Assembly (NCBI GenBank): GCA_020629515.1
Contig: JAHDDE010000013.1
Location: forward strand, 22,072 to 86,071
Direction of reading: 5' to 3'
Source of the DNA: Saprospiraceae bacterium
Lineage (GTDB): Bacteria; Bacteroidota; Bacteroidia; Chitinophagales; Saprospiraceae
DNA: 64,000 nucleotides
Below are positions 1 to 64,000 of the stretch, piece by piece. The notes beneath the pieces were generated by a model, which did no database searches, was not told the origin of the DNA, and was given only the letters and a program-made list of their open reading frames with translations. The position numbers were made by a program, and so were the translations under genes. Numbering within the stretch: the stretch's first letter is position 1; each line of letters opens with the position of its first letter.

Positions 1-144
1 TAAGGCAGCCGCACCATACATCCTCATAAAAACTATCTCGTTAACAGAGGGATCATTCAATTCTGGCATCAATGTAGGCATCATAAAGAGTACCACTCCA
101 GCCAAAAGCTCAATAATTGCGGTAATTAGTATAAAGTTTTTCAT
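1..144 (-). CDS. Small membrane protein, truncated by window edge (MKNFILITAIIELLAGVVLFMMPTLMPELNDPSVNEIVFMRMYGAAAL...)
   Basis: ATG at 144 (minus) with an open frame to the window edge; hydrophobic N-terminus. Not in the supplied ORF track because it is partial. Confidence 0.5.
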   Translation of the reverse strand, partial: MKNFILITAIIELLAGVVLFMMPTLMPELNDPSVNEIVFMRMYGAAAL

Positions 145-156
145 AAAATTTTATTC

Positions 157-921
157 TTAAAGTTTCTTGAAAGTATCAAAAACAGCAAACAGCAAAAAGT
201 AGGCCCCTCCGATTATCACACTAAATTCTGCTAAATTCTGCCTTTGAGGGTAGAGATAAAGAACATATGCTGCGGATGTAAGACCAACGATAGACACAGT
301 AAAATGAATCCAGAAATATCTTTTACTCCTACTTGGATAAGCAAATTTGAGCGGCACAAAATGGAGTGCTCCAATGATGACCACAGAAATTAAGTTAAGA
401 ATCTTATTATTCTGTGTGATAAAGAATTGAAAGAAAACAACGAAGTTCCATAGCACAGGAAATCCTACAAAATATTGACCGTCGGCTACCATTTCTTTTT
501 TGCCATAGTACAAAGCAGAGCTTAACAACATTATGGTTAATGCATATGGCATATGTGCCTCACACACCATTTCTGCTTTATAAAAAAAGTAGCTTGGAAT
601 AATTGCGTAACTGGCAAAGTCAATGACATAATCGATGTACTTTCCATCCATATAGGGCAGTACTTGTTCTACTCTAAATTTCCTCGCAAGTGAACCGTCT
701 ATTGCATCAATGATAAAACAAATAAATAGCCACACAAAACAGCTTTTCCATAATAGTTGGTCAACAGCAATAAGTGCCATAAATGCTGCAAGTAATCCTG
801 AAGCGGTGAAAAGATGAACCCCCCACGCTTTTAATTTATCTAATTGATCAGTCAAGATGAAGTTTTGTTTACTTTTACCAAGGTAGCAAAAGCTATATAG
901 TTCAGTGTATAAACCTACCAA
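157..921 (-). CDS. pcs: CDP-alcohol phosphatidyltransferase, probable phosphatidylcholine synthase (CDP-diacylglycerol:choline)
   Basis: CDP-alcohol phosphotransferase signature DAIDGSLARKF...MDGKYIDYVID; N-terminal KAWGVHLFTASG and GFPVLWNFVVFF resemble Pcs. True start probably a downstream TTG near TDQLDKLKAWGVHLF, since the ORF start overlaps the divergent gene. Confidence 0.8.
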   Translation of the reverse strand: MVGLYTELYSFCYLGKSKQNFILTDQLDKLKAWGVHLFTASGLLAAFMALIAVDQLLWKSCFVWLFICFIIDAIDGSLARKFRVEQVLPYMDGKYIDYVIDFASYAIIPSYFFYKAEMVCEAHMPYALTIMLLSSALYYGKKEMVADGQYFVGFPVLWNFVVFFQFFITQNNKILNLISVVIIGALHFVPLKFAYPSRSKRYFWIHFTVSIVGLTSAAYVLYLYPQRQNLAEFSVIIGGAYFLLFAVFDTFKKL

Positions 922-2485
922 GACTCAGTTTGTATATTTTTTATTTATCCTTGTTATAGGGGGATTCATAAGTGTTTCAGCTTTATCTGATCAGATAGTT
1001 AGCTGGAAGGGGTTAGGAGTTGTTTTGCTTTTTTATGTGGCTATTTTTTTGACAGGTATATTTTCATCTAAAAAAAATTCTACGGACGATAAGTCATTTT
1101 TGTTAGCACAAAGAAAATTGCCTCTATGGATAGCGATGTTAACAATGGCGGCCACATGGCTCGGAGGTGGATATATTAATGGGACAGCTGAGGCTGCCTA
1201 TTCTTCAGGTATGTTGTGGGTACAAGCACCATGGGGTTATGGTATAAGTTTGATAATTGGTGGATTATTTTTTGCTCGAAAGATGAGGCGTTATCAATTT
1301 AGTACGATGTTAGATCCACTAAGTCAAAGATTTGGTGATCGATCCACTGGGCTATTTTTTATTCCAGCTGTACTTGGTGAGATATTTTGGATCGCGGCGA
1401 TCTTGACGGCTTTGGGTACCACATTTTCTGTGATTATCGGACTTGATACGACTACAGCTATTATTGGATCTGCACTTATAGCTATGTTATATACTTCTAT
1501 CGGAGGGCTTTGGTCTGTTGCTTACACCGATATTATTCAACTGATATTTTTGGTTTTAGGACTATTTGTTGCTTTGCCCTATGTCTTGTATTCTGTTGGC
1601 GGCATAGATGCATTATTACTGGAGTATCAAGAGACTTTTGAAGGCGCTGCTTCGGTAATACCTACACGAGAGACTTTAGGAGCATACTATTGGAATTGGT
1701 GGGATTATGCTTTGCTACTGATATTTGGGGGTATACCGTGGCAAGTATACTTCCAAAGAGTACTTTCCGCTAAAAATGAAAAAACGGCTATGTGGTTATC
1801 CATATTTGCAGGCATAATCTGTATTGTCGTTGCTGTACCAGCCGCCATAATTGGAATGGCAGGAGCAGCGTCTGATTGGGCACAATTAGGATTAGCTGGG
1901 CCAGATAATCCAGCAAGTGTATTGCCATATGTATTGCAGTATCTCACGCCAGAGATGATAGGGCTGGTAGGCTTAGGAGCTATAGCCGCCGCTGTTATGT
2001 CATCAATAGATTCTTCTATGCTTTCGGCAAGTAGTTTAGCCATTTGGAATGTGTATAGACCACTGATAAAAAAAAATAAGGAAGACTACAGTATCACTCA
2101 GAGTGTACGACGTATGATCATAATTATTGGGACAGCTGCCACCCTACTGGCCCTTAAAGTCGAGAGTGTTTATGAGCTCTGGTATCTGTGTAGTGATTTT
2201 GTTTATTGTTTACTATTTCCAGCATTGGTTACGGCGCTTTTTGATCCTCGAGCTAATAAAATAGGTGCTCTTTCTGGATTTGCTATAGCTGCTTTTTTAA
2301 GATTTGGTGGTGGGGATAATACTTTGGGATTACCTATTCTATTACCATATCCCATGATAGAGGATGGGGTGGTTTTGTTTCCTTTTAGAACTTTATCTAT
2401 GTTGGCTGGGCTATTAACCATTATCATAGTGTCTCGTTGTACACAACATTTATCTCCCCCTCGATCCTTAGTGCCTATGGGATAG
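905..2485 (+). CDS. Sodium/solute symporter (SSS) family, high-affinity choline transporter (CHT1/SLC5A7)-like
   Basis: Multi-TM SSS protein; ATWLGGGYINGTAEAAY, LLLIFGGIPWQVYFQRVLS and GAIAAAVMSSIDSSMLSASS match CHT1-type hallmarks. GTG start at 905 is possible; exact start uncertain. Confidence 0.82.
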   Translation: MYKPTKTQFVYFLFILVIGGFISVSALSDQIVSWKGLGVVLLFYVAIFLTGIFSSKKNSTDDKSFLLAQRKLPLWIAMLTMAATWLGGGYINGTAEAAYSSGMLWVQAPWGYGISLIIGGLFFARKMRRYQFSTMLDPLSQRFGDRSTGLFFIPAVLGEIFWIAAILTALGTTFSVIIGLDTTTAIIGSALIAMLYTSIGGLWSVAYTDIIQLIFLVLGLFVALPYVLYSVGGIDALLLEYQETFEGAASVIPTRETLGAYYWNWWDYALLLIFGGIPWQVYFQRVLSAKNEKTAMWLSIFAGIICIVVAVPAAIIGMAGAASDWAQLGLAGPDNPASVLPYVLQYLTPEMIGLVGLGAIAAAVMSSIDSSMLSASSLAIWNVYRPLIKKNKEDYSITQSVRRMIIIIGTAATLLALKVESVYELWYLCSDFVYCLLFPALVTALFDPRANKIGALSGFAIAAFLRFGGGDNTLGLPILLPYPMIEDGVVLFPFRTLSMLAGLLTIIIVSRCTQHLSPPRSLVPMG

Positions 2486-2599
2486 AGTAATTATGAAACT
2501 ATTTAAAATTACTGCAGTAGAACTCTTGAAAGCAATAGCCATTATGAATATCTTTCTGAAAAACATGGTAGTCAAAACTATTGGGAGATGTGGGACTGA

Positions 2600-3136
2600 T
2601 TAGCTTTCTGTTTTAGGCCATATTATCATTTCTTCATCTTCTAAATCAACTTCTGGATAGATGGTTATAGATTCGATTATTTCATTTTCAATGGATATGG
2701 TTAATCCAAAATCATCTGAATAATAATCACGATTCTGAATGTCATGTGGACTGGATTCCAATTGGAGATCTAGGATTTCGGCCTCTTGGCAGAGAGTAGT
2801 TAGATCCTTCAGGTTCTTTCCTATAAATTGTACGCCATTTAATATCGAATTGGGATGATAGATAGAGATAGAGTTCAATCTAAAGTTCTGCTTGCTTGAA
2901 AAAGAAAGGAGCGCTCCGATACTTCGGTAATTAAGTACAACTTCATATGTGCTTTCTACTTCTTCTTCGTATATGTCTTCACATTCGTCCAATATCGAGT
3001 ACACTTCGGCTTGAGTCATGCCCAGAAATATGTCATTATACTTTATGAATGGAATAATTTCGTACGATTCTATTCTCATGAAGAGTCTATTCTTAAAAGT
3101 TGAAACAAATGTACTCCTTTCGATTATTAGCTGCAT
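2600..3136 (-). CDS. Hypothetical protein (alternative start at 3079, MRIESYE)
   Basis: Open frame with coding-like composition; LGMTQAEVYSIL segment; no confident family. Confidence 0.55.
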   Translation of the reverse strand: MQLIIERSTFVSTFKNRLFMRIESYEIIPFIKYNDIFLGMTQAEVYSILDECEDIYEEEVESTYEVVLNYRSIGALLSFSSKQNFRLNSISIYHPNSILNGVQFIGKNLKDLTTLCQEAEILDLQLESSPHDIQNRDYYSDDFGLTISIENEIIESITIYPEVDLEDEEMIIWPKTES

Positions 3137-3317
3137 TGGGGAATATGCTACAAATCATCTATGCACTATACGGTGCAAATCTTGAAGAGCCCCCTTAACA
3201 GAAATAGCTCTACCTAAAAGCACAAAGTAATATACTCCTCGAAGACTTGTAGAACCAAAGTACAGGTTTGATAAAATAAAGGCCTGGAGCTCAAGTGCTC
3301 ATTGCTGAGTGGTATAA

Positions 3318-4982
3318 TTAGAGCTTGAAATGCTTAAGAATCTGAGATCCTTTGGCAGTATTCAGTTTAATCATATATAGCCCCGGGGCCCATGAATCTG
3401 ATGAGAGGGAAATTTCATTTTTAAATGCACCTGTCGATATTGATCTACCATTGAGATCATATACATAATAGAGAATATTGTCAGTAAGCTCTGATCGGAT
3501 GGTAAAAGTGTGATTTGAGGGGTTAGGGTAGGTGTAACTGATATTAGTGTCTGTGATATTCTTATCACTAACTATGAGATCTCTTAAAGTAAAATCAGTT
3601 CCGATTGAATTAGGCTCATAATCTACACCTGGAATAAAGAAACTTATTTCATCATGAAAATCCTTGTATCTAAAGGCTGAATCTGTCAAAGTCAATTCAA
3701 TAGTTTCATTAGGAGCTATAGATCCTTCAAATAAATGAGAAAAAAAGCTATATGTAGGTCCAATCGGATTAAAATAGTCGGTGCTATAAAGGTTAAATGA
3801 ATGCACAGTATCGATTCCTAAATTACTTATCGAAAACTTCATTGTAATATTTGCATATGTCCCCTCTCTTTGACTGATTGCTTCGAAAGTTGCATTGTCG
3901 ATTGTAAGAAATTTATTATGATTTATCTGAATAGAATCTTCAATCTCTTTAGTAGTTGTAATGATACTTCGATTAAAAAAACTTCGATCATTTAATCCCA
4001 GTATATAAATATCATCACTTTTGGCGATTGAACTTATACTAAAACGATCAAGATTTGGAGGAGAAATATTAGAAATATTCCAAAGAGAATCCACTCTCCA
4101 TATCTCCTGTTTTCTCTGGGAAGACCCATAGTTATCAATCAACAAAATAATTTCATGATCATTTGTATGGTAGTTTTGGATATTGCGATTATCGAAAGGA
4201 AGATCTCTGGAATCATTTTTAATGCTAAAGCCTACTTTTGATGTGTCTAAGCTATAAATATCTAACTTGTTTTTTTTGAAATGCAATTGATATACATCTT
4301 TAAATAGGATTACGCTTTCTCGGTGATCAACAGTGAAAGTGTCTATTTTAATTACTCTTTCATTATTCCTATTAATCAAAAACAGTTCTTGATTATTATA
4401 TAAGAAAATGTTGCCCGATTGATCTGTAAGTAAATGATCATTGTATAATGACTTAATCAAATGTATTATATCTCTATTTGATTCAGATATTAGAGGATAA
4501 TCGCTGCCTTCAAATTCTGCTAAGCAGAAGAATAGGTCGGTACTAAAAGCACAATGACTAAAATCTGTTTTAAAGTCTAATGATTTTATATCTTCTGTGC
4601 TATACTCGGTTCCGTCATGGTTAAATTGAACCATATTAAATGCTGGAATGTCATAATCTATCATTCTGAAGAGAAATAAATCTAAGCTTCCACTACTATC
4701 TTTTCTATAAGATTGGTTTAGATGCCAAAATGGACTTTCATGCAGCTTTAAAGTATATCCTTCTGGTTCTATCCAATAGATTCCTGAACCACTATGAAAA
4801 TTTTCGTTTTGGGAGTAGATTAATCCGTTTTGATGGGGTATTAAAGTTGTGATTTGAGAATTGTAGTTCGAACTATTACAATAATCGTTTGATTTTAAAA
4901 ATGAAAGATTAGAATTATCCTGAGAAACAACATTATCCCAAATAAAGAAAACCAGGGAGATGATAAGATACTGAACTTTCAT
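3318..4982 (-). CDS. Secreted protein with T9SS type A C-terminal sorting domain
   Basis: N-terminal signal peptide; C-terminal YTYPNPSNHTFTIRSE...YDLNGRSISTGAF...WAPGLYMIKLNTAKGSQILKHFKL. Confidence 0.85.
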   Translation of the reverse strand: MKVQYLIISLVFFIWDNVVSQDNSNLSFLKSNDYCNSSNYNSQITTLIPHQNGLIYSQNENFHSGSGIYWIEPEGYTLKLHESPFWHLNQSYRKDSSGSLDLFLFRMIDYDIPAFNMVQFNHDGTEYSTEDIKSLDFKTDFSHCAFSTDLFFCLAEFEGSDYPLISESNRDIIHLIKSLYNDHLLTDQSGNIFLYNNQELFLINRNNERVIKIDTFTVDHRESVILFKDVYQLHFKKNKLDIYSLDTSKVGFSIKNDSRDLPFDNRNIQNYHTNDHEIILLIDNYGSSQRKQEIWRVDSLWNISNISPPNLDRFSISSIAKSDDIYILGLNDRSFFNRSIITTTKEIEDSIQINHNKFLTIDNATFEAISQREGTYANITMKFSISNLGIDTVHSFNLYSTDYFNPIGPTYSFFSHLFEGSIAPNETIELTLTDSAFRYKDFHDEISFFIPGVDYEPNSIGTDFTLRDLIVSDKNITDTNISYTYPNPSNHTFTIRSELTDNILYYVYDLNGRSISTGAFKNEISLSSDSWAPGLYMIKLNTAKGSQILKHFKL

Positions 4983-5024
4983 ATAGTCTTCAATTAGAAC
5001 AAGATTAACCTAATATAAACTATT

Positions 5025-5060
5025 AAAATATATAAAAAGGGATGACTACAAGACATCCCT
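5025..5060 (-). terminator. Rho-independent terminator (distal of a tandem pair)
   Basis: AGGGATG-loop-CATCCCT inverted repeat; on the minus strand followed by TTTTTATAT. Confidence 0.6.
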
Positions 5061-5117
5061 AGAATATCGAAAGTACTAATATTAAGATTTTCATTGCATG
5101 AAGATTTATAGTGATTT

Positions 5118-5145
5118 AGAAAAAAGGAGGGAAAAGCTTCCCTCC
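5118..5145 (-). terminator. Rho-independent terminator after the ECF/FecR/TonB/lipoprotein operon
   Basis: GGAGGGAA-agct-TTCCCTCC hairpin followed on the minus strand by TTTTTTC. Confidence 0.7.
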
Positions 5146-5164
5146 TATACCAATTGATTATTGT

Positions 5165-6136
5165 TTAATCCATTTCAAATTCTCCACATATTTCTTCAAC
5201 GGCATCTTCGAGGTCATCTTCGTCCTCAGTGGTAATGGTTGAGCCGTCAGCGAGAAAGGTTATATCAATAGGGAATACCAATTCTACCTCCTGATCATAT
5301 TCTAATTCTTCTAATGCCATAAATAATTCGTCCAAGCTATTTATGGAAGTGGTCACAGAGTCATCGGTGATATATTCAATAGGGTATACAAAATCAAAAC
5401 AAGAGCCTAAGACATCTTCTTCATCAGTATAGCATGATATAAGCGCTTCTTCGAGGTCTTCATCGTTTTCGATTACTAATACTTCACCGCTGATGATATC
5501 AGTTAATTCAATTGGATAAATTATTTCTGCTGAATTTGGCTCTGATTCTCCGAGGTTATAGAGTTCTTCTATATTGTTGACAGTAACATTTGAAGAATCT
5601 ATGATCAATTCGATAGGAAAAGAAATATCAAAACAGTCATTAATATAATCTGCGATATCCTCTAATTCTTCTTCCTCATATTCTTCTTCATAATCTTCAT
5701 AATCCTCGTCATCACCATAGCATTCGTGCAAGATGTCGCATAGTTCCTCTTCAGAGTTAATCGAGCGAACAGATCCATCCGCCAAAGTGATGTCTATCGG
5801 AAATTGGAAAGTCGGAAATTCTTCGCTTTCTGGATTTTCTATCAACCATTGATCGATGTAGTCGTACAATTCTTGATCTCCTGATACTTCTTGAGAGGAG
5901 TTGTTGGGATTGATTAAAGTAATGGGATAAACGAAGGTATAGCATTCATCTTCGAGATCCGACTCATCTTCATCCGTTTCTGTAGAGTCACTTCTGGTGG
6001 CGATTATTGAAAATGAGGAATTCTCTGTGACATTAGTTGTAGGAATAATAGGATCATTTTCTCCTTCACTACAAGACATGATAAATCCTGATAGGGTTAA
6101 AATTGTGAATAGCTGGGCAAACCAATACTTGTGCAT
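5165..6136 (-). CDS. Acidic repeat lipoprotein (six degenerate ~35-45 aa repeats)
   Basis: Lipobox LSGFIMSC; recurrent [FY]PI[ETD]x[IT]...[IV]xSxE-[ED]L motif six times; Asp/Glu-rich spacer DDEDYEDYEEEYEEEELED. Confidence 0.8.
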   Translation of the reverse strand: MHKYWFAQLFTILTLSGFIMSCSEGENDPIIPTTNVTENSSFSIIATRSDSTETDEDESDLEDECYTFVYPITLINPNNSSQEVSGDQELYDYIDQWLIENPESEEFPTFQFPIDITLADGSVRSINSEEELCDILHECYGDDEDYEDYEEEYEEEELEDIADYINDCFDISFPIELIIDSSNVTVNNIEELYNLGESEPNSAEIIYPIELTDIISGEVLVIENDEDLEEALISCYTDEEDVLGSCFDFVYPIEYITDDSVTTSINSLDELFMALEELEYDQEVELVFPIDITFLADGSTITTEDEDDLEDAVEEICGEFEMD

Positions 6137-6286
6137 GATGTAATATTTTATTGTTTAATTAATGAGTCCAACCATCGTGATGGACCTTTTTAGAGATAGG
6201 TAGAAGTGATCCTTATATAGAATTATTTGCTGTTTTGCCTCTAAACAATCAAAAGAGAGATTTCCCCTATGCTTAAATGAAAAAAA

Positions 6287-8866
6287 TTAAAATTTTATAG
6301 AGTAGGAAAGACTTGGGATCATGGGGAGAGAAAAGTTGGGCTTTATAATTTCGTCTATTCCATCGGATTCTAAAGTGTAGTAGAGGGGTTGTTCAACACC
6401 ATATGTATTATACAAGTTGAACTTGATTAGATGCGAGAGTCGTTCTCCAGCTATAGTGTAAAGCAATGATAAATCGGTCCTGTGCTGTACAGGTGTCCGA
6501 GAACTATTTTTCTCTCCAATAAATTCTAGATCAATCGGTACTAATCCAAGTTCAGGATCGATAGTATTGGTGATTAGATAAGGGTGTCCAGTAGAGAGAC
6601 TCATATTGATACCTAGGTGCCATTGATTAGCTATCCTATAACTTGATATAATCTTTAATTCATGTCTCCGATCAAATTGACTTGGAAATGAGATGCCAAG
6701 GTTGAGTTGATCATAGTTTAAAGTCGTTTTACTCAATCCATAGGCTAAATTCAAGAATAAACGACTGTTATTTAGCTCGATACCTAACTCAAGTCCTGTT
6801 GAAAATAAAGAACCCTCGATGTGATAAAGTCCTAGAAGCTCCACACTATTCTCTAATGAATCTAATGAAGAATAAGTTACATTTTTAATTCTTTTGTGGT
6901 AGAGATCAGTAGTTAATGATATGCGTGGAGATAACTTAATGTTTTGGGAGAGGTTGAAGTGCCAACCGCTTTCTGGTATTAATTCTTCATTTGCAGGAAA
7001 CCATAAGTCTTGAGGTAAGAAGATATCAGAAGTAGATAGCAATTTATCATATTGTACAGTTTTACTTATTGATAAATGTATACTGTGATGATCAGAAAAA
7101 ATTCTACTAATATTAATCCTTGGAAGCATATCGAAGGTACTATAGATATCATATTGATAGAAATTATTCCTGATTCCTAGCACGATATGATTTTTTTGAT
7201 CTTCATAATTGAGTTCTCCATGAAGCGAGAACTTATTGGATATAAATGAATTGTCACTTTCAACAGATTCTATGGATTCTAATCCAGTGATATCCTCGGC
7301 ATCGATATCTTCTGAGTCAATTGTGAGGTAAGTATTTATAGGATTATAATCTTTATTAAGCCAGCTTAATCCAGTAATTGCTCTGAAGTGCGGAGAAATA
7401 TTTATATCAACCTTGTGTTCTAATTTTAAATCACGATTGGTCGACACAGTTTCATTGTAATAGACATATTCCTCCTCTTCATCTGTGAATTCCCACAGAT
7501 AAAGAGATCTGAAATCAGAATAAAATCGATTAAAACTGGCTCGAGTATTTGCAAAGATTTGTGGGCTTAATTGGGATAATAAATTGATAGTCGCTAATTC
7601 GTTACCCCAATTCAAAACTTGCTCGTTATTATAACCAAAATCAATATCTTCAAACTCCCCATCGATTAGGTCACGTCCCCGATAATAAGTCAAAAGCAAC
7701 TGATTATTTGTGTTGATTTTATTTTTCAATTTGACGGTTATATCATTGTATGTCGTCGTATTGTTGGCATTATTATCGGCATAAATGGCTTCTGTTACAA
7801 TATTGTTGAATGGGCCAGGGACAGAAGTAGTACGAGCTGAAAAAAACAATGAAGTATTATTTTTTACCAGAGGACCTTCTATTATGATCGCACCATCTTG
7901 TGTATTAATTTCAACTTGGCCACCTATTTTATTCATGCTGCCATCTTTTATTTGGATGTCTAATACGCCAGCACTTCTATCTTCATGATGAGCTCTGAAT
8001 CCCGATTTATACACTTTTAGGCTTTTAGTGTTTTCTGATGTGAAAATTGAGGTCAGTCCTAATGAGTGAAATGGATTATAGATGGATACTCCATCTAATA
8101 AGAAAAGATTTTGAGAATTGTTTCCGCCCCGTATGTAATATCCTCCGATACCGCCACTTCCTGATTTAATTCCCGCTATAGATTTGGTAGTATTTAGTAA
8201 GTCATTATTACCTCCGACGTTAGGGGTGGTCTGGGTTAATTTATTAAGTTTTTCAGCTCTGTACTCATATCTATTGCTTGAAGGGTTATTAATATTTTTT
8301 TGATTAATAATTACTTCTTGGAGTTCATTTTGAGTATTCAAAGAGATATTTACATTTTGATCTTGAGTGACATCGATCTGTACCGTAGTATCGCTATGTC
8401 CTAAATATGATATAGTCAGGTTTAATAGGCCTTCTTCAACCATCATGCTGAAATGACCGTTTTCGTTGCACGAGGTGTATATGGCTTTTTCGTAGCTGAT
8501 AATATGCGCATATGGTAGTGTTTGTTCGCCTATTCTCTCTTTGATGTACCCACTTACCCTAAAGAACTTTGGCTTCTTTTTCACAATTACTATCGTATTT
8601 TTTTTGATAGACAGTTCAAAATCCTCACTAACCAATGTGTTTTTTAGGAATTCTATTATCTCTTCGCCGTAAGTAGGTGGAGAAACTTGGATTTCTTTTA
8701 GTAAATCAGGATTGTATAAAATATTATAATCTATACGATCCATCCAATTTTCCAGCACAGTATTAAGACTAATCTTTTGATCATTCTTCAGACTATCTTG
8801 GCTGAATATCACATGCTCATTTATTGAGAGAACAAAGCAAAACAAACATAATAGTAGACGGTCCAT
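6287..8866 (-). CDS. TonB-dependent receptor with N-terminal STN-like and carboxypeptidase-regulatory-like domains
   Basis: STN-like N-terminus (VLENWMDRIDYNILYNPDLL), CarboxypepD_reg-like VSGYIKERIGEQTLPYAHI, plug GGYYIRGGNNSQNLFLLDGVSIYNPFH, beta-barrel C-terminus ending in F. Confidence 0.88.
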   Translation of the reverse strand: MDRLLLCLFCFVLSINEHVIFSQDSLKNDQKISLNTVLENWMDRIDYNILYNPDLLKEIQVSPPTYGEEIIEFLKNTLVSEDFELSIKKNTIVIVKKKPKFFRVSGYIKERIGEQTLPYAHIISYEKAIYTSCNENGHFSMMVEEGLLNLTISYLGHSDTTVQIDVTQDQNVNISLNTQNELQEVIINQKNINNPSSNRYEYRAEKLNKLTQTTPNVGGNNDLLNTTKSIAGIKSGSGGIGGYYIRGGNNSQNLFLLDGVSIYNPFHSLGLTSIFTSENTKSLKVYKSGFRAHHEDRSAGVLDIQIKDGSMNKIGGQVEINTQDGAIIIEGPLVKNNTSLFFSARTTSVPGPFNNIVTEAIYADNNANNTTTYNDITVKLKNKINTNNQLLLTYYRGRDLIDGEFEDIDFGYNNEQVLNWGNELATINLLSQLSPQIFANTRASFNRFYSDFRSLYLWEFTDEEEEYVYYNETVSTNRDLKLEHKVDINISPHFRAITGLSWLNKDYNPINTYLTIDSEDIDAEDITGLESIESVESDNSFISNKFSLHGELNYEDQKNHIVLGIRNNFYQYDIYSTFDMLPRINISRIFSDHHSIHLSISKTVQYDKLLSTSDIFLPQDLWFPANEELIPESGWHFNLSQNIKLSPRISLTTDLYHKRIKNVTYSSLDSLENSVELLGLYHIEGSLFSTGLELGIELNNSRLFLNLAYGLSKTTLNYDQLNLGISFPSQFDRRHELKIISSYRIANQWHLGINMSLSTGHPYLITNTIDPELGLVPIDLEFIGEKNSSRTPVQHRTDLSLLYTIAGERLSHLIKFNLYNTYGVEQPLYYTLESDGIDEIIKPNFSLPMIPSLSYSIKF

Positions 8867-8867
8867 T

Positions 8868-9830
8868 CTATTGACAACTGCCTTGAGTCAATGAATATTT
8901 ACCGTCTCTTATTAAAAGCTCAGCATTATATAATACCGCAATATTCTGCAATGCTTCATCTAAGGTCAACCGATTCATATTACCACTAAATACACATTCA
9001 TTTATGTAGCTTTCAATCTCTATTGATACTCCATGATAATTTTCTAAATCCTTGATCACCTCAGATAGCTTCGATGAATTGTAGATGAATTCTATAGGAT
9101 ACCACGATTGATTATTGAGAGACAGGCCATTAATTACCTTTTCTCCAGATGCTTGTAAGTTATATCGTTGGTTGGCTGTTAGGTTCGTCTGAGTTTGAGC
9201 TGCCTTATTATTTATATTGACCTTTCCTTCTATAAGTTGTACTTCGGCAGAATAGTCATCAGGGGCATCCGACATTATAAATTGCGTCCCAAGAACGGTT
9301 ACTTCTATACTAGCTCCGTCAATAACGAATGGATTGCCACTCATTTTAACTACATCTAAATATGCTGAACCTTTTAATTCCACTCTTCGATTTTTATGAA
9401 AAGAGTCCGTGTAAGTTAGTGTACTTCCTTTTTTGAGTGATATTTTAGACCCATCTGTCATTTGAACCATTTGATTGTCCTCATTTGCCTCAACTGTATA
9501 GACTTTTTCTTGAGTCAATAAAAACATGGACGCTAAAAGTATAGTTACACCAGCTGCAAGACCAACTAGCCAGCGAATGTTGAAAGATTTTTTATTCGCT
9601 ATTTTTTTATTAAGAATGTTCCACTCTTTATCATTGTCAATGGTCAGTGAAGAAGTATTAATATCATCAACTTCCCAGGCGGTTTTGATATCCTCATAGA
9701 AATTTTGGTTATCTTCTACGGACAACCATTTTTTCAGTTGATCTGCCTCTTCTTGGTTAAGAGTATTGTTGAGACTTTTCTGTATTAGCGGTATGTAATG
9801 ATCTTCATTCATATTTCTATGATTATACAT
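8868..9830 (-). CDS. FecR family anti-sigma factor
   Basis: Cytoplasmic N-terminus, single TM (WLVGLAAGVTILLASMFLL), FecR region TVEANEDNQMVQMTDGSKISLKKGSTLTY, DUF4974-like C-terminus. Confidence 0.9.
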   Translation of the reverse strand: MYNHRNMNEDHYIPLIQKSLNNTLNQEEADQLKKWLSVEDNQNFYEDIKTAWEVDDINTSSLTIDNDKEWNILNKKIANKKSFNIRWLVGLAAGVTILLASMFLLTQEKVYTVEANEDNQMVQMTDGSKISLKKGSTLTYTDSFHKNRRVELKGSAYLDVVKMSGNPFVIDGASIEVTVLGTQFIMSDAPDDYSAEVQLIEGKVNINNKAAQTQTNLTANQRYNLQASGEKVINGLSLNNQSWYPIEFIYNSSKLSEVIKDLENYHGVSIEIESYINECVFSGNMNRLTLDEALQNIAVLYNAELLIRDGKYSLTQGSCQ

Positions 9831-10437
9831 ATAACAATTGAAATGTGAATATCCCCCATAAAATAACTAGGAGGACAAAAGATACTGTATGAGATTGATA
9901 GGTTCTTACAGCGGTTCTGAGTGTTTTTAGTGCTTTTGTAATTTGATTTTCAATTGTTTTAGTTGAAATGTCTAAAATCTCAGCCACTTCCTTATGAGTC
10001 ATACCATCTTGCTTGCATAGCATGTATATCTGTTTACATCTCTCTGGGAGCTGGTCAATCGTAGACTGAATCACATCTCTGAGTTCATTGAATTCACTTT
10101 GTTCATCAGGCTGGAGATTTTTTTCTTTTATTGTTGTTAATGGCGTCTGTCCGGCTCCAATATGGTGTGATCTGCTTTTTATGATGTTAAGTGATCTATT
10201 AATAGTTGACCTTCTTAGGTAGGGCTCTAATTTTATATTTTCTGGAAGTTTTGTTCTGTTTTTCCATAATGCCAAAAATACCTCTTGAACCGCATCTTTA
10301 GCTAGCTGTTCTTCACGTACTATCTGGTAGGATCTAATAACTAATGACTTAAAATATTGATCAAACACCTTTCTAAAGGCGCTATAGTCACTAATTTTTA
10401 TTTTGTCCAGTAAGTTGTCATCTATATGCTGTGTCAA
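9823..10437 (-). CDS. ECF RNA polymerase sigma-70 factor with C-terminal hydrophobic tail
   Basis: Sigma70 r2 (VREEQLAKDAVQEVFLALWKNR) and r4 (LPERCKQIYMLCKQDGMTHKEVAEILDISTKTIENQITKAL); overlaps the fecR start by 8 nt. Confidence 0.92.
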   Translation of the reverse strand: MTQHIDDNLLDKIKISDYSAFRKVFDQYFKSLVIRSYQIVREEQLAKDAVQEVFLALWKNRTKLPENIKLEPYLRRSTINRSLNIIKSRSHHIGAGQTPLTTIKEKNLQPDEQSEFNELRDVIQSTIDQLPERCKQIYMLCKQDGMTHKEVAEILDISTKTIENQITKALKTLRTAVRTYQSHTVSFVLLVILWGIFTFQLLYV

Positions 10438-10512
10438 TCAATAATGTATCAGTTGACAGTTAAAACATTGATTTCTTTAGATTCTGTATATCCTTGTCCC
10501 TTTTTATTATGA

Positions 10513-11541
10513 TTATTTCATGATCCTTTCTTTTGTCAGCCATCTGCGATAAGTATTCGCATTACGTTCATGCTGTGCATTCGTGACTGCGAATAGATGC
10601 TCCCCGTTGTATCCTGGTTTGGCGCAAAAGAATATGTAATCATGTTTTTCTGCGTTGAGTACCGCATCTAATGAGGATTTGGAAGGCATGCAAATAGGCC
10701 CTGGCGGTAGACCTTCATATAGGTATGTATTGTATGGAGAGTCATGCTTAAGATGCTTATGAAGGACTCTACGTATTGAGAAGTCTCCAACTCCATATAC
10801 CACTGTAGGATCCGCTTGTAATTTAATTCCTTTATTCATTCTGTTTAGGTAAACGCCAGCAATTGTAGGTCTTTCAGTTTTTGAATTTGTTTCCTTTTCG
10901 ACTATTGAAGCAAGAGTAGCAACTTCATATTGAGACATTCCTAATGATGAAAGTTTAGCTTGACGATTATCACTGTTCCAAAATCTATCATATTCTGACT
11001 TCATTTTAGATATAAATTTCTCAGGTGTCGTGTTCCAGTATAGTTCATATGTGTCAGGAATGAATAAGCTTATGACATTATCTTTATTGAAGCCCAAACT
11101 GTTTATAAAAGCACTATCCCTCAACAGTGATTCTAATTGAATAGAGTCGGGCTCGATATCATGAGACACTTTTGATATTATATCTTCAAGGTATCGCCCA
11201 TTGCTGATAGTGAGGTTGATTGGCGATTGCAATCCTGCTCGAAGTATGTTTAGAATATCACGATTAGATTGTCCGGGTTTTATGATATACTTTCCTGTCG
11301 GGATTTGATCTTTACCATATTTCATCAGCATGGCAACAGTCTCAAAGGATCTATGATTGGATAAGACTGAGTCCTGTTTTAATTGCTCTTGGAGCTCTGC
11401 GAAGGTAGTCTGTTGTGGAATGAATAATTCATAGTCATGAGAAAGGTTTGTATTTGAAGTGTATATCCATTGATATCCTAATGCACCAACTATACTTCCT
11501 ATAAGAAAAAGTATCAATCCAAATTTTATAATCCCTTTCAT
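10513..11541 (-). CDS. mltG: Endolytic transglycosylase MltG
   Basis: N-terminal TM; ATLASIVEKETNSKTERPTIAGVYLNRMNKGIKLQADPTVVYG and SPYNTYLYEGLPPGPICMPS signatures. Confidence 0.95.
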   Translation of the reverse strand: MKGIIKFGLILFLIGSIVGALGYQWIYTSNTNLSHDYELFIPQQTTFAELQEQLKQDSVLSNHRSFETVAMLMKYGKDQIPTGKYIIKPGQSNRDILNILRAGLQSPINLTISNGRYLEDIISKVSHDIEPDSIQLESLLRDSAFINSLGFNKDNVISLFIPDTYELYWNTTPEKFISKMKSEYDRFWNSDNRQAKLSSLGMSQYEVATLASIVEKETNSKTERPTIAGVYLNRMNKGIKLQADPTVVYGVGDFSIRRVLHKHLKHDSPYNTYLYEGLPPGPICMPSKSSLDAVLNAEKHDYIFFCAKPGYNGEHLFAVTNAQHERNANTYRRWLTKERIMK

Positions 11542-11555
11542 GATAGATTTATTTT

Positions 11556-12374
11556 TTAGTATTGTTCTTTTTCATTTGGAAAATCCTGCCTTTTCACGTC
11601 CATCATATATTGTTGCGCGGCATCTTTCATTGTACTATACAGATCGAGGTATCGTCTGAGAAATCGAGGTTTGAAATCTTTTGTTATTCCGAATAGATCG
11701 TGACTTACTAATACTTGGCCATCAGTATGAGGTCCAGCACCTATGCCTATAGTAGGAATAGAAATTGTCTCGCTAACCTCTTTGCCTAATTTTGCTGGAA
11801 TTTTTTCGAGTACCAAACCAAAGCAACCGGTCTCATCAAGAAGTTTTGCATCTTCTATGAGCTTTTCGGCCTCATCCATTTCTTTGGCTCTTACAGTGTA
11901 GGTTCCAAATTTGTAAATAGACTGTGGTGTGAGGCCCAGATGTCCCATGACAGGTATGCCAGCTGATAATATCTTTTTTACTGATTCTACAATTTCTGCT
12001 CCACCTTCTAACTTTACAGCATGTGCACCAGACTCTTTCATGATTCTTATCGCTGAATCCAATGCTTTCATTTCATTGCCTTGATAAGACCCGAAGGGTA
12101 AATCTACTACTACAAATGATCTCTTAACTGCTCTAATAACGGATTGAGCATGATAGATCATTTGATCTAATGTAATTGGCAGAGTAGTTTCATGGCCAGC
12201 CATCACATTAGAGGCACTATCACCGACTAATAACACTTCAATCCCCGCTTCATCTAAGATTCGAGCCATAGAATAATCGTAAGCAGTTAGCATCGAAATC
12301 TTTTCGCCTTGAATTTTCATGTTTTTTAGTACATGAGTTGTAATACGTTTTACCTCCTTAGTAGCTGCTGACAT
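11556..12374 (-). CDS. panB: 3-methyl-2-oxobutanoate hydroxymethyltransferase
   Basis: [70 protein letters not shown]. Start reassigned from ORF-track 12467 to ATG at 12374 ([13 protein letters not shown]). Confidence 0.95.
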
Positions 12375-12619
12375 TGATTTATATTTTAGATGACAAATTA
12401 ACTTAAAAAATTGATCACTTATCAAACAAAATTTAACTGCCTTCGCTGACATATTTGTTAAAAACAAAGGTTGTTCTGACTATTTGTCATATGGTTCAAA
12501 TTGTATATGTCAAAATATGTGACAAAATGTATCTATACTTAATGAAAGGCTCGCTTGGCACATCTATTGACCTAAGAGAAGTATTGTACACATTAATTAA
12601 AGAAAGAAAATCAAGATAA

Positions 12620-14539
12620 ATGGGTAAAATAATAGGAATTGACTTAGGTACAACCAACTCCTGTGTTGCCGTTATGGAGGGTAAAGAACCTGTGGTTATA
12701 CCTAATGAAGAGGGTAAAAGAACCACTCCTTCAGTAGTCGCATTTTTAGATAGCGGGGAGAGAAAAGTCGGAGATCCTGCTAAAAGGCAAGCCATAACTA
12801 ATCCTCAAAAGACTATTTCTTCGATCAAAAGATTTATGGGTCGAAGATTCAGTGAATTAGGAAACGACGCAAGTCGTACGGCGTATCCAGTTGTGAAAGG
12901 AGATAATGATACCGTAAGAGTCGAAATTGATGGAAAAAAATATAGCCCTCAAGAATTGAGTGCGATGGTCCTTCAAAAGATGAAAAAAACGGCAGAAGAT
13001 TTCTTAGGTCAAGAAGTTACTGAGGCCGTCATTACAGTACCTGCATATTTCAATGATTCGCAGCGGCAGGCTACTAAAGAAGCTGGTGAAATTGCCGGTT
13101 TAGATGTTAAAAGAATAATCAATGAGCCTACGGCGGCGGCATTAGCATATGGTTTGGATAAGAAGGATCAAGATGTAACTATAGCTGTATATGATTTAGG
13201 TGGAGGTACATTTGATATTTCTATATTAGAACTCGGAGATGGTGTATTTGAGGTAAAGTCAACTAATGGTGACACTCACCTTGGTGGAGATGATTTTGAT
13301 GAAGTGATCATTGACTTTTTAGCAGAGACTTTCCAAAGTCAAGAGTCTATGGATCTTAGAAAGGATCCAATGGCATTACAACGACTTAAGGATGCTGCCG
13401 AAAAAGCAAAAATCGAATTAAGTTCTTCTACAGAGACAGAAGTTAACTTGCCGTACATCACTGCTAAGGACGGTGTCCCTAAACACTTAGTTGTTAAGTT
13501 AAGCAGAGCAAAATTTGAGCAATTAGCTGACAACCTCGTGCAAAGGTCTCTTGATCCGTGTGCTGCGGCGTTAAAAGATGCTGGATTAAATAAGAGCGAG
13601 ATAGATGAAGTAATCCTCGTTGGAGGTTCAACAAGAATACCTAAAATACAAGAAGCTGTCGAAAAGTTCTTTGGAAAGAAACCTAATCGCTCAGTTAATC
13701 CGGATGAAGTTGTGGCAGTAGGTGCCTCTATTCAAGGTGGTGTATTGAGTGGTGATGTCCAGGATGTACTATTATTAGATGTGACTCCACTTTCATTGGG
13801 GATTGAAACAATGGGTGGTGTTTATGATGTGGTAATTGAGGCGAATTCAACTATTCCAACTAAGAAGTCAAAAGTATATTCTACAGCAGCTGATAATCAA
13901 CCAAGTGTTGAGATACATATATTGCAGGGAGAACGACCTATGGCTAATCAGAATAGATCAGTAGGTAGGTTTATTTTGGATGGTATTCCACCAGCTCCAC
14001 GTGGAGTTCCACAGGTCGAAGTTTCATTTGATATGGATGCTAATGGGATATTGAGCGTATCAGCAAAAGATAAAGGAACTGGCAAGGAGCAGAATATCAG
14101 AATTGAAGCTTCAACCGGCTTGTCTCAAGAAGAAATTGATAAAATGAAAGCTGAAGCTGAAGCAAATGCTGATGCTGATAAAGTAGCAAGAGAGAAAGTT
14201 GATAAATTGAATGCAGCAGATTCTTTAGTATTCCAAACGGAAAAGCAAATTACTGAATATGGTGATAAGATTCCTTCAGATAAAAAGGAGGCTATTGAGA
14301 AGGCTGTAGCTGATTTAAAAGAGGCACACAAGCTACAGGATATTGCTAAGATTGATAGTGCCACTGAGGTACTCAATACAGCTTGGCAAGCGGCAAGTCA
14401 AGATATCTACAATGCGCAGCAGGCGAGTGGAGGAGCTGAAGGAGCGAGCGAAAATTCGAGCGCTGATACTGCAGGTGCTGATGATAGTGCAGAAGATGTA
14501 ACAGATGTTGAGTTTGAAGAAGTAGATGATACTAAATAA
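12620..14539 (+). CDS. dnaK: Molecular chaperone DnaK (Hsp70)
   Basis: [37 protein letters not shown]-terminal acidic tail. Confidence 0.98.
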
Positions 14540-14562
14540 ACTAACGTCTTTTTAGATTTAAG

Positions 14563-14595
14563 AAAGCCATCTGTTCTTACAGTTGGCTTTTTTTA
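14563..14595 (+). terminator. Rho-independent terminator of dnaK
   Basis: AAAGCCATCTG..CAGTTGGCTTT hairpin followed by a T tract. Confidence 0.7.
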
Positions 14596-14727
14596 TTCCT
14601 TGTAGGCAATATAAGTTATTATCCAATTTTATACATTCTTGAAATACTCTCTACCATGTATTATAATAGATGTGTTTAGAGTAAAGCTCTATGAGAGGAT
14701 ATCAATATAAGGAGCATAAAACAAAGG

Positions 14728-14858
14728 TGTAGAAATAAGAAAAGCCCTTTACTCGAGGGCCATTCTTAAGGATTTTTAATCCAACTTTAGTCTAAATCGT
14801 AAGTGAGGCTTTTATACCTCTTATTTCTTTATCCAAGCTGTTTTACAACTTTGATGAT
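14728..14858 (-). ncRNA. Candidate intergenic small RNA, possibly 6S-like
   Basis: Minus-strand region between two terminators: upstream TATATTTA (-7-like), a closing stem (AGAAATAAG + AAAAGCC pairing with GGCTTTT + CTTATTTCT), GGATTAAAAATCC hairpin, and 3' GCCCTCGAGTAAAGGGC-TTTTCTT terminator. Confidence 0.4.
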
Positions 14859-15021
14859 GTAAATATACAATTCTTTACGATAGTTCTAAAAAAGATTAAA
14901 AAAAAATCATATTATTTTTTTTCCTATTTGTTTTAGTGAAAATTAGGGCGCTATTTCATTGCTTTTAAGGGTAATAATCAAATAGATATCTGTTTGCGAT
15001 TGGGGTTGTTATACTGAGTAT

Positions 15022-15056
15022 ATAAATAAAAAAAAGCGACGTTTTACCGTCGCTTT
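15022..15056 (-). terminator. Rho-independent terminator of the 15152-16021 gene
   Basis: AAAGCGACG-gtaaaa-CGTCGCTTT hairpin; minus strand followed by TTTTTATTTATA. Confidence 0.75.
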
Positions 15057-15151
15057 GAAAATGTATTTGGTCCTTTCTTGTCTATGACTTTTCTAAAAGG
15101 AGATCAGAACTATTTTCACTTGATCATATTATGCTGTTTTAATCAATTTGA

Positions 15152-16021
15152 TTAAGATCTTGTGAAAATTATTTTTTCGATTTGCTTTTCAGCATTATTT
15201 CCGTTTTGAACTTCTACTAAGTAAGTACCTGATGTGAAGTCATTTAAACTTACAATTGCTTGATTTTGTCCGCCTACAACTTGAGTTAACATTTTAACTC
15301 CATTTAAATTTCTTAGAGTAACCGTAGCTTCAGAGTCAAACTGTAAGTTTGAAGAGATTTTGATGAAATCTGCAGTAGGATTAGGTCCCACTTGGATATC
15401 AATAACTTCTGCAACATTACTCTTATTAGGAGTAGCGAATAAGTCTTCAAACCCTTCACCAGAAACAGTCTCTACTAATTGTGGTTGAACCCACTCAGAG
15501 ATTAAAGAATAAGCACTTGCGTATTGGTTAGTTTTATTTTCTCTTGCCCATGTAGCTACAACAGGGATTTCAGTATTTTCAATTGCGAAATCTACGCTTG
15601 CTACGGTAACCCATCCGTCTCTTGTATTTATAACTGCCCCACCAGTAACTAAATCGCTTAACTCGATGAATAAATTAACAAACCCCAAATTTGCATCGTA
15701 GTCAAGTGCACCGATCTCAGAAGCATTAAATCCTTCTATTGATTCGATTACTTCTACATCATAATACAATTCACCTGGTAAGAAAGATTCAGCACTAAAC
15801 TCATCAATCGTCATATTTTTTGAGTCGTAGTAAAATCTATAGTATTGGTCAGCTAAAACGAAATTATCTTCAGTAGCTTTTATTTGGATGTCAACAGTTA
15901 CTTTATCACTGTCGATGCTATAATCGTTTTCTATTAATCTGAATGCAACGCCATTTTGAGAGATAGCTATTGTTGCTAAGAGTTGAAATGTAAGTAAGAA
16001 GATTGTAGTCAATTTTCTCAT
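15152..16021 (-). CDS. Secreted protein with T9SS type A C-terminal sorting domain
   Basis: Signal peptide; C-terminal IQVGPNPTADFIKISSN...LRNLNGVKMLTQVVGG...FTSGTYLVEVQNG; upstream part cohesin/adhesin-like beta-rich. Confidence 0.85.
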   Translation of the reverse strand: MRKLTTIFLLTFQLLATIAISQNGVAFRLIENDYSIDSDKVTVDIQIKATEDNFVLADQYYRFYYDSKNMTIDEFSAESFLPGELYYDVEVIESIEGFNASEIGALDYDANLGFVNLFIELSDLVTGGAVINTRDGWVTVASVDFAIENTEIPVVATWARENKTNQYASAYSLISEWVQPQLVETVSGEGFEDLFATPNKSNVAEVIDIQVGPNPTADFIKISSNLQFDSEATVTLRNLNGVKMLTQVVGGQNQAIVSLNDFTSGTYLVEVQNGNNAEKQIEKIIFTRS

Positions 16022-16062
16022 GGTATTCGTTTTTCTTAATGGGGGTTAAAAGGTTATGATTA

Positions 16063-16093
16063 CAAATGTATACGATATGTAGGATGTAGACAA
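16063..16093 (-). promoter_or_regulatory. Bacteroidota-type promoter for the 15152-16021 gene
   Basis: Minus strand TTG (16091-16093), 20-nt spacer, TACATTTG (16063-16070), matching the TTG-N19/21-TAnnTTTG consensus; about 40 nt upstream of ATG at 16021. Confidence 0.7.
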
Positions 16094-16329
16094 GTTGTAG
16101 ATGTAGACAATCTGTAGTTATGACAAGTAGATGACACCAATATAATAGATATTATATTTTGTAATGTATAAGTCATTGATAAATAATATTATTATTGTGG
16201 TATAAAGAGAGATGTAGGCAGGTGTTTTTTTTAATATTCCACAAATAAGTAGTATTTGTGTAGAAGAAGAATAGAGCGAAAATAAGATTTGTAGGAGTGT
16301 AGATTGCTTTATTTGTAGTCTACATGTAG
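16078..16329. repeat. Cluster of 11 same-strand TGTAG motifs, including a 17-bp tandem duplication (16083-16116) and CTACATGTAG palindrome (16320-16329)
   Basis: TGTAG starts at 16078, 16085, 16096, 16102, 16113, 16213, 16259, 16290, 16298, 16314 and 16325; counted by eye. Confidence 0.8.
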
Positions 16330-16484
16330 ATATTTTAGTAGTTGTATGTCTCTACTGATTCTCATAATTACGCTTCTATTACAGTTTATGATTGTTTATA
16401 GTGTCATAAAAGCTTGCCAATGGATGCTCATTCATTTTATAGCGATAGAGTGGTTCACATAAATAGTCGGGATGAAATTAGTAG

Positions 16485-16514
16485 AAATAAAAAAGGCCAC
16501 TTCATTAAGTGGCC
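16485..16514 (-). terminator. Rho-independent terminator
   Basis: GGCCACTT-aatg-AAGTGGCC followed by TTTTTTATTTC on the minus strand. Confidence 0.75.
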
Positions 16515-16590
16515 AAAGTCGTATGAAAAACAAAACTATCTAACTCTAATTTGTATTACGAGAGCAATTTTTACTGCTCAATCGTAATTA
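16495..16590 (-). ncRNA. Candidate small RNA with 5' hairpin and 3' intrinsic terminator
   Basis: Minus strand TTG-N21-CATATTTG promoter-like match (16596-16627), then ATTACGATTGAGCAGTAAAAATTGCTCTCGTAAT hairpin (16555-16588), ending in GGCCACTTAATGAAGTGGCC-TTTTTT. No ORF in the interval. Confidence 0.45.
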
Positions 16591-16835
16591 TGACCCAAAT
16601 ATGACACTATAGTAACAATAAAAGCAAAATATGATTTTAACAAATTGTTATGTTCAAGCATCTTTAGTATTTAAATTTTGATCTGCGCAAATAACATTAT
16701 GTATTGCATATTTTTAATTCATAGAATATTATTTCGCACAATGGGCTATTGTGTTTTGATTAATGTCGAAATAGAGAGGTTTTATAGATATCTTTATTAT
16801 TGATTTATCTACATATCATGCTAAATTCAATTCGA

Positions 16836-18047
16836 CTATTTTTTCTTCCAAAAAGATATTGACTTGATTTCTTCTGGAAGATAATGATACGAGCCGTCAG
16901 ATATTTTTTCGGTATGTGGATATTTGTATCCTTTACTGTAACCAAGATCCTTCATAAGTTGAGTAGGCGCATTCCTTAGATGCATTGGTATAGGAAGCGT
17001 ACCAGTTTCTCTTACCAATTGAAGTGCCTTATTAATTGCGTCATATGCGGTATTATCTTTTGGCGATTGTGCCAAGTATATGGCGCATTGAGCCATAGGT
17101 ATACGGCCTTCTGGAAAACCAATTTTTTGTACGACCTCAAAGCATGTATTGGCCATAAGGAGTGCATTGGGATTGGCTAAGCCTATGTCCTCAGACGCTA
17201 ATATGATCATCCGTCGACAGATGAATTTAGGGTCTTCACCTCCTTCTATCATACGAGCTAAATAGTAAATTGCCGCATTAGGATCACTTCCCCGGATAGA
17301 CTTTATAAAGGCTGAAATAGTATCGTAATGAGCCTCTCCACTTTTATCATACTGGAGAATTTCTCTATGTAATGTCTTTTCAACGAGCTCGTTGGTGACT
17401 ACTATCATCTTTTCTCCATTAAATTGAGACAAAATGATCTCTAAAACATTCAATAGTCTCCTTGCATCTCCTCCCGAATATTTAATTAGTGATTCATATT
17501 CACTGATTTGAATATCAAGTTTAGATAGCTCTATGTCTTTTGATATAGCTCTATCTATAATTTTCATAAGATCACTTACCTCAAGGGATTTAAGAATATA
17601 CACTTGGCATCTTGATAACAGCGCCGAAATCACCTCGAATGAGGGATTCTCGGTTGTAGCACCTATCAACGTGATCACACCTTTTTCGACCGCTCCTAAT
17701 AGCGAATCTTGCTGACTCTTACTAAATCTATGAATCTCATCGATGAAGAGTATAGGTGATTTTTGATTAAAAAATCCACGTCCCTCAGCTTTTTTAATAG
17801 TTTCCCTTACTTCTTTAACCCCGGAGTTGATAGCACTCAGAGCAAAGAAGGCTCGGTCTAATTTTATCGCTAAAAGATTAGCCAAGGTTGTTTTGCCAAC
17901 TCCCGGAGGTCCCCATAGTATCATCGAGGGAACCCTGTCATGGTCAATAACTTTTCTTAATATAGCATCTGGGCCAACAAGATGACTTTGTCCAATGTAT
18001 TCATCCAAATTCTTAGGACGCATTCTTTCTGCTAATGGGCTATTCAA
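16836..18047 (-). CDS. rarA: Replication-associated recombination protein A (AAA ATPase)
   Basis: MNSPLAERMRPKNLDEYIGQSHL, Walker A GPPGVGKTTLA, FIDEIHRFSKSQQD, GATTENPSFEV. Confidence 0.95.
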   Translation of the reverse strand: MNSPLAERMRPKNLDEYIGQSHLVGPDAILRKVIDHDRVPSMILWGPPGVGKTTLANLLAIKLDRAFFALSAINSGVKEVRETIKKAEGRGFFNQKSPILFIDEIHRFSKSQQDSLLGAVEKGVITLIGATTENPSFEVISALLSRCQVYILKSLEVSDLMKIIDRAISKDIELSKLDIQISEYESLIKYSGGDARRLLNVLEIILSQFNGEKMIVVTNELVEKTLHREILQYDKSGEAHYDTISAFIKSIRGSDPNAAIYYLARMIEGGEDPKFICRRMIILASEDIGLANPNALLMANTCFEVVQKIGFPEGRIPMAQCAIYLAQSPKDNTAYDAINKALQLVRETGTLPIPMHLRNAPTQLMKDLGYSKGYKYPHTEKISDGSYHYLPEEIKSISFWKKK

Positions 18048-18188
18048 AATTGATGGTTTTCTATACTCTTGATAGAGTTCACCGAAAATCTATGAACTTT
18101 TGATCACTTAAATATAAACTATGATTACAGAATTAATTCAACTCCACATATTTATTAAATGGTGTTAGAGCATATAATATAATTAGCT

Positions 18189-18848
18189 TTATCTAATTAA
18201 ATCGCTGCTCTCAAAGGATAGTATGTAATCTGTATCGATCGACCGATAAATAAGTTCAATGGTTCCTTTCAGCTTTATTATTGGAAAAAGTAAATCCTTG
18301 CTAATAGTTTCGTTGGGTTCCAGATGGTGGGTACCCATATTAGCAGTTTTAATATAATCTAATTCACCATCAATAGAATTGATATTTCTTTTTAAGAATT
18401 TTTCTTCATCCAGAACGTAAAGCGTATTTTCTGCAGTGAACAGGATATTCTCTGCCACTGAAAGTCCTGAAGTTGCTCCGAGAGCTGTTGAAACACCGGT
18501 TGATACAATTCCCCATATTAATCTATTCTTCTTTTCTTTTTTCAAGGTTTTCTTTTCTTCAAGGAGGACATGTGTGATTTCGTGATTGGCTAATGGTTTG
18601 TAGGACTCCTTTCGTTTGATGAGATTCATTTCAAAATCACTCCTTTCTAGAGTTATATGTTGGTCTGATTTGTTGTGAATTATTGTCTCTACTATATGAT
18701 AGTTAGGCGTGGCACCAATATATACCATCTCAATTCTAAGATTTTCATCTTCAACTAAATCGAAAACTTCTTCTTGTATGACTGGTTGATAGGTGGTTGC
18801 ACATGACTGCAAAACACACATAAATAAGAAGTAATAGCAAAATTTCAT
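18189..18848 (-). CDS. Hypothetical lipoprotein
   Basis: Lipobox VLQSC after a short hydrophobic N-terminus; no recognised family. Confidence 0.65.
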   Translation of the reverse strand: MKFCYYFLFMCVLQSCATTYQPVIQEEVFDLVEDENLRIEMVYIGATPNYHIVETIIHNKSDQHITLERSDFEMNLIKRKESYKPLANHEITHVLLEEKKTLKKEKKNRLIWGIVSTGVSTALGATSGLSVAENILFTAENTLYVLDEEKFLKRNINSIDGELDYIKTANMGTHHLEPNETISKDLLFPIIKLKGTIELIYRSIDTDYILSFESSDLIR

Positions 18849-19106
18849 ATTTCATAATTAAAAGAAAAAAATGAAACCAGCATTTCTTTTAAACTGATCA
18901 TAAAGGACTTTAACAAAAAGCTAACAGAGTGTATATGATCTTTTCGATATTAATATCGTTTATATATTGACGAATTTAAGTAGAGTGTAGAATGATTGCA
19001 CGCTCACTCTTAAGTTTGATATTGAGAATGATCTTTTCGATGTTTTGAATTGAGTATAATAGAACCTAATTGAAGTTCATCATCGAAGTTTTAAGTTTCT
19101 TATTTA

Positions 19107-19136
19107 AAGGATGGCGTTGTGCCATCCTTTTTTATT
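19107..19136. terminator. Hairpin terminator, usable in either direction
   Basis: AAAGGATGGC-gttgt-GCCATCCTTTTTTATT. Confidence 0.65.
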
Positions 19137-20229
19137 CGCTAATGAACTCAAAGGTCGCTACCGCACGTGTCGTGTCCCATGCTATGATCATGTCAGCTTT
19201 ATTATAATCCTTTTCTTCAAAAACTATAGAAAGATATTCTACTACTTCCGCCTCCCTATAACTTGGTATCTTAACCTTAACTATGTCTTTCGAGTCATCT
19301 CGATTTTCAGGACCCCAAGAAGGAATATCTTTAGAGAATATTAGGGTCCACTCATTTTTATTCACCTCAGCGTATAATCCATAATTTCCTGGGTTAACTA
19401 TTTTGTCTCCAATTTTGGCTTTTTCATTTAGGAGTATTTCTGTTGACTCATTGGCTCCTAGCCTCCATATTTTTCCATAGGGTACAAGTGAGCCAAATAC
19501 AGCTCTATTTTTTTTGGCCGGACGATGATATGCTACGGTGATTTTTGCCTTTATTTCTCTGTCATCTCCTTTGAGATAGTTTGTATAAGCGCTATTAGCA
19601 GGATAATGTGCTATATCTAACTGACTTGCATCAAGTTGATTAAATTGTATTGGATTAAAACTGATGGGAACTCGCACTCTTGTCATTTCCCATTGTATAA
19701 TAAGCTCGATATTTTTATCATCTAACTCTTGAAAAGTCATACTTAGCGCTTCCGTGCTTTCTTGAATTTCTTCTACAGGTACTTTTATTGTGGCTACTGT
19801 TTGATCTTTATCTCGATTGGCAATACCCCATATTCCTAATTCTGTTGAGAAATTTATAGTCCATTGATCCTCATGGACGACAGCCCATAAAGTATAGTTG
19901 CCAGCCTGCAAGGTAGTGCCATTGATGCCTACTGGTTGATAAAAGCTGATAGTAGTGGCTTCATTAGCACCGAGTCGCCATTCAGAGCCGTATGCGACTA
20001 ATCCGCCAAAGATATCTCGATTATTTTTTTGAGGCCTGGAGTAAAGTAACTTCGCCTTTGGAGTCATCTGTCTTTCTTCTTCTTTAAGATAATTTCTCCA
20101 GGCTACTTCTTTGGGATAATAAATCACATCCATAGGACTGGCATCAATAACAGGCCATTTATCTTCACTTTGTCCTGAAATAGTAAGACCCAGTAGATTT
20201 AAAAATATTGTTCCAATTATTATTCTCAT
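19132..20229 (-). CDS. Secreted protein with two tandem DUF2911-like domains
   Basis: RPQKNNRDIFGGLVAYGSEWRLGANEATTI and RPAKKNRAVFGSLVPYGKIWRLGANESTEI, each followed by GNYxLxAxVxxxxWTxxFS. Confidence 0.85.
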   Translation of the reverse strand: MRIIIGTIFLNLLGLTISGQSEDKWPVIDASPMDVIYYPKEVAWRNYLKEEERQMTPKAKLLYSRPQKNNRDIFGGLVAYGSEWRLGANEATTISFYQPVGINGTTLQAGNYTLWAVVHEDQWTINFSTELGIWGIANRDKDQTVATIKVPVEEIQESTEALSMTFQELDDKNIELIIQWEMTRVRVPISFNPIQFNQLDASQLDIAHYPANSAYTNYLKGDDREIKAKITVAYHRPAKKNRAVFGSLVPYGKIWRLGANESTEILLNEKAKIGDKIVNPGNYGLYAEVNKNEWTLIFSKDIPSWGPENRDDSKDIVKVKIPSYREAEVVEYLSIVFEEKDYNKADMIIAWDTTRAVATFEFISE

Positions 20230-20398
20230 AATAGATTTGTTATATTAATATCTGGTCGATTTTCGTTGTTATTTATCAAACGAACATAGATAATTTAGGG
20301 TGGACTATGTAATAATGTGACTTATTATATAACTGCACACTAATTTTCATCCTTAATATTGATTGATCAAAGAGACGTGATTTTATCGATGTAGATAA

Positions 20399-21679
20399 AT
20401 GAAAAAGTTTATTCGGAATATAGGCCTTTCTAAAAATCTTGATTCAGAGGTTGTTATTAAGTTACGACTGGTTCGTATTGCATTAACTATTTCTTTAATG
20501 GCCATGTTCTTCAGTATATACGTCAACACGGCGGCAGGACAGAAAATGCCTATATATGTCTATATATTTCCAATCTCGGTTATAGTCATAGGTTTTATTT
20601 TGAACGTTTTTGGCAAATATGTCGAAAGCTCATTATCTGTGATATTAGGTTTCTGTGTTTATTTTCCTTTCCAGCATTATCTCTATGGAATGGAGTCAGG
20701 TTTAAGTCCACTATTCTTAGTGATGATGGTATTCGTTATCGTTATTCTCGAAGGACATCGACTCCCAATGATTATAGCTATAGTGAGTATATTTATTTCA
20801 TATCTCGCCTCGAGATTTGCAGTAGAAATGTATGATAATCAATTGGCACATCTTGTTTCTGATTATATGAAGGATGTTTACTTTATCAGTGCTTGTTTTG
20901 TTTGTCTACTGTTATTGATAAGTGTACTTAGACTTAAAGCGAATTATTTAAAAATGACCGAAGATTTGTTGCGAGATGTGAACTCAAAAAATGAAACGCT
21001 AAAATTACAAAATGAAGAATTAGAGAATTTTGCATTCGCTACTTCACATGATTTGAAGACTCCTCTAAGAAATATCAACAGTTTTGTGGGACTTATCGAA
21101 ATGGAGTTGAATAAAGAGGGTAATTCTAAGCTCAAAGAGTATATAAATATTGTTAAGACGGGCTCTATACAGATGAGCGATACTATCGATAACATCTTAT
21201 CATTATCCAGTATTAATAAGGAGCATGAATTTGAATTCTTTTCTTTACAAGGACTAATGGACTCATTAACAAACCATTACACTGAAGCAATTAATAACGG
21301 AAAAATTAGAATTAACTATTCAAACTTGCCTGTGATCTATGGCATTAAGCGTGAAATCTCTATTATGATGATGAATCTGATAGATAATGGGATAAAGTAC
21401 AATCAACAGGAGGTGGCAAATATCAACATCGAAACGACCCAAAAACCCAATCAGTCTTGTATCTCAGTACGCGATAATGGCATTGGGATTTCTGAAGAAT
21501 ATCATGAAACCATCTATAGACCGTTCAAAAGATTGCACAGTGATAGAAAGTATAAAGGTACGGGACTGGGTCTGGCGATAGTGAAAAAAGTTGTAGACAC
21601 GCATAAGGGAGTTATTGACATACAGTCAGGAAAATCTGGGACCTGCTTTACCATTACCTTGCCCACTCAGTTTAATTAA
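20399..21679 (+). CDS. Membrane sensor histidine kinase (orphan)
   Basis: Several TM segments, H-box ATSHDLKTPLRNI, N-box MNLIDNGIKYN, G-box DNGIGI and GTGLGLAIVKK. Confidence 0.92.
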   Translation: MKKFIRNIGLSKNLDSEVVIKLRLVRIALTISLMAMFFSIYVNTAAGQKMPIYVYIFPISVIVIGFILNVFGKYVESSLSVILGFCVYFPFQHYLYGMESGLSPLFLVMMVFVIVILEGHRLPMIIAIVSIFISYLASRFAVEMYDNQLAHLVSDYMKDVYFISACFVCLLLLISVLRLKANYLKMTEDLLRDVNSKNETLKLQNEELENFAFATSHDLKTPLRNINSFVGLIEMELNKEGNSKLKEYINIVKTGSIQMSDTIDNILSLSSINKEHEFEFFSLQGLMDSLTNHYTEAINNGKIRINYSNLPVIYGIKREISIMMMNLIDNGIKYNQQEVANINIETTQKPNQSCISVRDNGIGISEEYHETIYRPFKRLHSDRKYKGTGLGLAIVKKVVDTHKGVIDIQSGKSGTCFTITLPTQFN

Positions 21680-21732
21680 AGCTAATCTCATTTTAATAGG
21701 AATTTATCATCTTGTGCCTTATTACCTAAAAT

Positions 21733-23559
21733 ATGGCTGATCCAGAATTGATTCAATTTTATAAAGGAAGAGTTGAGCATGCTCAAAAACTTATAGCGGC
21801 GCATGAGAGTAGAGGATTTCGTCTATCACTCTTAAGACTATTTATATTGATCGCAACATTCGTTGGCTTGTTTTTTCTTGAAGGACTTCCAGGATATATT
21901 TTCTTATCGTGGATTGTCTTCGGCATTATTCTCTTCTTGTATGTGGTATTAGTTCAAAAAAAATCAGATAAAATTGTAAATAGAGAAAAAAAGAGTGTTC
22001 AAATAAATGAAAATGAGATTAGCTGTCTAAGTAATTTTGAAAACTGTTATTACGATGGCAATTCATTTAGGCGAGGGGATCATTTTTATAGTGAAGATTT
22101 GGATGTATTTGGCCCTTATTCTTTGTTCGGATTAATCAATCGATGTAGTACTTATCAAGGTCATAAGTTGTTGAGCGAATGGTTGTCCACAACATCAGAA
22201 TTTTCTGAGATTGAATCAAGAACAAAAGCAGTAAAAGACTTAGAGCAAAGTGTTGATTGGCGGCATAATCTGGCTAACGCACTTTTAGAAGTAGAAGATC
22301 ACTCATTGGATCCATCGGAGGCGATTGATGATTTATTAGCACAGCCCTTAGATTTTGTTAAAAGCACCACTTTAGGTGTCTGGATTAGGCTGATTCCATT
22401 TTTATGGATATCGATACTTGTATATTATTTTATTGACAGTACTAAAGCTGAGTTTTGCGCCACTATTTTAGCTTCCATCAATCTATTGACTACATTTTAT
22501 TATGGTAAGAAAGTATCAGTAGTACAGAATTCCATTAGCTCAGCTTTTGCCTCACTTGGTCATTATGTCGCAAGCATTAGGCTCATTGTAAATCATGAAT
22601 TTACAGCTGAATATCTCAATGAAGAAATAATAAAGTTAAGGTCAAAAAAAACTAATGCATCTCATGTCGTTGAAAATCTGAGTCAGTTAAAGCGAATCAT
22701 CGATTTGTTGGATTATAGATTAAATATGTTTGTCGGTGTGTTACTCAATGTGCTTTTACTTTGGGACCTTCGCATAGTGCAGCGATTGGAAAATTGGCAA
22801 TCATCCAATAAAGAGGTGAGTAAAGAAATATTTCTGTTAATTGGTAAAGTAGAGGCCATTTCAAGTTTAGCTAACTGGTCATTTAATCATCAACAATATA
22901 ATTATGCTTCTATCCTAAGCGCAGATTTTCATTTTGAAGCAATTGGTATGAGTCATCCTTTATTGGAATTGCAAACCAATATCCCTAATGATTTTTCAAA
23001 ACATAATAATGATTTTATCACGATCATTACTGGCTCTAATATGTCAGGGAAGAGCACCTTTCTACGAACCATTGGATTAAATTTAATTTTAGCCTATGCT
23101 GGTACTCGAACATATGCCAGAGAATTGAGTGCATCTGTGTTTGAATTGATCACTTATATGAGAATTAAGGATGCGCTTGAAGAAAATGTGAGTACGTTTA
23201 AAGCGGAATTAAATAGAATCGAATTAATTCTAAAAGAACTTAATAAAGGAACCAATGCTCTATTATTAATCGATGAGATGCTACGAGGTACCAATTCAAG
23301 AGATAAGCTGAAAGGATCTATCGGTATCACTAAGAAATTACTTACACTTAAGGCATATGCTATAATTGCGACCCATGATATAAAGCTTGCTGAGCTAGGA
23401 GAAGAATATAAGGATGAGATAAAGAATTATTTTTTTGATATCAACTTCCATGATGGTGACTTAAGATTTGATTACAAGATCAAGAATGGAATTTGCCAAA
23501 ATTTTAATGCGTCTTACTTGATAAGTCAGTTAGGGATTAAAATGGACGACGACTTATAA
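21733..23559 (+). CDS. MutS-related ATPase with N-terminal/central transmembrane segments
   Basis: Walker A GSNMSGKSTFLRTIGLN, Walker B LLLIDEMLRGTNSRDK, IIATHD; no mismatch-binding N-terminal domain visible; hydrophobic segments RLFILIATFVGLFFLEG, IFLSWIVFGIILFLYVVLV, LIPFLWISILVYYFI. Confidence 0.88.
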   Translation: MADPELIQFYKGRVEHAQKLIAAHESRGFRLSLLRLFILIATFVGLFFLEGLPGYIFLSWIVFGIILFLYVVLVQKKSDKIVNREKKSVQINENEISCLSNFENCYYDGNSFRRGDHFYSEDLDVFGPYSLFGLINRCSTYQGHKLLSEWLSTTSEFSEIESRTKAVKDLEQSVDWRHNLANALLEVEDHSLDPSEAIDDLLAQPLDFVKSTTLGVWIRLIPFLWISILVYYFIDSTKAEFCATILASINLLTTFYYGKKVSVVQNSISSAFASLGHYVASIRLIVNHEFTAEYLNEEIIKLRSKKTNASHVVENLSQLKRIIDLLDYRLNMFVGVLLNVLLLWDLRIVQRLENWQSSNKEVSKEIFLLIGKVEAISSLANWSFNHQQYNYASILSADFHFEAIGMSHPLLELQTNIPNDFSKHNNDFITIITGSNMSGKSTFLRTIGLNLILAYAGTRTYARELSASVFELITYMRIKDALEENVSTFKAELNRIELILKELNKGTNALLLIDEMLRGTNSRDKLKGSIGITKKLLTLKAYAIIATHDIKLAELGEEYKDEIKNYFFDINFHDGDLRFDYKIKNGICQNFNASYLISQLGIKMDDDL

Positions 23560-23708
23560 ATACCATTATACAATCCCGATATTTGATACAATAATTTTGG
23601 CTCTATTTATCAATTATTAAGTATTAGTAAACTATTTGATAAAAGTCTTGTTACACCTGCAAGTTTTACTATCATTTAGTAAAGTTGCCATATATTTGTA
23701 ATTCTATT

Positions 23709-24008
23709 ATGAAATTATACGTTACACTCATTTTTGCGTTATTGCTTTCAATCTGTGCAAAGGAAGTATCAGTAATGATGCATTGTGGCGGCGATAGCTT
23801 TCATTTAGATGTAATAGGAGATATTGAGGGCGAGCAAGAGAGTGAAAAAGAGTCGGAAGATATCAAAGAAAAAACAGAAAAAATCAACCAAGGAGTTCTT
23901 ACGACTTTATGGTTTGAAACCAAGAATAGAGAAAATAAATTATATGTTCTTTTAAAGAACAATATTGCACACAGGGAGATTGTCGATCCGCCTCCCGAGT
24001 TATCGTAG
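23709..24008 (+). CDS. Small hypothetical secreted or membrane-anchored protein
   Basis: Hydrophobic N-terminus MKLYVTLIFALLLSICAKEV, charged middle; start moved from 23685 to ATG at 23709. Confidence 0.4.
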   Translation: MKLYVTLIFALLLSICAKEVSVMMHCGGDSFHLDVIGDIEGEQESEKESEDIKEKTEKINQGVLTTLWFETKNRENKLYVLLKNNIAHREIVDPPPELS

Positions 24009-24108
24009 CATAATCCTTTTCACACAAGTCATTTAGGACTATTCATCATTCAAGTACAAAACTGTACTTGTCGTTTCATTTATAAATGTTTTTAAACTTT
24101 TAAATCTT

Positions 24109-25731
24109 ATGAATTCATCAAATCCGAATTCAATATTTGGTAATCTAAAAAATGATTTACCTGCAAGTATTATAGTATTTTTGGTTGCCGTTCCGCTATG
24201 TTTAGGTATCGCCTTAGCCTCTGGAGCTCCTTTGTTTTCTGGTATAATCGCTGGTATTATTGGTGGTATAGTAGTAGGTGCTTTAAGTGGGTCTGCATTA
24301 GGGGTGAGTGGTCCTGCGGCTGGTTTGGCTGTAATTGTGTTGTCAGCCATTAATGAATTAGGTTCCTTTGAAATATTTTTATTGGCAGTCGTCATCGGTG
24401 GAGTCTTCCAACTTACATTAGGATTTCTCCAGGCTGGGATCATAGGGTATTATTTCCCTTCGTCCGTGATTAATGGTATGTTATCTGGTATCGGTATCAT
24501 CATCATCTTAAAGCAGATTCCGCATGCTTTTGGTTATGACAAAGATTATGAGGGCAGCTTGGCGTTCAATCAGCCTGATGGGCAAAATACTATCTCAGAA
24601 CTATTTAATCTGACCGAGTATATCACTCCAGGGGCAATTACAATAACCTTGGTTTCTATGGCTATATTATTACTATGGGAGACTTCATTCATGAAGAATA
24701 TAAAATTATTCAAACTTATCCAAGGTCCATTAGTCGTGGTAACTATAGGTGTTTTACTTAATTTGGCATTCTCAGGAACTTCCATGGCCTTAGCTGATGA
24801 CCAGATAGTATCTATCCCAGTTGCGGATAGTATATCGGGTTTCTTCAGCCAATTTACTTTCCCAGACTTTTCTCATTTGACTAATCCTCAGGTGTATATT
24901 ATTGGTATGACTATAGCAGTTGTAGCCAGTTTGGAGACATTGTTATGTCTTGAAGCTACCGATAAGTTGGATCCGGAAAAGAGAGTCTCACCTGCCAATC
25001 GAGAATTGAAAGCCCAAGGTGTGGGAAATATTGTTTCTGGATTGATAGGAGGATTACCGATAACCCAAGTAATAGTAAGGAGTTCAGTAAATATCCAGTC
25101 TGGAGGAAAAACGAAAATGTCAGCAATAGCTCATGGGGTAATATTGTTCTCTTGTGCTATGTTCATACCATTTGTATTAAACCTTATCCCTTTAGCAAGC
25201 TTAGCGGCCATATTATTTATGGTGGGCTACAAGTTAGCAAAGCCTGCAGTATTCAAAAAAATGTACAATCTGGGATGGAGCTCATTTGTCCCTTTTATTG
25301 CAACAATTTTAGGTATCGTATTTACTGATTTATTGATGGGTATAGGAATTGGTTTAGCTGTGGCGATCTACTATGTACTTTACAACAACTACCGAAAGCC
25401 ATTCTTATTTGAGCTAGAGGATCACATTGATGAAGGAGGTGAGATCAGAATAGAATTGGCAGAAGATGTAACCTTCTTAAATAAAGCCAACATTCAAAGA
25501 GCACTCATGCAGGTGCCAGAAAAAGCAAAAGTGGTTATAGATGCAACAAGATCTATAAATATAGACCCGGATGTGATTGAGATAATAGAGGAATTTGAAG
25601 TACAGGCTAAGGCTAAAGAAATAGAGCTGACCATATTAGAAAGAAAGAGAAAAGGAATGAATCATTCACCTAATAAGCTCTTTGAAAATGTAGTAGCTAA
25701 TCATAAGGATATTACGCTTAAGGCAAGTTAG
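24109..25731 (+). CDS. SulP family anion transporter with C-terminal STAS-like domain (candidate bicarbonate transporter)
   Basis: DLPASIIVFLVAVPLCLGIALASGAPLFSGI, GLIGGLPITQVIVRSSVNIQSGGKTKMSAIAHG; C-terminal STAS-like domain. Confidence 0.93.
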   Translation: MNSSNPNSIFGNLKNDLPASIIVFLVAVPLCLGIALASGAPLFSGIIAGIIGGIVVGALSGSALGVSGPAAGLAVIVLSAINELGSFEIFLLAVVIGGVFQLTLGFLQAGIIGYYFPSSVINGMLSGIGIIIILKQIPHAFGYDKDYEGSLAFNQPDGQNTISELFNLTEYITPGAITITLVSMAILLLWETSFMKNIKLFKLIQGPLVVVTIGVLLNLAFSGTSMALADDQIVSIPVADSISGFFSQFTFPDFSHLTNPQVYIIGMTIAVVASLETLLCLEATDKLDPEKRVSPANRELKAQGVGNIVSGLIGGLPITQVIVRSSVNIQSGGKTKMSAIAHGVILFSCAMFIPFVLNLIPLASLAAILFMVGYKLAKPAVFKKMYNLGWSSFVPFIATILGIVFTDLLMGIGIGLAVAIYYVLYNNYRKPFLFELEDHIDEGGEIRIELAEDVTFLNKANIQRALMQVPEKAKVVIDATRSINIDPDVIEIIEEFEVQAKAKEIELTILERKRKGMNHSPNKLFENVVANHKDITLKAS

Positions 25732-25785
25732 AATCAATCAATCAAACAATACAATCATTAATAACAATATAAATAGAAAAATATC

Positions 25786-26424
25786 ATGGAACTATCAGTA
25801 GGAATGACTCAGAGTAAAGAATCTCAAAGTTTCATATCCCCAGAAATGGCTGTACAACTCCTTAAAGATGGTAATAAGAGATTTTTAGCAAAGTCTTCTG
25901 CCAATCGAGATTTAGGAGGGCAAGTAAAGGCAACCAGTACTGGTCAATATCCTTTTGCTTCTATAGTGAGCTGTATAGACTCAAGGATTCCAACAGAGAT
26001 CGTATTTGATCAAGGAATCGGAGATGTGTTTAATGCTCGTGTGGCGGGTAACTTTGTAAATGAAGATATATTGGGTAGTTTAGAATTCGCCTGCAAATTA
26101 GCGGGATCTAAAGTAATCGTAATTATGGGCCATACTTCTTGTGGAGCTGTCAAAGGTGCATGTGATCATGCTAAATTGGGAAACTTGACTCAAATGCTTG
26201 ATAAAATAATGCCAGCAGTAAATAACATCAAAACGTCACCAAATGAAGACAGGTCCTCTGCTAATCTTGATTTTGTCAACAAAGTGGCAGTTGAGAATGT
26301 CAAGCTCACAATAGCGAAATTAAAATCGGACAGCCCTGTTTTAAATGATATGTTGACGGCAGGAGAGATTGATGTAGTCGGAGCCATGTATGATGTTAAA
26401 ACTGGAGAAGTTACCTTTATATAA
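25786..26424 (+). CDS. Beta-class carbonic anhydrase
   Basis: SIVSCIDSRIPTEIVFDQGIGDVFNARVAGN and IVIMGHTSCGAVKGACD zinc-site motifs (Cys, Asp-Arg, His, Cys). Confidence 0.95.
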   Translation: MELSVGMTQSKESQSFISPEMAVQLLKDGNKRFLAKSSANRDLGGQVKATSTGQYPFASIVSCIDSRIPTEIVFDQGIGDVFNARVAGNFVNEDILGSLEFACKLAGSKVIVIMGHTSCGAVKGACDHAKLGNLTQMLDKIMPAVNNIKTSPNEDRSSANLDFVNKVAVENVKLTIAKLKSDSPVLNDMLTAGEIDVVGAMYDVKTGEVTFI

Positions 26425-26465
26425 TAGCGATTAAGGTAGATAAGCTTAACCTTTAAAAATTAGAA

Positions 26466-26500
26466 AAGAGCATTCGAATTTTACGAATGCTCTTTTTTTA
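26466..26500 (+). terminator. Rho-independent terminator after SulP/carbonic anhydrase
   Basis: AAGAGCATTCG-aatttta-CGAATGCTCTT followed by TTTTTATTTT. Confidence 0.8.
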
Positions 26501-26598
26501 TTTTACATCGATTATGTAACTTTTTGATATACCATCTTAGTCATTATTACATTTGATTGAAAAGAAGGCCATTTTGACTGCTTTTTGAACCCAATAAT

Positions 26599-27669
26599 AT
26601 GCACCACTCTTTTTATAAGTTGATCTCGTTTTTGATTTTAGGGGGTATATTCTTATTCAGTTTTGTTAGTACGATTGACGAGCATGCTTATAACGAAGAA
26701 GGCTTCTTACTCAATAAACAAAAAGGTGCTCACATATTTGGCCCAATTGATTCTATAAGTATGTGTGAGTTCCATAATCTTAATATCGAATGGATTACTT
26801 TGGTTTCGTGGGGATTTCAAGAAAACGTAATGAGCGGCAATATAGTCCACCATCATGGAGATAGTGCTCAGATGTGGCAGCGTGATAGCCAGTGGGTCAA
26901 TCGAATCAATACTATTAGAGAGAATGGATTCAAAGTATTCTTGAAGCCACATATATGGATTGATGAGGTTAAAGAAGGGGAATGGCGCTCTGAGATTCAT
27001 CCGCATTCTGCTGATGGGTTAAAATTGTGGCAAGTGGGATATAGAGAGTTTATACTAAGATATGCTGCTATAGCAGCAAAGTCTCACGTTGATATGTTCT
27101 GTATAGGTACAGAATTTACTAAAATGACCAAACTTTATCCAGAATATTGGTCTGCATTGATAAAAGAAGTAAGAGCAGTATATAAAGGGCCATTGGTCTA
27201 TGCGGCTAACTGGTATAAAGAGTATGAGCAAGTGACTTTTTGGGATGAATTAGATTTTATAGGAGTACAAGCTTATTTTCCATTGGTGGACCATGATAAT
27301 CCAACTTCAGACCAACTAAGGAAAGGATGGAAGAAATATCGTAAATCTCTCAAGAAAATGAGCAACTCATTGGATAAGAGAATCATATTTACCGAGATGG
27401 GTTATAAAAGTACTTCTGATGGCGCCTCGAGACCATGGGAATGGATTGATTATTCAGTAGAAAATGAGGAGAACTATTCGCTGCTTACGCAGGCCAACTG
27501 TTATAGTGCATTTTTTGAAATGGTTTGGCCGCAAGAATGGTTCGCTGGAGTACATTTATGGCAGATGAGATCTGATGATAGAAGAGATGAAAGATGGAAT
27601 AAATATGACTTTACACCATTAAACAAACCAGCAGAAAGGATAATTCAAGAAGAATTTGGGAAGCCTTAG
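26599..27669 (+). CDS. Glycoside hydrolase, TIM-barrel, GH113-like
   Basis: VFLKPHIWID, DMFCIGTEF, WDELDFIGVQAYFPL, IIFTEMGYKS, GVHLWQMRSDD. Confidence 0.7.
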   Translation: MHHSFYKLISFLILGGIFLFSFVSTIDEHAYNEEGFLLNKQKGAHIFGPIDSISMCEFHNLNIEWITLVSWGFQENVMSGNIVHHHGDSAQMWQRDSQWVNRINTIRENGFKVFLKPHIWIDEVKEGEWRSEIHPHSADGLKLWQVGYREFILRYAAIAAKSHVDMFCIGTEFTKMTKLYPEYWSALIKEVRAVYKGPLVYAANWYKEYEQVTFWDELDFIGVQAYFPLVDHDNPTSDQLRKGWKKYRKSLKKMSNSLDKRIIFTEMGYKSTSDGASRPWEWIDYSVENEENYSLLTQANCYSAFFEMVWPQEWFAGVHLWQMRSDDRRDERWNKYDFTPLNKPAERIIQEEFGKP

Positions 27670-27725
27670 AAAAAGCGACTTTAGAGACTTCATAATTTTG
27701 TAATTTCCCAAACATTAAGATCTCC

Positions 27726-30317
27726 ATGCTGTATAGAGTAACATATTGGATTATTGCTACTTACTGTGTACTCATTAGTCCTTCTGTCTTATCCCAGACT
27801 TTTCCCTGTGACGGCAAGTTACTTTTTTTAACTAATCAAGGATTTGGTCCTTCTCAGGTTTATAGTGTTTTTTTTGGACCGTTTGGCACACAAAGTTATG
27901 GGCTGATGAGTATTTATAATGGACGTCAGTATGATGCTTTAGGGTTTAACCCGGTAGATAGTTATATATACGCTGTTGCTCAAAACACCAATGAAATATC
28001 TCGATTAAAATCGAATGGGACAGCTGAGGTGGTTGGACATGTAGACTTCGTGGATACTTTATATGTGACGGCTGGGGATTGTTCGTTTGATGGAAGGTAT
28101 TACTGTTTTGACAATCATATGGACCAGCTCCTAATTATGGATGTGTCAAATAGGTTTGAATTATTAGATAGGGTTGATCTTTATTGGGATCCCAACTCTG
28201 CCAATCAGGGAGCCTTTAAGACTCAAATTGATGACATTGTATTAGATCCAAACGATCCAACTATTGCCTATACTTTTCAAGGTGATTATGAGGATGAAGG
28301 GTTGGGGCCAGAGGCTACAAAGGGATTTATGCATAGTATAAATATTGATGCTACCAGTCCTAATTATGGTATGGTTACGCCTTTATTTAGAATTCCTGTC
28401 GATATGATTAGGCAAATCGGGAGTTTGATGTATACTTCCAACGGGCGACTATATGGATATGGTTCTGATCATATCAACTTCAGCACACTTCAGAATAAGT
28501 TGATAGAAATTGATTTAATCAATGGGGTGGCAAGACCAACAGAGGCCAGGGGACCATCAGCGGTGAATACGGACGGATGCTCTTGTCCTTATAACTTATC
28601 ATTTAGCAATAATATTGAGCCAAGGGATGCACTGTGTACGAAATCGGAGATAACTTTTCAATTGAGTATCACCAATAGGTTTTATCAAGGTATAGATCAA
28701 CTTAGAGTGAGAGATACTGTACCTGAAGGAATGATTATTAAGTCAATAGAAGGTAATCATCAGGGTCAGATAATGTCGGGTACAGGAGTCGGAGAAAAGT
28801 GGGTGGTGATAGAGCAAATTTATTTACCTCCAAAGGCGACTATTACTATAGATATCGTTGCAGAGATTAACGATATCGAAATTGATCTAATAGCTAATCA
28901 GGCTTTTTTAGAGAATCTGCCACAAAGACTTGGATCAGTTATGATGTCAGATGATCCTCAATCTATCGGCTTTGTAGGGGATCCATCTCAATTTTATGGA
29001 GTACCTCAGAAAATAGAAGAAGTGTTTATCGATGTCAATCATCCTACTGACTGTTTTACTCCTGATGGCAGCGCAATGGTTAGAATACCTGTACTTACTT
29101 CAGGCGAATCATATAGCGTGGATTTGCGAAATGAAGATTATGATATCATCAATTGGCAAGTTGAATTAGATGACAACAATACTTTTTTAATAGAGAACAT
29201 GGCGCCAGGAGAATATGAGTTGTATAAAATTCAGCCTAATGATATGAATTGTAGTTTTGCCATGCGAGATACTACGATCGATATTATTGCTCCTAATGAG
29301 ATTATAACAACACATATAGAAACTAATAGTCCTATATGCGAAAATGCTACATTGGAACTCTTAGCTTTTATGTCTCCGGAAGGAGATGTCACATGGAATG
29401 GCCCAACTTTGTCCAATCACATCTATCCTGATTTTATTTTTTTTGATTCTGATACTACGCTCAATGGGACGTATGAGATGATCGCACAATATGGGTTTTG
29501 CGAAAAAACGGAATATACCAATGTTATGGTTGCACCAGAAATTAATGCTACTATACAATCTGACCCAGAATATTGCTCCCGAGAAGCTATTCGGCTTAAG
29601 GCGGCTGGTAAAGGAATGCTATCATCTTTTATATGGAAAAATCCTAATGGAGATGTTGTATCTAAAGATTCTACTATCGATTTTCGAGCTATCAGTCTTG
29701 CCGATAGCGGTTTTTATCAATTGATAATAGATAATGGCTTATGTCAAGATACCACTAACAAAAAAATAGTGGTACATCCCACTCCGACCATTGCTTTAGA
29801 TTCTGTCATTAAGACTAACTTATGCGAACCATTAGTACTCAATCCTGTGATTGACTCTGAGAGACCAGTAGAATATTCTTGGTTATCTTCTTTGGACAAA
29901 CTGAGCTGTGTAGATTGCTTGGATCCTGAGCTTTTATTACCCATTGATTCTGGCTATCAACTCATTGTTACCAATGATTTAGGTTGTCGAGATAGTAATA
30001 TGGTCGAGGTGCAACTGCTGAAGGATAAATTACTATATATTCCTAATGCTTTTAGTCCTAACGGAGATTACAAAAATGATCAATTCGTCATAAGTGAAGG
30101 GTGTGGATTACTGCAGATTGATAATCTTGAAATATTTGATCGATTAGGCTCTAATGTCTATAAAGGAAGTGATCATAGCACCATCCTTGAGGAGCCATGG
30201 GATGGCATGTTTAATGGAGGTCGAGCAGAGATGGGAGTATACTATTGGAGGATGAATATGACGCTCGCTGATAGTTCACAACAAACTCTTATAGGAGATC
30301 TTCATTTAGTCCGTTAA
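27726..30317 (+). CDS. Large secreted protein with gliding-motility-associated (T9SS type B) C-terminal domain
   Basis: Signal peptide; C-terminal YIPNAFSPNGDYKNDQFVI...LEIFDRLGSNVYKG...PWDGMFNGGRAEMGVYYWRM. Confidence 0.9.
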   Translation: MLYRVTYWIIATYCVLISPSVLSQTFPCDGKLLFLTNQGFGPSQVYSVFFGPFGTQSYGLMSIYNGRQYDALGFNPVDSYIYAVAQNTNEISRLKSNGTAEVVGHVDFVDTLYVTAGDCSFDGRYYCFDNHMDQLLIMDVSNRFELLDRVDLYWDPNSANQGAFKTQIDDIVLDPNDPTIAYTFQGDYEDEGLGPEATKGFMHSINIDATSPNYGMVTPLFRIPVDMIRQIGSLMYTSNGRLYGYGSDHINFSTLQNKLIEIDLINGVARPTEARGPSAVNTDGCSCPYNLSFSNNIEPRDALCTKSEITFQLSITNRFYQGIDQLRVRDTVPEGMIIKSIEGNHQGQIMSGTGVGEKWVVIEQIYLPPKATITIDIVAEINDIEIDLIANQAFLENLPQRLGSVMMSDDPQSIGFVGDPSQFYGVPQKIEEVFIDVNHPTDCFTPDGSAMVRIPVLTSGESYSVDLRNEDYDIINWQVELDDNNTFLIENMAPGEYELYKIQPNDMNCSFAMRDTTIDIIAPNEIITTHIETNSPICENATLELLAFMSPEGDVTWNGPTLSNHIYPDFIFFDSDTTLNGTYEMIAQYGFCEKTEYTNVMVAPEINATIQSDPEYCSREAIRLKAAGKGMLSSFIWKNPNGDVVSKDSTIDFRAISLADSGFYQLIIDNGLCQDTTNKKIVVHPTPTIALDSVIKTNLCEPLVLNPVIDSERPVEYSWLSSLDKLSCVDCLDPELLLPIDSGYQLIVTNDLGCRDSNMVEVQLLKDKLLYIPNAFSPNGDYKNDQFVISEGCGLLQIDNLEIFDRLGSNVYKGSDHSTILEEPWDGMFNGGRAEMGVYYWRMNMTLADSSQQTLIGDLHLVR

Positions 30318-31780
30318 TTTGTTCTTAATTCATCGCTGTTCAATATGACACGTCTATAAAACCTGATACCATTTTGATACTCTTCAACTGATATTCTTTC
30401 ATCAATACCATGAAAACATTTCAGATTTTCAGGTGTGATATAATTAGGGGTGAAACGATAGACATGTTCACTTATGTCATGGAAGTATCTTGAGTCAGTC
30501 GCTGCAATGACCAAACTTGGAGATGTAAGAACATTAGGAAATATTTCTTTAATAGAGCGATCCACCAAGTCATAAATTTGTCCTTTTGGAGGAGAAATGG
30601 GAGATGGCTTGCTCTTGAATCCATGATATTCTACTTTGATTCGTTCATCATTTACCACCTTTTCAACATGATCTTTGACGGTTTGTGGAGTTTCTCCTGG
30701 GATAATTCTAAAGTTGATTAAAGCTCTCGCAGAAGTAGGAATTATGTTTTCTTTTATTCCAGATTCGAATATTGTTGGAGCCGTAGTAGTCCGAACGGAT
30801 GCATTAGTTCCTCCACTGCCATTAGCCAAAACTTTAAGAATGAGAGAACTGAATATATTTTTATTAGCAAATAGTATTTTAGATTTAAAATCCATTGCAG
30901 GACCTATTTTATCAATGAATCCCGATATTGCTGGGGTTAGATGAAGTGGAAGCGGATTTTGCTTTACTCTACTCACAGCCGAACTTAATACATCGATGGC
31001 GGTTTCCTTTGGTGGGGACGAAGAATGACCTCCATCCATATCAACCCTTAACTCCATAGTTGCATATCCTTTTTCTGCTATACCGATGAGGGCAATATCA
31101 TTTCTCATATTGGGTATCATACCATGAGTGATGGCTGATCCTTCATCTAATACAAGTTCTGCTTCAACATTATTTTCTTTTAGATAATTAACTATTTGAA
31201 GTGCTCCTTTTTTACCAGATACTTCTTCATCATGCCCAAATGCTAAATAGACGGTTCGATTTGGTTGAAATCCCTCATTCAAAAGTTGTTCTGTGGCTTC
31301 AAGGATACTAATCAAGCTGAATTTGTCATCCATTGCTCCTCTCCCATATATAGTGTCATTTTTTACCCCTTCTATAAAGGGATGAAAGCTCCATTTCCTT
31401 GGAGAAGCAATGGGGACCACGTCTAAATGTGCCATCAATATAAGTGGCTTTAATGAGGGATCAGATCCTTGCCACCTATATAAATGACTATAATGACTAA
31501 ATAGTTGATGTTCTAATTTCTCATTTACATTTGGGTAATTATTCTCTATAAACTCATTGAACATTTCAAACTGAGTAGAGTCAAAATCATATTCATTGGC
31601 AAATGAAACAGTACGAATTGCAATGGCTTGTACAAATCGATCCACTGCACCTGGAGGAGTATCAACTGCCTCAACAGTTTCGACTTTCAATTGTGACGAA
31701 CTAAACATAGCCGCTCTCGCTAAAATATAGAGTAGAAAAAGTAGGAGAATTATAAAGAATGAGAATATTATTTTTTTCAT
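30314..31780 (-). CDS. M20 family metallopeptidase (PM20D1/carboxypeptidase S-like), membrane anchored
   Basis: LILMAHLDVVPIA, GRGAMDDKFSL, GHDEEVSGKKGA, VIAATDSRYF; N-terminal TM. Confidence 0.9.
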   Translation of the reverse strand: MKKIIFSFFIILLLFLLYILARAAMFSSSQLKVETVEAVDTPPGAVDRFVQAIAIRTVSFANEYDFDSTQFEMFNEFIENNYPNVNEKLEHQLFSHYSHLYRWQGSDPSLKPLILMAHLDVVPIASPRKWSFHPFIEGVKNDTIYGRGAMDDKFSLISILEATEQLLNEGFQPNRTVYLAFGHDEEVSGKKGALQIVNYLKENNVEAELVLDEGSAITHGMIPNMRNDIALIGIAEKGYATMELRVDMDGGHSSSPPKETAIDVLSSAVSRVKQNPLPLHLTPAISGFIDKIGPAMDFKSKILFANKNIFSSLILKVLANGSGGTNASVRTTTAPTIFESGIKENIIPTSARALINFRIIPGETPQTVKDHVEKVVNDERIKVEYHGFKSKPSPISPPKGQIYDLVDRSIKEIFPNVLTSPSLVIAATDSRYFHDISEHVYRFTPNYITPENLKCFHGIDERISVEEYQNGIRFYRRVILNSDELRTN

Positions 31781-31857
31781 TATAACATTTATTCCGACTA
31801 ATATAAATTGATTACACGAGTGCGCTTATTGACTACATGATATAATTGGGTATTATG

Positions 31858-33501
31858 TCAGCTATAGATTCTTTCATCTAACCAAAGGAGAGCAAAACCA
31901 ACCATAGTTAATAATATCCAGTACAGTGGAGAGTATGGGACATATTGTGTTAATTGATTGGAGTCGTTATAGGAAGACTGACTTGCTGCTACGTTTATAC
32001 GTTTTTCTATTTCATTTAGTTTTATGAGGGGCCAGCTATCAGGAGAATGTACATAGAATGTGAAGTTTTGATCGAATTGATCAATATGAAGTGTGTGTGT
32101 CCCTTGTTGTGACTTATATTTTATATTGTAGTTGTAATCTAAAAAGGGCGCTTCTAATAATTCAACCGACACTGTGTCATCAATAGTAATTGATGAAGTT
32201 ATAGGTTGATGCGATAGTAAGTTAAAGTCATAAGTATAGTCATCCCACATCATATTTGGATATATCAATTGAGATTCTTGGTGATAATTTTTATAAGATT
32301 TACTCAGGATAATAGACCATAATTTTTGGTAGTAAGTCGTCGCTCCAGATAGGAGTAAAGGGTAGGAGTTTTGGATGGCAGTAATATATTGAATGCCCAC
32401 ACCAGAAGGGCGCCATTTTCCTAATACTACGCTATCGCTTTTATGATTGATCCATGTTTCACCAAAGCGATAAGTTTTTAATTCAGTTTTTTCATTAGGT
32501 AACTCTTGATTGTAGCTGTCTAAAATGGCAGGATGGTTTATGCCTGTTATAGATTGTCCTTGATCTGTCGGAATTAAAATAAGCGCCAACCCATTATCTC
32601 TATTAGCAGTTAGAACTGTTGCTCTTTCTTCTTTGCTTAAGCGATTCCAGCTGGGGATATCTATATAAAGGAAGTTAAATTTATTTAATAGAGATCTGCT
32701 TATATTGGTCAGATCTATCTTTGGATGATTGACAAAGTTGGTCTTGTACTTATCCGAAGAAATAAGGGTTCTCATTGCAAAAGATCGACCTTTATCTACC
32801 CAATAATTCTTAAGGTAATTGGCCTCAGGATTTGGATAAGATAATATCATTAATAATGCCCATTCAGGACTTTTGTGGACATTGATCGGAATCTTATTGA
32901 TGACTGTATCACCATCAATTATTTGTATAAGGTCATGAACGAAGAATCCAGGAGAATTTGATTTTGCCTTGAAGGCAAATTTACCTTGAGAAATAGCTAC
33001 CTCTTTACTCTCACCATTGTAGGTGCGCCAGCTAAGTCGGACATCTTCAGAATTGACTTCACCTGATAGCTGCCATGATTCGTTCTCATTGACCGATTTG
33101 GGCCAGTGAATCGAAGTAATTCCCTTTGGTGTTGTCTCAGCTAAATATTTTATCTTCTGCTCTTTGATAAGAGATAAGTCTGCAACGGCATCAAATGGTG
33201 CTTTAATAATGAGTGTATCTGTACTCTGAGCAATATCAGAAGTCAAGAATTCATGTATGTTTTTAAAAGTTCTTTGAGATGTTGAATTTGATGAAATATA
33301 AGATGGAGATGATTCTATGGATCTGGTGTAAGATGGTACATTGATCAAACAGAATAGGCCTAAATACCCTATGAGATTATAAAGAAGTCTTCTTTTTATA
33401 TTGTTTCTTCTTTTAATGATAAAGTAACTCGTCAATATCCATATGGACGATATTATTACTCCAGATACGATCACTAAATTTTGATCCAGATCAAACATCA
33501 T
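31858..33501 (-). CDS. Membrane protein, last gene of the MoxR/DUF58/BatA-type operon
   Basis: TM segments at both ends; 4-nt overlap with the upstream gene; no confident family. Confidence 0.7.
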   Translation of the reverse strand: MMFDLDQNLVIVSGVIISSIWILTSYFIIKRRNNIKRRLLYNLIGYLGLFCLINVPSYTRSIESSPSYISSNSTSQRTFKNIHEFLTSDIAQSTDTLIIKAPFDAVADLSLIKEQKIKYLAETTPKGITSIHWPKSVNENESWQLSGEVNSEDVRLSWRTYNGESKEVAISQGKFAFKAKSNSPGFFVHDLIQIIDGDTVINKIPINVHKSPEWALLMILSYPNPEANYLKNYWVDKGRSFAMRTLISSDKYKTNFVNHPKIDLTNISRSLLNKFNFLYIDIPSWNRLSKEERATVLTANRDNGLALILIPTDQGQSITGINHPAILDSYNQELPNEKTELKTYRFGETWINHKSDSVVLGKWRPSGVGIQYITAIQNSYPLLLSGATTYYQKLWSIILSKSYKNYHQESQLIYPNMMWDDYTYDFNLLSHQPITSSITIDDTVSVELLEAPFLDYNYNIKYKSQQGTHTLHIDQFDQNFTFYVHSPDSWPLIKLNEIEKRINVAASQSSYNDSNQLTQYVPYSPLYWILLTMVGFALLWLDERIYS

Positions 33502-35786
33502 AGACTCCTTATTTCTTTGGCCACTCTTTTAGTGAGGTCTAAACTAAATACCCCGTTTTCAACTAATTCTTCATCTTTCTCTGGGATAATCCTGATAAGC
33601 ATTTTTCTAATTTCTTCAGCAGAATAATTCTGTGAAGAAGATTGAATTTGGGACAGAACTGGAAGGATCTCTGGGCGACTTAAAGCAAGTGTTGATAGGG
33701 ATTTAATTAATCTTTTATACTGTTGTTCATTGATTTTATCTTGCGTTGTGATTTGTTGTATTATTTCTTTAATGGGAAGATAGAGATCAGATTTTTCATA
33801 TGATAAATCACTTGATAAAGGATTAATTTCATCAAGGTCACCACTTAATCGTTTTTCATTTTCTTTGATTATTGGTGGGTCAAAACCAATTCTATGAACA
33901 TATATTCGGGCGTGATTTTTAATCTCTTGCAGTAATTTGAGACTATTATACTGATAGGGTAGAGAAGTGCCAGGATCATAAAGTCTTAGATGTAGTTCTG
34001 CATCCCACATTTCGCTCAGTGCCGCTCTCAATTTATTTTTAACAGACATACCATGAAAGGTGGCCTCTTCTGTATTATCATGATTGTGGGATAATTCTTT
34101 CACCCAACTTGGACTTGAGGGGTCCTCTTTTTCTGTTCCTTTAGTGGACATTAATAGCCCTTCCTCTTCTTCATGATCATGATCGTGCATATATCCTGAT
34201 AGTAAATCTCTTGCATTAGTAAGAATACTGTTTTTTTCTTGCTCCTGATGGTCATGGTCATGATCGTCGTGATCATGATGGTCATGTTCTTCTTGTGTAT
34301 TTACTTCATTTTCTATGGCAATTCCGCTCTCATTTTCTTCGCCTAAAAACTGTCCATATTTAAGTCGTAACATTTTTTGATCAAAACCCAACGCATTACT
34401 CGCTTTGTTAAAAGAATCAACTGATATGGTACTTTTTGAGGCTATCAACTCTTCGCTATCTATTATTATCTGACGTTGACTTCTAAAGAAGTCTGGCATC
34501 AGATCTACCTGCATAGAAGCATCATCGACATATTCATATTGAGTAGTATCCTCTATACTGACGAAATGAGTTATTGACTTTGTCCAGTTAGGCCTAAATG
34601 GGCAGATATCTTTTGCTAAAACATAAAAATATAGCTCGCTGCCTGGCTCCATATCAAGTTTTTCACTCGAAAAAGTGAAGCTCTTTTTATAATTCTTAGA
34701 ATTTGATTGGAATCCTACCAAAGGGTATTTTTTCTCTCTGAATTTCACGGATTCTCCACTTCCTTTTGCTACAGTTGCCACGATCATAGCCGAATCCAAA
34801 CCATAATCATCTTCTATTTCAATTTCAAAAGAAATATCGTGATTGGGTCCCCAAGGGAGCTTTAGATATTCTTTGATATTTTTTACAGCTATTTTAGGAG
34901 GCTGATCTTTTTTGATTTTGATAGAATAATATTCGGATATATAAGAGCTATCTAAGTCAGTATACCCAAATCGATAAAAGTCATCTGTATCTACGACTTT
35001 ATTAAAAGTGTAAGGGTAGGAGATAGCTAAAGTGTCATTGTCACTAAACATAAAATAAAATTGCTCTGCAGCTCTGTTAGTGTTAATGCTCCATCTGAGT
35101 ATGGAATGTTCTGGTACAGTAATCTCCTGATCTCCATAGTATTGAGCATTGATGCCAGTATAGACTGGAGGGGTAACTCGCAATAAAATCTTATTTATCT
35201 CGAATAATTCTGTTGTCTCTGTTTGATCGAGAGTTTCAATTACATCGTCTGAGTATGTCTTATTTATAGTCGAGTGCTTATCGACATGAGTTATTGACAT
35301 TCCAAAGAAATTAAAAAGCGTTACAATCCCAGCTATTATGCCATATTGAATTATACCATTGCTCAAAATCGGAATATCATAGTCATAAGCATAAAAATGA
35401 TCCTTAATCTTATCCTTTTGAAGTTGCTTTAGGCCTGTTGTCTCGTTTTCTTCGAGAAGGCTTGTGCTATACTCCAATTTGGGATTTTGTTTGTTGCAGG
35501 TATCTATAATCTGGTTGAGCGTTGGCCGATACTTATAGTAAAGTATGGTCCCAGATAAAATGAGGAGAGCGGTAGAAATTAATAAATGGTATAGTTGATC
35601 CTCACGATAGAAAGAGAAATAGAAACTAATACCCAAGGCCACGACACTAATAGCGGACAAAAGTATTAGTGTTCTATTGTCTATTTTGGTTTTCAGATTT
35701 GTTGGACTTAAGGCTCTCACGATATCAAAGTTTTGTGAGCAATAAACCTTTCGATCATTAATATAGGTAGCAGTATCAACCACCAA
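33498..35786 (-). CDS. Large membrane protein, DUF4175-like, with His/Asp-rich insert
   Basis: Two N-terminal TM segments plus a third; QEEHDHHDHDDHDHDHQEQEK and GYMHDHDHEEEEG; operon position. The start overlaps the upstream gene by 70 nt, so the true start may be internal. Confidence 0.7.
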   Translation of the reverse strand: MVVDTATYINDRKVYCSQNFDIVRALSPTNLKTKIDNRTLILLSAISVVALGISFYFSFYREDQLYHLLISTALLILSGTILYYKYRPTLNQIIDTCNKQNPKLEYSTSLLEENETTGLKQLQKDKIKDHFYAYDYDIPILSNGIIQYGIIAGIVTLFNFFGMSITHVDKHSTINKTYSDDVIETLDQTETTELFEINKILLRVTPPVYTGINAQYYGDQEITVPEHSILRWSINTNRAAEQFYFMFSDNDTLAISYPYTFNKVVDTDDFYRFGYTDLDSSYISEYYSIKIKKDQPPKIAVKNIKEYLKLPWGPNHDISFEIEIEDDYGLDSAMIVATVAKGSGESVKFREKKYPLVGFQSNSKNYKKSFTFSSEKLDMEPGSELYFYVLAKDICPFRPNWTKSITHFVSIEDTTQYEYVDDASMQVDLMPDFFRSQRQIIIDSEELIASKSTISVDSFNKASNALGFDQKMLRLKYGQFLGEENESGIAIENEVNTQEEHDHHDHDDHDHDHQEQEKNSILTNARDLLSGYMHDHDHEEEEGLLMSTKGTEKEDPSSPSWVKELSHNHDNTEEATFHGMSVKNKLRAALSEMWDAELHLRLYDPGTSLPYQYNSLKLLQEIKNHARIYVHRIGFDPPIIKENEKRLSGDLDEINPLSSDLSYEKSDLYLPIKEIIQQITTQDKINEQQYKRLIKSLSTLALSRPEILPVLSQIQSSSQNYSAEEIRKMLIRIIPEKDEELVENGVFSLDLTKRVAKEIRSL

Positions 35787-36844
35787 AGTGGACTAATAGG
35801 TTGATTACTAATAGGGGTTGATGATTGAACTTCTTTTTTAATCTGGCCAAGATCGAACACTCTGTTGTCGTAGGTTTTAATTCCGATGTAGCTAAGATTA
35901 AATATCTCTGACATCAGAACGGGTAGATTACTTTTAAGTACGTTATCTCTTTTGACATCTCCGCTTAGGAGATATTCCTTATCGCTCAAGGATTGAAGGC
36001 TAAGTTCGTTTTGATCATTTTGATATCTGATCAAGCATATATTTTGATCTATGGTGTCGCTCATCGTAACTACCGCCCATTCTGCTTGGTTGATATCTTC
36101 AGTCCATGTGATAGGATATGGTAGTCTCCTAATGACCTCGTCAATTAATTTTATAATTCTTGTATTGTCGAGATCTGGTGATGCATAGAATCGCAACTTC
36201 CTTGATTCTTGTCCATCACCATTTTGTTCTGATAGTCTATATGTGAACCTGTCATAGGGCTTATCTTGAAGTGACCATTCTACTTTTTGCATAGATTTCT
36301 TAATCGTACCTTTTGACAAAGCATCATCCAACATATTAGGAAGCTCGATTAACTCTACATGAGATTGCAGAGTGACCGGACTACCTTTAAATTGATCGAA
36401 TTGATTTATAAATATGATTCCTGTAGAATCTTCTTGGTTATTCGCTGAGTGGATGAGTGTCCACATTGATTGAATTCTACCACTATCTAAAGTAAATGAA
36501 GAGTATTCATTTTTACCGATAATTTCTGCGACAATATTATCGTATTTCTCATTATTCAAAATCTTGTCTTGAATTAAGTACTTTTTAGTCTTATCGGTTT
36601 TTTCATTAAGGTATTTCGCTCCTAAAAAACATAGAGTCGTGAATAAAACACATCTAATACAGAAGAGAAAAAAATCAGAGAATTGAATGGACTTGGCCCT
36701 GTTAGAAGGCATATCTTCTAAAAATTGAATACTCCCAAATAGGATTTCAGTTCTTTTCTTTTTACTCAAGAAATGAATTATTAGCGGAAGCATCAATCCC
36801 ATTAAACCCCATAATGCTGAAGGATATAAAAACTGGTCTATCAA
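35717..36844 (-). CDS. BatA N-terminal domain membrane protein
   Basis: MIDQFLYPSALWGLMGLMLPLIIHFLSKKKRTEILFGSIQFLEDM is a typical BatA N-terminus; C-terminal TM. Confidence 0.8.
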   Translation of the reverse strand: MIDQFLYPSALWGLMGLMLPLIIHFLSKKKRTEILFGSIQFLEDMPSNRAKSIQFSDFFLFCIRCVLFTTLCFLGAKYLNEKTDKTKKYLIQDKILNNEKYDNIVAEIIGKNEYSSFTLDSGRIQSMWTLIHSANNQEDSTGIIFINQFDQFKGSPVTLQSHVELIELPNMLDDALSKGTIKKSMQKVEWSLQDKPYDRFTYRLSEQNGDGQESRKLRFYASPDLDNTRIIKLIDEVIRRLPYPITWTEDINQAEWAVVTMSDTIDQNICLIRYQNDQNELSLQSLSDKEYLLSGDVKRDNVLKSNLPVLMSEIFNLSYIGIKTYDNRVFDLGQIKKEVQSSTPISNQPISPLWWLILLPILMIERFIAHKTLIS

Positions 36845-37704
36845 TTACTGTTATTAATTTGGATACTTAGTTTCTTTAGAACTCGCAACACATCATCTTG
36901 TAAGTAAACTTTGTTTATGAGTACATTTTTCTCATAACAGGTATCTCTAATTATCTTTTCATGACTTTGTAACCTGTCTTTGTATTGTTTCCTATATTGA
37001 TTGGAACTAAGCAGTATATGTTCATTACTTTCGAGATCGATAAATTTAGAATCTTTTGGAAAGGATAAATTTTCTTCATTTTTACCCATAAGATGAATTA
37101 CTACAAGCTCTCTATCCTTTGAAACAATCGAATTAATCTTCTTTTTAAATGATTCTACAGGCATATATAAATCTGTAAGCAGAAAATGAATGCCAGGATG
37201 TAAGAAATCATTATTATTTTGAAGTGAGCGCGATGATTCGAGATTATATAATTCAGATACACTATAATTCCAATGTTTTAATCCACTGCTCAGCTTTATT
37301 GTATTTGAAAGACTCGCCCAAGTAAAGGCGTCTCCCTGCTGAGTGGCAATATAGCTTAGACAGGATACTATGATTTTGGATAAGTGTAGTTTGGATAGGC
37401 CTTCCTCTTTATAATCCATAGACTGAGAATTATCGATATGAAAGGTGAAAGCAGTCTCAGTATCAATATCAGACTGCCTAATAAAGTATTTACCCGTTTT
37501 TCCATACATTTTCCAATCTAACGATCGAAAATCATCTCCCTGAACATAAGGTCGGTATTGTGCAAACTCAATCCCTTGATTCATTCTTTTTGATCTGTGC
37601 TTGCCGAATAATAGCCCTTTAGCGAGATATCTCGATAACAGCTGTAGACTGTTAGCAGAATCAATGAGCTCATGATTAATATACTTTTGACCTACTTGAC
37701 TCAA
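36841..37704 (-). CDS. DUF58 domain-containing protein
   Basis: GKHRSKRMNQGIEFAQYRPYVQGDDFRSLDWKMYGKTGKYFIRQ. Confidence 0.92.
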   Translation of the reverse strand: MSQVGQKYINHELIDSANSLQLLSRYLAKGLLFGKHRSKRMNQGIEFAQYRPYVQGDDFRSLDWKMYGKTGKYFIRQSDIDTETAFTFHIDNSQSMDYKEEGLSKLHLSKIIVSCLSYIATQQGDAFTWASLSNTIKLSSGLKHWNYSVSELYNLESSRSLQNNNDFLHPGIHFLLTDLYMPVESFKKKINSIVSKDRELVVIHLMGKNEENLSFPKDSKFIDLESNEHILLSSNQYRKQYKDRLQSHEKIIRDTCYEKNVLINKVYLQDDVLRVLKKLSIQINNSN

Positions 37705-37705
37705 T

Positions 37706-38683
37706 TTATTTGATTTGTATATTACTCATAAGAGTGGTCAAAATATCTCTGATGTCTTTTCTTTCACTCAACGCCTTAAAATTTAAAATTACTCTATGGC
37801 GAAGAGTGGGTAGTATCATGCGTTTTACATCCTCAGGCGTCACGCTATATCTATTATTTAAGAGTGCATGTCCTTTGGCAGCTAATATCAAAGATTGTCC
37901 GGCTCTGGGACCTGCTCCCCAATCGACGTAATCTTTTATCGCTGATAATTGAGTCATCTGTGGCCGGGTAGATCTGATAAGTTGACCGATTGATTGAACT
38001 ATAGAAGACTCAATATGTACTTCTCTGCATAGCTTTTGCAATGATATGATATCTTCTCCTGTCAACACCGGCGCAATAGCATCTATGGGAGAAGATGTTG
38101 TGCGATTCAGAATTTCTATTTCCTCTTGTTCATTTGGGTAGTTTACAGTGATATGAAGAAGGAATCTATCTACCTGTGCTTCTGGAAGGGGAAATGTTCC
38201 AGATTGTTCTATTGGATTTTGTGTGGCCAAAAGGAAGAAAGGTATTGGCAATGCATAATTCTGACCTGCATAAGTAAGCTGATATTCTTGCATTAATTCT
38301 AATAGAGCAGATTGGGTTTTAGGAGGGGTTCGGTTAATTTCATCAGCTAAAAGTATATTAGTAAAAACTGGCCCCTTGGAAAATTTGAAGTATCGCCCAC
38401 CTTTATCATCTTCTTGAAGTATCTCTGTGCCCAATATATCTGAAGGCATAAGGTCAGGGGTGAACTGTATTCTATTAAATTTAAGATCCATAGCCTGAGA
38501 AAGACTTTTGATCATCAATGTTTTAGCCAATCCCGGAACTCCTTCTAATAATACATGGCCACCTGCGATAAGCCCAATGATAAGCTCATCAATTACACCT
38601 TGTTGACCTACTATAACTTGTTGAATAGCCGCTTTAAGTTGGGCTATTTTATGAGTGAGATGTGCTATACTTTCTTTATTCAT
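37706..38683 (-). CDS. MoxR family AAA ATPase
   Basis: GGHVLLEGVPGLAKTLMIKSLSQAM, FTPDLMPSDILGTEI, LADEINRTPPKTQSALLELMQE. Confidence 0.95.
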   Translation of the reverse strand: MNKESIAHLTHKIAQLKAAIQQVIVGQQGVIDELIIGLIAGGHVLLEGVPGLAKTLMIKSLSQAMDLKFNRIQFTPDLMPSDILGTEILQEDDKGGRYFKFSKGPVFTNILLADEINRTPPKTQSALLELMQEYQLTYAGQNYALPIPFFLLATQNPIEQSGTFPLPEAQVDRFLLHITVNYPNEQEEIEILNRTTSSPIDAIAPVLTGEDIISLQKLCREVHIESSIVQSIGQLIRSTRPQMTQLSAIKDYVDWGAGPRAGQSLILAAKGHALLNNRYSVTPEDVKRMILPTLRHRVILNFKALSERKDIRDILTTLMSNIQIK

Positions 38684-38698
38684 AAGATTGTTGATCCG

Positions 38699-39562
38699 TT
38701 AGTATTGATGAAAAGCTTGCGAGACAAAGTGTAATACCTCTGGCAATGATTCTCTCCAATAGGTCCAATTATGGGCTCCTTGACGTACTCTGTATTCATG
38801 GTTTACTTCTTTTTTCTTCATAGCAATATGGAGTAAACTATTTCCTTCGTATAGAAAGTCATCGTCACCGCAGTCTATATACCATCGGACACTATTCATT
38901 TGGTCTTTATCCATTGTTCTTACCAGTTCTACGGCATTGTGATTCGTATAGTAGTTTTTAATTGTTTCAGAATCATAGTTTTCTCCTTCAGAAGGGAGAT
39001 AATTCTTCATTTCTTCAATGGTTAAGGGTCCAACGTATGCACTCAAAGGACATGCAGAAGAAAAGAGATCAGGTCTATGTAAGGCATACATAAATGAGCC
39101 ACCACCACCCATAGAGAGCCCGGCTATAGCCCTATATCTTTTTTGACTTTTAATTCTATATTTTTCTTCTACAAATGGCATTAATTCCTGAAAGAAAAAA
39201 TCTTCATATCGCCACTCATTGTCGATGTCATTGAAGTAACCTCTTTTCCCTGTATTGGCATCTGGCATAACTATTACCATTGGAGTAGCTGTCCCATTAT
39301 GGATAGCTTGATCCGTGATATTCAGGACTTCGCCAAACTGAATCCATCCAGTCTGATCATCTCCTGCTCCATGGAGTAAATAAAGAACCGGATAACTCCT
39401 TTCACTAATTTCATAATCTGGGGGGAGATAGATGGCATATTTCCTGTCACTATCTAATATTTTACTTGACATAGAAAGGTTGTCATAGACTTTGCCACTC
39501 AGATTTTGGGAAATAGAGGGTTGACACCAATAGATTAAAACTAATACAACTAAATATTTCAT
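38699..39562 (-). CDS. Esterase family alpha/beta hydrolase (esterase D/feruloyl-esterase-like)
   Basis: YPVLYLLHGAGDDQTGW, AIAGLSMGGGGSFMYALHRPDLF, C-terminal H in VRQGAHNWTYWRESLPEVL. Confidence 0.9.
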   Translation of the reverse strand: MKYLVVLVLIYWCQPSISQNLSGKVYDNLSMSSKILDSDRKYAIYLPPDYEISERSYPVLYLLHGAGDDQTGWIQFGEVLNITDQAIHNGTATPMVIVMPDANTGKRGYFNDIDNEWRYEDFFFQELMPFVEEKYRIKSQKRYRAIAGLSMGGGGSFMYALHRPDLFSSACPLSAYVGPLTIEEMKNYLPSEGENYDSETIKNYYTNHNAVELVRTMDKDQMNSVRWYIDCGDDDFLYEGNSLLHIAMKKKEVNHEYRVRQGAHNWTYWRESLPEVLHFVSQAFHQY

Positions 39563-39576
39563 ATGAGCTAAGAATT

Positions 39577-40212
39577 TTAACTTGTTACTGCATGAATGAT
39601 GATGTTAACACCAAAACGTGTGTTATCATTTTTGTACCAACGCTTATTTCTGAAGTCATAATCCCATTCGCAGCCATAATCTTTATTAGAGTAAAGTACG
39701 CCAATGCGATTATTTATTTCTATTGCTTTGAGATAATCATGCACTAAGTCATCACCCCAGCCATTGAGCTCTTGAGAAGTGGTAGGAGGTCCATCAAATT
39801 CAAAAAAGGAAGAGTATAATGGATGATCATTAGGGATTTTTTGAAGTGATTTAGGGCCAAATAACTCTGCCATCTGGGATTCAAAAGACTTAGCAAATAA
39901 TCCGTCAATATCGTGGTTGCAGTCATCGGCGAATATGAATCCACCTCTTTCTACATAATTCTTAAAATTGTCTCTTTCAGCCTTCGTAAACTGTACCAAT
40001 CGATGTCCAGCAATATAACAAAATGGTGATTCAAAAATTTCTTTGCTCGATAGTGGGATGATGCGCTCCTCAGTATTAATAGGAAGTGTAGTGTATTCTA
40101 CTAATGAATTCAACAAATTTGATGGCATGCGTTGATCAACATCCCAATCACCAGACTCGTACATAAGTCTGGTAAATACAAATGGGTTATTATTACTCAA
40201 TTCTATATTCAT
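39577..40212 (-). CDS. DUF4159 domain-containing protein
   Basis: FVFTRLMYESGDWDVDQRMPSNLLNSLVEYTTLPIN...NYVERGGFIFADDCNHD. Confidence 0.88.
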   Translation of the reverse strand: MNIELSNNNPFVFTRLMYESGDWDVDQRMPSNLLNSLVEYTTLPINTEERIIPLSSKEIFESPFCYIAGHRLVQFTKAERDNFKNYVERGGFIFADDCNHDIDGLFAKSFESQMAELFGPKSLQKIPNDHPLYSSFFEFDGPPTTSQELNGWGDDLVHDYLKAIEINNRIGVLYSNKDYGCEWDYDFRNKRWYKNDNTRFGVNIIIHAVTS

Positions 40213-40234
40213 CCTACATCAAGCGTCATGCTTA

Positions 40235-40276
40235 AAAAACAGAAAGGATTTAGAAGTTGTTTTCTAAATCCTTTCT
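40235..40276 (-). terminator. Strong hairpin terminator after tldD/pmbA
   Basis: AGAAAGGATTTAGAA-loop-TTCTAAATCCTTTCT, minus strand followed by GTTTTTTAAG. Confidence 0.75.
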
Positions 40277-40295
40277 AATATAATTATCCTATTAC

Positions 40296-41612
40296 TTAAA
40301 CAGCATCTGATAGACTGGTAAAAGTAAAGTCTCTGATTTTCATATATGGTATTAGATTACCATTGATTCTAACCTGTTGACCCAAAGTCTCAAGATTATT
40401 GAGCATTATAATAGGACTCTCATTAAATCTAAAGTTTTTGATAGGGTGCTTAAGTTTGCCATTTTCGATATAAAATGTCCCATCACGTGTTAGGCCAGTA
40501 TAAAGTAAAGTCTGCGGATCAACAGTTCTGATATACCACATGCGAGTAACTAATATTCCTTTCTTAGTGTCTTTAATCAAGTCTTCCAGAGAGGCATCAC
40601 CTCCTGCCATGATACCATTGGCAGGAAAAGGGAGTGGAGCCACGCCTTTCTGATCAGCCCAATATCTTCCATAGGCTAAGTTTTTTACAACACCGTTTTC
40701 CAGCCATACTGTTTTCTTCCGAGGCTGACCATCACCTGTCCAAGTGGAAGCTGGGGCCAAGTCATTTAGCGGATCCGAATAAATAGTAATGCGTTCATCA
40801 ACTATCTTTTCTCCAATTTTGTTTCCTCCTCCTTCTTTGGACATAAAACTTCTACCTTCATCGGCACTACGAGCATTAAATGAGTAAAACATATTATTAA
40901 GCAGGCCTACAGATGCAGCCGGCTCCAATATAACCGTATACTTCCCAGGCTCTATTGCCTTTGCCTCTCGAGACATCAGCGCCTTATCTATTGCTATTTG
41001 TGATGCCATTTCAGCATCAAATCTCCCTACGTCGTTGTAATCTCTTGTGACCCATCCAGAACCAGATCCATCATTGGACCTCATCGTGACTGTAAAATCA
41101 AGACCAGTAGAACGCTCATATGCAAAAAGTCCATTGCTATTCATCATCGAAGAGAAATCACTATAGTCCTCGAAGAATCCTGCTGCTGTTACATCTTTGG
41201 CTTTGGCAGGTTCTATACTTGCCGCAGCAACCGCAGCTCGATAGTCTGGGCTAATAGAGGCAGTGCTCTCATGATACATTTTAGATTTGTCATATTCTTG
41301 TGGACCCAGTGGTGGCATGAATTCTTCTGACTCTGGGGAAAGCTGAGCTAATTCCTCTGCTCTTCTTACTACTTTCTCAAGAGATTTATCATCAAATTCT
41401 TCTATTGTAGCGGTTCCTACTTTTTTACCAAAGTTGGCCTGTACTACTAATTGTTGATTGGAGCGAGCACCTGCGGTAGAAACAGTGTTCCTGGCGTATC
41501 GAATATTTCCGCTATTATCACCAGAAAGATTGATTTCGCAATTATCCGCTTTCGAATATTCAAGTGCTTTTGACATGATAGCCTTAGCATCTTCTTTATT
41601 ATATATTGCCAT
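40296..41612 (-). CDS. TldD/PmbA family protein, PmbA (TldE)-like
   Basis: NIRYARNTVSTAGARSNQQLVVQANFGKKVGTATIEEF and C-terminal GLTRDGTFYIENGKLKHPIKNFRFNES. Confidence 0.9.
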   Translation of the reverse strand: MAIYNKEDAKAIMSKALEYSKADNCEINLSGDNSGNIRYARNTVSTAGARSNQQLVVQANFGKKVGTATIEEFDDKSLEKVVRRAEELAQLSPESEEFMPPLGPQEYDKSKMYHESTASISPDYRAAVAAASIEPAKAKDVTAAGFFEDYSDFSSMMNSNGLFAYERSTGLDFTVTMRSNDGSGSGWVTRDYNDVGRFDAEMASQIAIDKALMSREAKAIEPGKYTVILEPAASVGLLNNMFYSFNARSADEGRSFMSKEGGGNKIGEKIVDERITIYSDPLNDLAPASTWTGDGQPRKKTVWLENGVVKNLAYGRYWADQKGVAPLPFPANGIMAGGDASLEDLIKDTKKGILVTRMWYIRTVDPQTLLYTGLTRDGTFYIENGKLKHPIKNFRFNESPIIMLNNLETLGQQVRINGNLIPYMKIRDFTFTSLSDAV

Positions 41613-41632
41613 TGTCTTTTTCTTTTGAGTTA

Positions 41633-43273
41633 TTAAATGTTTCGACCAGTATTAATGACATTAATACCATTGAATCGAGTCGTTGAGCAGCCATGTGATA
41701 CCGCACTTACTTGACTTGGCTGACCTTTTCCATCAAAGAAAGAACCAAACATACGGTAGTCTTTTTCGTCACATATCTTGGCACAACTATTCCAGAACTC
41801 TTGAGTATTTGATTGATACGCAGCATCATTGATCATACTTTTGATCTCACCATTTTCTATTTCATACATCAGTGTTCCACCGAATTGGAAATTATATCTC
41901 TGCTGATCGATACTGTATGATCCACGACCAACTATATAGATACCTTTTTCTACATCCTTGATCATGTCATCGATAGAGTATGGTTCTGTACCAGGCTCTA
42001 ATGATACATTAGGCATTCTTTGGAATTGTACATCATTCCAACTTTGAGAATAACAGCATCCATGAGACTCATTTTGATCAATCATATGTACTTGGTCCCT
42101 TATAGCTTGATAGTTGACTAAGATTCCATTTCTAACTAAATCCCACTTTTTACATTTTACTCCCTCATCATCATAACCTACGGCTCCCAATGATCCTACT
42201 TGTGTTTTGTCAGCTACGAGGTTTACCAACTCATTTCCATAGTTGAAATTTCCAGTTTCCCATTTGTCAAGTGTTGCAAAGCTCGTCCCAGCGTAGTTCG
42301 CCTCATAACCTAATACTCGATCTAATTCCAATGGGTGACCCACTGATTCATGTATGGTGAGGCCAAGATGATTAGGCTCTAATACAAGATCATATTTGCC
42401 AGGTTCTATTGAAGGTGCTGATAGCATTTCTTTAGCTTGCTGAGCACCCGCTACAGCATCTGATATTAGGTCATATCTATTTCTATATAAAGTAACTCCG
42501 GCTGCACCTTGTACTATCTCTGAGTTGTCGGGCATTAGATACTCATATCCTAAGCCCATAGGAGCACCAAGACCTTGTCTACTCTTGAATTTACCTGTAG
42601 ATTTATCTACAGCGGTTATTGTCATCGCTGGCCATATACGATGCACATCTTGGTCTATATATGAGCCTTCCGTTGAGGCAAAATACTTTTGCTCATTGAC
42701 AGAGAAAAGAATGTTGGATATATAGTCAGCACCATTTTGCATGGCTTTATTATTGGCTTCAAGGAGCATATCCACTTTTTCTGACACTGGGACTTCCATA
42801 GCATTTTTCACTATTGGTGTTTTCCAAGATACATCACCATGTCCTTTAGTGGGTGCAAGTACTACCTCCTCTGTTTGGATTTTAGAATTGGCTTTTGCTA
42901 TGGCTATCGCTAGCTCTGTGGCCTTCTTTATCCCATCTGGAGATACATCATTAGTTGAAGAGAAACCCCAAGTGCCGTTGCAGATAACTCTGATACCAAT
43001 ACCGAATGACTCAGTATTTACGGTGTTTTGCACTTTATTTTCACGAGTGAAAACATACTGGTTGAGATATCTGCCTATGCGAGCATCTGCATAGGTGGCG
43101 CCCATTCCTCTGGCGATATTTAATGCTACATTAGCTAATTCTTTTTTCTGTGCTACAGCCAGCCCAGGATTCAATAGTTCTTGACTATTGATGGAACGTC
43201 CGATAATAGGAATCGGAGATGCCAGCATTCCGGCTCCCGCTCCTGCCATATATATAAAATCTCTTCTTTTCAT
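41633..43273 (-). CDS. tldD: TldD family metallopeptidase with Tat-like signal
   Basis: MKRRDFIYMAGAGAGMLASPIPIIG; HESVGHPLELDR zinc motif; GQPSQVSAVSHGCSTTRF. Start moved from 43306 to ATG 43273. Confidence 0.92.
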   Translation of the reverse strand: MKRRDFIYMAGAGAGMLASPIPIIGRSINSQELLNPGLAVAQKKELANVALNIARGMGATYADARIGRYLNQYVFTRENKVQNTVNTESFGIGIRVICNGTWGFSSTNDVSPDGIKKATELAIAIAKANSKIQTEEVVLAPTKGHGDVSWKTPIVKNAMEVPVSEKVDMLLEANNKAMQNGADYISNILFSVNEQKYFASTEGSYIDQDVHRIWPAMTITAVDKSTGKFKSRQGLGAPMGLGYEYLMPDNSEIVQGAAGVTLYRNRYDLISDAVAGAQQAKEMLSAPSIEPGKYDLVLEPNHLGLTIHESVGHPLELDRVLGYEANYAGTSFATLDKWETGNFNYGNELVNLVADKTQVGSLGAVGYDDEGVKCKKWDLVRNGILVNYQAIRDQVHMIDQNESHGCCYSQSWNDVQFQRMPNVSLEPGTEPYSIDDMIKDVEKGIYIVGRGSYSIDQQRYNFQFGGTLMYEIENGEIKSMINDAAYQSNTQEFWNSCAKICDEKDYRMFGSFFDGKGQPSQVSAVSHGCSTTRFNGINVINTGRNI

Positions 43274-43510
43274 AAATGTGATTTTAATTCTTTTTTCTGT
43301 GTTCAAAAGAGGATATGACTCCTCTAAGAGCCGTTTAATGTAGAATTTTATTCCTGAATCAAGATTAAATAAATCAAATTTTAGAAGAAATTTAAGATTT
43401 CATCGACTAACTGCCTTTCATATTGACAATCTTTCGAATAGATAAACTCACAGAAAGTAAGGGAAGAATGTATTAATTGGTGACATAATACATAGCACTT
43501 TGCATCAATT

Positions 43511-45535
43511 ATGAATAGATTCTGTAGCATATTTATATGTGTATACCTGCTTTATATAGGGGTGGCTAATTATACCTGTGCATATGCTTTTCCTCCTGAA
43601 TTACAAGCTCATATCAATCCGATTGAGACCGAAAATCAATTTTACGAATACAAATTATTTTACGAGAATCTTGACTCTACCAGTGCTAAAGAAGATCTAC
43701 CTCATTTATTAAAATTATTTGCGGCATCCAAAGCATTGGGCATTGATAGCTTGGCCTTTGGTTATGGGTATGATATCGGAGATATATATTATGGCTTGGA
43801 CTCTTTGACATTAGCATTTGAATATGCTCATGAGGCCTATTATTATGCCAAGAATGTAAAGGATAAAAATGAAGTAGGGCATTTGGTCAATTTCTTAGGA
43901 TTGATTAATTCTATCATGGGGGATTATGAGAGTGCTTTGGGATACTTTTTTGAGTCTGTAGATATTTTTAAAAAGAATGATGAGCGCATGATGGTATACG
44001 CATTAGGCAACATCAGTGAGGTCTACTATACGCTTAAGGATATTGATAAAGCATTAGAATATACAAAGGAAGCTACGGTATACTCAAAAATGTTAGAGGG
44101 TAATGATTATTACTATAATTATGGTTTTGATTGTATACGGTTAGCTGATTGGAACCTACAGAAAGGGCATATCGACTCTGCCAATCATTATTTGAGGTTC
44201 TCTATCGCTATGGCGGATAGTATAAAAGAGGATATAGATTATTATAAAGAATTCAAATTTTATGTGCATGAAAATGCTACAAAACACTATATAAAACTCG
44301 AGAATCTCAAAAAGGCTAAGGAACATCTCGAAATAGCTGAAACCAATAAGTTAGTCTTTTTGAAGGGTAATTACGCCTTATTAAAAGGTGAATACTTATT
44401 TGCAACTAATCAACAGAATGAGTTGAAGGCATTAATGAGCTCCGTAGATATTAATCAATTAGATTCTGACTTAATTGAAGATTGGTTAAGGCTAGAAATA
44501 AAATCCATCGAGAAGTCTGGCTATATGGATCAAGTGGGGCCGAAGTATAAACAATTAGAAAAGTTAATCGAAGAGAAATATTCAGAGCAAAGAAATCATT
44601 TCACCGTAATCGCCAATGCCAGATACGAAACGCTCAAAAAAGAGGAACAGATTACTCTATTGCAAAAACAAAATGAAGTAGATCGTGCACAAATTGGCAT
44701 ATATAGAGTACGCATGATTTCTATTGCATTGCTGTTTTTCTCGGTACTGATGATTTTAGGGTTTTTAAGCTTTTATTATCGCAAGAAGAAGCAATATTCT
44801 ATTTTACTGGAACAAGAAGTTTCCCGCAAGACCGAATTTTTAAATGAACTTAATGAAAGTCTCTCCAATAAAAATGAAGAACTGAAGCAGTTCAACTATA
44901 TAATAGCTCATGATTTGAAGGAGCCCGTGAGGTCTATTGTCAGTTTTTCTGAATTACTGAAGATTTTTAGGAGCGATGAAGAAAAAGTAGATGAGTATTG
45001 CAATATGATCATCAACTCCGGAAAGCAACTACATACTTTAGTAAATGACATTCAAGAATTTCAAACACTTGATATTGAAGAGTCGGCTATGGAGGAGTTT
45101 GAGGTAAATTCTTTAATTGAAGAAGTGCAAAATTCACTTTCTTCATTTTTAAAAGAAAAGAACGCTACTATTTCTTGTGGAGAATTACCCAAGATCAAGT
45201 CTTCTCGGGCTATGCTCTTTGTAGTATTCAAGAATTTAATTGAAAATGGACTTAAATACAACAGAAGCGACCAGCCTAAAGTCGAAATAAGCGCACAATA
45301 CGATACTAATAAATGGTTGTTTAATTTTAAAGACAATGGAATTGGAATTTCGAAACAATTCTATGATGAGGTTTTTGTGATGTTCAAAAGATTGCACAAT
45401 CGCTCCTCGTTCAAAGGTACTGGCATTGGCTTAGCCTTAAGCCAGAAGATAGCTAAGAGGTTAAACGGTGAAATCAGTATTGTACATTCTGAGGAAGGAG
45501 TTGGAACTCAATTTCAACTGTCAGTGAGATCATAA
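43511..45535 (+). CDS. TPR-sensor histidine kinase (orphan)
   Basis: TPR-like repeats (NFLGLINSIMGDYESALGYFFESVDIFKK), TM, coiled coil, IIAHDLKEPVRSIVSFSELL, FKNLIENGLKYN, GTGIGLALSQK. Confidence 0.92.
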   Translation: MNRFCSIFICVYLLYIGVANYTCAYAFPPELQAHINPIETENQFYEYKLFYENLDSTSAKEDLPHLLKLFAASKALGIDSLAFGYGYDIGDIYYGLDSLTLAFEYAHEAYYYAKNVKDKNEVGHLVNFLGLINSIMGDYESALGYFFESVDIFKKNDERMMVYALGNISEVYYTLKDIDKALEYTKEATVYSKMLEGNDYYYNYGFDCIRLADWNLQKGHIDSANHYLRFSIAMADSIKEDIDYYKEFKFYVHENATKHYIKLENLKKAKEHLEIAETNKLVFLKGNYALLKGEYLFATNQQNELKALMSSVDINQLDSDLIEDWLRLEIKSIEKSGYMDQVGPKYKQLEKLIEEKYSEQRNHFTVIANARYETLKKEEQITLLQKQNEVDRAQIGIYRVRMISIALLFFSVLMILGFLSFYYRKKKQYSILLEQEVSRKTEFLNELNESLSNKNEELKQFNYIIAHDLKEPVRSIVSFSELLKIFRSDEEKVDEYCNMIINSGKQLHTLVNDIQEFQTLDIEESAMEEFEVNSLIEEVQNSLSSFLKEKNATISCGELPKIKSSRAMLFVVFKNLIENGLKYNRSDQPKVEISAQYDTNKWLFNFKDNGIGISKQFYDEVFVMFKRLHNRSSFKGTGIGLALSQKIAKRLNGEISIVHSEEGVGTQFQLSVRS

Positions 45536-45607
45536 GAGGACTAATTATACTTATATTTTATCAAAGATTAAACTCAATAGACCTCGCCTTGAGTTATTCC
45601 TCTACCT

Positions 45608-46501
45608 TTGCAACTCACATCGATAATAGTTCAATTGAAAATTAAAGAAACTCATAAAGTCCCTCAACTCGGAGAAAAGATTCGCCTTTCAGATTATCTC
45701 CCTAATAAGTTTGCCACCATACCCTCTAAGAAAGGCATGAAGAAGGCTATCCAAAAGAAATTAGTAAAACTGAATGGGGTTGAGGCCCATACGGGTGATT
45801 ATCTCACTGGAGGTGAGGTAATTGATCTTCTATTTGACAATACCAAGCGCAAGCAAAAAGCTTTCAAAATCAATTTAGATGTGCTTTATGAAGATTCATA
45901 TCTGGCTATTGTCTATAAGCCTGCAGGAATAGTAGTAAGTGGTAATCAAAAGAATACTCTTGAAAATGCGCTTTCAAGTAATCTCGATGTCTCAGATGAA
46001 TTAGATGCACTCAATCAAATGGAAGCCATTCACCGTTTAGACTATCCAACAAGTGGGGCGCTCCTTATTGGCAAAACAAGAAACACAGTGGTTGCACTCA
46101 ATAAGATGTTTGAGAAAAGAGAAATCGTCAAAACCTATATTGCCATAACTCGTGGTAAAAGTGAACCCAAAGGATGTATCGAATCACCACTTAAGGGTAA
46201 ATCTGCTATCACTAACTATGAATTGATAGAGTCTAAACAATCGGACAAATATGGCCAGATTAATCTCGTTAAGTTGGAGCCAGTCACAGGCCGTCGGCAT
46301 CAATTGAGAATGCATATGGCGGAAATTGGGACACCGATCATGGGAGATCAAATGTATGGACCTAAAGGAAAAGTGGTAATAGGTAATGGACTATTCTTAC
46401 ATGCTCTATCGCTATCTTTTGATCATCCTACAACTGGAGAGAAGATAAATGTATCTGCGCCTCGCCCTAAAAAATTCATCAAATTTTTTGATCAAGATTG
46501 A
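45608..46501 (+). CDS. RluA family RNA pseudouridine synthase
   Basis: S4-like N-terminus; IHRLDYPTSGALLIGKT catalytic motif; VTGRRHQLRMHMAEIGTPIMGDQMYG. Start codon uncertain. Confidence 0.92.
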   Translation: MQLTSIIVQLKIKETHKVPQLGEKIRLSDYLPNKFATIPSKKGMKKAIQKKLVKLNGVEAHTGDYLTGGEVIDLLFDNTKRKQKAFKINLDVLYEDSYLAIVYKPAGIVVSGNQKNTLENALSSNLDVSDELDALNQMEAIHRLDYPTSGALLIGKTRNTVVALNKMFEKREIVKTYIAITRGKSEPKGCIESPLKGKSAITNYELIESKQSDKYGQINLVKLEPVTGRRHQLRMHMAEIGTPIMGDQMYGPKGKVVIGNGLFLHALSLSFDHPTTGEKINVSAPRPKKFIKFFDQD

Positions 46502-46582
46502 TACATCTTACTATTACGGTTTATGAGTTATAATACCGTATTGGATGGATGATACAGCATATGAGCACTTTATAAAAAAGTA

Positions 46583-47764
46583 TTACTCAATGGCGAGAAC
46601 CAGGCCTTTGAGATATTTGCCTTCAGGGTGGAAGATGCTTACAGGATGATCTGGGCCTTGTGACAAGTGGTGCAACACTCGACAAGATCTGCCTGTTTCT
46701 ATTGCTGCGGCGGTGATCGTGTCATAAAATAGTTTAGCGTCAATAACCTGTGAGCAAGAAAATGTGAAAATCAAACCACCAGATTTCACTTTTTTGATCG
46801 CTAACGAATTAATTCTTTTATACGCTTGTACTGCGTTATGTCTTTTTCTGACGCTTTTAGCGAATGCGGGCGGATCAACTACGATTATGTCGTATTCCTC
46901 ATTTTCAATTTCTTTGAGGTACTTATTGACGTCTTCTATGATAGCTACATGTCGATCCTCTTTCTTCGTCAGCGATACATTTTTTTCTAAAATTTCAATT
47001 GCTTTTTTCGAAGCATCAATGCTACATACTTTGTTAGCTCCGTGGTTAAGTGCGTAGATCGAAAATCCACCAGTGTAACAATATAAATTTAGGACGTTTT
47101 TATCTTTGGTATATTGGCTTAAAAGCTGACGATTGACCCGCTGATCCAAAAAGAATCCAGTTTTTTGACTTCCTATTAATTCAATCAGAAATTTTTGATT
47201 GTTCTCAACTATACCAATCTCTGAGTTAGATCCTAATAGGAATCCATCAGCGTTGTCTAAGGCATAATCACGAGGCAGGGTGTTTTGACTTTTGTTGTAA
47301 ACCACTTTAATAGTAGATCCTAATTCAGATAAAAGGGCATTCTTTATCATGTCTATCATCCGATGAACGCCAATAGTGTGACATTGGATTACTGCGCAAT
47401 CATAGTATATATCAATGACTAAACCAGGCACTCCGTCGCCTTCTCCATGAAATAGGCGGTAGGCATTAGTGCCTTTATTAGGCAGTCCTATTTTTTGCCT
47501 TATACTTATGGCACCAGCTATTCTCTCATCCCAAAATTTTTGGTTGATCTCTCTTTGCTCAAATGAAAGAATACGTACTAATATGCTACCATCTTGATAG
47601 TAGCCTGTAGCCAGGTATTCTCCTTTCTTACTTTCTATTTCGACGATGTCGCCGTCAGAGATGGGTTCATGAGGCAAAACACCTCTTGAGAATATCCAAG
47701 GATGTTTCCTTCGTATAGAGGAAATTCGATCATTCTTGACTTGTAGCGAAGGGTAGATATTCAT
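46583..47764 (-). CDS. Class I SAM-dependent rRNA methyltransferase (RlmI-like, PUA domain)
   Basis: RRKHPWIFSRGVLPHEPISDGDIVEI (PUA), VLNLYCYTGGFSIYALNHGANKVCSIDAS, VVDPPAFAKSVRKR. Confidence 0.93.
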   Translation of the reverse strand: MNIYPSLQVKNDRISSIRRKHPWIFSRGVLPHEPISDGDIVEIESKKGEYLATGYYQDGSILVRILSFEQREINQKFWDERIAGAISIRQKIGLPNKGTNAYRLFHGEGDGVPGLVIDIYYDCAVIQCHTIGVHRMIDMIKNALLSELGSTIKVVYNKSQNTLPRDYALDNADGFLLGSNSEIGIVENNQKFLIELIGSQKTGFFLDQRVNRQLLSQYTKDKNVLNLYCYTGGFSIYALNHGANKVCSIDASKKAIEILEKNVSLTKKEDRHVAIIEDVNKYLKEIENEEYDIIVVDPPAFAKSVRKRHNAVQAYKRINSLAIKKVKSGGLIFTFSCSQVIDAKLFYDTITAAAIETGRSCRVLHHLSQGPDHPVSIFHPEGKYLKGLVLAIE

Positions 47765-47923
47765 TTTATAGGCTTAGAGAGTACCACAAAGTTAGTTTTT
47801 AACTTATGAATGAGCGTGAAATGGGTTAAGAAAGTAATAACTCAGAATAAATATTATCGAATTTTTATAATTAATAATCAATTGTTTATACATTAGTAAA
47901 ATATTTAATATGATAGAACCTAA

Positions 47924-48466
47924 ATGGTAGGAAACTTTTTTCTACATCCAGCTATACTTATTGCTTCTGGTTTTGAGTGTCTCAACTCATCAGATGTACG
48001 TTTTCTTAATGCCAGCAGGAAACATTTTAATCCTCATCACGACAATTTTTCTCAGATATTATTGATCACTCCAACGGATTTTGAATTGGGAGGTATATTT
48101 AATCCTACAGATAGGATGCTGGAGCCTATTATTGCCTATAAGCAAGCTCAAGAAAGAATACCTGATTTTCCATATTTGACTAAATCCCAAATAGTAAAAT
48201 ATATATATCAAGAACGATTAGAAATTACTTTTCAAAAAGTAATCCATGAGTTGCTGCAGACGATCAAAGGAACATTGGGCTACAACGATACTAATATTTC
48301 GCGCCTTTTCGACTCTGGCAATACGAACGCAAGAGCAATGAAATTGCTTCAAAAAACAATCATATATAAACAGATTAATGCACTTCATAAATGTGGAGTG
48401 GGTAATCGCTTGTCTGATGCTTTTGCTTTTGTGTTTCACAAGTATAGAATGAATCATTTAGATTAA
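47924..48466 (+). CDS. Hypothetical protein
   Basis: 180-codon ORF, 16 bp upstream of the helicase gene in the same direction; no recognised family. Confidence 0.55.
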   Translation: MVGNFFLHPAILIASGFECLNSSDVRFLNASRKHFNPHHDNFSQILLITPTDFELGGIFNPTDRMLEPIIAYKQAQERIPDFPYLTKSQIVKYIYQERLEITFQKVIHELLQTIKGTLGYNDTNISRLFDSGNTNARAMKLLQKTIIYKQINALHKCGVGNRLSDAFAFVFHKYRMNHLD

Positions 48467-48482
48467 AATCACATAAATACAT

Positions 48483-49619
48483 ATGTCCTTTCAATTACTC
48501 AATCTCTCTCCATCATTGATCGAGGGGCTTCAAGAGCAAAACTTTCTAGGGGCATACCCCATACAACAAGAGGTGATTCCTGCAGTTTTGTCTAATCATG
48601 ATATCATTGCCATAGCGCCAACGGGCAGTGGAAAGACTTTGAGCTATGTGCTACCCTTATTGATGCAGTTAGAGCATAATGTGAATTATAAAAATAGACA
48701 CGTCAGGAGTTTGATATTGGTGCCTACCAGAGAACTCTGTGTACAGGTCCATCAATGCATACAGTCGTTTGTCGTTCATATCGAGCGTCGATTAAAAAGT
48801 ATGGCGGTGTACGGTGGCGTGTCTATCAATCCTCAGATGAAAGGGTTACAGCATGTCGAAATTTTGGTCGCTACACCTGGCAGGTTGCTGGATCTTTTAG
48901 AAAAGAATGCGCTCTACTTGGATCAAGTCAAATTACTCGTGATGGATGAAGCGGACAAATTGCTTAACATGGGCTTTACAACTCAAGTTGAACAAATCAT
49001 TGATTTGTTACCAACGAAAAGACAAAATTTATTGTTTTCGGCTACACTTACACCTAAGTTAGATGGTTTAACAAAGTTGGCGCTCAGAGATCCTAAAGTT
49101 ATAAAAGTAGGTAGCGATGAGATAAATATTGACTTGATAAAGCAAGAAGCTTATGCTGTACCTGATGAGAAAAAAGGACCATTTCTCAGATATTTGATAA
49201 AGGCCAATTCGGACAAAAGGATATTGGTATTCACTTCATCAATACATAAAGCTGATAGGGTAGTTCATAAATTGGGCAAAAATGGTATTAAGGCAAAAGC
49301 AATACATAGCAAGATTAGTCAGGGCGGCAGAGGCAATGCATTACAGGCTTTTAAAACCAATAAGATTAAAGTATTAGTGGCTACAGATTTGATAGCAAGA
49401 GGGATTGATATAGACAAGCTTCCTATCGTTATCAATTATGAGTTGCCAAGGTCCCCTAAAGATTATATCCATCGTATAGGACGAACGGGTAGAGCGGAAT
49501 CAGAAGGAATAGCATTGGCATTGGTTAGCCCTGCAGAGGAGCACCATTTTAAAGTGATACAAAAGAAAATAGGGACATGGACTCCATTAGAATCTATAGA
49601 GCAGATTAATTTACTTTGA
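48483..49619 (+). CDS. DEAD/DEAH-box RNA helicase
   Basis: Q motif, APTGSGKT, PTRELC, VMDEADKL, SAT, HRIGRTGRA. Confidence 0.96.
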   Translation: MSFQLLNLSPSLIEGLQEQNFLGAYPIQQEVIPAVLSNHDIIAIAPTGSGKTLSYVLPLLMQLEHNVNYKNRHVRSLILVPTRELCVQVHQCIQSFVVHIERRLKSMAVYGGVSINPQMKGLQHVEILVATPGRLLDLLEKNALYLDQVKLLVMDEADKLLNMGFTTQVEQIIDLLPTKRQNLLFSATLTPKLDGLTKLALRDPKVIKVGSDEINIDLIKQEAYAVPDEKKGPFLRYLIKANSDKRILVFTSSIHKADRVVHKLGKNGIKAKAIHSKISQGGRGNALQAFKTNKIKVLVATDLIARGIDIDKLPIVINYELPRSPKDYIHRIGRTGRAESEGIALALVSPAEEHHFKVIQKKIGTWTPLESIEQINLL

Positions 49620-49646
49620 GTGATTTGAGATTGTAATTTCTCTTTA

Positions 49647-50528
49647 TTATTCGATTGTCTTCTCCATACTCGAGACGGCGGCTACATTAAAAAAGCCTAA
49701 TGCGCTGCTACCATCTGACTTTACGATATTGCTTCTGACATTGGCCAATGGCAAAGCAAATATTCCATTAGATCCATTGCTAATCTGATCTCGTGTTATT
49801 TCCATGAAATTAAATGCTGGTTCGGTAAGCGAATGAATCTCCACTCTGATCTCTTCTCCAGATTCCCAAGCAATAGGCAGTCCATCTCCATCAAGTTCAT
49901 TGGCTAAATCTCTAATAGGAGGTATAAAAATGATTCCATCCACCATAGACCCCGCATCAAATCCTGCATCAAAAGCTATATTAATCTCTGTGGCATCATT
50001 TAGGAATTCACCATTTTTATACGTTTTAATCCAATAGGCATCCCCTGTGCCACTAAAATCTCGTGCGAAAAATTCGGTGTATATACCATCATCCAGAAAA
50101 ACTTCATCATCGATAAATTCTTGAGTGATCGAATCAACGGAGGGGACCCGCATGATGGAAGTTTCTGCTGTGTATTCTTGCCCTTCGTAACTAATAAAGA
50201 GTTGTAGCACATCGCCAACCTCTCCTAATTGTTCAGTATTCTGTGGAGACCAAGAATAATAACTCGAATTAGACTCAAATTCAAAAGACTGCCCTTTGGT
50301 GATGTTATTGACAACTACTTCAGCACCTGCTGCAATGGATGGATTCGTATTGTCAAAATAACCTTGAGCAAGCGTCAAGTTGATTTGTTGAGTTTGATTT
50401 CGATTGTCGATCCATGCGTCGATTACTAAATCGCCAGAAGCCGATTCTACATCAATATCAATCACGTCTTCACAGGCGTACATCCCGATGATAGAGAGCA
50501 ACAATAGATATTTAAACACTTTTCTCAT
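49647..50528 (-). CDS. DUF4249 domain-containing lipoprotein
   Basis: Lipobox IIGMYAC followed by EDVIDIDVESASGDLVIDAWIDN; partner of the adjacent TonB receptor. Confidence 0.9.
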   Translation of the reverse strand: MRKVFKYLLLLSIIGMYACEDVIDIDVESASGDLVIDAWIDNRNQTQQINLTLAQGYFDNTNPSIAAGAEVVVNNITKGQSFEFESNSSYYSWSPQNTEQLGEVGDVLQLFISYEGQEYTAETSIMRVPSVDSITQEFIDDEVFLDDGIYTEFFARDFSGTGDAYWIKTYKNGEFLNDATEINIAFDAGFDAGSMVDGIIFIPPIRDLANELDGDGLPIAWESGEEIRVEIHSLTEPAFNFMEITRDQISNGSNGIFALPLANVRSNIVKSDGSSALGFFNVAAVSSMEKTIE

Positions 50529-50531
50529 GGA

Positions 50532-52886
50532 TTAAAATTTGAAATTATAGGAAACTGAAGGAATGAAGTTGCCAATAACCGAAAGTCTCACCGCTTCGGT
50601 TATCCCAGCATCTCCTTGACGAGTGAAGATTGAAAATGGATTACGTTTAGAATAGACATTGTATATAGAAAACACCCATTCGCCTTGCCATCTACGTTGA
50701 TTATTCTTCTTCCCTTGCAGGGTGGCTGATAGATCTAATCGGTGATACAAGGGTATCCTAACGTTGTTTCTATCTTCATTAACATTCACTGGGATGATAT
50801 AGCCCTGCTGCTGTATTCTTGTAGTAGGAAATGTAGTTGGGGTCCCAGAGATGGCCACAAAATTAGCACTAAAGGCCCATCTATCATTGAGGTCATAAAA
50901 TCCTGTGATACTTAAGTTGTGCGTTTGGTCAAAACGAGAAGGATACCACTCTCCTTTATTGATGCCGTCTACTTGTCTTTCACTTCGGGCAAGTGTATAG
51001 CTGATCCAACCATTTAACCTTCCTTCGTTTTTCTTTAGCATAAGTTCTAATCCATATGCTCTACCTCTTCCTTCTAATAGATCCCCTTCTAAAAATTCAT
51101 TCAGTAATAAGTCAGCCCCGTCAATATAATCTACCAGATGGTCGAGTTTTTTGTAATAAGTTTCTGCACTCAGCTCATACTTGTTGTCATTGAAGTTTTG
51201 AAAATACCCGAGTGCTACCTGGTCGGCAGTTTGAGGTTTTATATTATTAGTACTTGGCGTCCAGATGTCTACTGGAGTAGATGCGGCAGTATTGGATATC
51301 AGATGGATGTATTGGGTCATTCTGTTATAACTCAATTTGAATGATTTACTTTGATCCATTTGATATTTAAGTGAAAATCTTGGTTCAAGATTGACATACG
51401 TTTTGATGGATTCCCACTGATCATAAGATTGGGACGAAATCGCCCTTCTTCTTACTCCTGGGATGAAGTCATTTTCAAATTCGTACGCCGTGCCTTTGCC
51501 GGTATAGTTAAAATGGGATAACCGCAAGCCATAATTGATGCTGATTTTTTCATTTACATTTTGCTCATTTTCAACAAAAATGGCTGTTTCAATTCCGTAT
51601 TTCTCCGGTACCGTCAGATCGGTAATTTCTCCCTCACTGACACCTACAGCATTACCGGGTTCGAAGTTATAGATGATACTTTGACCGCCAAATCGTATTT
51701 GATTGTCGGGAGTGAGGAACCAAGTGAATTCTGGTTTGATGCTATAGTTTTTGATTCTGGCGTCCCAATTAAATCTATTATCTGCTTCACTTCCAAACTT
51801 AATTTGATAATCATAATCACTAAAGTACAAGGTGATATTGCTGAAGAGTTTATCGCTGAAGAGGTGATTCCATCTTAATGTGGTGGTAGCATTTCCCCAG
51901 TTGAATCCTGCATCATCGCCAAATCCGAAATTGTCACGCCCTAAATACCCTGACAAGAACAATTTATCTTTTTCTCCAAAGCCCCAATTCGTTTTGAGAG
52001 TAAGATCATAGAAGTTGAGTGCTGAACCTTCCAAGTCTTCATTGAGGAATGGTTGTGCTAATACGTCTATATAAGATCGCCTGCCAGCCACTATAAAAGA
52101 GGACTTGTCCTTTACTATGGGTGCTTCTACCGAAAACCTGCTGAATATGGCACCAATACCTCCATTGAGTTCCATTTTTTTGCTGTTACCCTCTTTCATC
52201 CTTACGTCAAGTATAGAGGATAGTCTACCTCCGTATCGAGAGGGGATTCCTCCTTTATAAAGTTTGACATCCTTGACAGCATCAGGATTGAAGACAGAGA
52301 AAAAACCAAATAAATGCGATGAATTGTAAACTGGCGCCTCATCTAAGAGTACCAAATTCTGATCTATACTTCCTCCCCTCACATTAAATCCTGAAGCACC
52401 TTCCCCCACAGAGCTTACTCCGGGAAGCAGCTGAATACTTCTCAACACTTCTACCTCGCCCAATAGTGTAGGCATCTTCTTGATCGTGCTGACATCCAGT
52501 TTGTTAACACTCATTTCGATATCGCTGACGTTGGCATTTTCTGCCTCTGATGAGATGACTACTTCCATCAATTCAGTGGACTCCATTCCTAATTCAACAT
52601 CTTTTTTGATATTCTCCTTTAGATCAATCTTTTGGGTCACGGTGACAAAACCCAAGTAAGAATATTGAATTGTATACTGTTCAGGTGGTAGTGTGATAGA
52701 ATAAAATCCATACTCATTGCTGGTGGTACCCGTTCCAAGTTCATTGATATAGACGTTAGCCCCAATAAGAGTTTCGCCACTCGCAGCATCCTTGATATAT
52801 CCGCTGATGGTCCGTATATCTTTCTGACCCAATAGCGTTGAAGCAATAAATAATAAAAAAAACAATAAAAAAGGGAATTTCCTCAT
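50532..52886 (-). CDS. TonB-dependent receptor with carboxypeptidase-regulatory-like domain
   Basis: ISGYIKDAASGETLIGANVYINELGTGTTSNEYGFYSITLP; plug GFNVRGGSIDQNLVLLDEAPVYNSSHLFGFFSVFNPDAVKDVKLYKGG; terminal F. Confidence 0.93.
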   Translation of the reverse strand: MRKFPFLLFFLLFIASTLLGQKDIRTISGYIKDAASGETLIGANVYINELGTGTTSNEYGFYSITLPPEQYTIQYSYLGFVTVTQKIDLKENIKKDVELGMESTELMEVVISSEAENANVSDIEMSVNKLDVSTIKKMPTLLGEVEVLRSIQLLPGVSSVGEGASGFNVRGGSIDQNLVLLDEAPVYNSSHLFGFFSVFNPDAVKDVKLYKGGIPSRYGGRLSSILDVRMKEGNSKKMELNGGIGAIFSRFSVEAPIVKDKSSFIVAGRRSYIDVLAQPFLNEDLEGSALNFYDLTLKTNWGFGEKDKLFLSGYLGRDNFGFGDDAGFNWGNATTTLRWNHLFSDKLFSNITLYFSDYDYQIKFGSEADNRFNWDARIKNYSIKPEFTWFLTPDNQIRFGGQSIIYNFEPGNAVGVSEGEITDLTVPEKYGIETAIFVENEQNVNEKISINYGLRLSHFNYTGKGTAYEFENDFIPGVRRRAISSQSYDQWESIKTYVNLEPRFSLKYQMDQSKSFKLSYNRMTQYIHLISNTAASTPVDIWTPSTNNIKPQTADQVALGYFQNFNDNKYELSAETYYKKLDHLVDYIDGADLLLNEFLEGDLLEGRGRAYGLELMLKKNEGRLNGWISYTLARSERQVDGINKGEWYPSRFDQTHNLSITGFYDLNDRWAFSANFVAISGTPTTFPTTRIQQQGYIIPVNVNEDRNNVRIPLYHRLDLSATLQGKKNNQRRWQGEWVFSIYNVYSKRNPFSIFTRQGDAGITEAVRLSVIGNFIPSVSYNFKF

Positions 52887-52990
52887 AAGCGTTTTGTAAA
52901 GTCTAAGAACGATTGAGCCGAAGAATTGTTAACCAAACGACTCGATAATTCCCTCAACAATTAATTTTTATTGACCAACCTACAGATGTT

Positions 52991-53644
52991 TTAGACATAT
53001 TTAGTAGGGTATGGTCCAATGCTCCTTGATAAGTAAGCTTTGCCATCATGTATAGTTTGGGTAGCGTACTGGTTGGACTTTGATAATATATATTGAGCAT
53101 AAGCTTGTGTACCACCCATATCCATATTGTCAGCATAGATGATAGCTCTTTCACTTAACATAGGTTCGAGCTGTTTAAACAAGGGTAGATAGAGATTTTT
53201 CCATCCATCTAAGAATAAGAAATCTATGGATTTATCCAGCTTTTGCAACGTCTGCATGGCATCACCAATCCTTATTTCTACGTATTCAATTAGTCCTGCC
53301 TCTTGGATATTGGATAGTGCTTTCAGCGCTTTGCTTTCGATTAATTCTGTGCTAATAACTTGACCTCCTGTTTCTCTGGCGCCATCTGCCAAGTAGATTG
53401 TAGAAATACCAAAAGATGTCCCGAACTCAACAATGTTCTGGCACTTATTTTTGATGATTAACTCTTTGAGATCCTTCCCTTGCTGTTGAGAGATGGGTAA
53501 ATAGGCATCCTTAAAGTCAGAGGGCTGTAGAGGTCTGAAGATGGACTTTATGATCCCTCCGCCTATTTTTTTATAGTCATTTTGAGCATCATGGTGGAGC
53601 TCTTTTAATTTCTGTTGAACTAACTTTTCTTTTAAAATTTTCAT
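52991..53644 (-). CDS. O-methyltransferase-like class I SAM-dependent methyltransferase
   Basis: NIVEFGTSFGISTIYLADGA, IRIGDAMQTLQKLDKSIDFLFLDGWKNLYLPLF. Confidence 0.85.
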   Translation of the reverse strand: MKILKEKLVQQKLKELHHDAQNDYKKIGGGIIKSIFRPLQPSDFKDAYLPISQQQGKDLKELIIKNKCQNIVEFGTSFGISTIYLADGARETGGQVISTELIESKALKALSNIQEAGLIEYVEIRIGDAMQTLQKLDKSIDFLFLDGWKNLYLPLFKQLEPMLSERAIIYADNMDMGGTQAYAQYILSKSNQYATQTIHDGKAYLSRSIGPYPTKYV

Positions 53645-53679
53645 ATTGATTGATTTTTGATGTCTTTAAAATTAACTTG

Positions 53680-53714
53680 ACAATAAGAAAGGTTGTCAAC
53701 GTGACAACCCTTCT
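53680..53714 (-). terminator. Rho-independent terminator of the 53748-55259 gene
   Basis: AGAAGGGTTGTCA-cgt-TGACAACCTTTCTTATT on the minus strand. Confidence 0.7.
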
Positions 53715-53747
53715 TTACTAAACTTAATGCGCTAATTTTTGCTCGAT

Positions 53748-55259
53748 TTAGAATTTGCCATTTTGATTTTTCCATTCACTTTGTGGAGGGATAGTAGATA
53801 TAACATCCCAATGTTCTACGATTTTGCCATTTTCTAATCTAAAGAGATCATAAAAAGCAGAATGTTCACCTTTGCCAAATTTTCCTTCGCTCAATGCTAA
53901 TACGAAGTTGCCTTGTCCGAGTACTAAATGAAGTTTGTCGTATTCCATGACCAATCCATTCTCAGCAAAGTATTGCATGGCCGCCCCAAAACCCTCTAAT
54001 CCATCAGCCACTGCAGGGTTATGCTGGATATATTTGGTAGGATTGATGTACTGAGTTATTTTTTCATTTTGGTGATTGAGCAATACATCATTTATAAATC
54101 CCTTGATTGTTGCTTTATTAGCCTCTGTTTTATCTAAATCCACTATAGCGGTCTCTCCGTCAAATTGTGTTCTTCCACTTGGGTTAGGGTCTTGTACCTC
54201 GATGAGGTTGTCCCAGTGTTCTACGATTTGACCATTTTCAAATCTAAAAACATCAAATCCTGCTTTCGGTCCAAAAAAGTCATATTCTGTATGGGTAAAT
54301 ACATATTCTCCGTCTTCAAATGCTCTAACCACGTTGGCCGAGAACCCTTGTGGGGGAGCGTGTTGCATCACTTCACCAAATCCTGCCAGACCATCTCCTA
54401 CAGCCAGATTATGTTGAATGTATTTATTTGGATTAATGTAAGATATAGGTGTTTGATCTCCTGTGTTAAAACTGTTAAGTAATGCGACAACTTTGTCTTT
54501 CTTTGATAATTCCATGTTGTTATGTTTTAATGATTTAAGTGTTTGATATCTACTCATATTAATAGTAGATTGGTTCATAGTACCCATGAATTCTCCGGCT
54601 ATGGGTGCCGACATGAATGGTTCAAGAGAAGCGTCCGATAGCGCTTTATTTTTCCAATAAACTGCTACGACTTGCTTACCAGACTCATTGGTACCGGTTA
54701 GTCTTTGTAAGAATCCTTCTCGTTTGCTAGTGAATTCAGTTTCTACTCTTTTGTTGAGCGCATTAAATGATTGTAGATCAGTTCCAGGTTTCACATCAAA
54801 AGTCATCACTTCCACGAATTCGCTACCTACTGCATCAAATGCCTCATTCATTTCATATCTTGACATCTCCATCGAAGGCCCGTCAATCATCTGCGCATAA
54901 TCTGCGACAGAAGGGTCACTCATGAATTTTTGCATAGATGCATCTGCATCTTTTGCACTTTCCCAGAAAACGATTACAACATATTGACCATTTTCATCAA
55001 CTCCGCTTTGCCTTTTTATAAAGCCAGGTTGATGTTTTGTGAAATTCGCCTCTACTTTAGCATCACGTTCATTGAATTTTTTAGGTTCAATAGTGGACTG
55101 AATGTTGAAGGTGGTTACCTCCATGACTGTTTTTTGGCTTATAACTTTTGTCTTGTCATCGAGGATGGTACTTCCTTTTTGATTACAGCTAAAGATGATT
55201 AGACTGGTAAGGAGCATTAATGCGACTAATAAATTCTTCATTTGTTTTAGTTTGATCAC
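53748..55259 (-). CDS. Lipoprotein fusing two ABM-like and two SnoaL-like domains (alternative start 55241)
   Basis: Lipobox LIIFSC; two repeats of V[TM]TF[ND][IV]...REGF[LI][QK]R...V[AV]V[YF]W; two repeats of ISYINPNKYIQHNLAVGDGLAGFGEVMQ / ITQYINPTKYIQHNPAVADGLEGFGAAMQ. Confidence 0.85.
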   Translation of the reverse strand: MIKLKQMKNLLVALMLLTSLIIFSCNQKGSTILDDKTKVISQKTVMEVTTFNIQSTIEPKKFNERDAKVEANFTKHQPGFIKRQSGVDENGQYVVIVFWESAKDADASMQKFMSDPSVADYAQMIDGPSMEMSRYEMNEAFDAVGSEFVEVMTFDVKPGTDLQSFNALNKRVETEFTSKREGFLQRLTGTNESGKQVVAVYWKNKALSDASLEPFMSAPIAGEFMGTMNQSTINMSRYQTLKSLKHNNMELSKKDKVVALLNSFNTGDQTPISYINPNKYIQHNLAVGDGLAGFGEVMQHAPPQGFSANVVRAFEDGEYVFTHTEYDFFGPKAGFDVFRFENGQIVEHWDNLIEVQDPNPSGRTQFDGETAIVDLDKTEANKATIKGFINDVLLNHQNEKITQYINPTKYIQHNPAVADGLEGFGAAMQYFAENGLVMEYDKLHLVLGQGNFVLALSEGKFGKGEHSAFYDLFRLENGKIVEHWDVISTIPPQSEWKNQNGKF

Positions 55260-55346
55260 TGATTATTTAATTATGATCTAAAGCTAAGACTAGGTGAAGG
55301 CGAAATAATTATGAAAAAAGGTACGGTTAGTATAAAAATGGGAAAT

Positions 55347-56222
55347 TTAGCTATTCGAGTTCCTATATTCTTCAGGCGTTTGGCCTATTCTCTTCTTAAA
55401 GTAGTTATAAAAATTGGAGGTTTCGTTGAATCCAGAGCCGTAGGCTATCTCCTTAATAGACAGCTTTGAGCGAATTAATTTTCTCTTGATATGGTTGAGA
55501 CATATCTCATCGATGAATTCTTTAGCATTCTTATTAACTATACTACGAGTGATGCTATTCAATGTTTTTGTACTTACACCGATCATGCGAGCATAGTCCA
55601 TCACTTTTAAGGTATCTTTATATTTATCTTCTACCAGCTGATTCAATCTTATGAACTCTTTGAGGTATTTCTTATCGTGATTAAAAGAGTTAATATGCGC
55701 TTTGATTCTAAATATTTTGCTGATAAGTATCTGTAGTTCACTTCTGATTATGCCAGGAGACAATGAATCATTGACCTCTATATATTCTTGATGTAGTCTA
55801 TTTATGATTTGATCTATTTCTCGATATTGGTGATTTTTAAGCTTGAGTTTAGGGGATGCTAAAAATTCATTAAATATCAATAAAGACTTGAAGGCTTCAT
55901 TTTCTTCAAAGTAACTACCCAAAAATTCAAAAGTAAATAAGATCAGTTGGCCATCAAGGGTGTCATCGGCAAATTTGTGGAGTTGATCCTTTCTAAGGAT
56001 TATGAGTGAGCCTTTCTCACATTGATAGTCTTTAAAGTCCACTGAATGAATACCCTGACCTGAAGTGAAGCATAGGATGGCAAAAAAGTTCACTTGATGC
56101 AATTCAAAAGGAGAATGGTCAATAAAGGCTCTGTTTTTCAATTCACTTATGGATACCATGTCAAAATCCATTTTTGGATTGGTGGCATTCCTGAATTCGA
56201 TCTTTTTCACGGATTCCTTCAT
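55347..56222 (-). CDS. AraC family transcriptional regulator
   Basis: Cupin-like N-terminus; C-terminal HTH LIRSKLSIKEIAYGSGFNETSNFYNYFKKRIGQTPEEYR. Confidence 0.92.
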   Translation of the reverse strand: MKESVKKIEFRNATNPKMDFDMVSISELKNRAFIDHSPFELHQVNFFAILCFTSGQGIHSVDFKDYQCEKGSLIILRKDQLHKFADDTLDGQLILFTFEFLGSYFEENEAFKSLLIFNEFLASPKLKLKNHQYREIDQIINRLHQEYIEVNDSLSPGIIRSELQILISKIFRIKAHINSFNHDKKYLKEFIRLNQLVEDKYKDTLKVMDYARMIGVSTKTLNSITRSIVNKNAKEFIDEICLNHIKRKLIRSKLSIKEIAYGSGFNETSNFYNYFKKRIGQTPEEYRNSNS

Positions 56223-56329
56223 AAGGGTGTTATTTCAGATAGTTTTTTATTGGCTTGCATTTGCGAATATGTCTTTTTTGTTTTCTACAAGACTTTATCA
56301 AAAATATGTTTTTAGTAATCTTGTTGTAT

Positions 56330-57178
56330 ATGATGCACACCTATTCCAGTTTTAGAGATGATGATAGATTCATAGTAACTGACTTTTCTTGTAATCCATC
56401 ACAAGAACTTTTTGAGAAGGCTGGATTGTATAAAATTTTATGGAGTAAAGATCAATCTATAAGTGTTGTAGTAGATGGATATGAAGTGCAGCTTAATCCC
56501 AATGAGCTAATATTTTGTACTCCGATCAATGTGATGTCTGTACCGATGGATTCTCCCGGTCTTACTGCAATCCTATTCAATAAAGAGTTCTTTTGTATTC
56601 AGACGCATGATCAACAGGTCTCTTGTCAAGGTTTTCTTTTTTTTGGATCTGCGCAACCTCAGATTATCACAATCCCTGAAGATAAGGTAGGCTCTTTTGA
56701 TACTATGTATAAAGATTTATTGGATGATATCATAGAAAAAGACCATTTGCAAGGTGAAATGTTACGCAGTACGCTTAAGCGATTGTTAATTAGCGCTACC
56801 AGGCTTCTTCGCAGAGATCTTAGCGACGGAATGGTAGCTGATCATAATTTGAACTTAATCAGAGAATTCAATTTGTTAGTAGAAAAGCATTTTAAAGAAT
56901 ATCATCGGGTGATGGATTATGCCAATATGTTGCATAAATCTCCCAAAACCTTGTCTAATCTTTTTAATAAGTATATTGATAAATCGCCACTGGCTATCAT
57001 CAATGAGCGTATAGTATTGGAGGCTCGGAGACTACTATTGTATTCAGATAAGTCCAATGAAGAGATAGCAACAGATTTAGGCTATAAAGACGCAGGCCAT
57101 TTTGCCAAATTTTTTAAAAAGCATCAAAAATTCAGCCCCTCCGTATTTAGAAAGAATAAGATAAAAGTAGCCCAATAG
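56330..57178 (+). CDS. AraC family transcriptional regulator
   Basis: C-terminal HTH LLLYSDKSNEEIATDLGYKDAGHFAKFFKKHQKFSPSVFRK; start moved from 56255 to ATG 56330 (MMHTYSSF). Confidence 0.9.
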   Translation: MMHTYSSFRDDDRFIVTDFSCNPSQELFEKAGLYKILWSKDQSISVVVDGYEVQLNPNELIFCTPINVMSVPMDSPGLTAILFNKEFFCIQTHDQQVSCQGFLFFGSAQPQIITIPEDKVGSFDTMYKDLLDDIIEKDHLQGEMLRSTLKRLLISATRLLRRDLSDGMVADHNLNLIREFNLLVEKHFKEYHRVMDYANMLHKSPKTLSNLFNKYIDKSPLAIINERIVLEARRLLLYSDKSNEEIATDLGYKDAGHFAKFFKKHQKFSPSVFRKNKIKVAQ

Positions 57179-57204
57179 TCAAGAGTACTTATGAAAGGAA
57201 TAAT

Positions 57205-57261
57205 TGACCTTTTTTAAGGAAAAACTGACCTTAGTACAGCCTTAAAAGTGATTCATATTTG
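57205..57261 (+). promoter_or_regulatory. Candidate AraC operator (two TGACCTT direct repeats 21 bp apart) overlapping the -33 region of a CATATTTG promoter
   Basis: TGACCTT at 57205-57211 and 57226-57232; CATATTTG at 57254-57261 upstream of ATG 57299. Confidence 0.5.
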
Positions 57262-57298
57262 TGTGGTAAATAAAATTATAACACATAAATATTATATC

Positions 57299-57952
57299 AT
57301 GAACAAGTTATTTTTATCCATCGTATTTGCGGCTTTAGTTACTTCAATTTTTGCACAAGAGCGGGTCGAACTGCATCAAGTTGATGGCGCCTTCACTACC
57401 GAACAAGTTACTCTTAAGGAAGGGGCATATCAATTTGATATTTTTAATGATGATGTAGATCATGAAGTTGGTTTCGTGTTAGTACCTAAAGGGAAGTATG
57501 ATGCTGCTGATCATATTAAGTCCGCATATGTGACAGCACCAGTTGCTACTGGCAAAAACGTCACAACCAATGTGGTTAATTTAACATCTGGCGAATACGA
57601 ATACTTCTGCCCATTGAATCCTACGCCTAAATATTCGCTGACAGTGGTCAAGGAGATTGAAAAAGTAAAATTGGTACAGACTCCTGGAGACTTTATTCAA
57701 AAAGGTCTTACTCTTGATGCAGGCACCTATCAGTTTGATATAGTCAATGATGGAGTAGATCATGAAGTAGGCTTTGTATTGGTACCTAAAGGGAAATATG
57801 ATCCTGCTAATCATATCAAAACAGCTTATGTCAGTGCACCGGTAGCAGAAGGTACATCTTCAAAGACGGGAGTGGTCACTCTTTCCCCAGGATCTTATGA
57901 GTACTTCTGCCCATTAAATCCAACACCCAAGTATAGTTTGACTGTTAAGTAA
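57299..57952 (+). CDS. Secreted protein with two tandem cupredoxin-like domains
   Basis: Signal peptide MNKLFLSIVFAALVTSIFA; two copies of YQFDI[FV]NDxVDHEVGFVLVPKGKYDxAxHIK...YEYFCPLNPTPKYSLTV. Start moved from 57248. Confidence 0.85.
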   Translation: MNKLFLSIVFAALVTSIFAQERVELHQVDGAFTTEQVTLKEGAYQFDIFNDDVDHEVGFVLVPKGKYDAADHIKSAYVTAPVATGKNVTTNVVNLTSGEYEYFCPLNPTPKYSLTVVKEIEKVKLVQTPGDFIQKGLTLDAGTYQFDIVNDGVDHEVGFVLVPKGKYDPANHIKTAYVSAPVAEGTSSKTGVVTLSPGSYEYFCPLNPTPKYSLTVK

Positions 57953-57974
57953 TCTTCAGACATTCAATATAGGA

Positions 57975-58006
57975 TAGACCAAAAGTTGCTTTTGGTCTAT
58001 TTTTTT
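57975..58006 (+). terminator. Rho-independent terminator of the cupredoxin-like gene
   Basis: AGACCAAAAG-ttg-CTTTTGGTCT followed by ATTTTTTTT. Confidence 0.8.
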
Positions 58007-58051
58007 TGCTGTCAAATCTATCGAGGTCTCGGTTCATCTATCCTGCAGAAG

Positions 58052-58441
58052 TCAAGTAGATTTGCGATTAGGTGTGAATGCATATATGAGAAATCCACCG
58101 AACCCTAACGCCATAAAGCTACTAAGAGGGGTATATGGTCTGAAGTTATGGATCAAATAGGAGATGAGCTGTTGAAAGTGATTTTGGCCGATCACAATAA
58201 ATATGAGTACTGCAATGATAAATAGATAACCTAAGTACTTGATAATTATTGGATATCTCGATTCAGAGGATGATTTAATTAGTAGGATGCCTATAATGAG
58301 TCTGCCAAAGATAGCGCCATAATATAACCAGTTTTGTGATTCATTATCAGCTATCCAGTCCAATAGGCGATCAGGGTCGATCATAATAAGGATCCCGGCC
58401 AGCATGATTAATAGTCCTATGGTTTGGATTATTTTGCTCAT
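58052..58441 (-). CDS. Small hypothetical membrane protein
   Basis: Four hydrophobic segments in 129 aa. Confidence 0.65.
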   Translation of the reverse strand: MSKIIQTIGLLIMLAGILIMIDPDRLLDWIADNESQNWLYYGAIFGRLIIGILLIKSSSESRYPIIIKYLGYLFIIAVLIFIVIGQNHFQQLISYLIHNFRPYTPLSSFMALGFGGFLIYAFTPNRKST

Positions 58442-58481
58442 GTAATTATAGGATTTAACTTAAGTAAAATACGATGAAAGT

Positions 58482-58523
58482 GCCGATAATTAAAGACTTT
58501 ATGATTATCAGGCGACTTTTTTT
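58482..58523 (+). terminator. Orphan terminator-like hairpin with no obvious upstream + strand gene
   Basis: GCC-GATAAT-loop-ATTATC-a-GGC followed by gacTTTTTTT. Confidence 0.4.
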
Positions 58524-58652
58524 GATGATTGGCCTTTAGTATCTGGCAGAGAGCCAAAGAATTCTCAAATCTAATAGTATTAGTATAATTTTAGTTGCTT
58601 TTAGTCGATCCTGATCCAGTACAGGGAATGAGTTGATTAAGTTTGTCAAAAA

Positions 58653-59813
58653 TTGAATCGTTTGAAAACCCATTCTACTTTGCTTTCATTGTTGTTCACG
58701 ATACTATTAATCTGTAGCTGTGACAGACAGACGAGTGATGACCATCAGGAAGTATTTCAACAATTGATGAAAGAGCACCTAAATGGAGCCAGCTTTAATC
58801 TCGGGGTGAGCATGACCGTATTCGCTCCCAAAGTGGGGATCAACTGGACAGGGGTTTGTGGGTTCAATGATTTGAAGAAGAAAGAACCCTTGGAGATCAA
58901 TCGGCCCTTTCGAATTGCCAGTGTCACTAAGACATTTGTGGCAGCCACTATTTTGCGCATGGAGGAAGAGACTATGCTTCACCTCTCGGACCCAATTACT
59001 CAATATATCGATAGCTCTTATATCAACTTGTTGGTCAATGACGGTTATGAGCCCCACAAAATATCTATCTCCCATTGTCTTACGCACACAAGTGGCTTAT
59101 TCAATTATGCTCAAGGAGGCCGATCATATCTTGATAAAGTCGTTGATGATCCTCATCATAAGTGGGACCGTAGGCAGCAATTGGAGCATGCCATGGAGTT
59201 CGGTTCGGCGGTAGGTCAGCCTGGAGAAGTATTTCACTATTCTGATACAGGTTATATCCTTTTGGGGCATATTATTGAGCAGATCACTGGGCAACATTAT
59301 GGTGTAGCTATGCGTAAACTTTTGGCATTTGATCAATTGCAACTTGATCATACTTGGTTAGAATACTATGAGCAGCCCGGTGATAACATCCCAGAAGAGC
59401 TGTTCAGATATAATAGGGGAGAAGACTTCTCGCATTTTGATGCCAGCGTGGACCTATTTGGTGGAGGTGGGTTGATCTCAAGTACCTCAGATCTTGCAGT
59501 TTTCTTACAGGCTTTATTTAATGATGAAGTCTTTGATCGACCTGAGACATTGCAGCATATGCTCTCGGAGGTGAGCTATGGCGAAGATTATGATCCTGCA
59601 ACAGACAAAAAATTCTTGGACTATCGCAAGGGCTTGTATAGAATTTCATTATATGGCATGGATGGCTACATGCATAGCGGCTTCTGGGGTACTGTTATCC
59701 TGCATATTCCTGATCTCAAGGCCACCATAGCAATCGATACATTAAATGGGAGTACGGATCGCTTGATCAAAAAAGTAGTTTGGTATTTGAAAAATTTAAA
59801 ATCTGCCAACTGA
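58653..59813 (+). CDS. Serine hydrolase, class C beta-lactamase/penicillin-binding-like lipoprotein
   Basis: Lipobox LLICSC, SxxK in ASVTKTF, YSD in FHYSDTGYILLG, C-terminal HSGFWG. Non-ATG start. Confidence 0.9.
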   Translation: MNRLKTHSTLLSLLFTILLICSCDRQTSDDHQEVFQQLMKEHLNGASFNLGVSMTVFAPKVGINWTGVCGFNDLKKKEPLEINRPFRIASVTKTFVAATILRMEEETMLHLSDPITQYIDSSYINLLVNDGYEPHKISISHCLTHTSGLFNYAQGGRSYLDKVVDDPHHKWDRRQQLEHAMEFGSAVGQPGEVFHYSDTGYILLGHIIEQITGQHYGVAMRKLLAFDQLQLDHTWLEYYEQPGDNIPEELFRYNRGEDFSHFDASVDLFGGGGLISSTSDLAVFLQALFNDEVFDRPETLQHMLSEVSYGEDYDPATDKKFLDYRKGLYRISLYGMDGYMHSGFWGTVILHIPDLKATIAIDTLNGSTDRLIKKVVWYLKNLKSAN

Positions 59814-60727
59814 TGCAGGAGATTCATGTAGACATAAAAGATTTAGTTTTTGGATATAAGAAAGGAGAGCCAGTGCTCGATAATCTCAATATGAGTATTC
59901 CTAAAGGCTCTATTTATGGATTTTTAGGCAAAAATGGCGCTGGCAAGACTACTACTATTAGAAATATGCTTGGGCTACTTGAGCCAAATGCAGGATCGAT
60001 TCATCTAGATGGCAAAGCGATCTCAAGACATGCACATCCACTACTTAGCAAGGTTGGGAGCCTTATAGAAAACCCCTCCCTGTATGAACATCTATCAGGT
60101 ATTGACAATCTCAGAATCGTCTGTGCTTATTACGCAATCTCTTCGCAGATCATACCCTCTATATTGGATAAAGTCGGTTTGGGATATGCTGGCCGACTTA
60201 AGGCTAAAAAGTATTCCACTGGTATGAAACAAAGATTGGGATTGGCTATGGCGTTAATTCATGATCCAGAATTGCTCATTTTGGACGAACCTATTAGGGG
60301 ATTGGATCCCGCTGGGATAAAAGAAATACGTCAGCTGATATTAGATATCAACGCACAAGGGACTACAATCATACTGTCCAGCCATATACTTAGCGAGATA
60401 GAACGGTTGGTGACCCATCTTGGTGTCATCGAAAATGGTTGTCTAAAGTATGAAGGGACTTATCAAAGCCTACTACAGCAGATTGATGCATCTACTCGAT
60501 TGCTTATCAGGACTGCAGATCCTAAGTCTCTATTGCAGTACTTAGGCAATGATAAAGAGGCACATATTGACGGCAGCTATGTCAGTATTCCATTCACATC
60601 AGACCCTGATACCGCCCGATTGATCCAAGAAATTTATAAAGGTGGCTACGACCTGTATGAAGTTAGAAAGGATAAGAATGAACTGGAAAACATATTCTTA
60701 GGGATTACTAATCAAAATAGCCAATAA
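59813..60727 (+). CDS. ABC transporter ATP-binding protein (bacitracin/lantibiotic-type)
   Basis: Walker A GKNGAGKTTT, signature YSTGMKQRLGLA, Walker B LLILDEP; ATG overlaps the upstream TGA by 1 nt. Confidence 0.94.
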   Translation: MQEIHVDIKDLVFGYKKGEPVLDNLNMSIPKGSIYGFLGKNGAGKTTTIRNMLGLLEPNAGSIHLDGKAISRHAHPLLSKVGSLIENPSLYEHLSGIDNLRIVCAYYAISSQIIPSILDKVGLGYAGRLKAKKYSTGMKQRLGLAMALIHDPELLILDEPIRGLDPAGIKEIRQLILDINAQGTTIILSSHILSEIERLVTHLGVIENGCLKYEGTYQSLLQQIDASTRLLIRTADPKSLLQYLGNDKEAHIDGSYVSIPFTSDPDTARLIQEIYKGGYDLYEVRKDKNELENIFLGITNQNSQ

Positions 60728-60728
60728 G

Positions 60729-61517
60729 ATGATCAATGTATTGAAAGTAGAGTGGCTCAAAATTAAATCTACGCCCTTCTTGATTCTATTGTTTGTTTCG
60801 GCTTGTATGGTACCTTTTACCATATTGTTGCCTGTTTATTTCGACTCTTACAACATGGTTGACCTCAATAGAGACCCGTGGTCATTGCACTATTCTGGGG
60901 TGTTCGCCATCTTTTCTGTATTTATCATTACTCCTCTGATCATACTGATGACGACGACATGTGATTATGTAGATCACCATGCCAGAGCGGATAAGTTTAG
61001 GTATTGTACCCCGATATCGAGAAGGGAATTTTATTATGGGAAAGCCCTTTTCCTACTATTGATGATTATGGTCACTTTTGCGATACTTCCTTTGATGACA
61101 GCCTTATCGGGATACGTGGTAGATCTTTTTGTGCCTGAATATGAGTACAGCTATTATACTCCGAGATTGTCCTCAAGATATGCTGTCTTAAAACAAGTAT
61201 TTATAGCCTCTCTTGGTATTTTAGGAATACAGTACTTCCTGAGTAGCTATTTTAATCACTTCATTATCCCCTTGGGTATAGGCATCTTAGGATCTATTAT
61301 ATCTTTTATCTTGGCAGCGTTAAATTCTCCGATCTCCCTATGGATACCTTATGATTATCCATTGATCGTTGCCGACCTTAAGATGTTTAAAAATGATCAA
61401 AATGAAGCGATGATAGGGGAGCTCTTGACTAAGGTTGAAGTATACAGCTTACTGGTCTTCATCGTATTTAGCTTTTTGGGGTGGATGGTTGTAAGAAGTA
61501 GAAATATCAGTGACTAA
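60729..61517 (+). CDS. ABC transporter permease
   Basis: Six hydrophobic segments, MINVLKVEWLKIKSTPF start typical of ABC-2 permeases; 1 nt after the ATPase stop. Confidence 0.88.
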   Translation: MINVLKVEWLKIKSTPFLILLFVSACMVPFTILLPVYFDSYNMVDLNRDPWSLHYSGVFAIFSVFIITPLIILMTTTCDYVDHHARADKFRYCTPISRREFYYGKALFLLLMIMVTFAILPLMTALSGYVVDLFVPEYEYSYYTPRLSSRYAVLKQVFIASLGILGIQYFLSSYFNHFIIPLGIGILGSIISFILAALNSPISLWIPYDYPLIVADLKMFKNDQNEAMIGELLTKVEVYSLLVFIVFSFLGWMVVRSRNISD

Positions 61518-61578
61518 GAAAGAATGCATCATATGAGGATACATCGATTTGGCGTGGTGCTTATAATTCGATAGTGCC

Positions 61579-62010
61579 CTACTTTGCCGAAAGGTTGACC
61601 TGCCAAGATATCCCATATTTATCTTGACACCACCCAAATTTTTTACCAAAACCATAATCTCCTTCTCCCTGATAGTTGTCCAGTGGCACCATCACTTGCC
61701 CCCCATCTACAGATAGCTTTTCGAACAAAGAATGTATTTCTTCCTCAGTATCACAGGAGACAAATAAGGATACGCCAGGCGTGAAAGACCAGGCATGATT
61801 ATAGTTGCTCTCGGAGATCATGTACTCCACGCCATTAAGCTCAAATAGCCCATATTTTATCAACTCTGGGGATCCTCCAGCCTCACCATCATCATATTTG
61901 GTTATACCTTTAATCTTAGAATTTGGGAATAGAGATATATAGAAGTTGATGGCTTCTTCCGCTTTTCCGCATTGCTGACCTACAAACGTGAGAAATGTGG
62001 TTGTTTTCAT
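61579..62010 (-). CDS. VOC family / PhnB-like protein
   Basis: TFLTFVGQQCGKAEEAINFYISLFPNSKIKGITKY...GGQVMVPLDNYQGEGDYGFGKKFGWCQDKYGISWQVN. Confidence 0.93.
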   Translation of the reverse strand: MKTTTFLTFVGQQCGKAEEAINFYISLFPNSKIKGITKYDDGEAGGSPELIKYGLFELNGVEYMISESNYNHAWSFTPGVSLFVSCDTEEEIHSLFEKLSVDGGQVMVPLDNYQGEGDYGFGKKFGWCQDKYGISWQVNLSAK

Positions 62011-62337
62011 TTTAAATAGATTTCTTGCAAGATAATCCTTTTGAGGGTCGCAATACCTTCTACTATTTATGATTTAATATCTCGATTTGGATGGATGTAG
62101 AATTGATAAGTTCAAATATATGGGGTAATTCCATCTGTGTTTTATAATTATCTCACCGATTTATTTTCGCACTCCTCCAAAGTATTTCTCTTCTCAATAT
62201 GTGGGGGACAATTGACATTCCATTCTTTCTGCTGGAACTTTAATAGTTGCTACCATGTCTTGTTAAGATCCTTTAAGATGGTCTCTCCATCAATCAATAT
62301 ATTGCCACTTGGATCAGTGCGGTGAGCCTCGTTTGAT

Positions 62338-63666
62338 CTAAGTAGCTTCTAAGTGTATCGTAAAGGTGCTACCCTGATCCTTGACGGAGGATATCTCTAA
62401 TCGTCCTTTGAGTTTTTCAATCACACGCTTTGTAATGGTCAGTCCGAATCCTGTGCCTTCATATTCTTTGTTAGTATGTAGTCGCTGAAATGGCTCGAAT
62501 ATCTTTTCTTGATGCTCCAGATCGATACCAAGACCATTATCCTTTATATTGATAGCAACCTCTTGACCATGTGCAGTGGCAGAGATTTCTACCTTTGGCT
62601 GATCAGCACGGTTATACTTGAGGCCATTGTCTATGATATTTTGCAGTACCAGCTTCAAGAAACTCTCTGTACCCACAACCTTCGGTATATAGCCATGGAT
62701 CTGGATTGTTTCTCGTCTGTCAGTAGATTGTCTGCGCTCTACGATGATCTGTTGTAATAGGGTATGGACATCTACGGACTGCAACTTGATCTGGGCTTGA
62801 TTAGTAGATAGTTTAGTATAGACTAATAAGTCTTCTAAGGTCTCTTGCATATGCTTAGCGCTCTGGGAGGCATAGGAGAGGTACTCCTGTAGACTCGGAT
62901 CGTCATAGTCTTTTACCTTTTGTGCGATCAGTGTCTGAAAGCTGATCATCGATCTGAGAGGCGTCTTGAGATCATGAGAGACGACGTAGTTGAAATTTTT
63001 GAGGTCTTTATTAGCTTCTCGGAGTTCGAAATTGAGTTGATTGAGTCGGATGTTTTGGCGTTCGAGTTTCTTGTTGAGGTTTTTATTGAGTCGTAAGAAT
63101 CTTTTATTCGTATTGATGGTAATCCACGACAGGCAGGTGGACAGTATGAGGGCGACGAATATGTAGATATAGCTTTCGTGGTTTTCTACGTGCATGTTCT
63201 GTATAGGGCCCTGCCAGACTGTATAGATTGCTGGAGCGACGAGACAAAATATAATCCAATAGATGAGATAGGTCTTGTTAGCTCCGAGCTTATTATCAAA
63301 AAAAAGTAGGGCCAATATGGGTAAAAGGAGAATCTCTAATCCATTCACTCCGAGGCCATAGATCATCAAGGCAATACCGATGATGAGCGGGAATACTATG
63401 TAAAAAAGAACCCTCGCCACATCACTCCTCTTCTTATAGTTTAAATAGAGCAGAGTAAAAGAGATAGCCATGACGGTCGGATTGATGACGAAGTCATCCC
63501 AACTGAGTAGTCGTGGGAATAGGATCAAATCAAAAAAGGCTAATAGTCCTACAACTACTGCGATGATATTGATGGTTTTGATGATCAGTCGATCATCCAA
63601 TCTTGTCTCTTTAGTAAATCCAAGGTGTATCACACGCTGAATAGAATCCATAAATAAAGTCAGCAT
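62338..63666 (-). CDS. Membrane sensor histidine kinase (orphan)
   Basis: About six TM segments, VVSHDLKTPLRSMISFQTL, NIIDNGLKYNRADQPKVEISA, GTGFGLTITKR. Confidence 0.93.
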   Translation of the reverse strand: MLTLFMDSIQRVIHLGFTKETRLDDRLIIKTINIIAVVVGLLAFFDLILFPRLLSWDDFVINPTVMAISFTLLYLNYKKRSDVARVLFYIVFPLIIGIALMIYGLGVNGLEILLLPILALLFFDNKLGANKTYLIYWIIFCLVAPAIYTVWQGPIQNMHVENHESYIYIFVALILSTCLSWITINTNKRFLRLNKNLNKKLERQNIRLNQLNFELREANKDLKNFNYVVSHDLKTPLRSMISFQTLIAQKVKDYDDPSLQEYLSYASQSAKHMQETLEDLLVYTKLSTNQAQIKLQSVDVHTLLQQIIVERRQSTDRRETIQIHGYIPKVVGTESFLKLVLQNIIDNGLKYNRADQPKVEISATAHGQEVAINIKDNGLGIDLEHQEKIFEPFQRLHTNKEYEGTGFGLTITKRVIEKLKGRLEISSVKDQGSTFTIHLEAT

Positions 63667-64000
63667 AAAAGCACAGTCACTTTTAATGAGTTAATAGTAT
63701 TGATTTGAATAGATTCTATAAAAACGGTGGGTATCTTGGGGCCAGCGAAATTAATATATAAGCCATTCACTATAGATGATAGTATGAGACTTTAACATTT
63801 TTTATGTGGCTACCATATGATGATAAGATCTCGGCGATGTAGGACATTAGGGATCACCCATGTGCCCGTCATAGATGATGGGATGGAGCCGTCATCTCGA
63901 TTACATGGCGTATTCTATTATTTGTGTGCCATTCCATTTGTAGTATTTCTCCTTTCAAATGCCCCTATCATCATGCAACTGACCAAACATTGAATAACCT

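Follow-up and report, generated by a model that had tools for sequence, protein, structure and literature searches.

The window analysed here, a stretch of 64,000 nucleotides from the 3.9-Mb genome of a Saprospiraceae bacterium (G000), carries on its minus strand a gene (15152-16021) for a 289-aa secreted protein with a signal peptide, a cohesin-like domain and a T9SS C-terminal sorting domain (PF18962). The best single-domain structural matches were dockerin-binding cohesins (6kgc, TM 0.68, and 2vn5, 0.67, target-normalised), and the T9SS C-terminal domain matched 8qb1 (0.69). The predicted promoter, on the same strand, consists of a -7 box, TACATTTG (16063-16070), which belongs to the TAnnTTTG type given as the -7 consensus of the Bacteroidetes primary sigma factor (PMC7366714), and a TTG at -33 (16091-16093) at a spacing of 20 bp. 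Within 252 bp, the pentamer TGTAG occurs 11 times on the plus strand (at 16078, 16085, 16096, 16102, 16113, 16213, 16259, 16290, 16298, 16314 and 16325), all of them already recorded in the initial annotation, and once on the minus strand (16320). On the sense strand of the gene, the plus-strand copies read CTACA.

Three intervals between copies are exactly 11 bp (16085/16096, 16102/16113 and 16314/16325), as had been noted, and they define three dyads on the minus strand. The promoter-proximal dyad (16085-16100; sense strand CTACAACTTGTCTACA) is an 11-bp direct repeat lying over the -33 TTG, so the earlier statement that the proximal copies overlap the TTG-N20-TACATTTG promoter region was borne out. 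The second dyad (16102-16117; CTACAGATTGTCTACA) is placed 17 bp from the first, and its 5' flank, TGTCATCTACTTGTCATAA, is similar to the flank found in the promoters of paralogs. The imperfect 17-bp tandem repeat reported here was also found (16083-16099/16100-16116, 88%). The distal dyad (16314-16329; CTACATGTAGACTACA) lies ∼210 bp further upstream than the proximal pair of dyads and includes the palindrome CTACATGTAG, within which the minus-strand TGTAG is located. A single CTACA half-site (16078-16082, minus strand) stands 7 bp from the -7 box, a spacing also present in the ortholog from the congener G002 and at G002 C22, and four more single half-sites on this strand (16213, 16259, 16290 and 16298, within 16213-16302) fall outside the 11-bp pairs.

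The density of the cluster is not expected by chance: when the 815-bp intergenic region was dinucleotide-shuffled 5,000 times, no more than 5 TGTAG were obtained per 252 bp, and never three dyads. TGTAG also showed the strongest clustering in the window of all 5-mers with at least three different letters (11 copies; next, 7). A generic excess of TGTAG in AT-rich intergenic DNA, which the initial annotation had named as an outcome that would count against its proposal, was rejected, because lone copies in G002 are less frequent in intergenic than in coding DNA (2.06 vs 2.79 per kb). The absence of intergenic enrichment for the single pentamer indicates that the signal is carried by the 11-bp pairing.

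To describe this pairing, we searched the window's own genome and two congeners, G001 (58% complete) and G002, for TGTAGR-N5-TGTAGR, equivalent to YCTACA-N5-YCTACA on the sense strand; genome-wide pair counts were taken from pattern searches and stretches, and refer to the exact pattern. The 11-bp pairs numbered 20 in G000 and 41 in G002 (a few of the latter being coding), compared with 5 and 17, respectively, for a reversed-pattern control. All 20 pairs in G000 were intergenic (counting one within a 71-aa open frame judged spurious), in contrast to 1 of the 7 found at 10 bp and 1 of the 13 at 12 bp; among the latter, a pair at C92 was assigned to coding sequence from its coordinates in a long frame. 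The difference between 11-bp and 10- or 12-bp pairs is marked (Fisher P 3e-9), with the proviso that P values assume independent sites and that duplicated promoters, such as the two copies on C91, break this independence. The spacing spectrum of G002 was measured in an 800-kb stretch that was picked independently of matches and is not affected by such duplicated promoters; here, 7 intergenic direct pairs had the 11-bp spacing, and every other spacing had 0 to 2 (Poisson P 2e-8). No 11-bp peak was present among coding pairs in the same 800 kb. When one mismatch was allowed, 19 pairs were counted at 11 bp vs a mean of 5, and the next highest value was 11 pairs at 22 bp, or two helical turns. Inverted pairs were not enriched in this sample, with at most one intergenic case per inverted spacing. 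Accordingly, the palindrome CTACATGTAG, although present where it had been reported, is probably incidental, and we rejected it as the key element. The functional unit is the 11-bp direct repeat, not TGTAG alone, and the earlier description overlooked both this unit and its recurrence as a regulon in the genus. The sense-strand consensus is YCTACA-A-N-T-N-S-YCTACA, and extra half-sites near dyads lie on the same strand, mostly at about -33, -22, -11, +22 and +33, with moderate counts for those in phase (5 at -11 and 5 at +22, for 53 dyads).

The cluster is kept upstream of the orthologous gene in both congeners, where its loss would have spoken against a regulatory role. In G001, the upstream region contains 8 CTACA in 364 bp, with a dyad 62 bp upstream and a distal cluster, and in G002 it contains 9 CTACA in 348 bp, with sense-strand dyads further up, a dyad on the opposite strand, and the half-site 7 bp from TACATTTG. 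Synteny between G000 and G002 covers seven of the intergenic regions with dyads (rarA/window gene, polA-nadB, msrA, C80/C26, C6/C1, C49/C11, and the one preceding ilvA), and the flanking proteins are mostly 44-86% identical between the species. Among 61 relatives searched, a clear excess of the motif is limited to this genus; G008 (6 vs 0) and G033 (8 vs 2) showed small excesses over the control, and in the 58%-complete G001 (6 vs 8) a genome-wide excess was absent. Neutral tandem-repeat expansion, or spread of a non-regulatory repeat related to a nucleoid protein or a mobile element, could account for the 17-bp repeat formed by the proximal copies in the window, but elsewhere only the half-sites and their 11-bp spacing are shared, the spacers differ, and the sites occupy promoter positions and keep their synteny between species; we judge such an origin most improbable. 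VNTR expansion as the sole cause was rejected on these grounds.

The family to which the window protein belongs has many copies per genome, and dyads are located upstream of most family members in the three species. Their distance to the start is 33-90 bp in G000 paralogs on C6, C49 and C91 (two copies) and in G002 copies on C1, C11, C21, C22 and C23; the paralog on C77 has a degenerate dyad, and the paralog groups on C16, C92 and G002 C11:786-789 kb were without upstream dyads. On C91, the tandem pair of cohesin-like T9SS genes (L149 3140-3961 and 4874-5695) shares N-terminal sequence, and each copy has its own dyad promoter, with different spacers. Signalling genes of G002 likewise have dyads in front of them: two encode single-domain response regulators, and one of these lies immediately 3' of a cohesin-like gene; two encode PAS proteins, including a histidine kinase of 1275 aa; and one encodes a further histidine kinase. 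Dyads were also found in this genome before genes for a secreted protease of the reprolysin type, for giant proteins (3172-3676 aa) and for a GerE protein of 72 aa. Several dyads are situated between genes that converge, and thus lack an obvious protein-coding target; this, like the paralogs without dyads, counts against the regulon reading.

Two promoter layouts were seen at dyads. The element ATGTG-N17/18-(C/A)GTC(T/A)TA was found 3' of the dyad on C6, C91 (two), and C77 (degenerate dyad) in G000, and on C1, C21, C23 and at C11:212855 in G002, and where the distance was measured, 28-30 bp separate its -10-like part from the end of the dyad; it looks more like an alternative (ECF-type) promoter. 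The window gene and the G002 C22 gene have TAnnTTTG boxes instead, and with TACATTTG as its -7 element the window gene resembles sigma-ABfr promoters (PMC7366714), unlike the other dyad promoters with ATGTG-N17/18-(C/A)GTC(T/A)TA. Relative to the predicted promoters, both layouts would bring the dyad to the -35 region or slightly above it. Because of this position near -35/-33, activation is preferred over repression, and a regulator sitting immediately upstream of or over this element would most likely activate transcription. The same layouts bear on whether the motif might instead act in RNA, as CTACA repeats in 5' leaders bound by an RNA-binding protein or a small RNA. Such a role would account for the strong orientation bias, in that most gene-proximal sites have CTACA on the sense strand, but the dyads are upstream of -7 boxes or of ATGTG-N17/18-GTC at fixed spacing, so that most would not be transcribed, and 11-bp helical phasing is a property of DNA; we consider action at the RNA level very unlikely.

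Two of the dyad-bearing regions seem to belong to non-coding units. Between polA and nadB, which are convergent in G000 and G002, there are four tandem half-sites (at intervals of 11, 12 and 11 bp in G000, on C20, the array that accounts for the sole intergenic 12-bp pair in that genome), followed by a ∼35-nt block identical in the two species (CATTTCAGCTTTAATACCCTTAAATTGTCGAG), and then a hairpin with a T run (G000 C20 ∼19380-19720, L134 5380-5720; G002 C11 ∼882700-883000, L187). A conserved open frame was absent from this genus-restricted unit in both genomes, and the 22-nt core of the block occurred once each in G000 and G002 and in 0 of 59 other genomes when up to two mismatches were allowed. 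At G002 C11:212855 (L164 12600-12950), a dyad is followed by ATGTG-N17-CGTCTTA, ∼130 nt, a GC hairpin and a T run, the same layout as at polA-nadB. Both units look like small-RNA genes and would be transcribed. Rfam searches matched nothing but a tRNA at the small-RNA-like loci, and gave no match in the window.

These results make the initial proposal of a multi-site regulator platform well supported at the level of sequence, since the motif is present in orthologs and TGTAG is not generally over-represented, and they suggest that the window cluster is a putative operator of the 15152-16021 gene within a regulon. We think it probable, with some reservation, that its regulator is a winged-helix protein of the OmpR/PhoB type bound head-to-tail. 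Such an operator would consist of head-to-tail YCTACA(A) half-sites exactly 11 bp apart, sometimes in three or four copies, and the spacing would place them on one face of the helix for a dimeric or tandem-binding protein, most likely an OmpR/PhoB-type response regulator, with one subunit per half-site. In the window, two dyads and a single half-site are packed against the predicted TTG-N20-TACATTTG promoter. The regulon would comprise genes for cohesin-like T9SS surface proteins and for giant secreted proteins, genes for receiver-domain proteins and histidine kinases, and the small-RNA-like units.

The PhoB box, TGTCA-N6-TGTCA, is similar in that an 11-bp pair adjoins or replaces the -35 element, but its fourth and fifth bases differ, and phosphate genes were not seen among the targets examined. 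LytTR operators are direct repeats of ∼21-22 bp, and this two-turn spacing is not that of the exact pairs found here (7 at 11 bp vs 2 at 22 bp). ArcA sites are made of 2-5 direct repeats whose centres are 11 bp apart, two of them forming the core (PMC3798270), and they share with the present motif the additional in-phase repeats on the same strand and the long multi-site operators; the ArcA half-site is another one, and ArcA sites are degenerate vs the near-exact CTACA here. The WalR/VicR site, TGTWAH-N5-TGTWAH (PMC4168254), is likewise a hexamer-N5-hexamer direct repeat, with a nearly identical TGTA start, and can overlap -35, but its fifth base is A, while it is G in TGTAGR, by definition of the pattern, and the enriched pairs are TGTAG; it also belongs to another phylum and other target genes, and the WalR regulon proper was rejected because of the mismatch at position 5. 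A consensus for comparison was absent from the P. gingivalis RprY paper. The ∼11-bp direct repeat and the extra same-strand half-sites in helical phase are thus shared with OmpR/PhoB tandem operators, a resemblance that we take as likeness rather than membership, as the half-site is a different one and the motif could be linked to no regulator gene.

The same operators and regulon could be served by an HTH protein of the NarL/LuxR type (GerE), perhaps a short orphan one of 70-100 aa, or by another tandem-binding family. GerE-type regulators are abundant (50 domain matches in G002 and 23 in G000), which makes a regulator of this kind possible; the dyad at G002 C11:26755 has the GerE gene of 72 aa on one side and the gene of a divergent LytTR regulator on the other, and a NarL-type regulator gene is the upstream neighbor of the dyad at G000 C30:1074. 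However, NarL-type sites are commonly inverted and the pairs described here are strictly direct, and the GerE and LytTR genes examined had an exact dyad only in the one intergenic region shared at C11:26755, leading us to regard this alternative as rather unlikely. Trans_reg_C (PF00486) genes number 6, 3 and 5 in the three genomes, and the OmpR-type regulators include 4 orthologous groups common to the species; none of the OmpR-type genes examined in these genomes had an intergenic dyad nearby, and no convincing case of autoregulation links the motif to an OmpR, GerE or LytTR gene. The rapidly diverging OmpR group B was rejected as a genus-specific regulator, because its relatives are found in nearly all family and order genomes searched, unlike the motif excess. 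As a separate observation, many LuxR/NarL-type HTH domains of G002 sit in frames of 70-110 aa, with no room for a receiver domain.

To our knowledge, few operators or regulons have been characterized in Saprospirales, and a literature search found no description of the motif or of a cohesin-like T9SS regulon. A motif with 20-40 sites offers a handle on the regulator of a surface-protein programme and on at least one conserved small-RNA-like gene. More tentatively, the sites might represent a global regulon specific to this Saprospirales genus, in which a regulator not yet recognized acts by way of a novel tandem operator with 11-bp spacing and a promoter of the alternative-sigma-like kind, a possibility to which we give limited credence; if true, small RNAs and signalling genes would be tied to the cohesin-like T9SS surface proteins and the giant secreted proteins in a surface-assembly programme not known from Bacteroidota.

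Other sequence features were also noted. A second word, GCCGACA/TGTCGGC or GGCGACA/TGTCGCC, occurs near several dyads, at too few sites for an interpretation (L040, L141, L170, L164, L212, L152, L149 and L234). In the window, a strong terminator-like hairpin, GGCCACTTAATGAAGTGGCC-TTTTTTATTT (16495-16514, minus strand), lies ∼320 nt past the rarA-like gene, and the sequence just before it, TCATACGAC, recurs before a similar hairpin at G000 C93 (L138).
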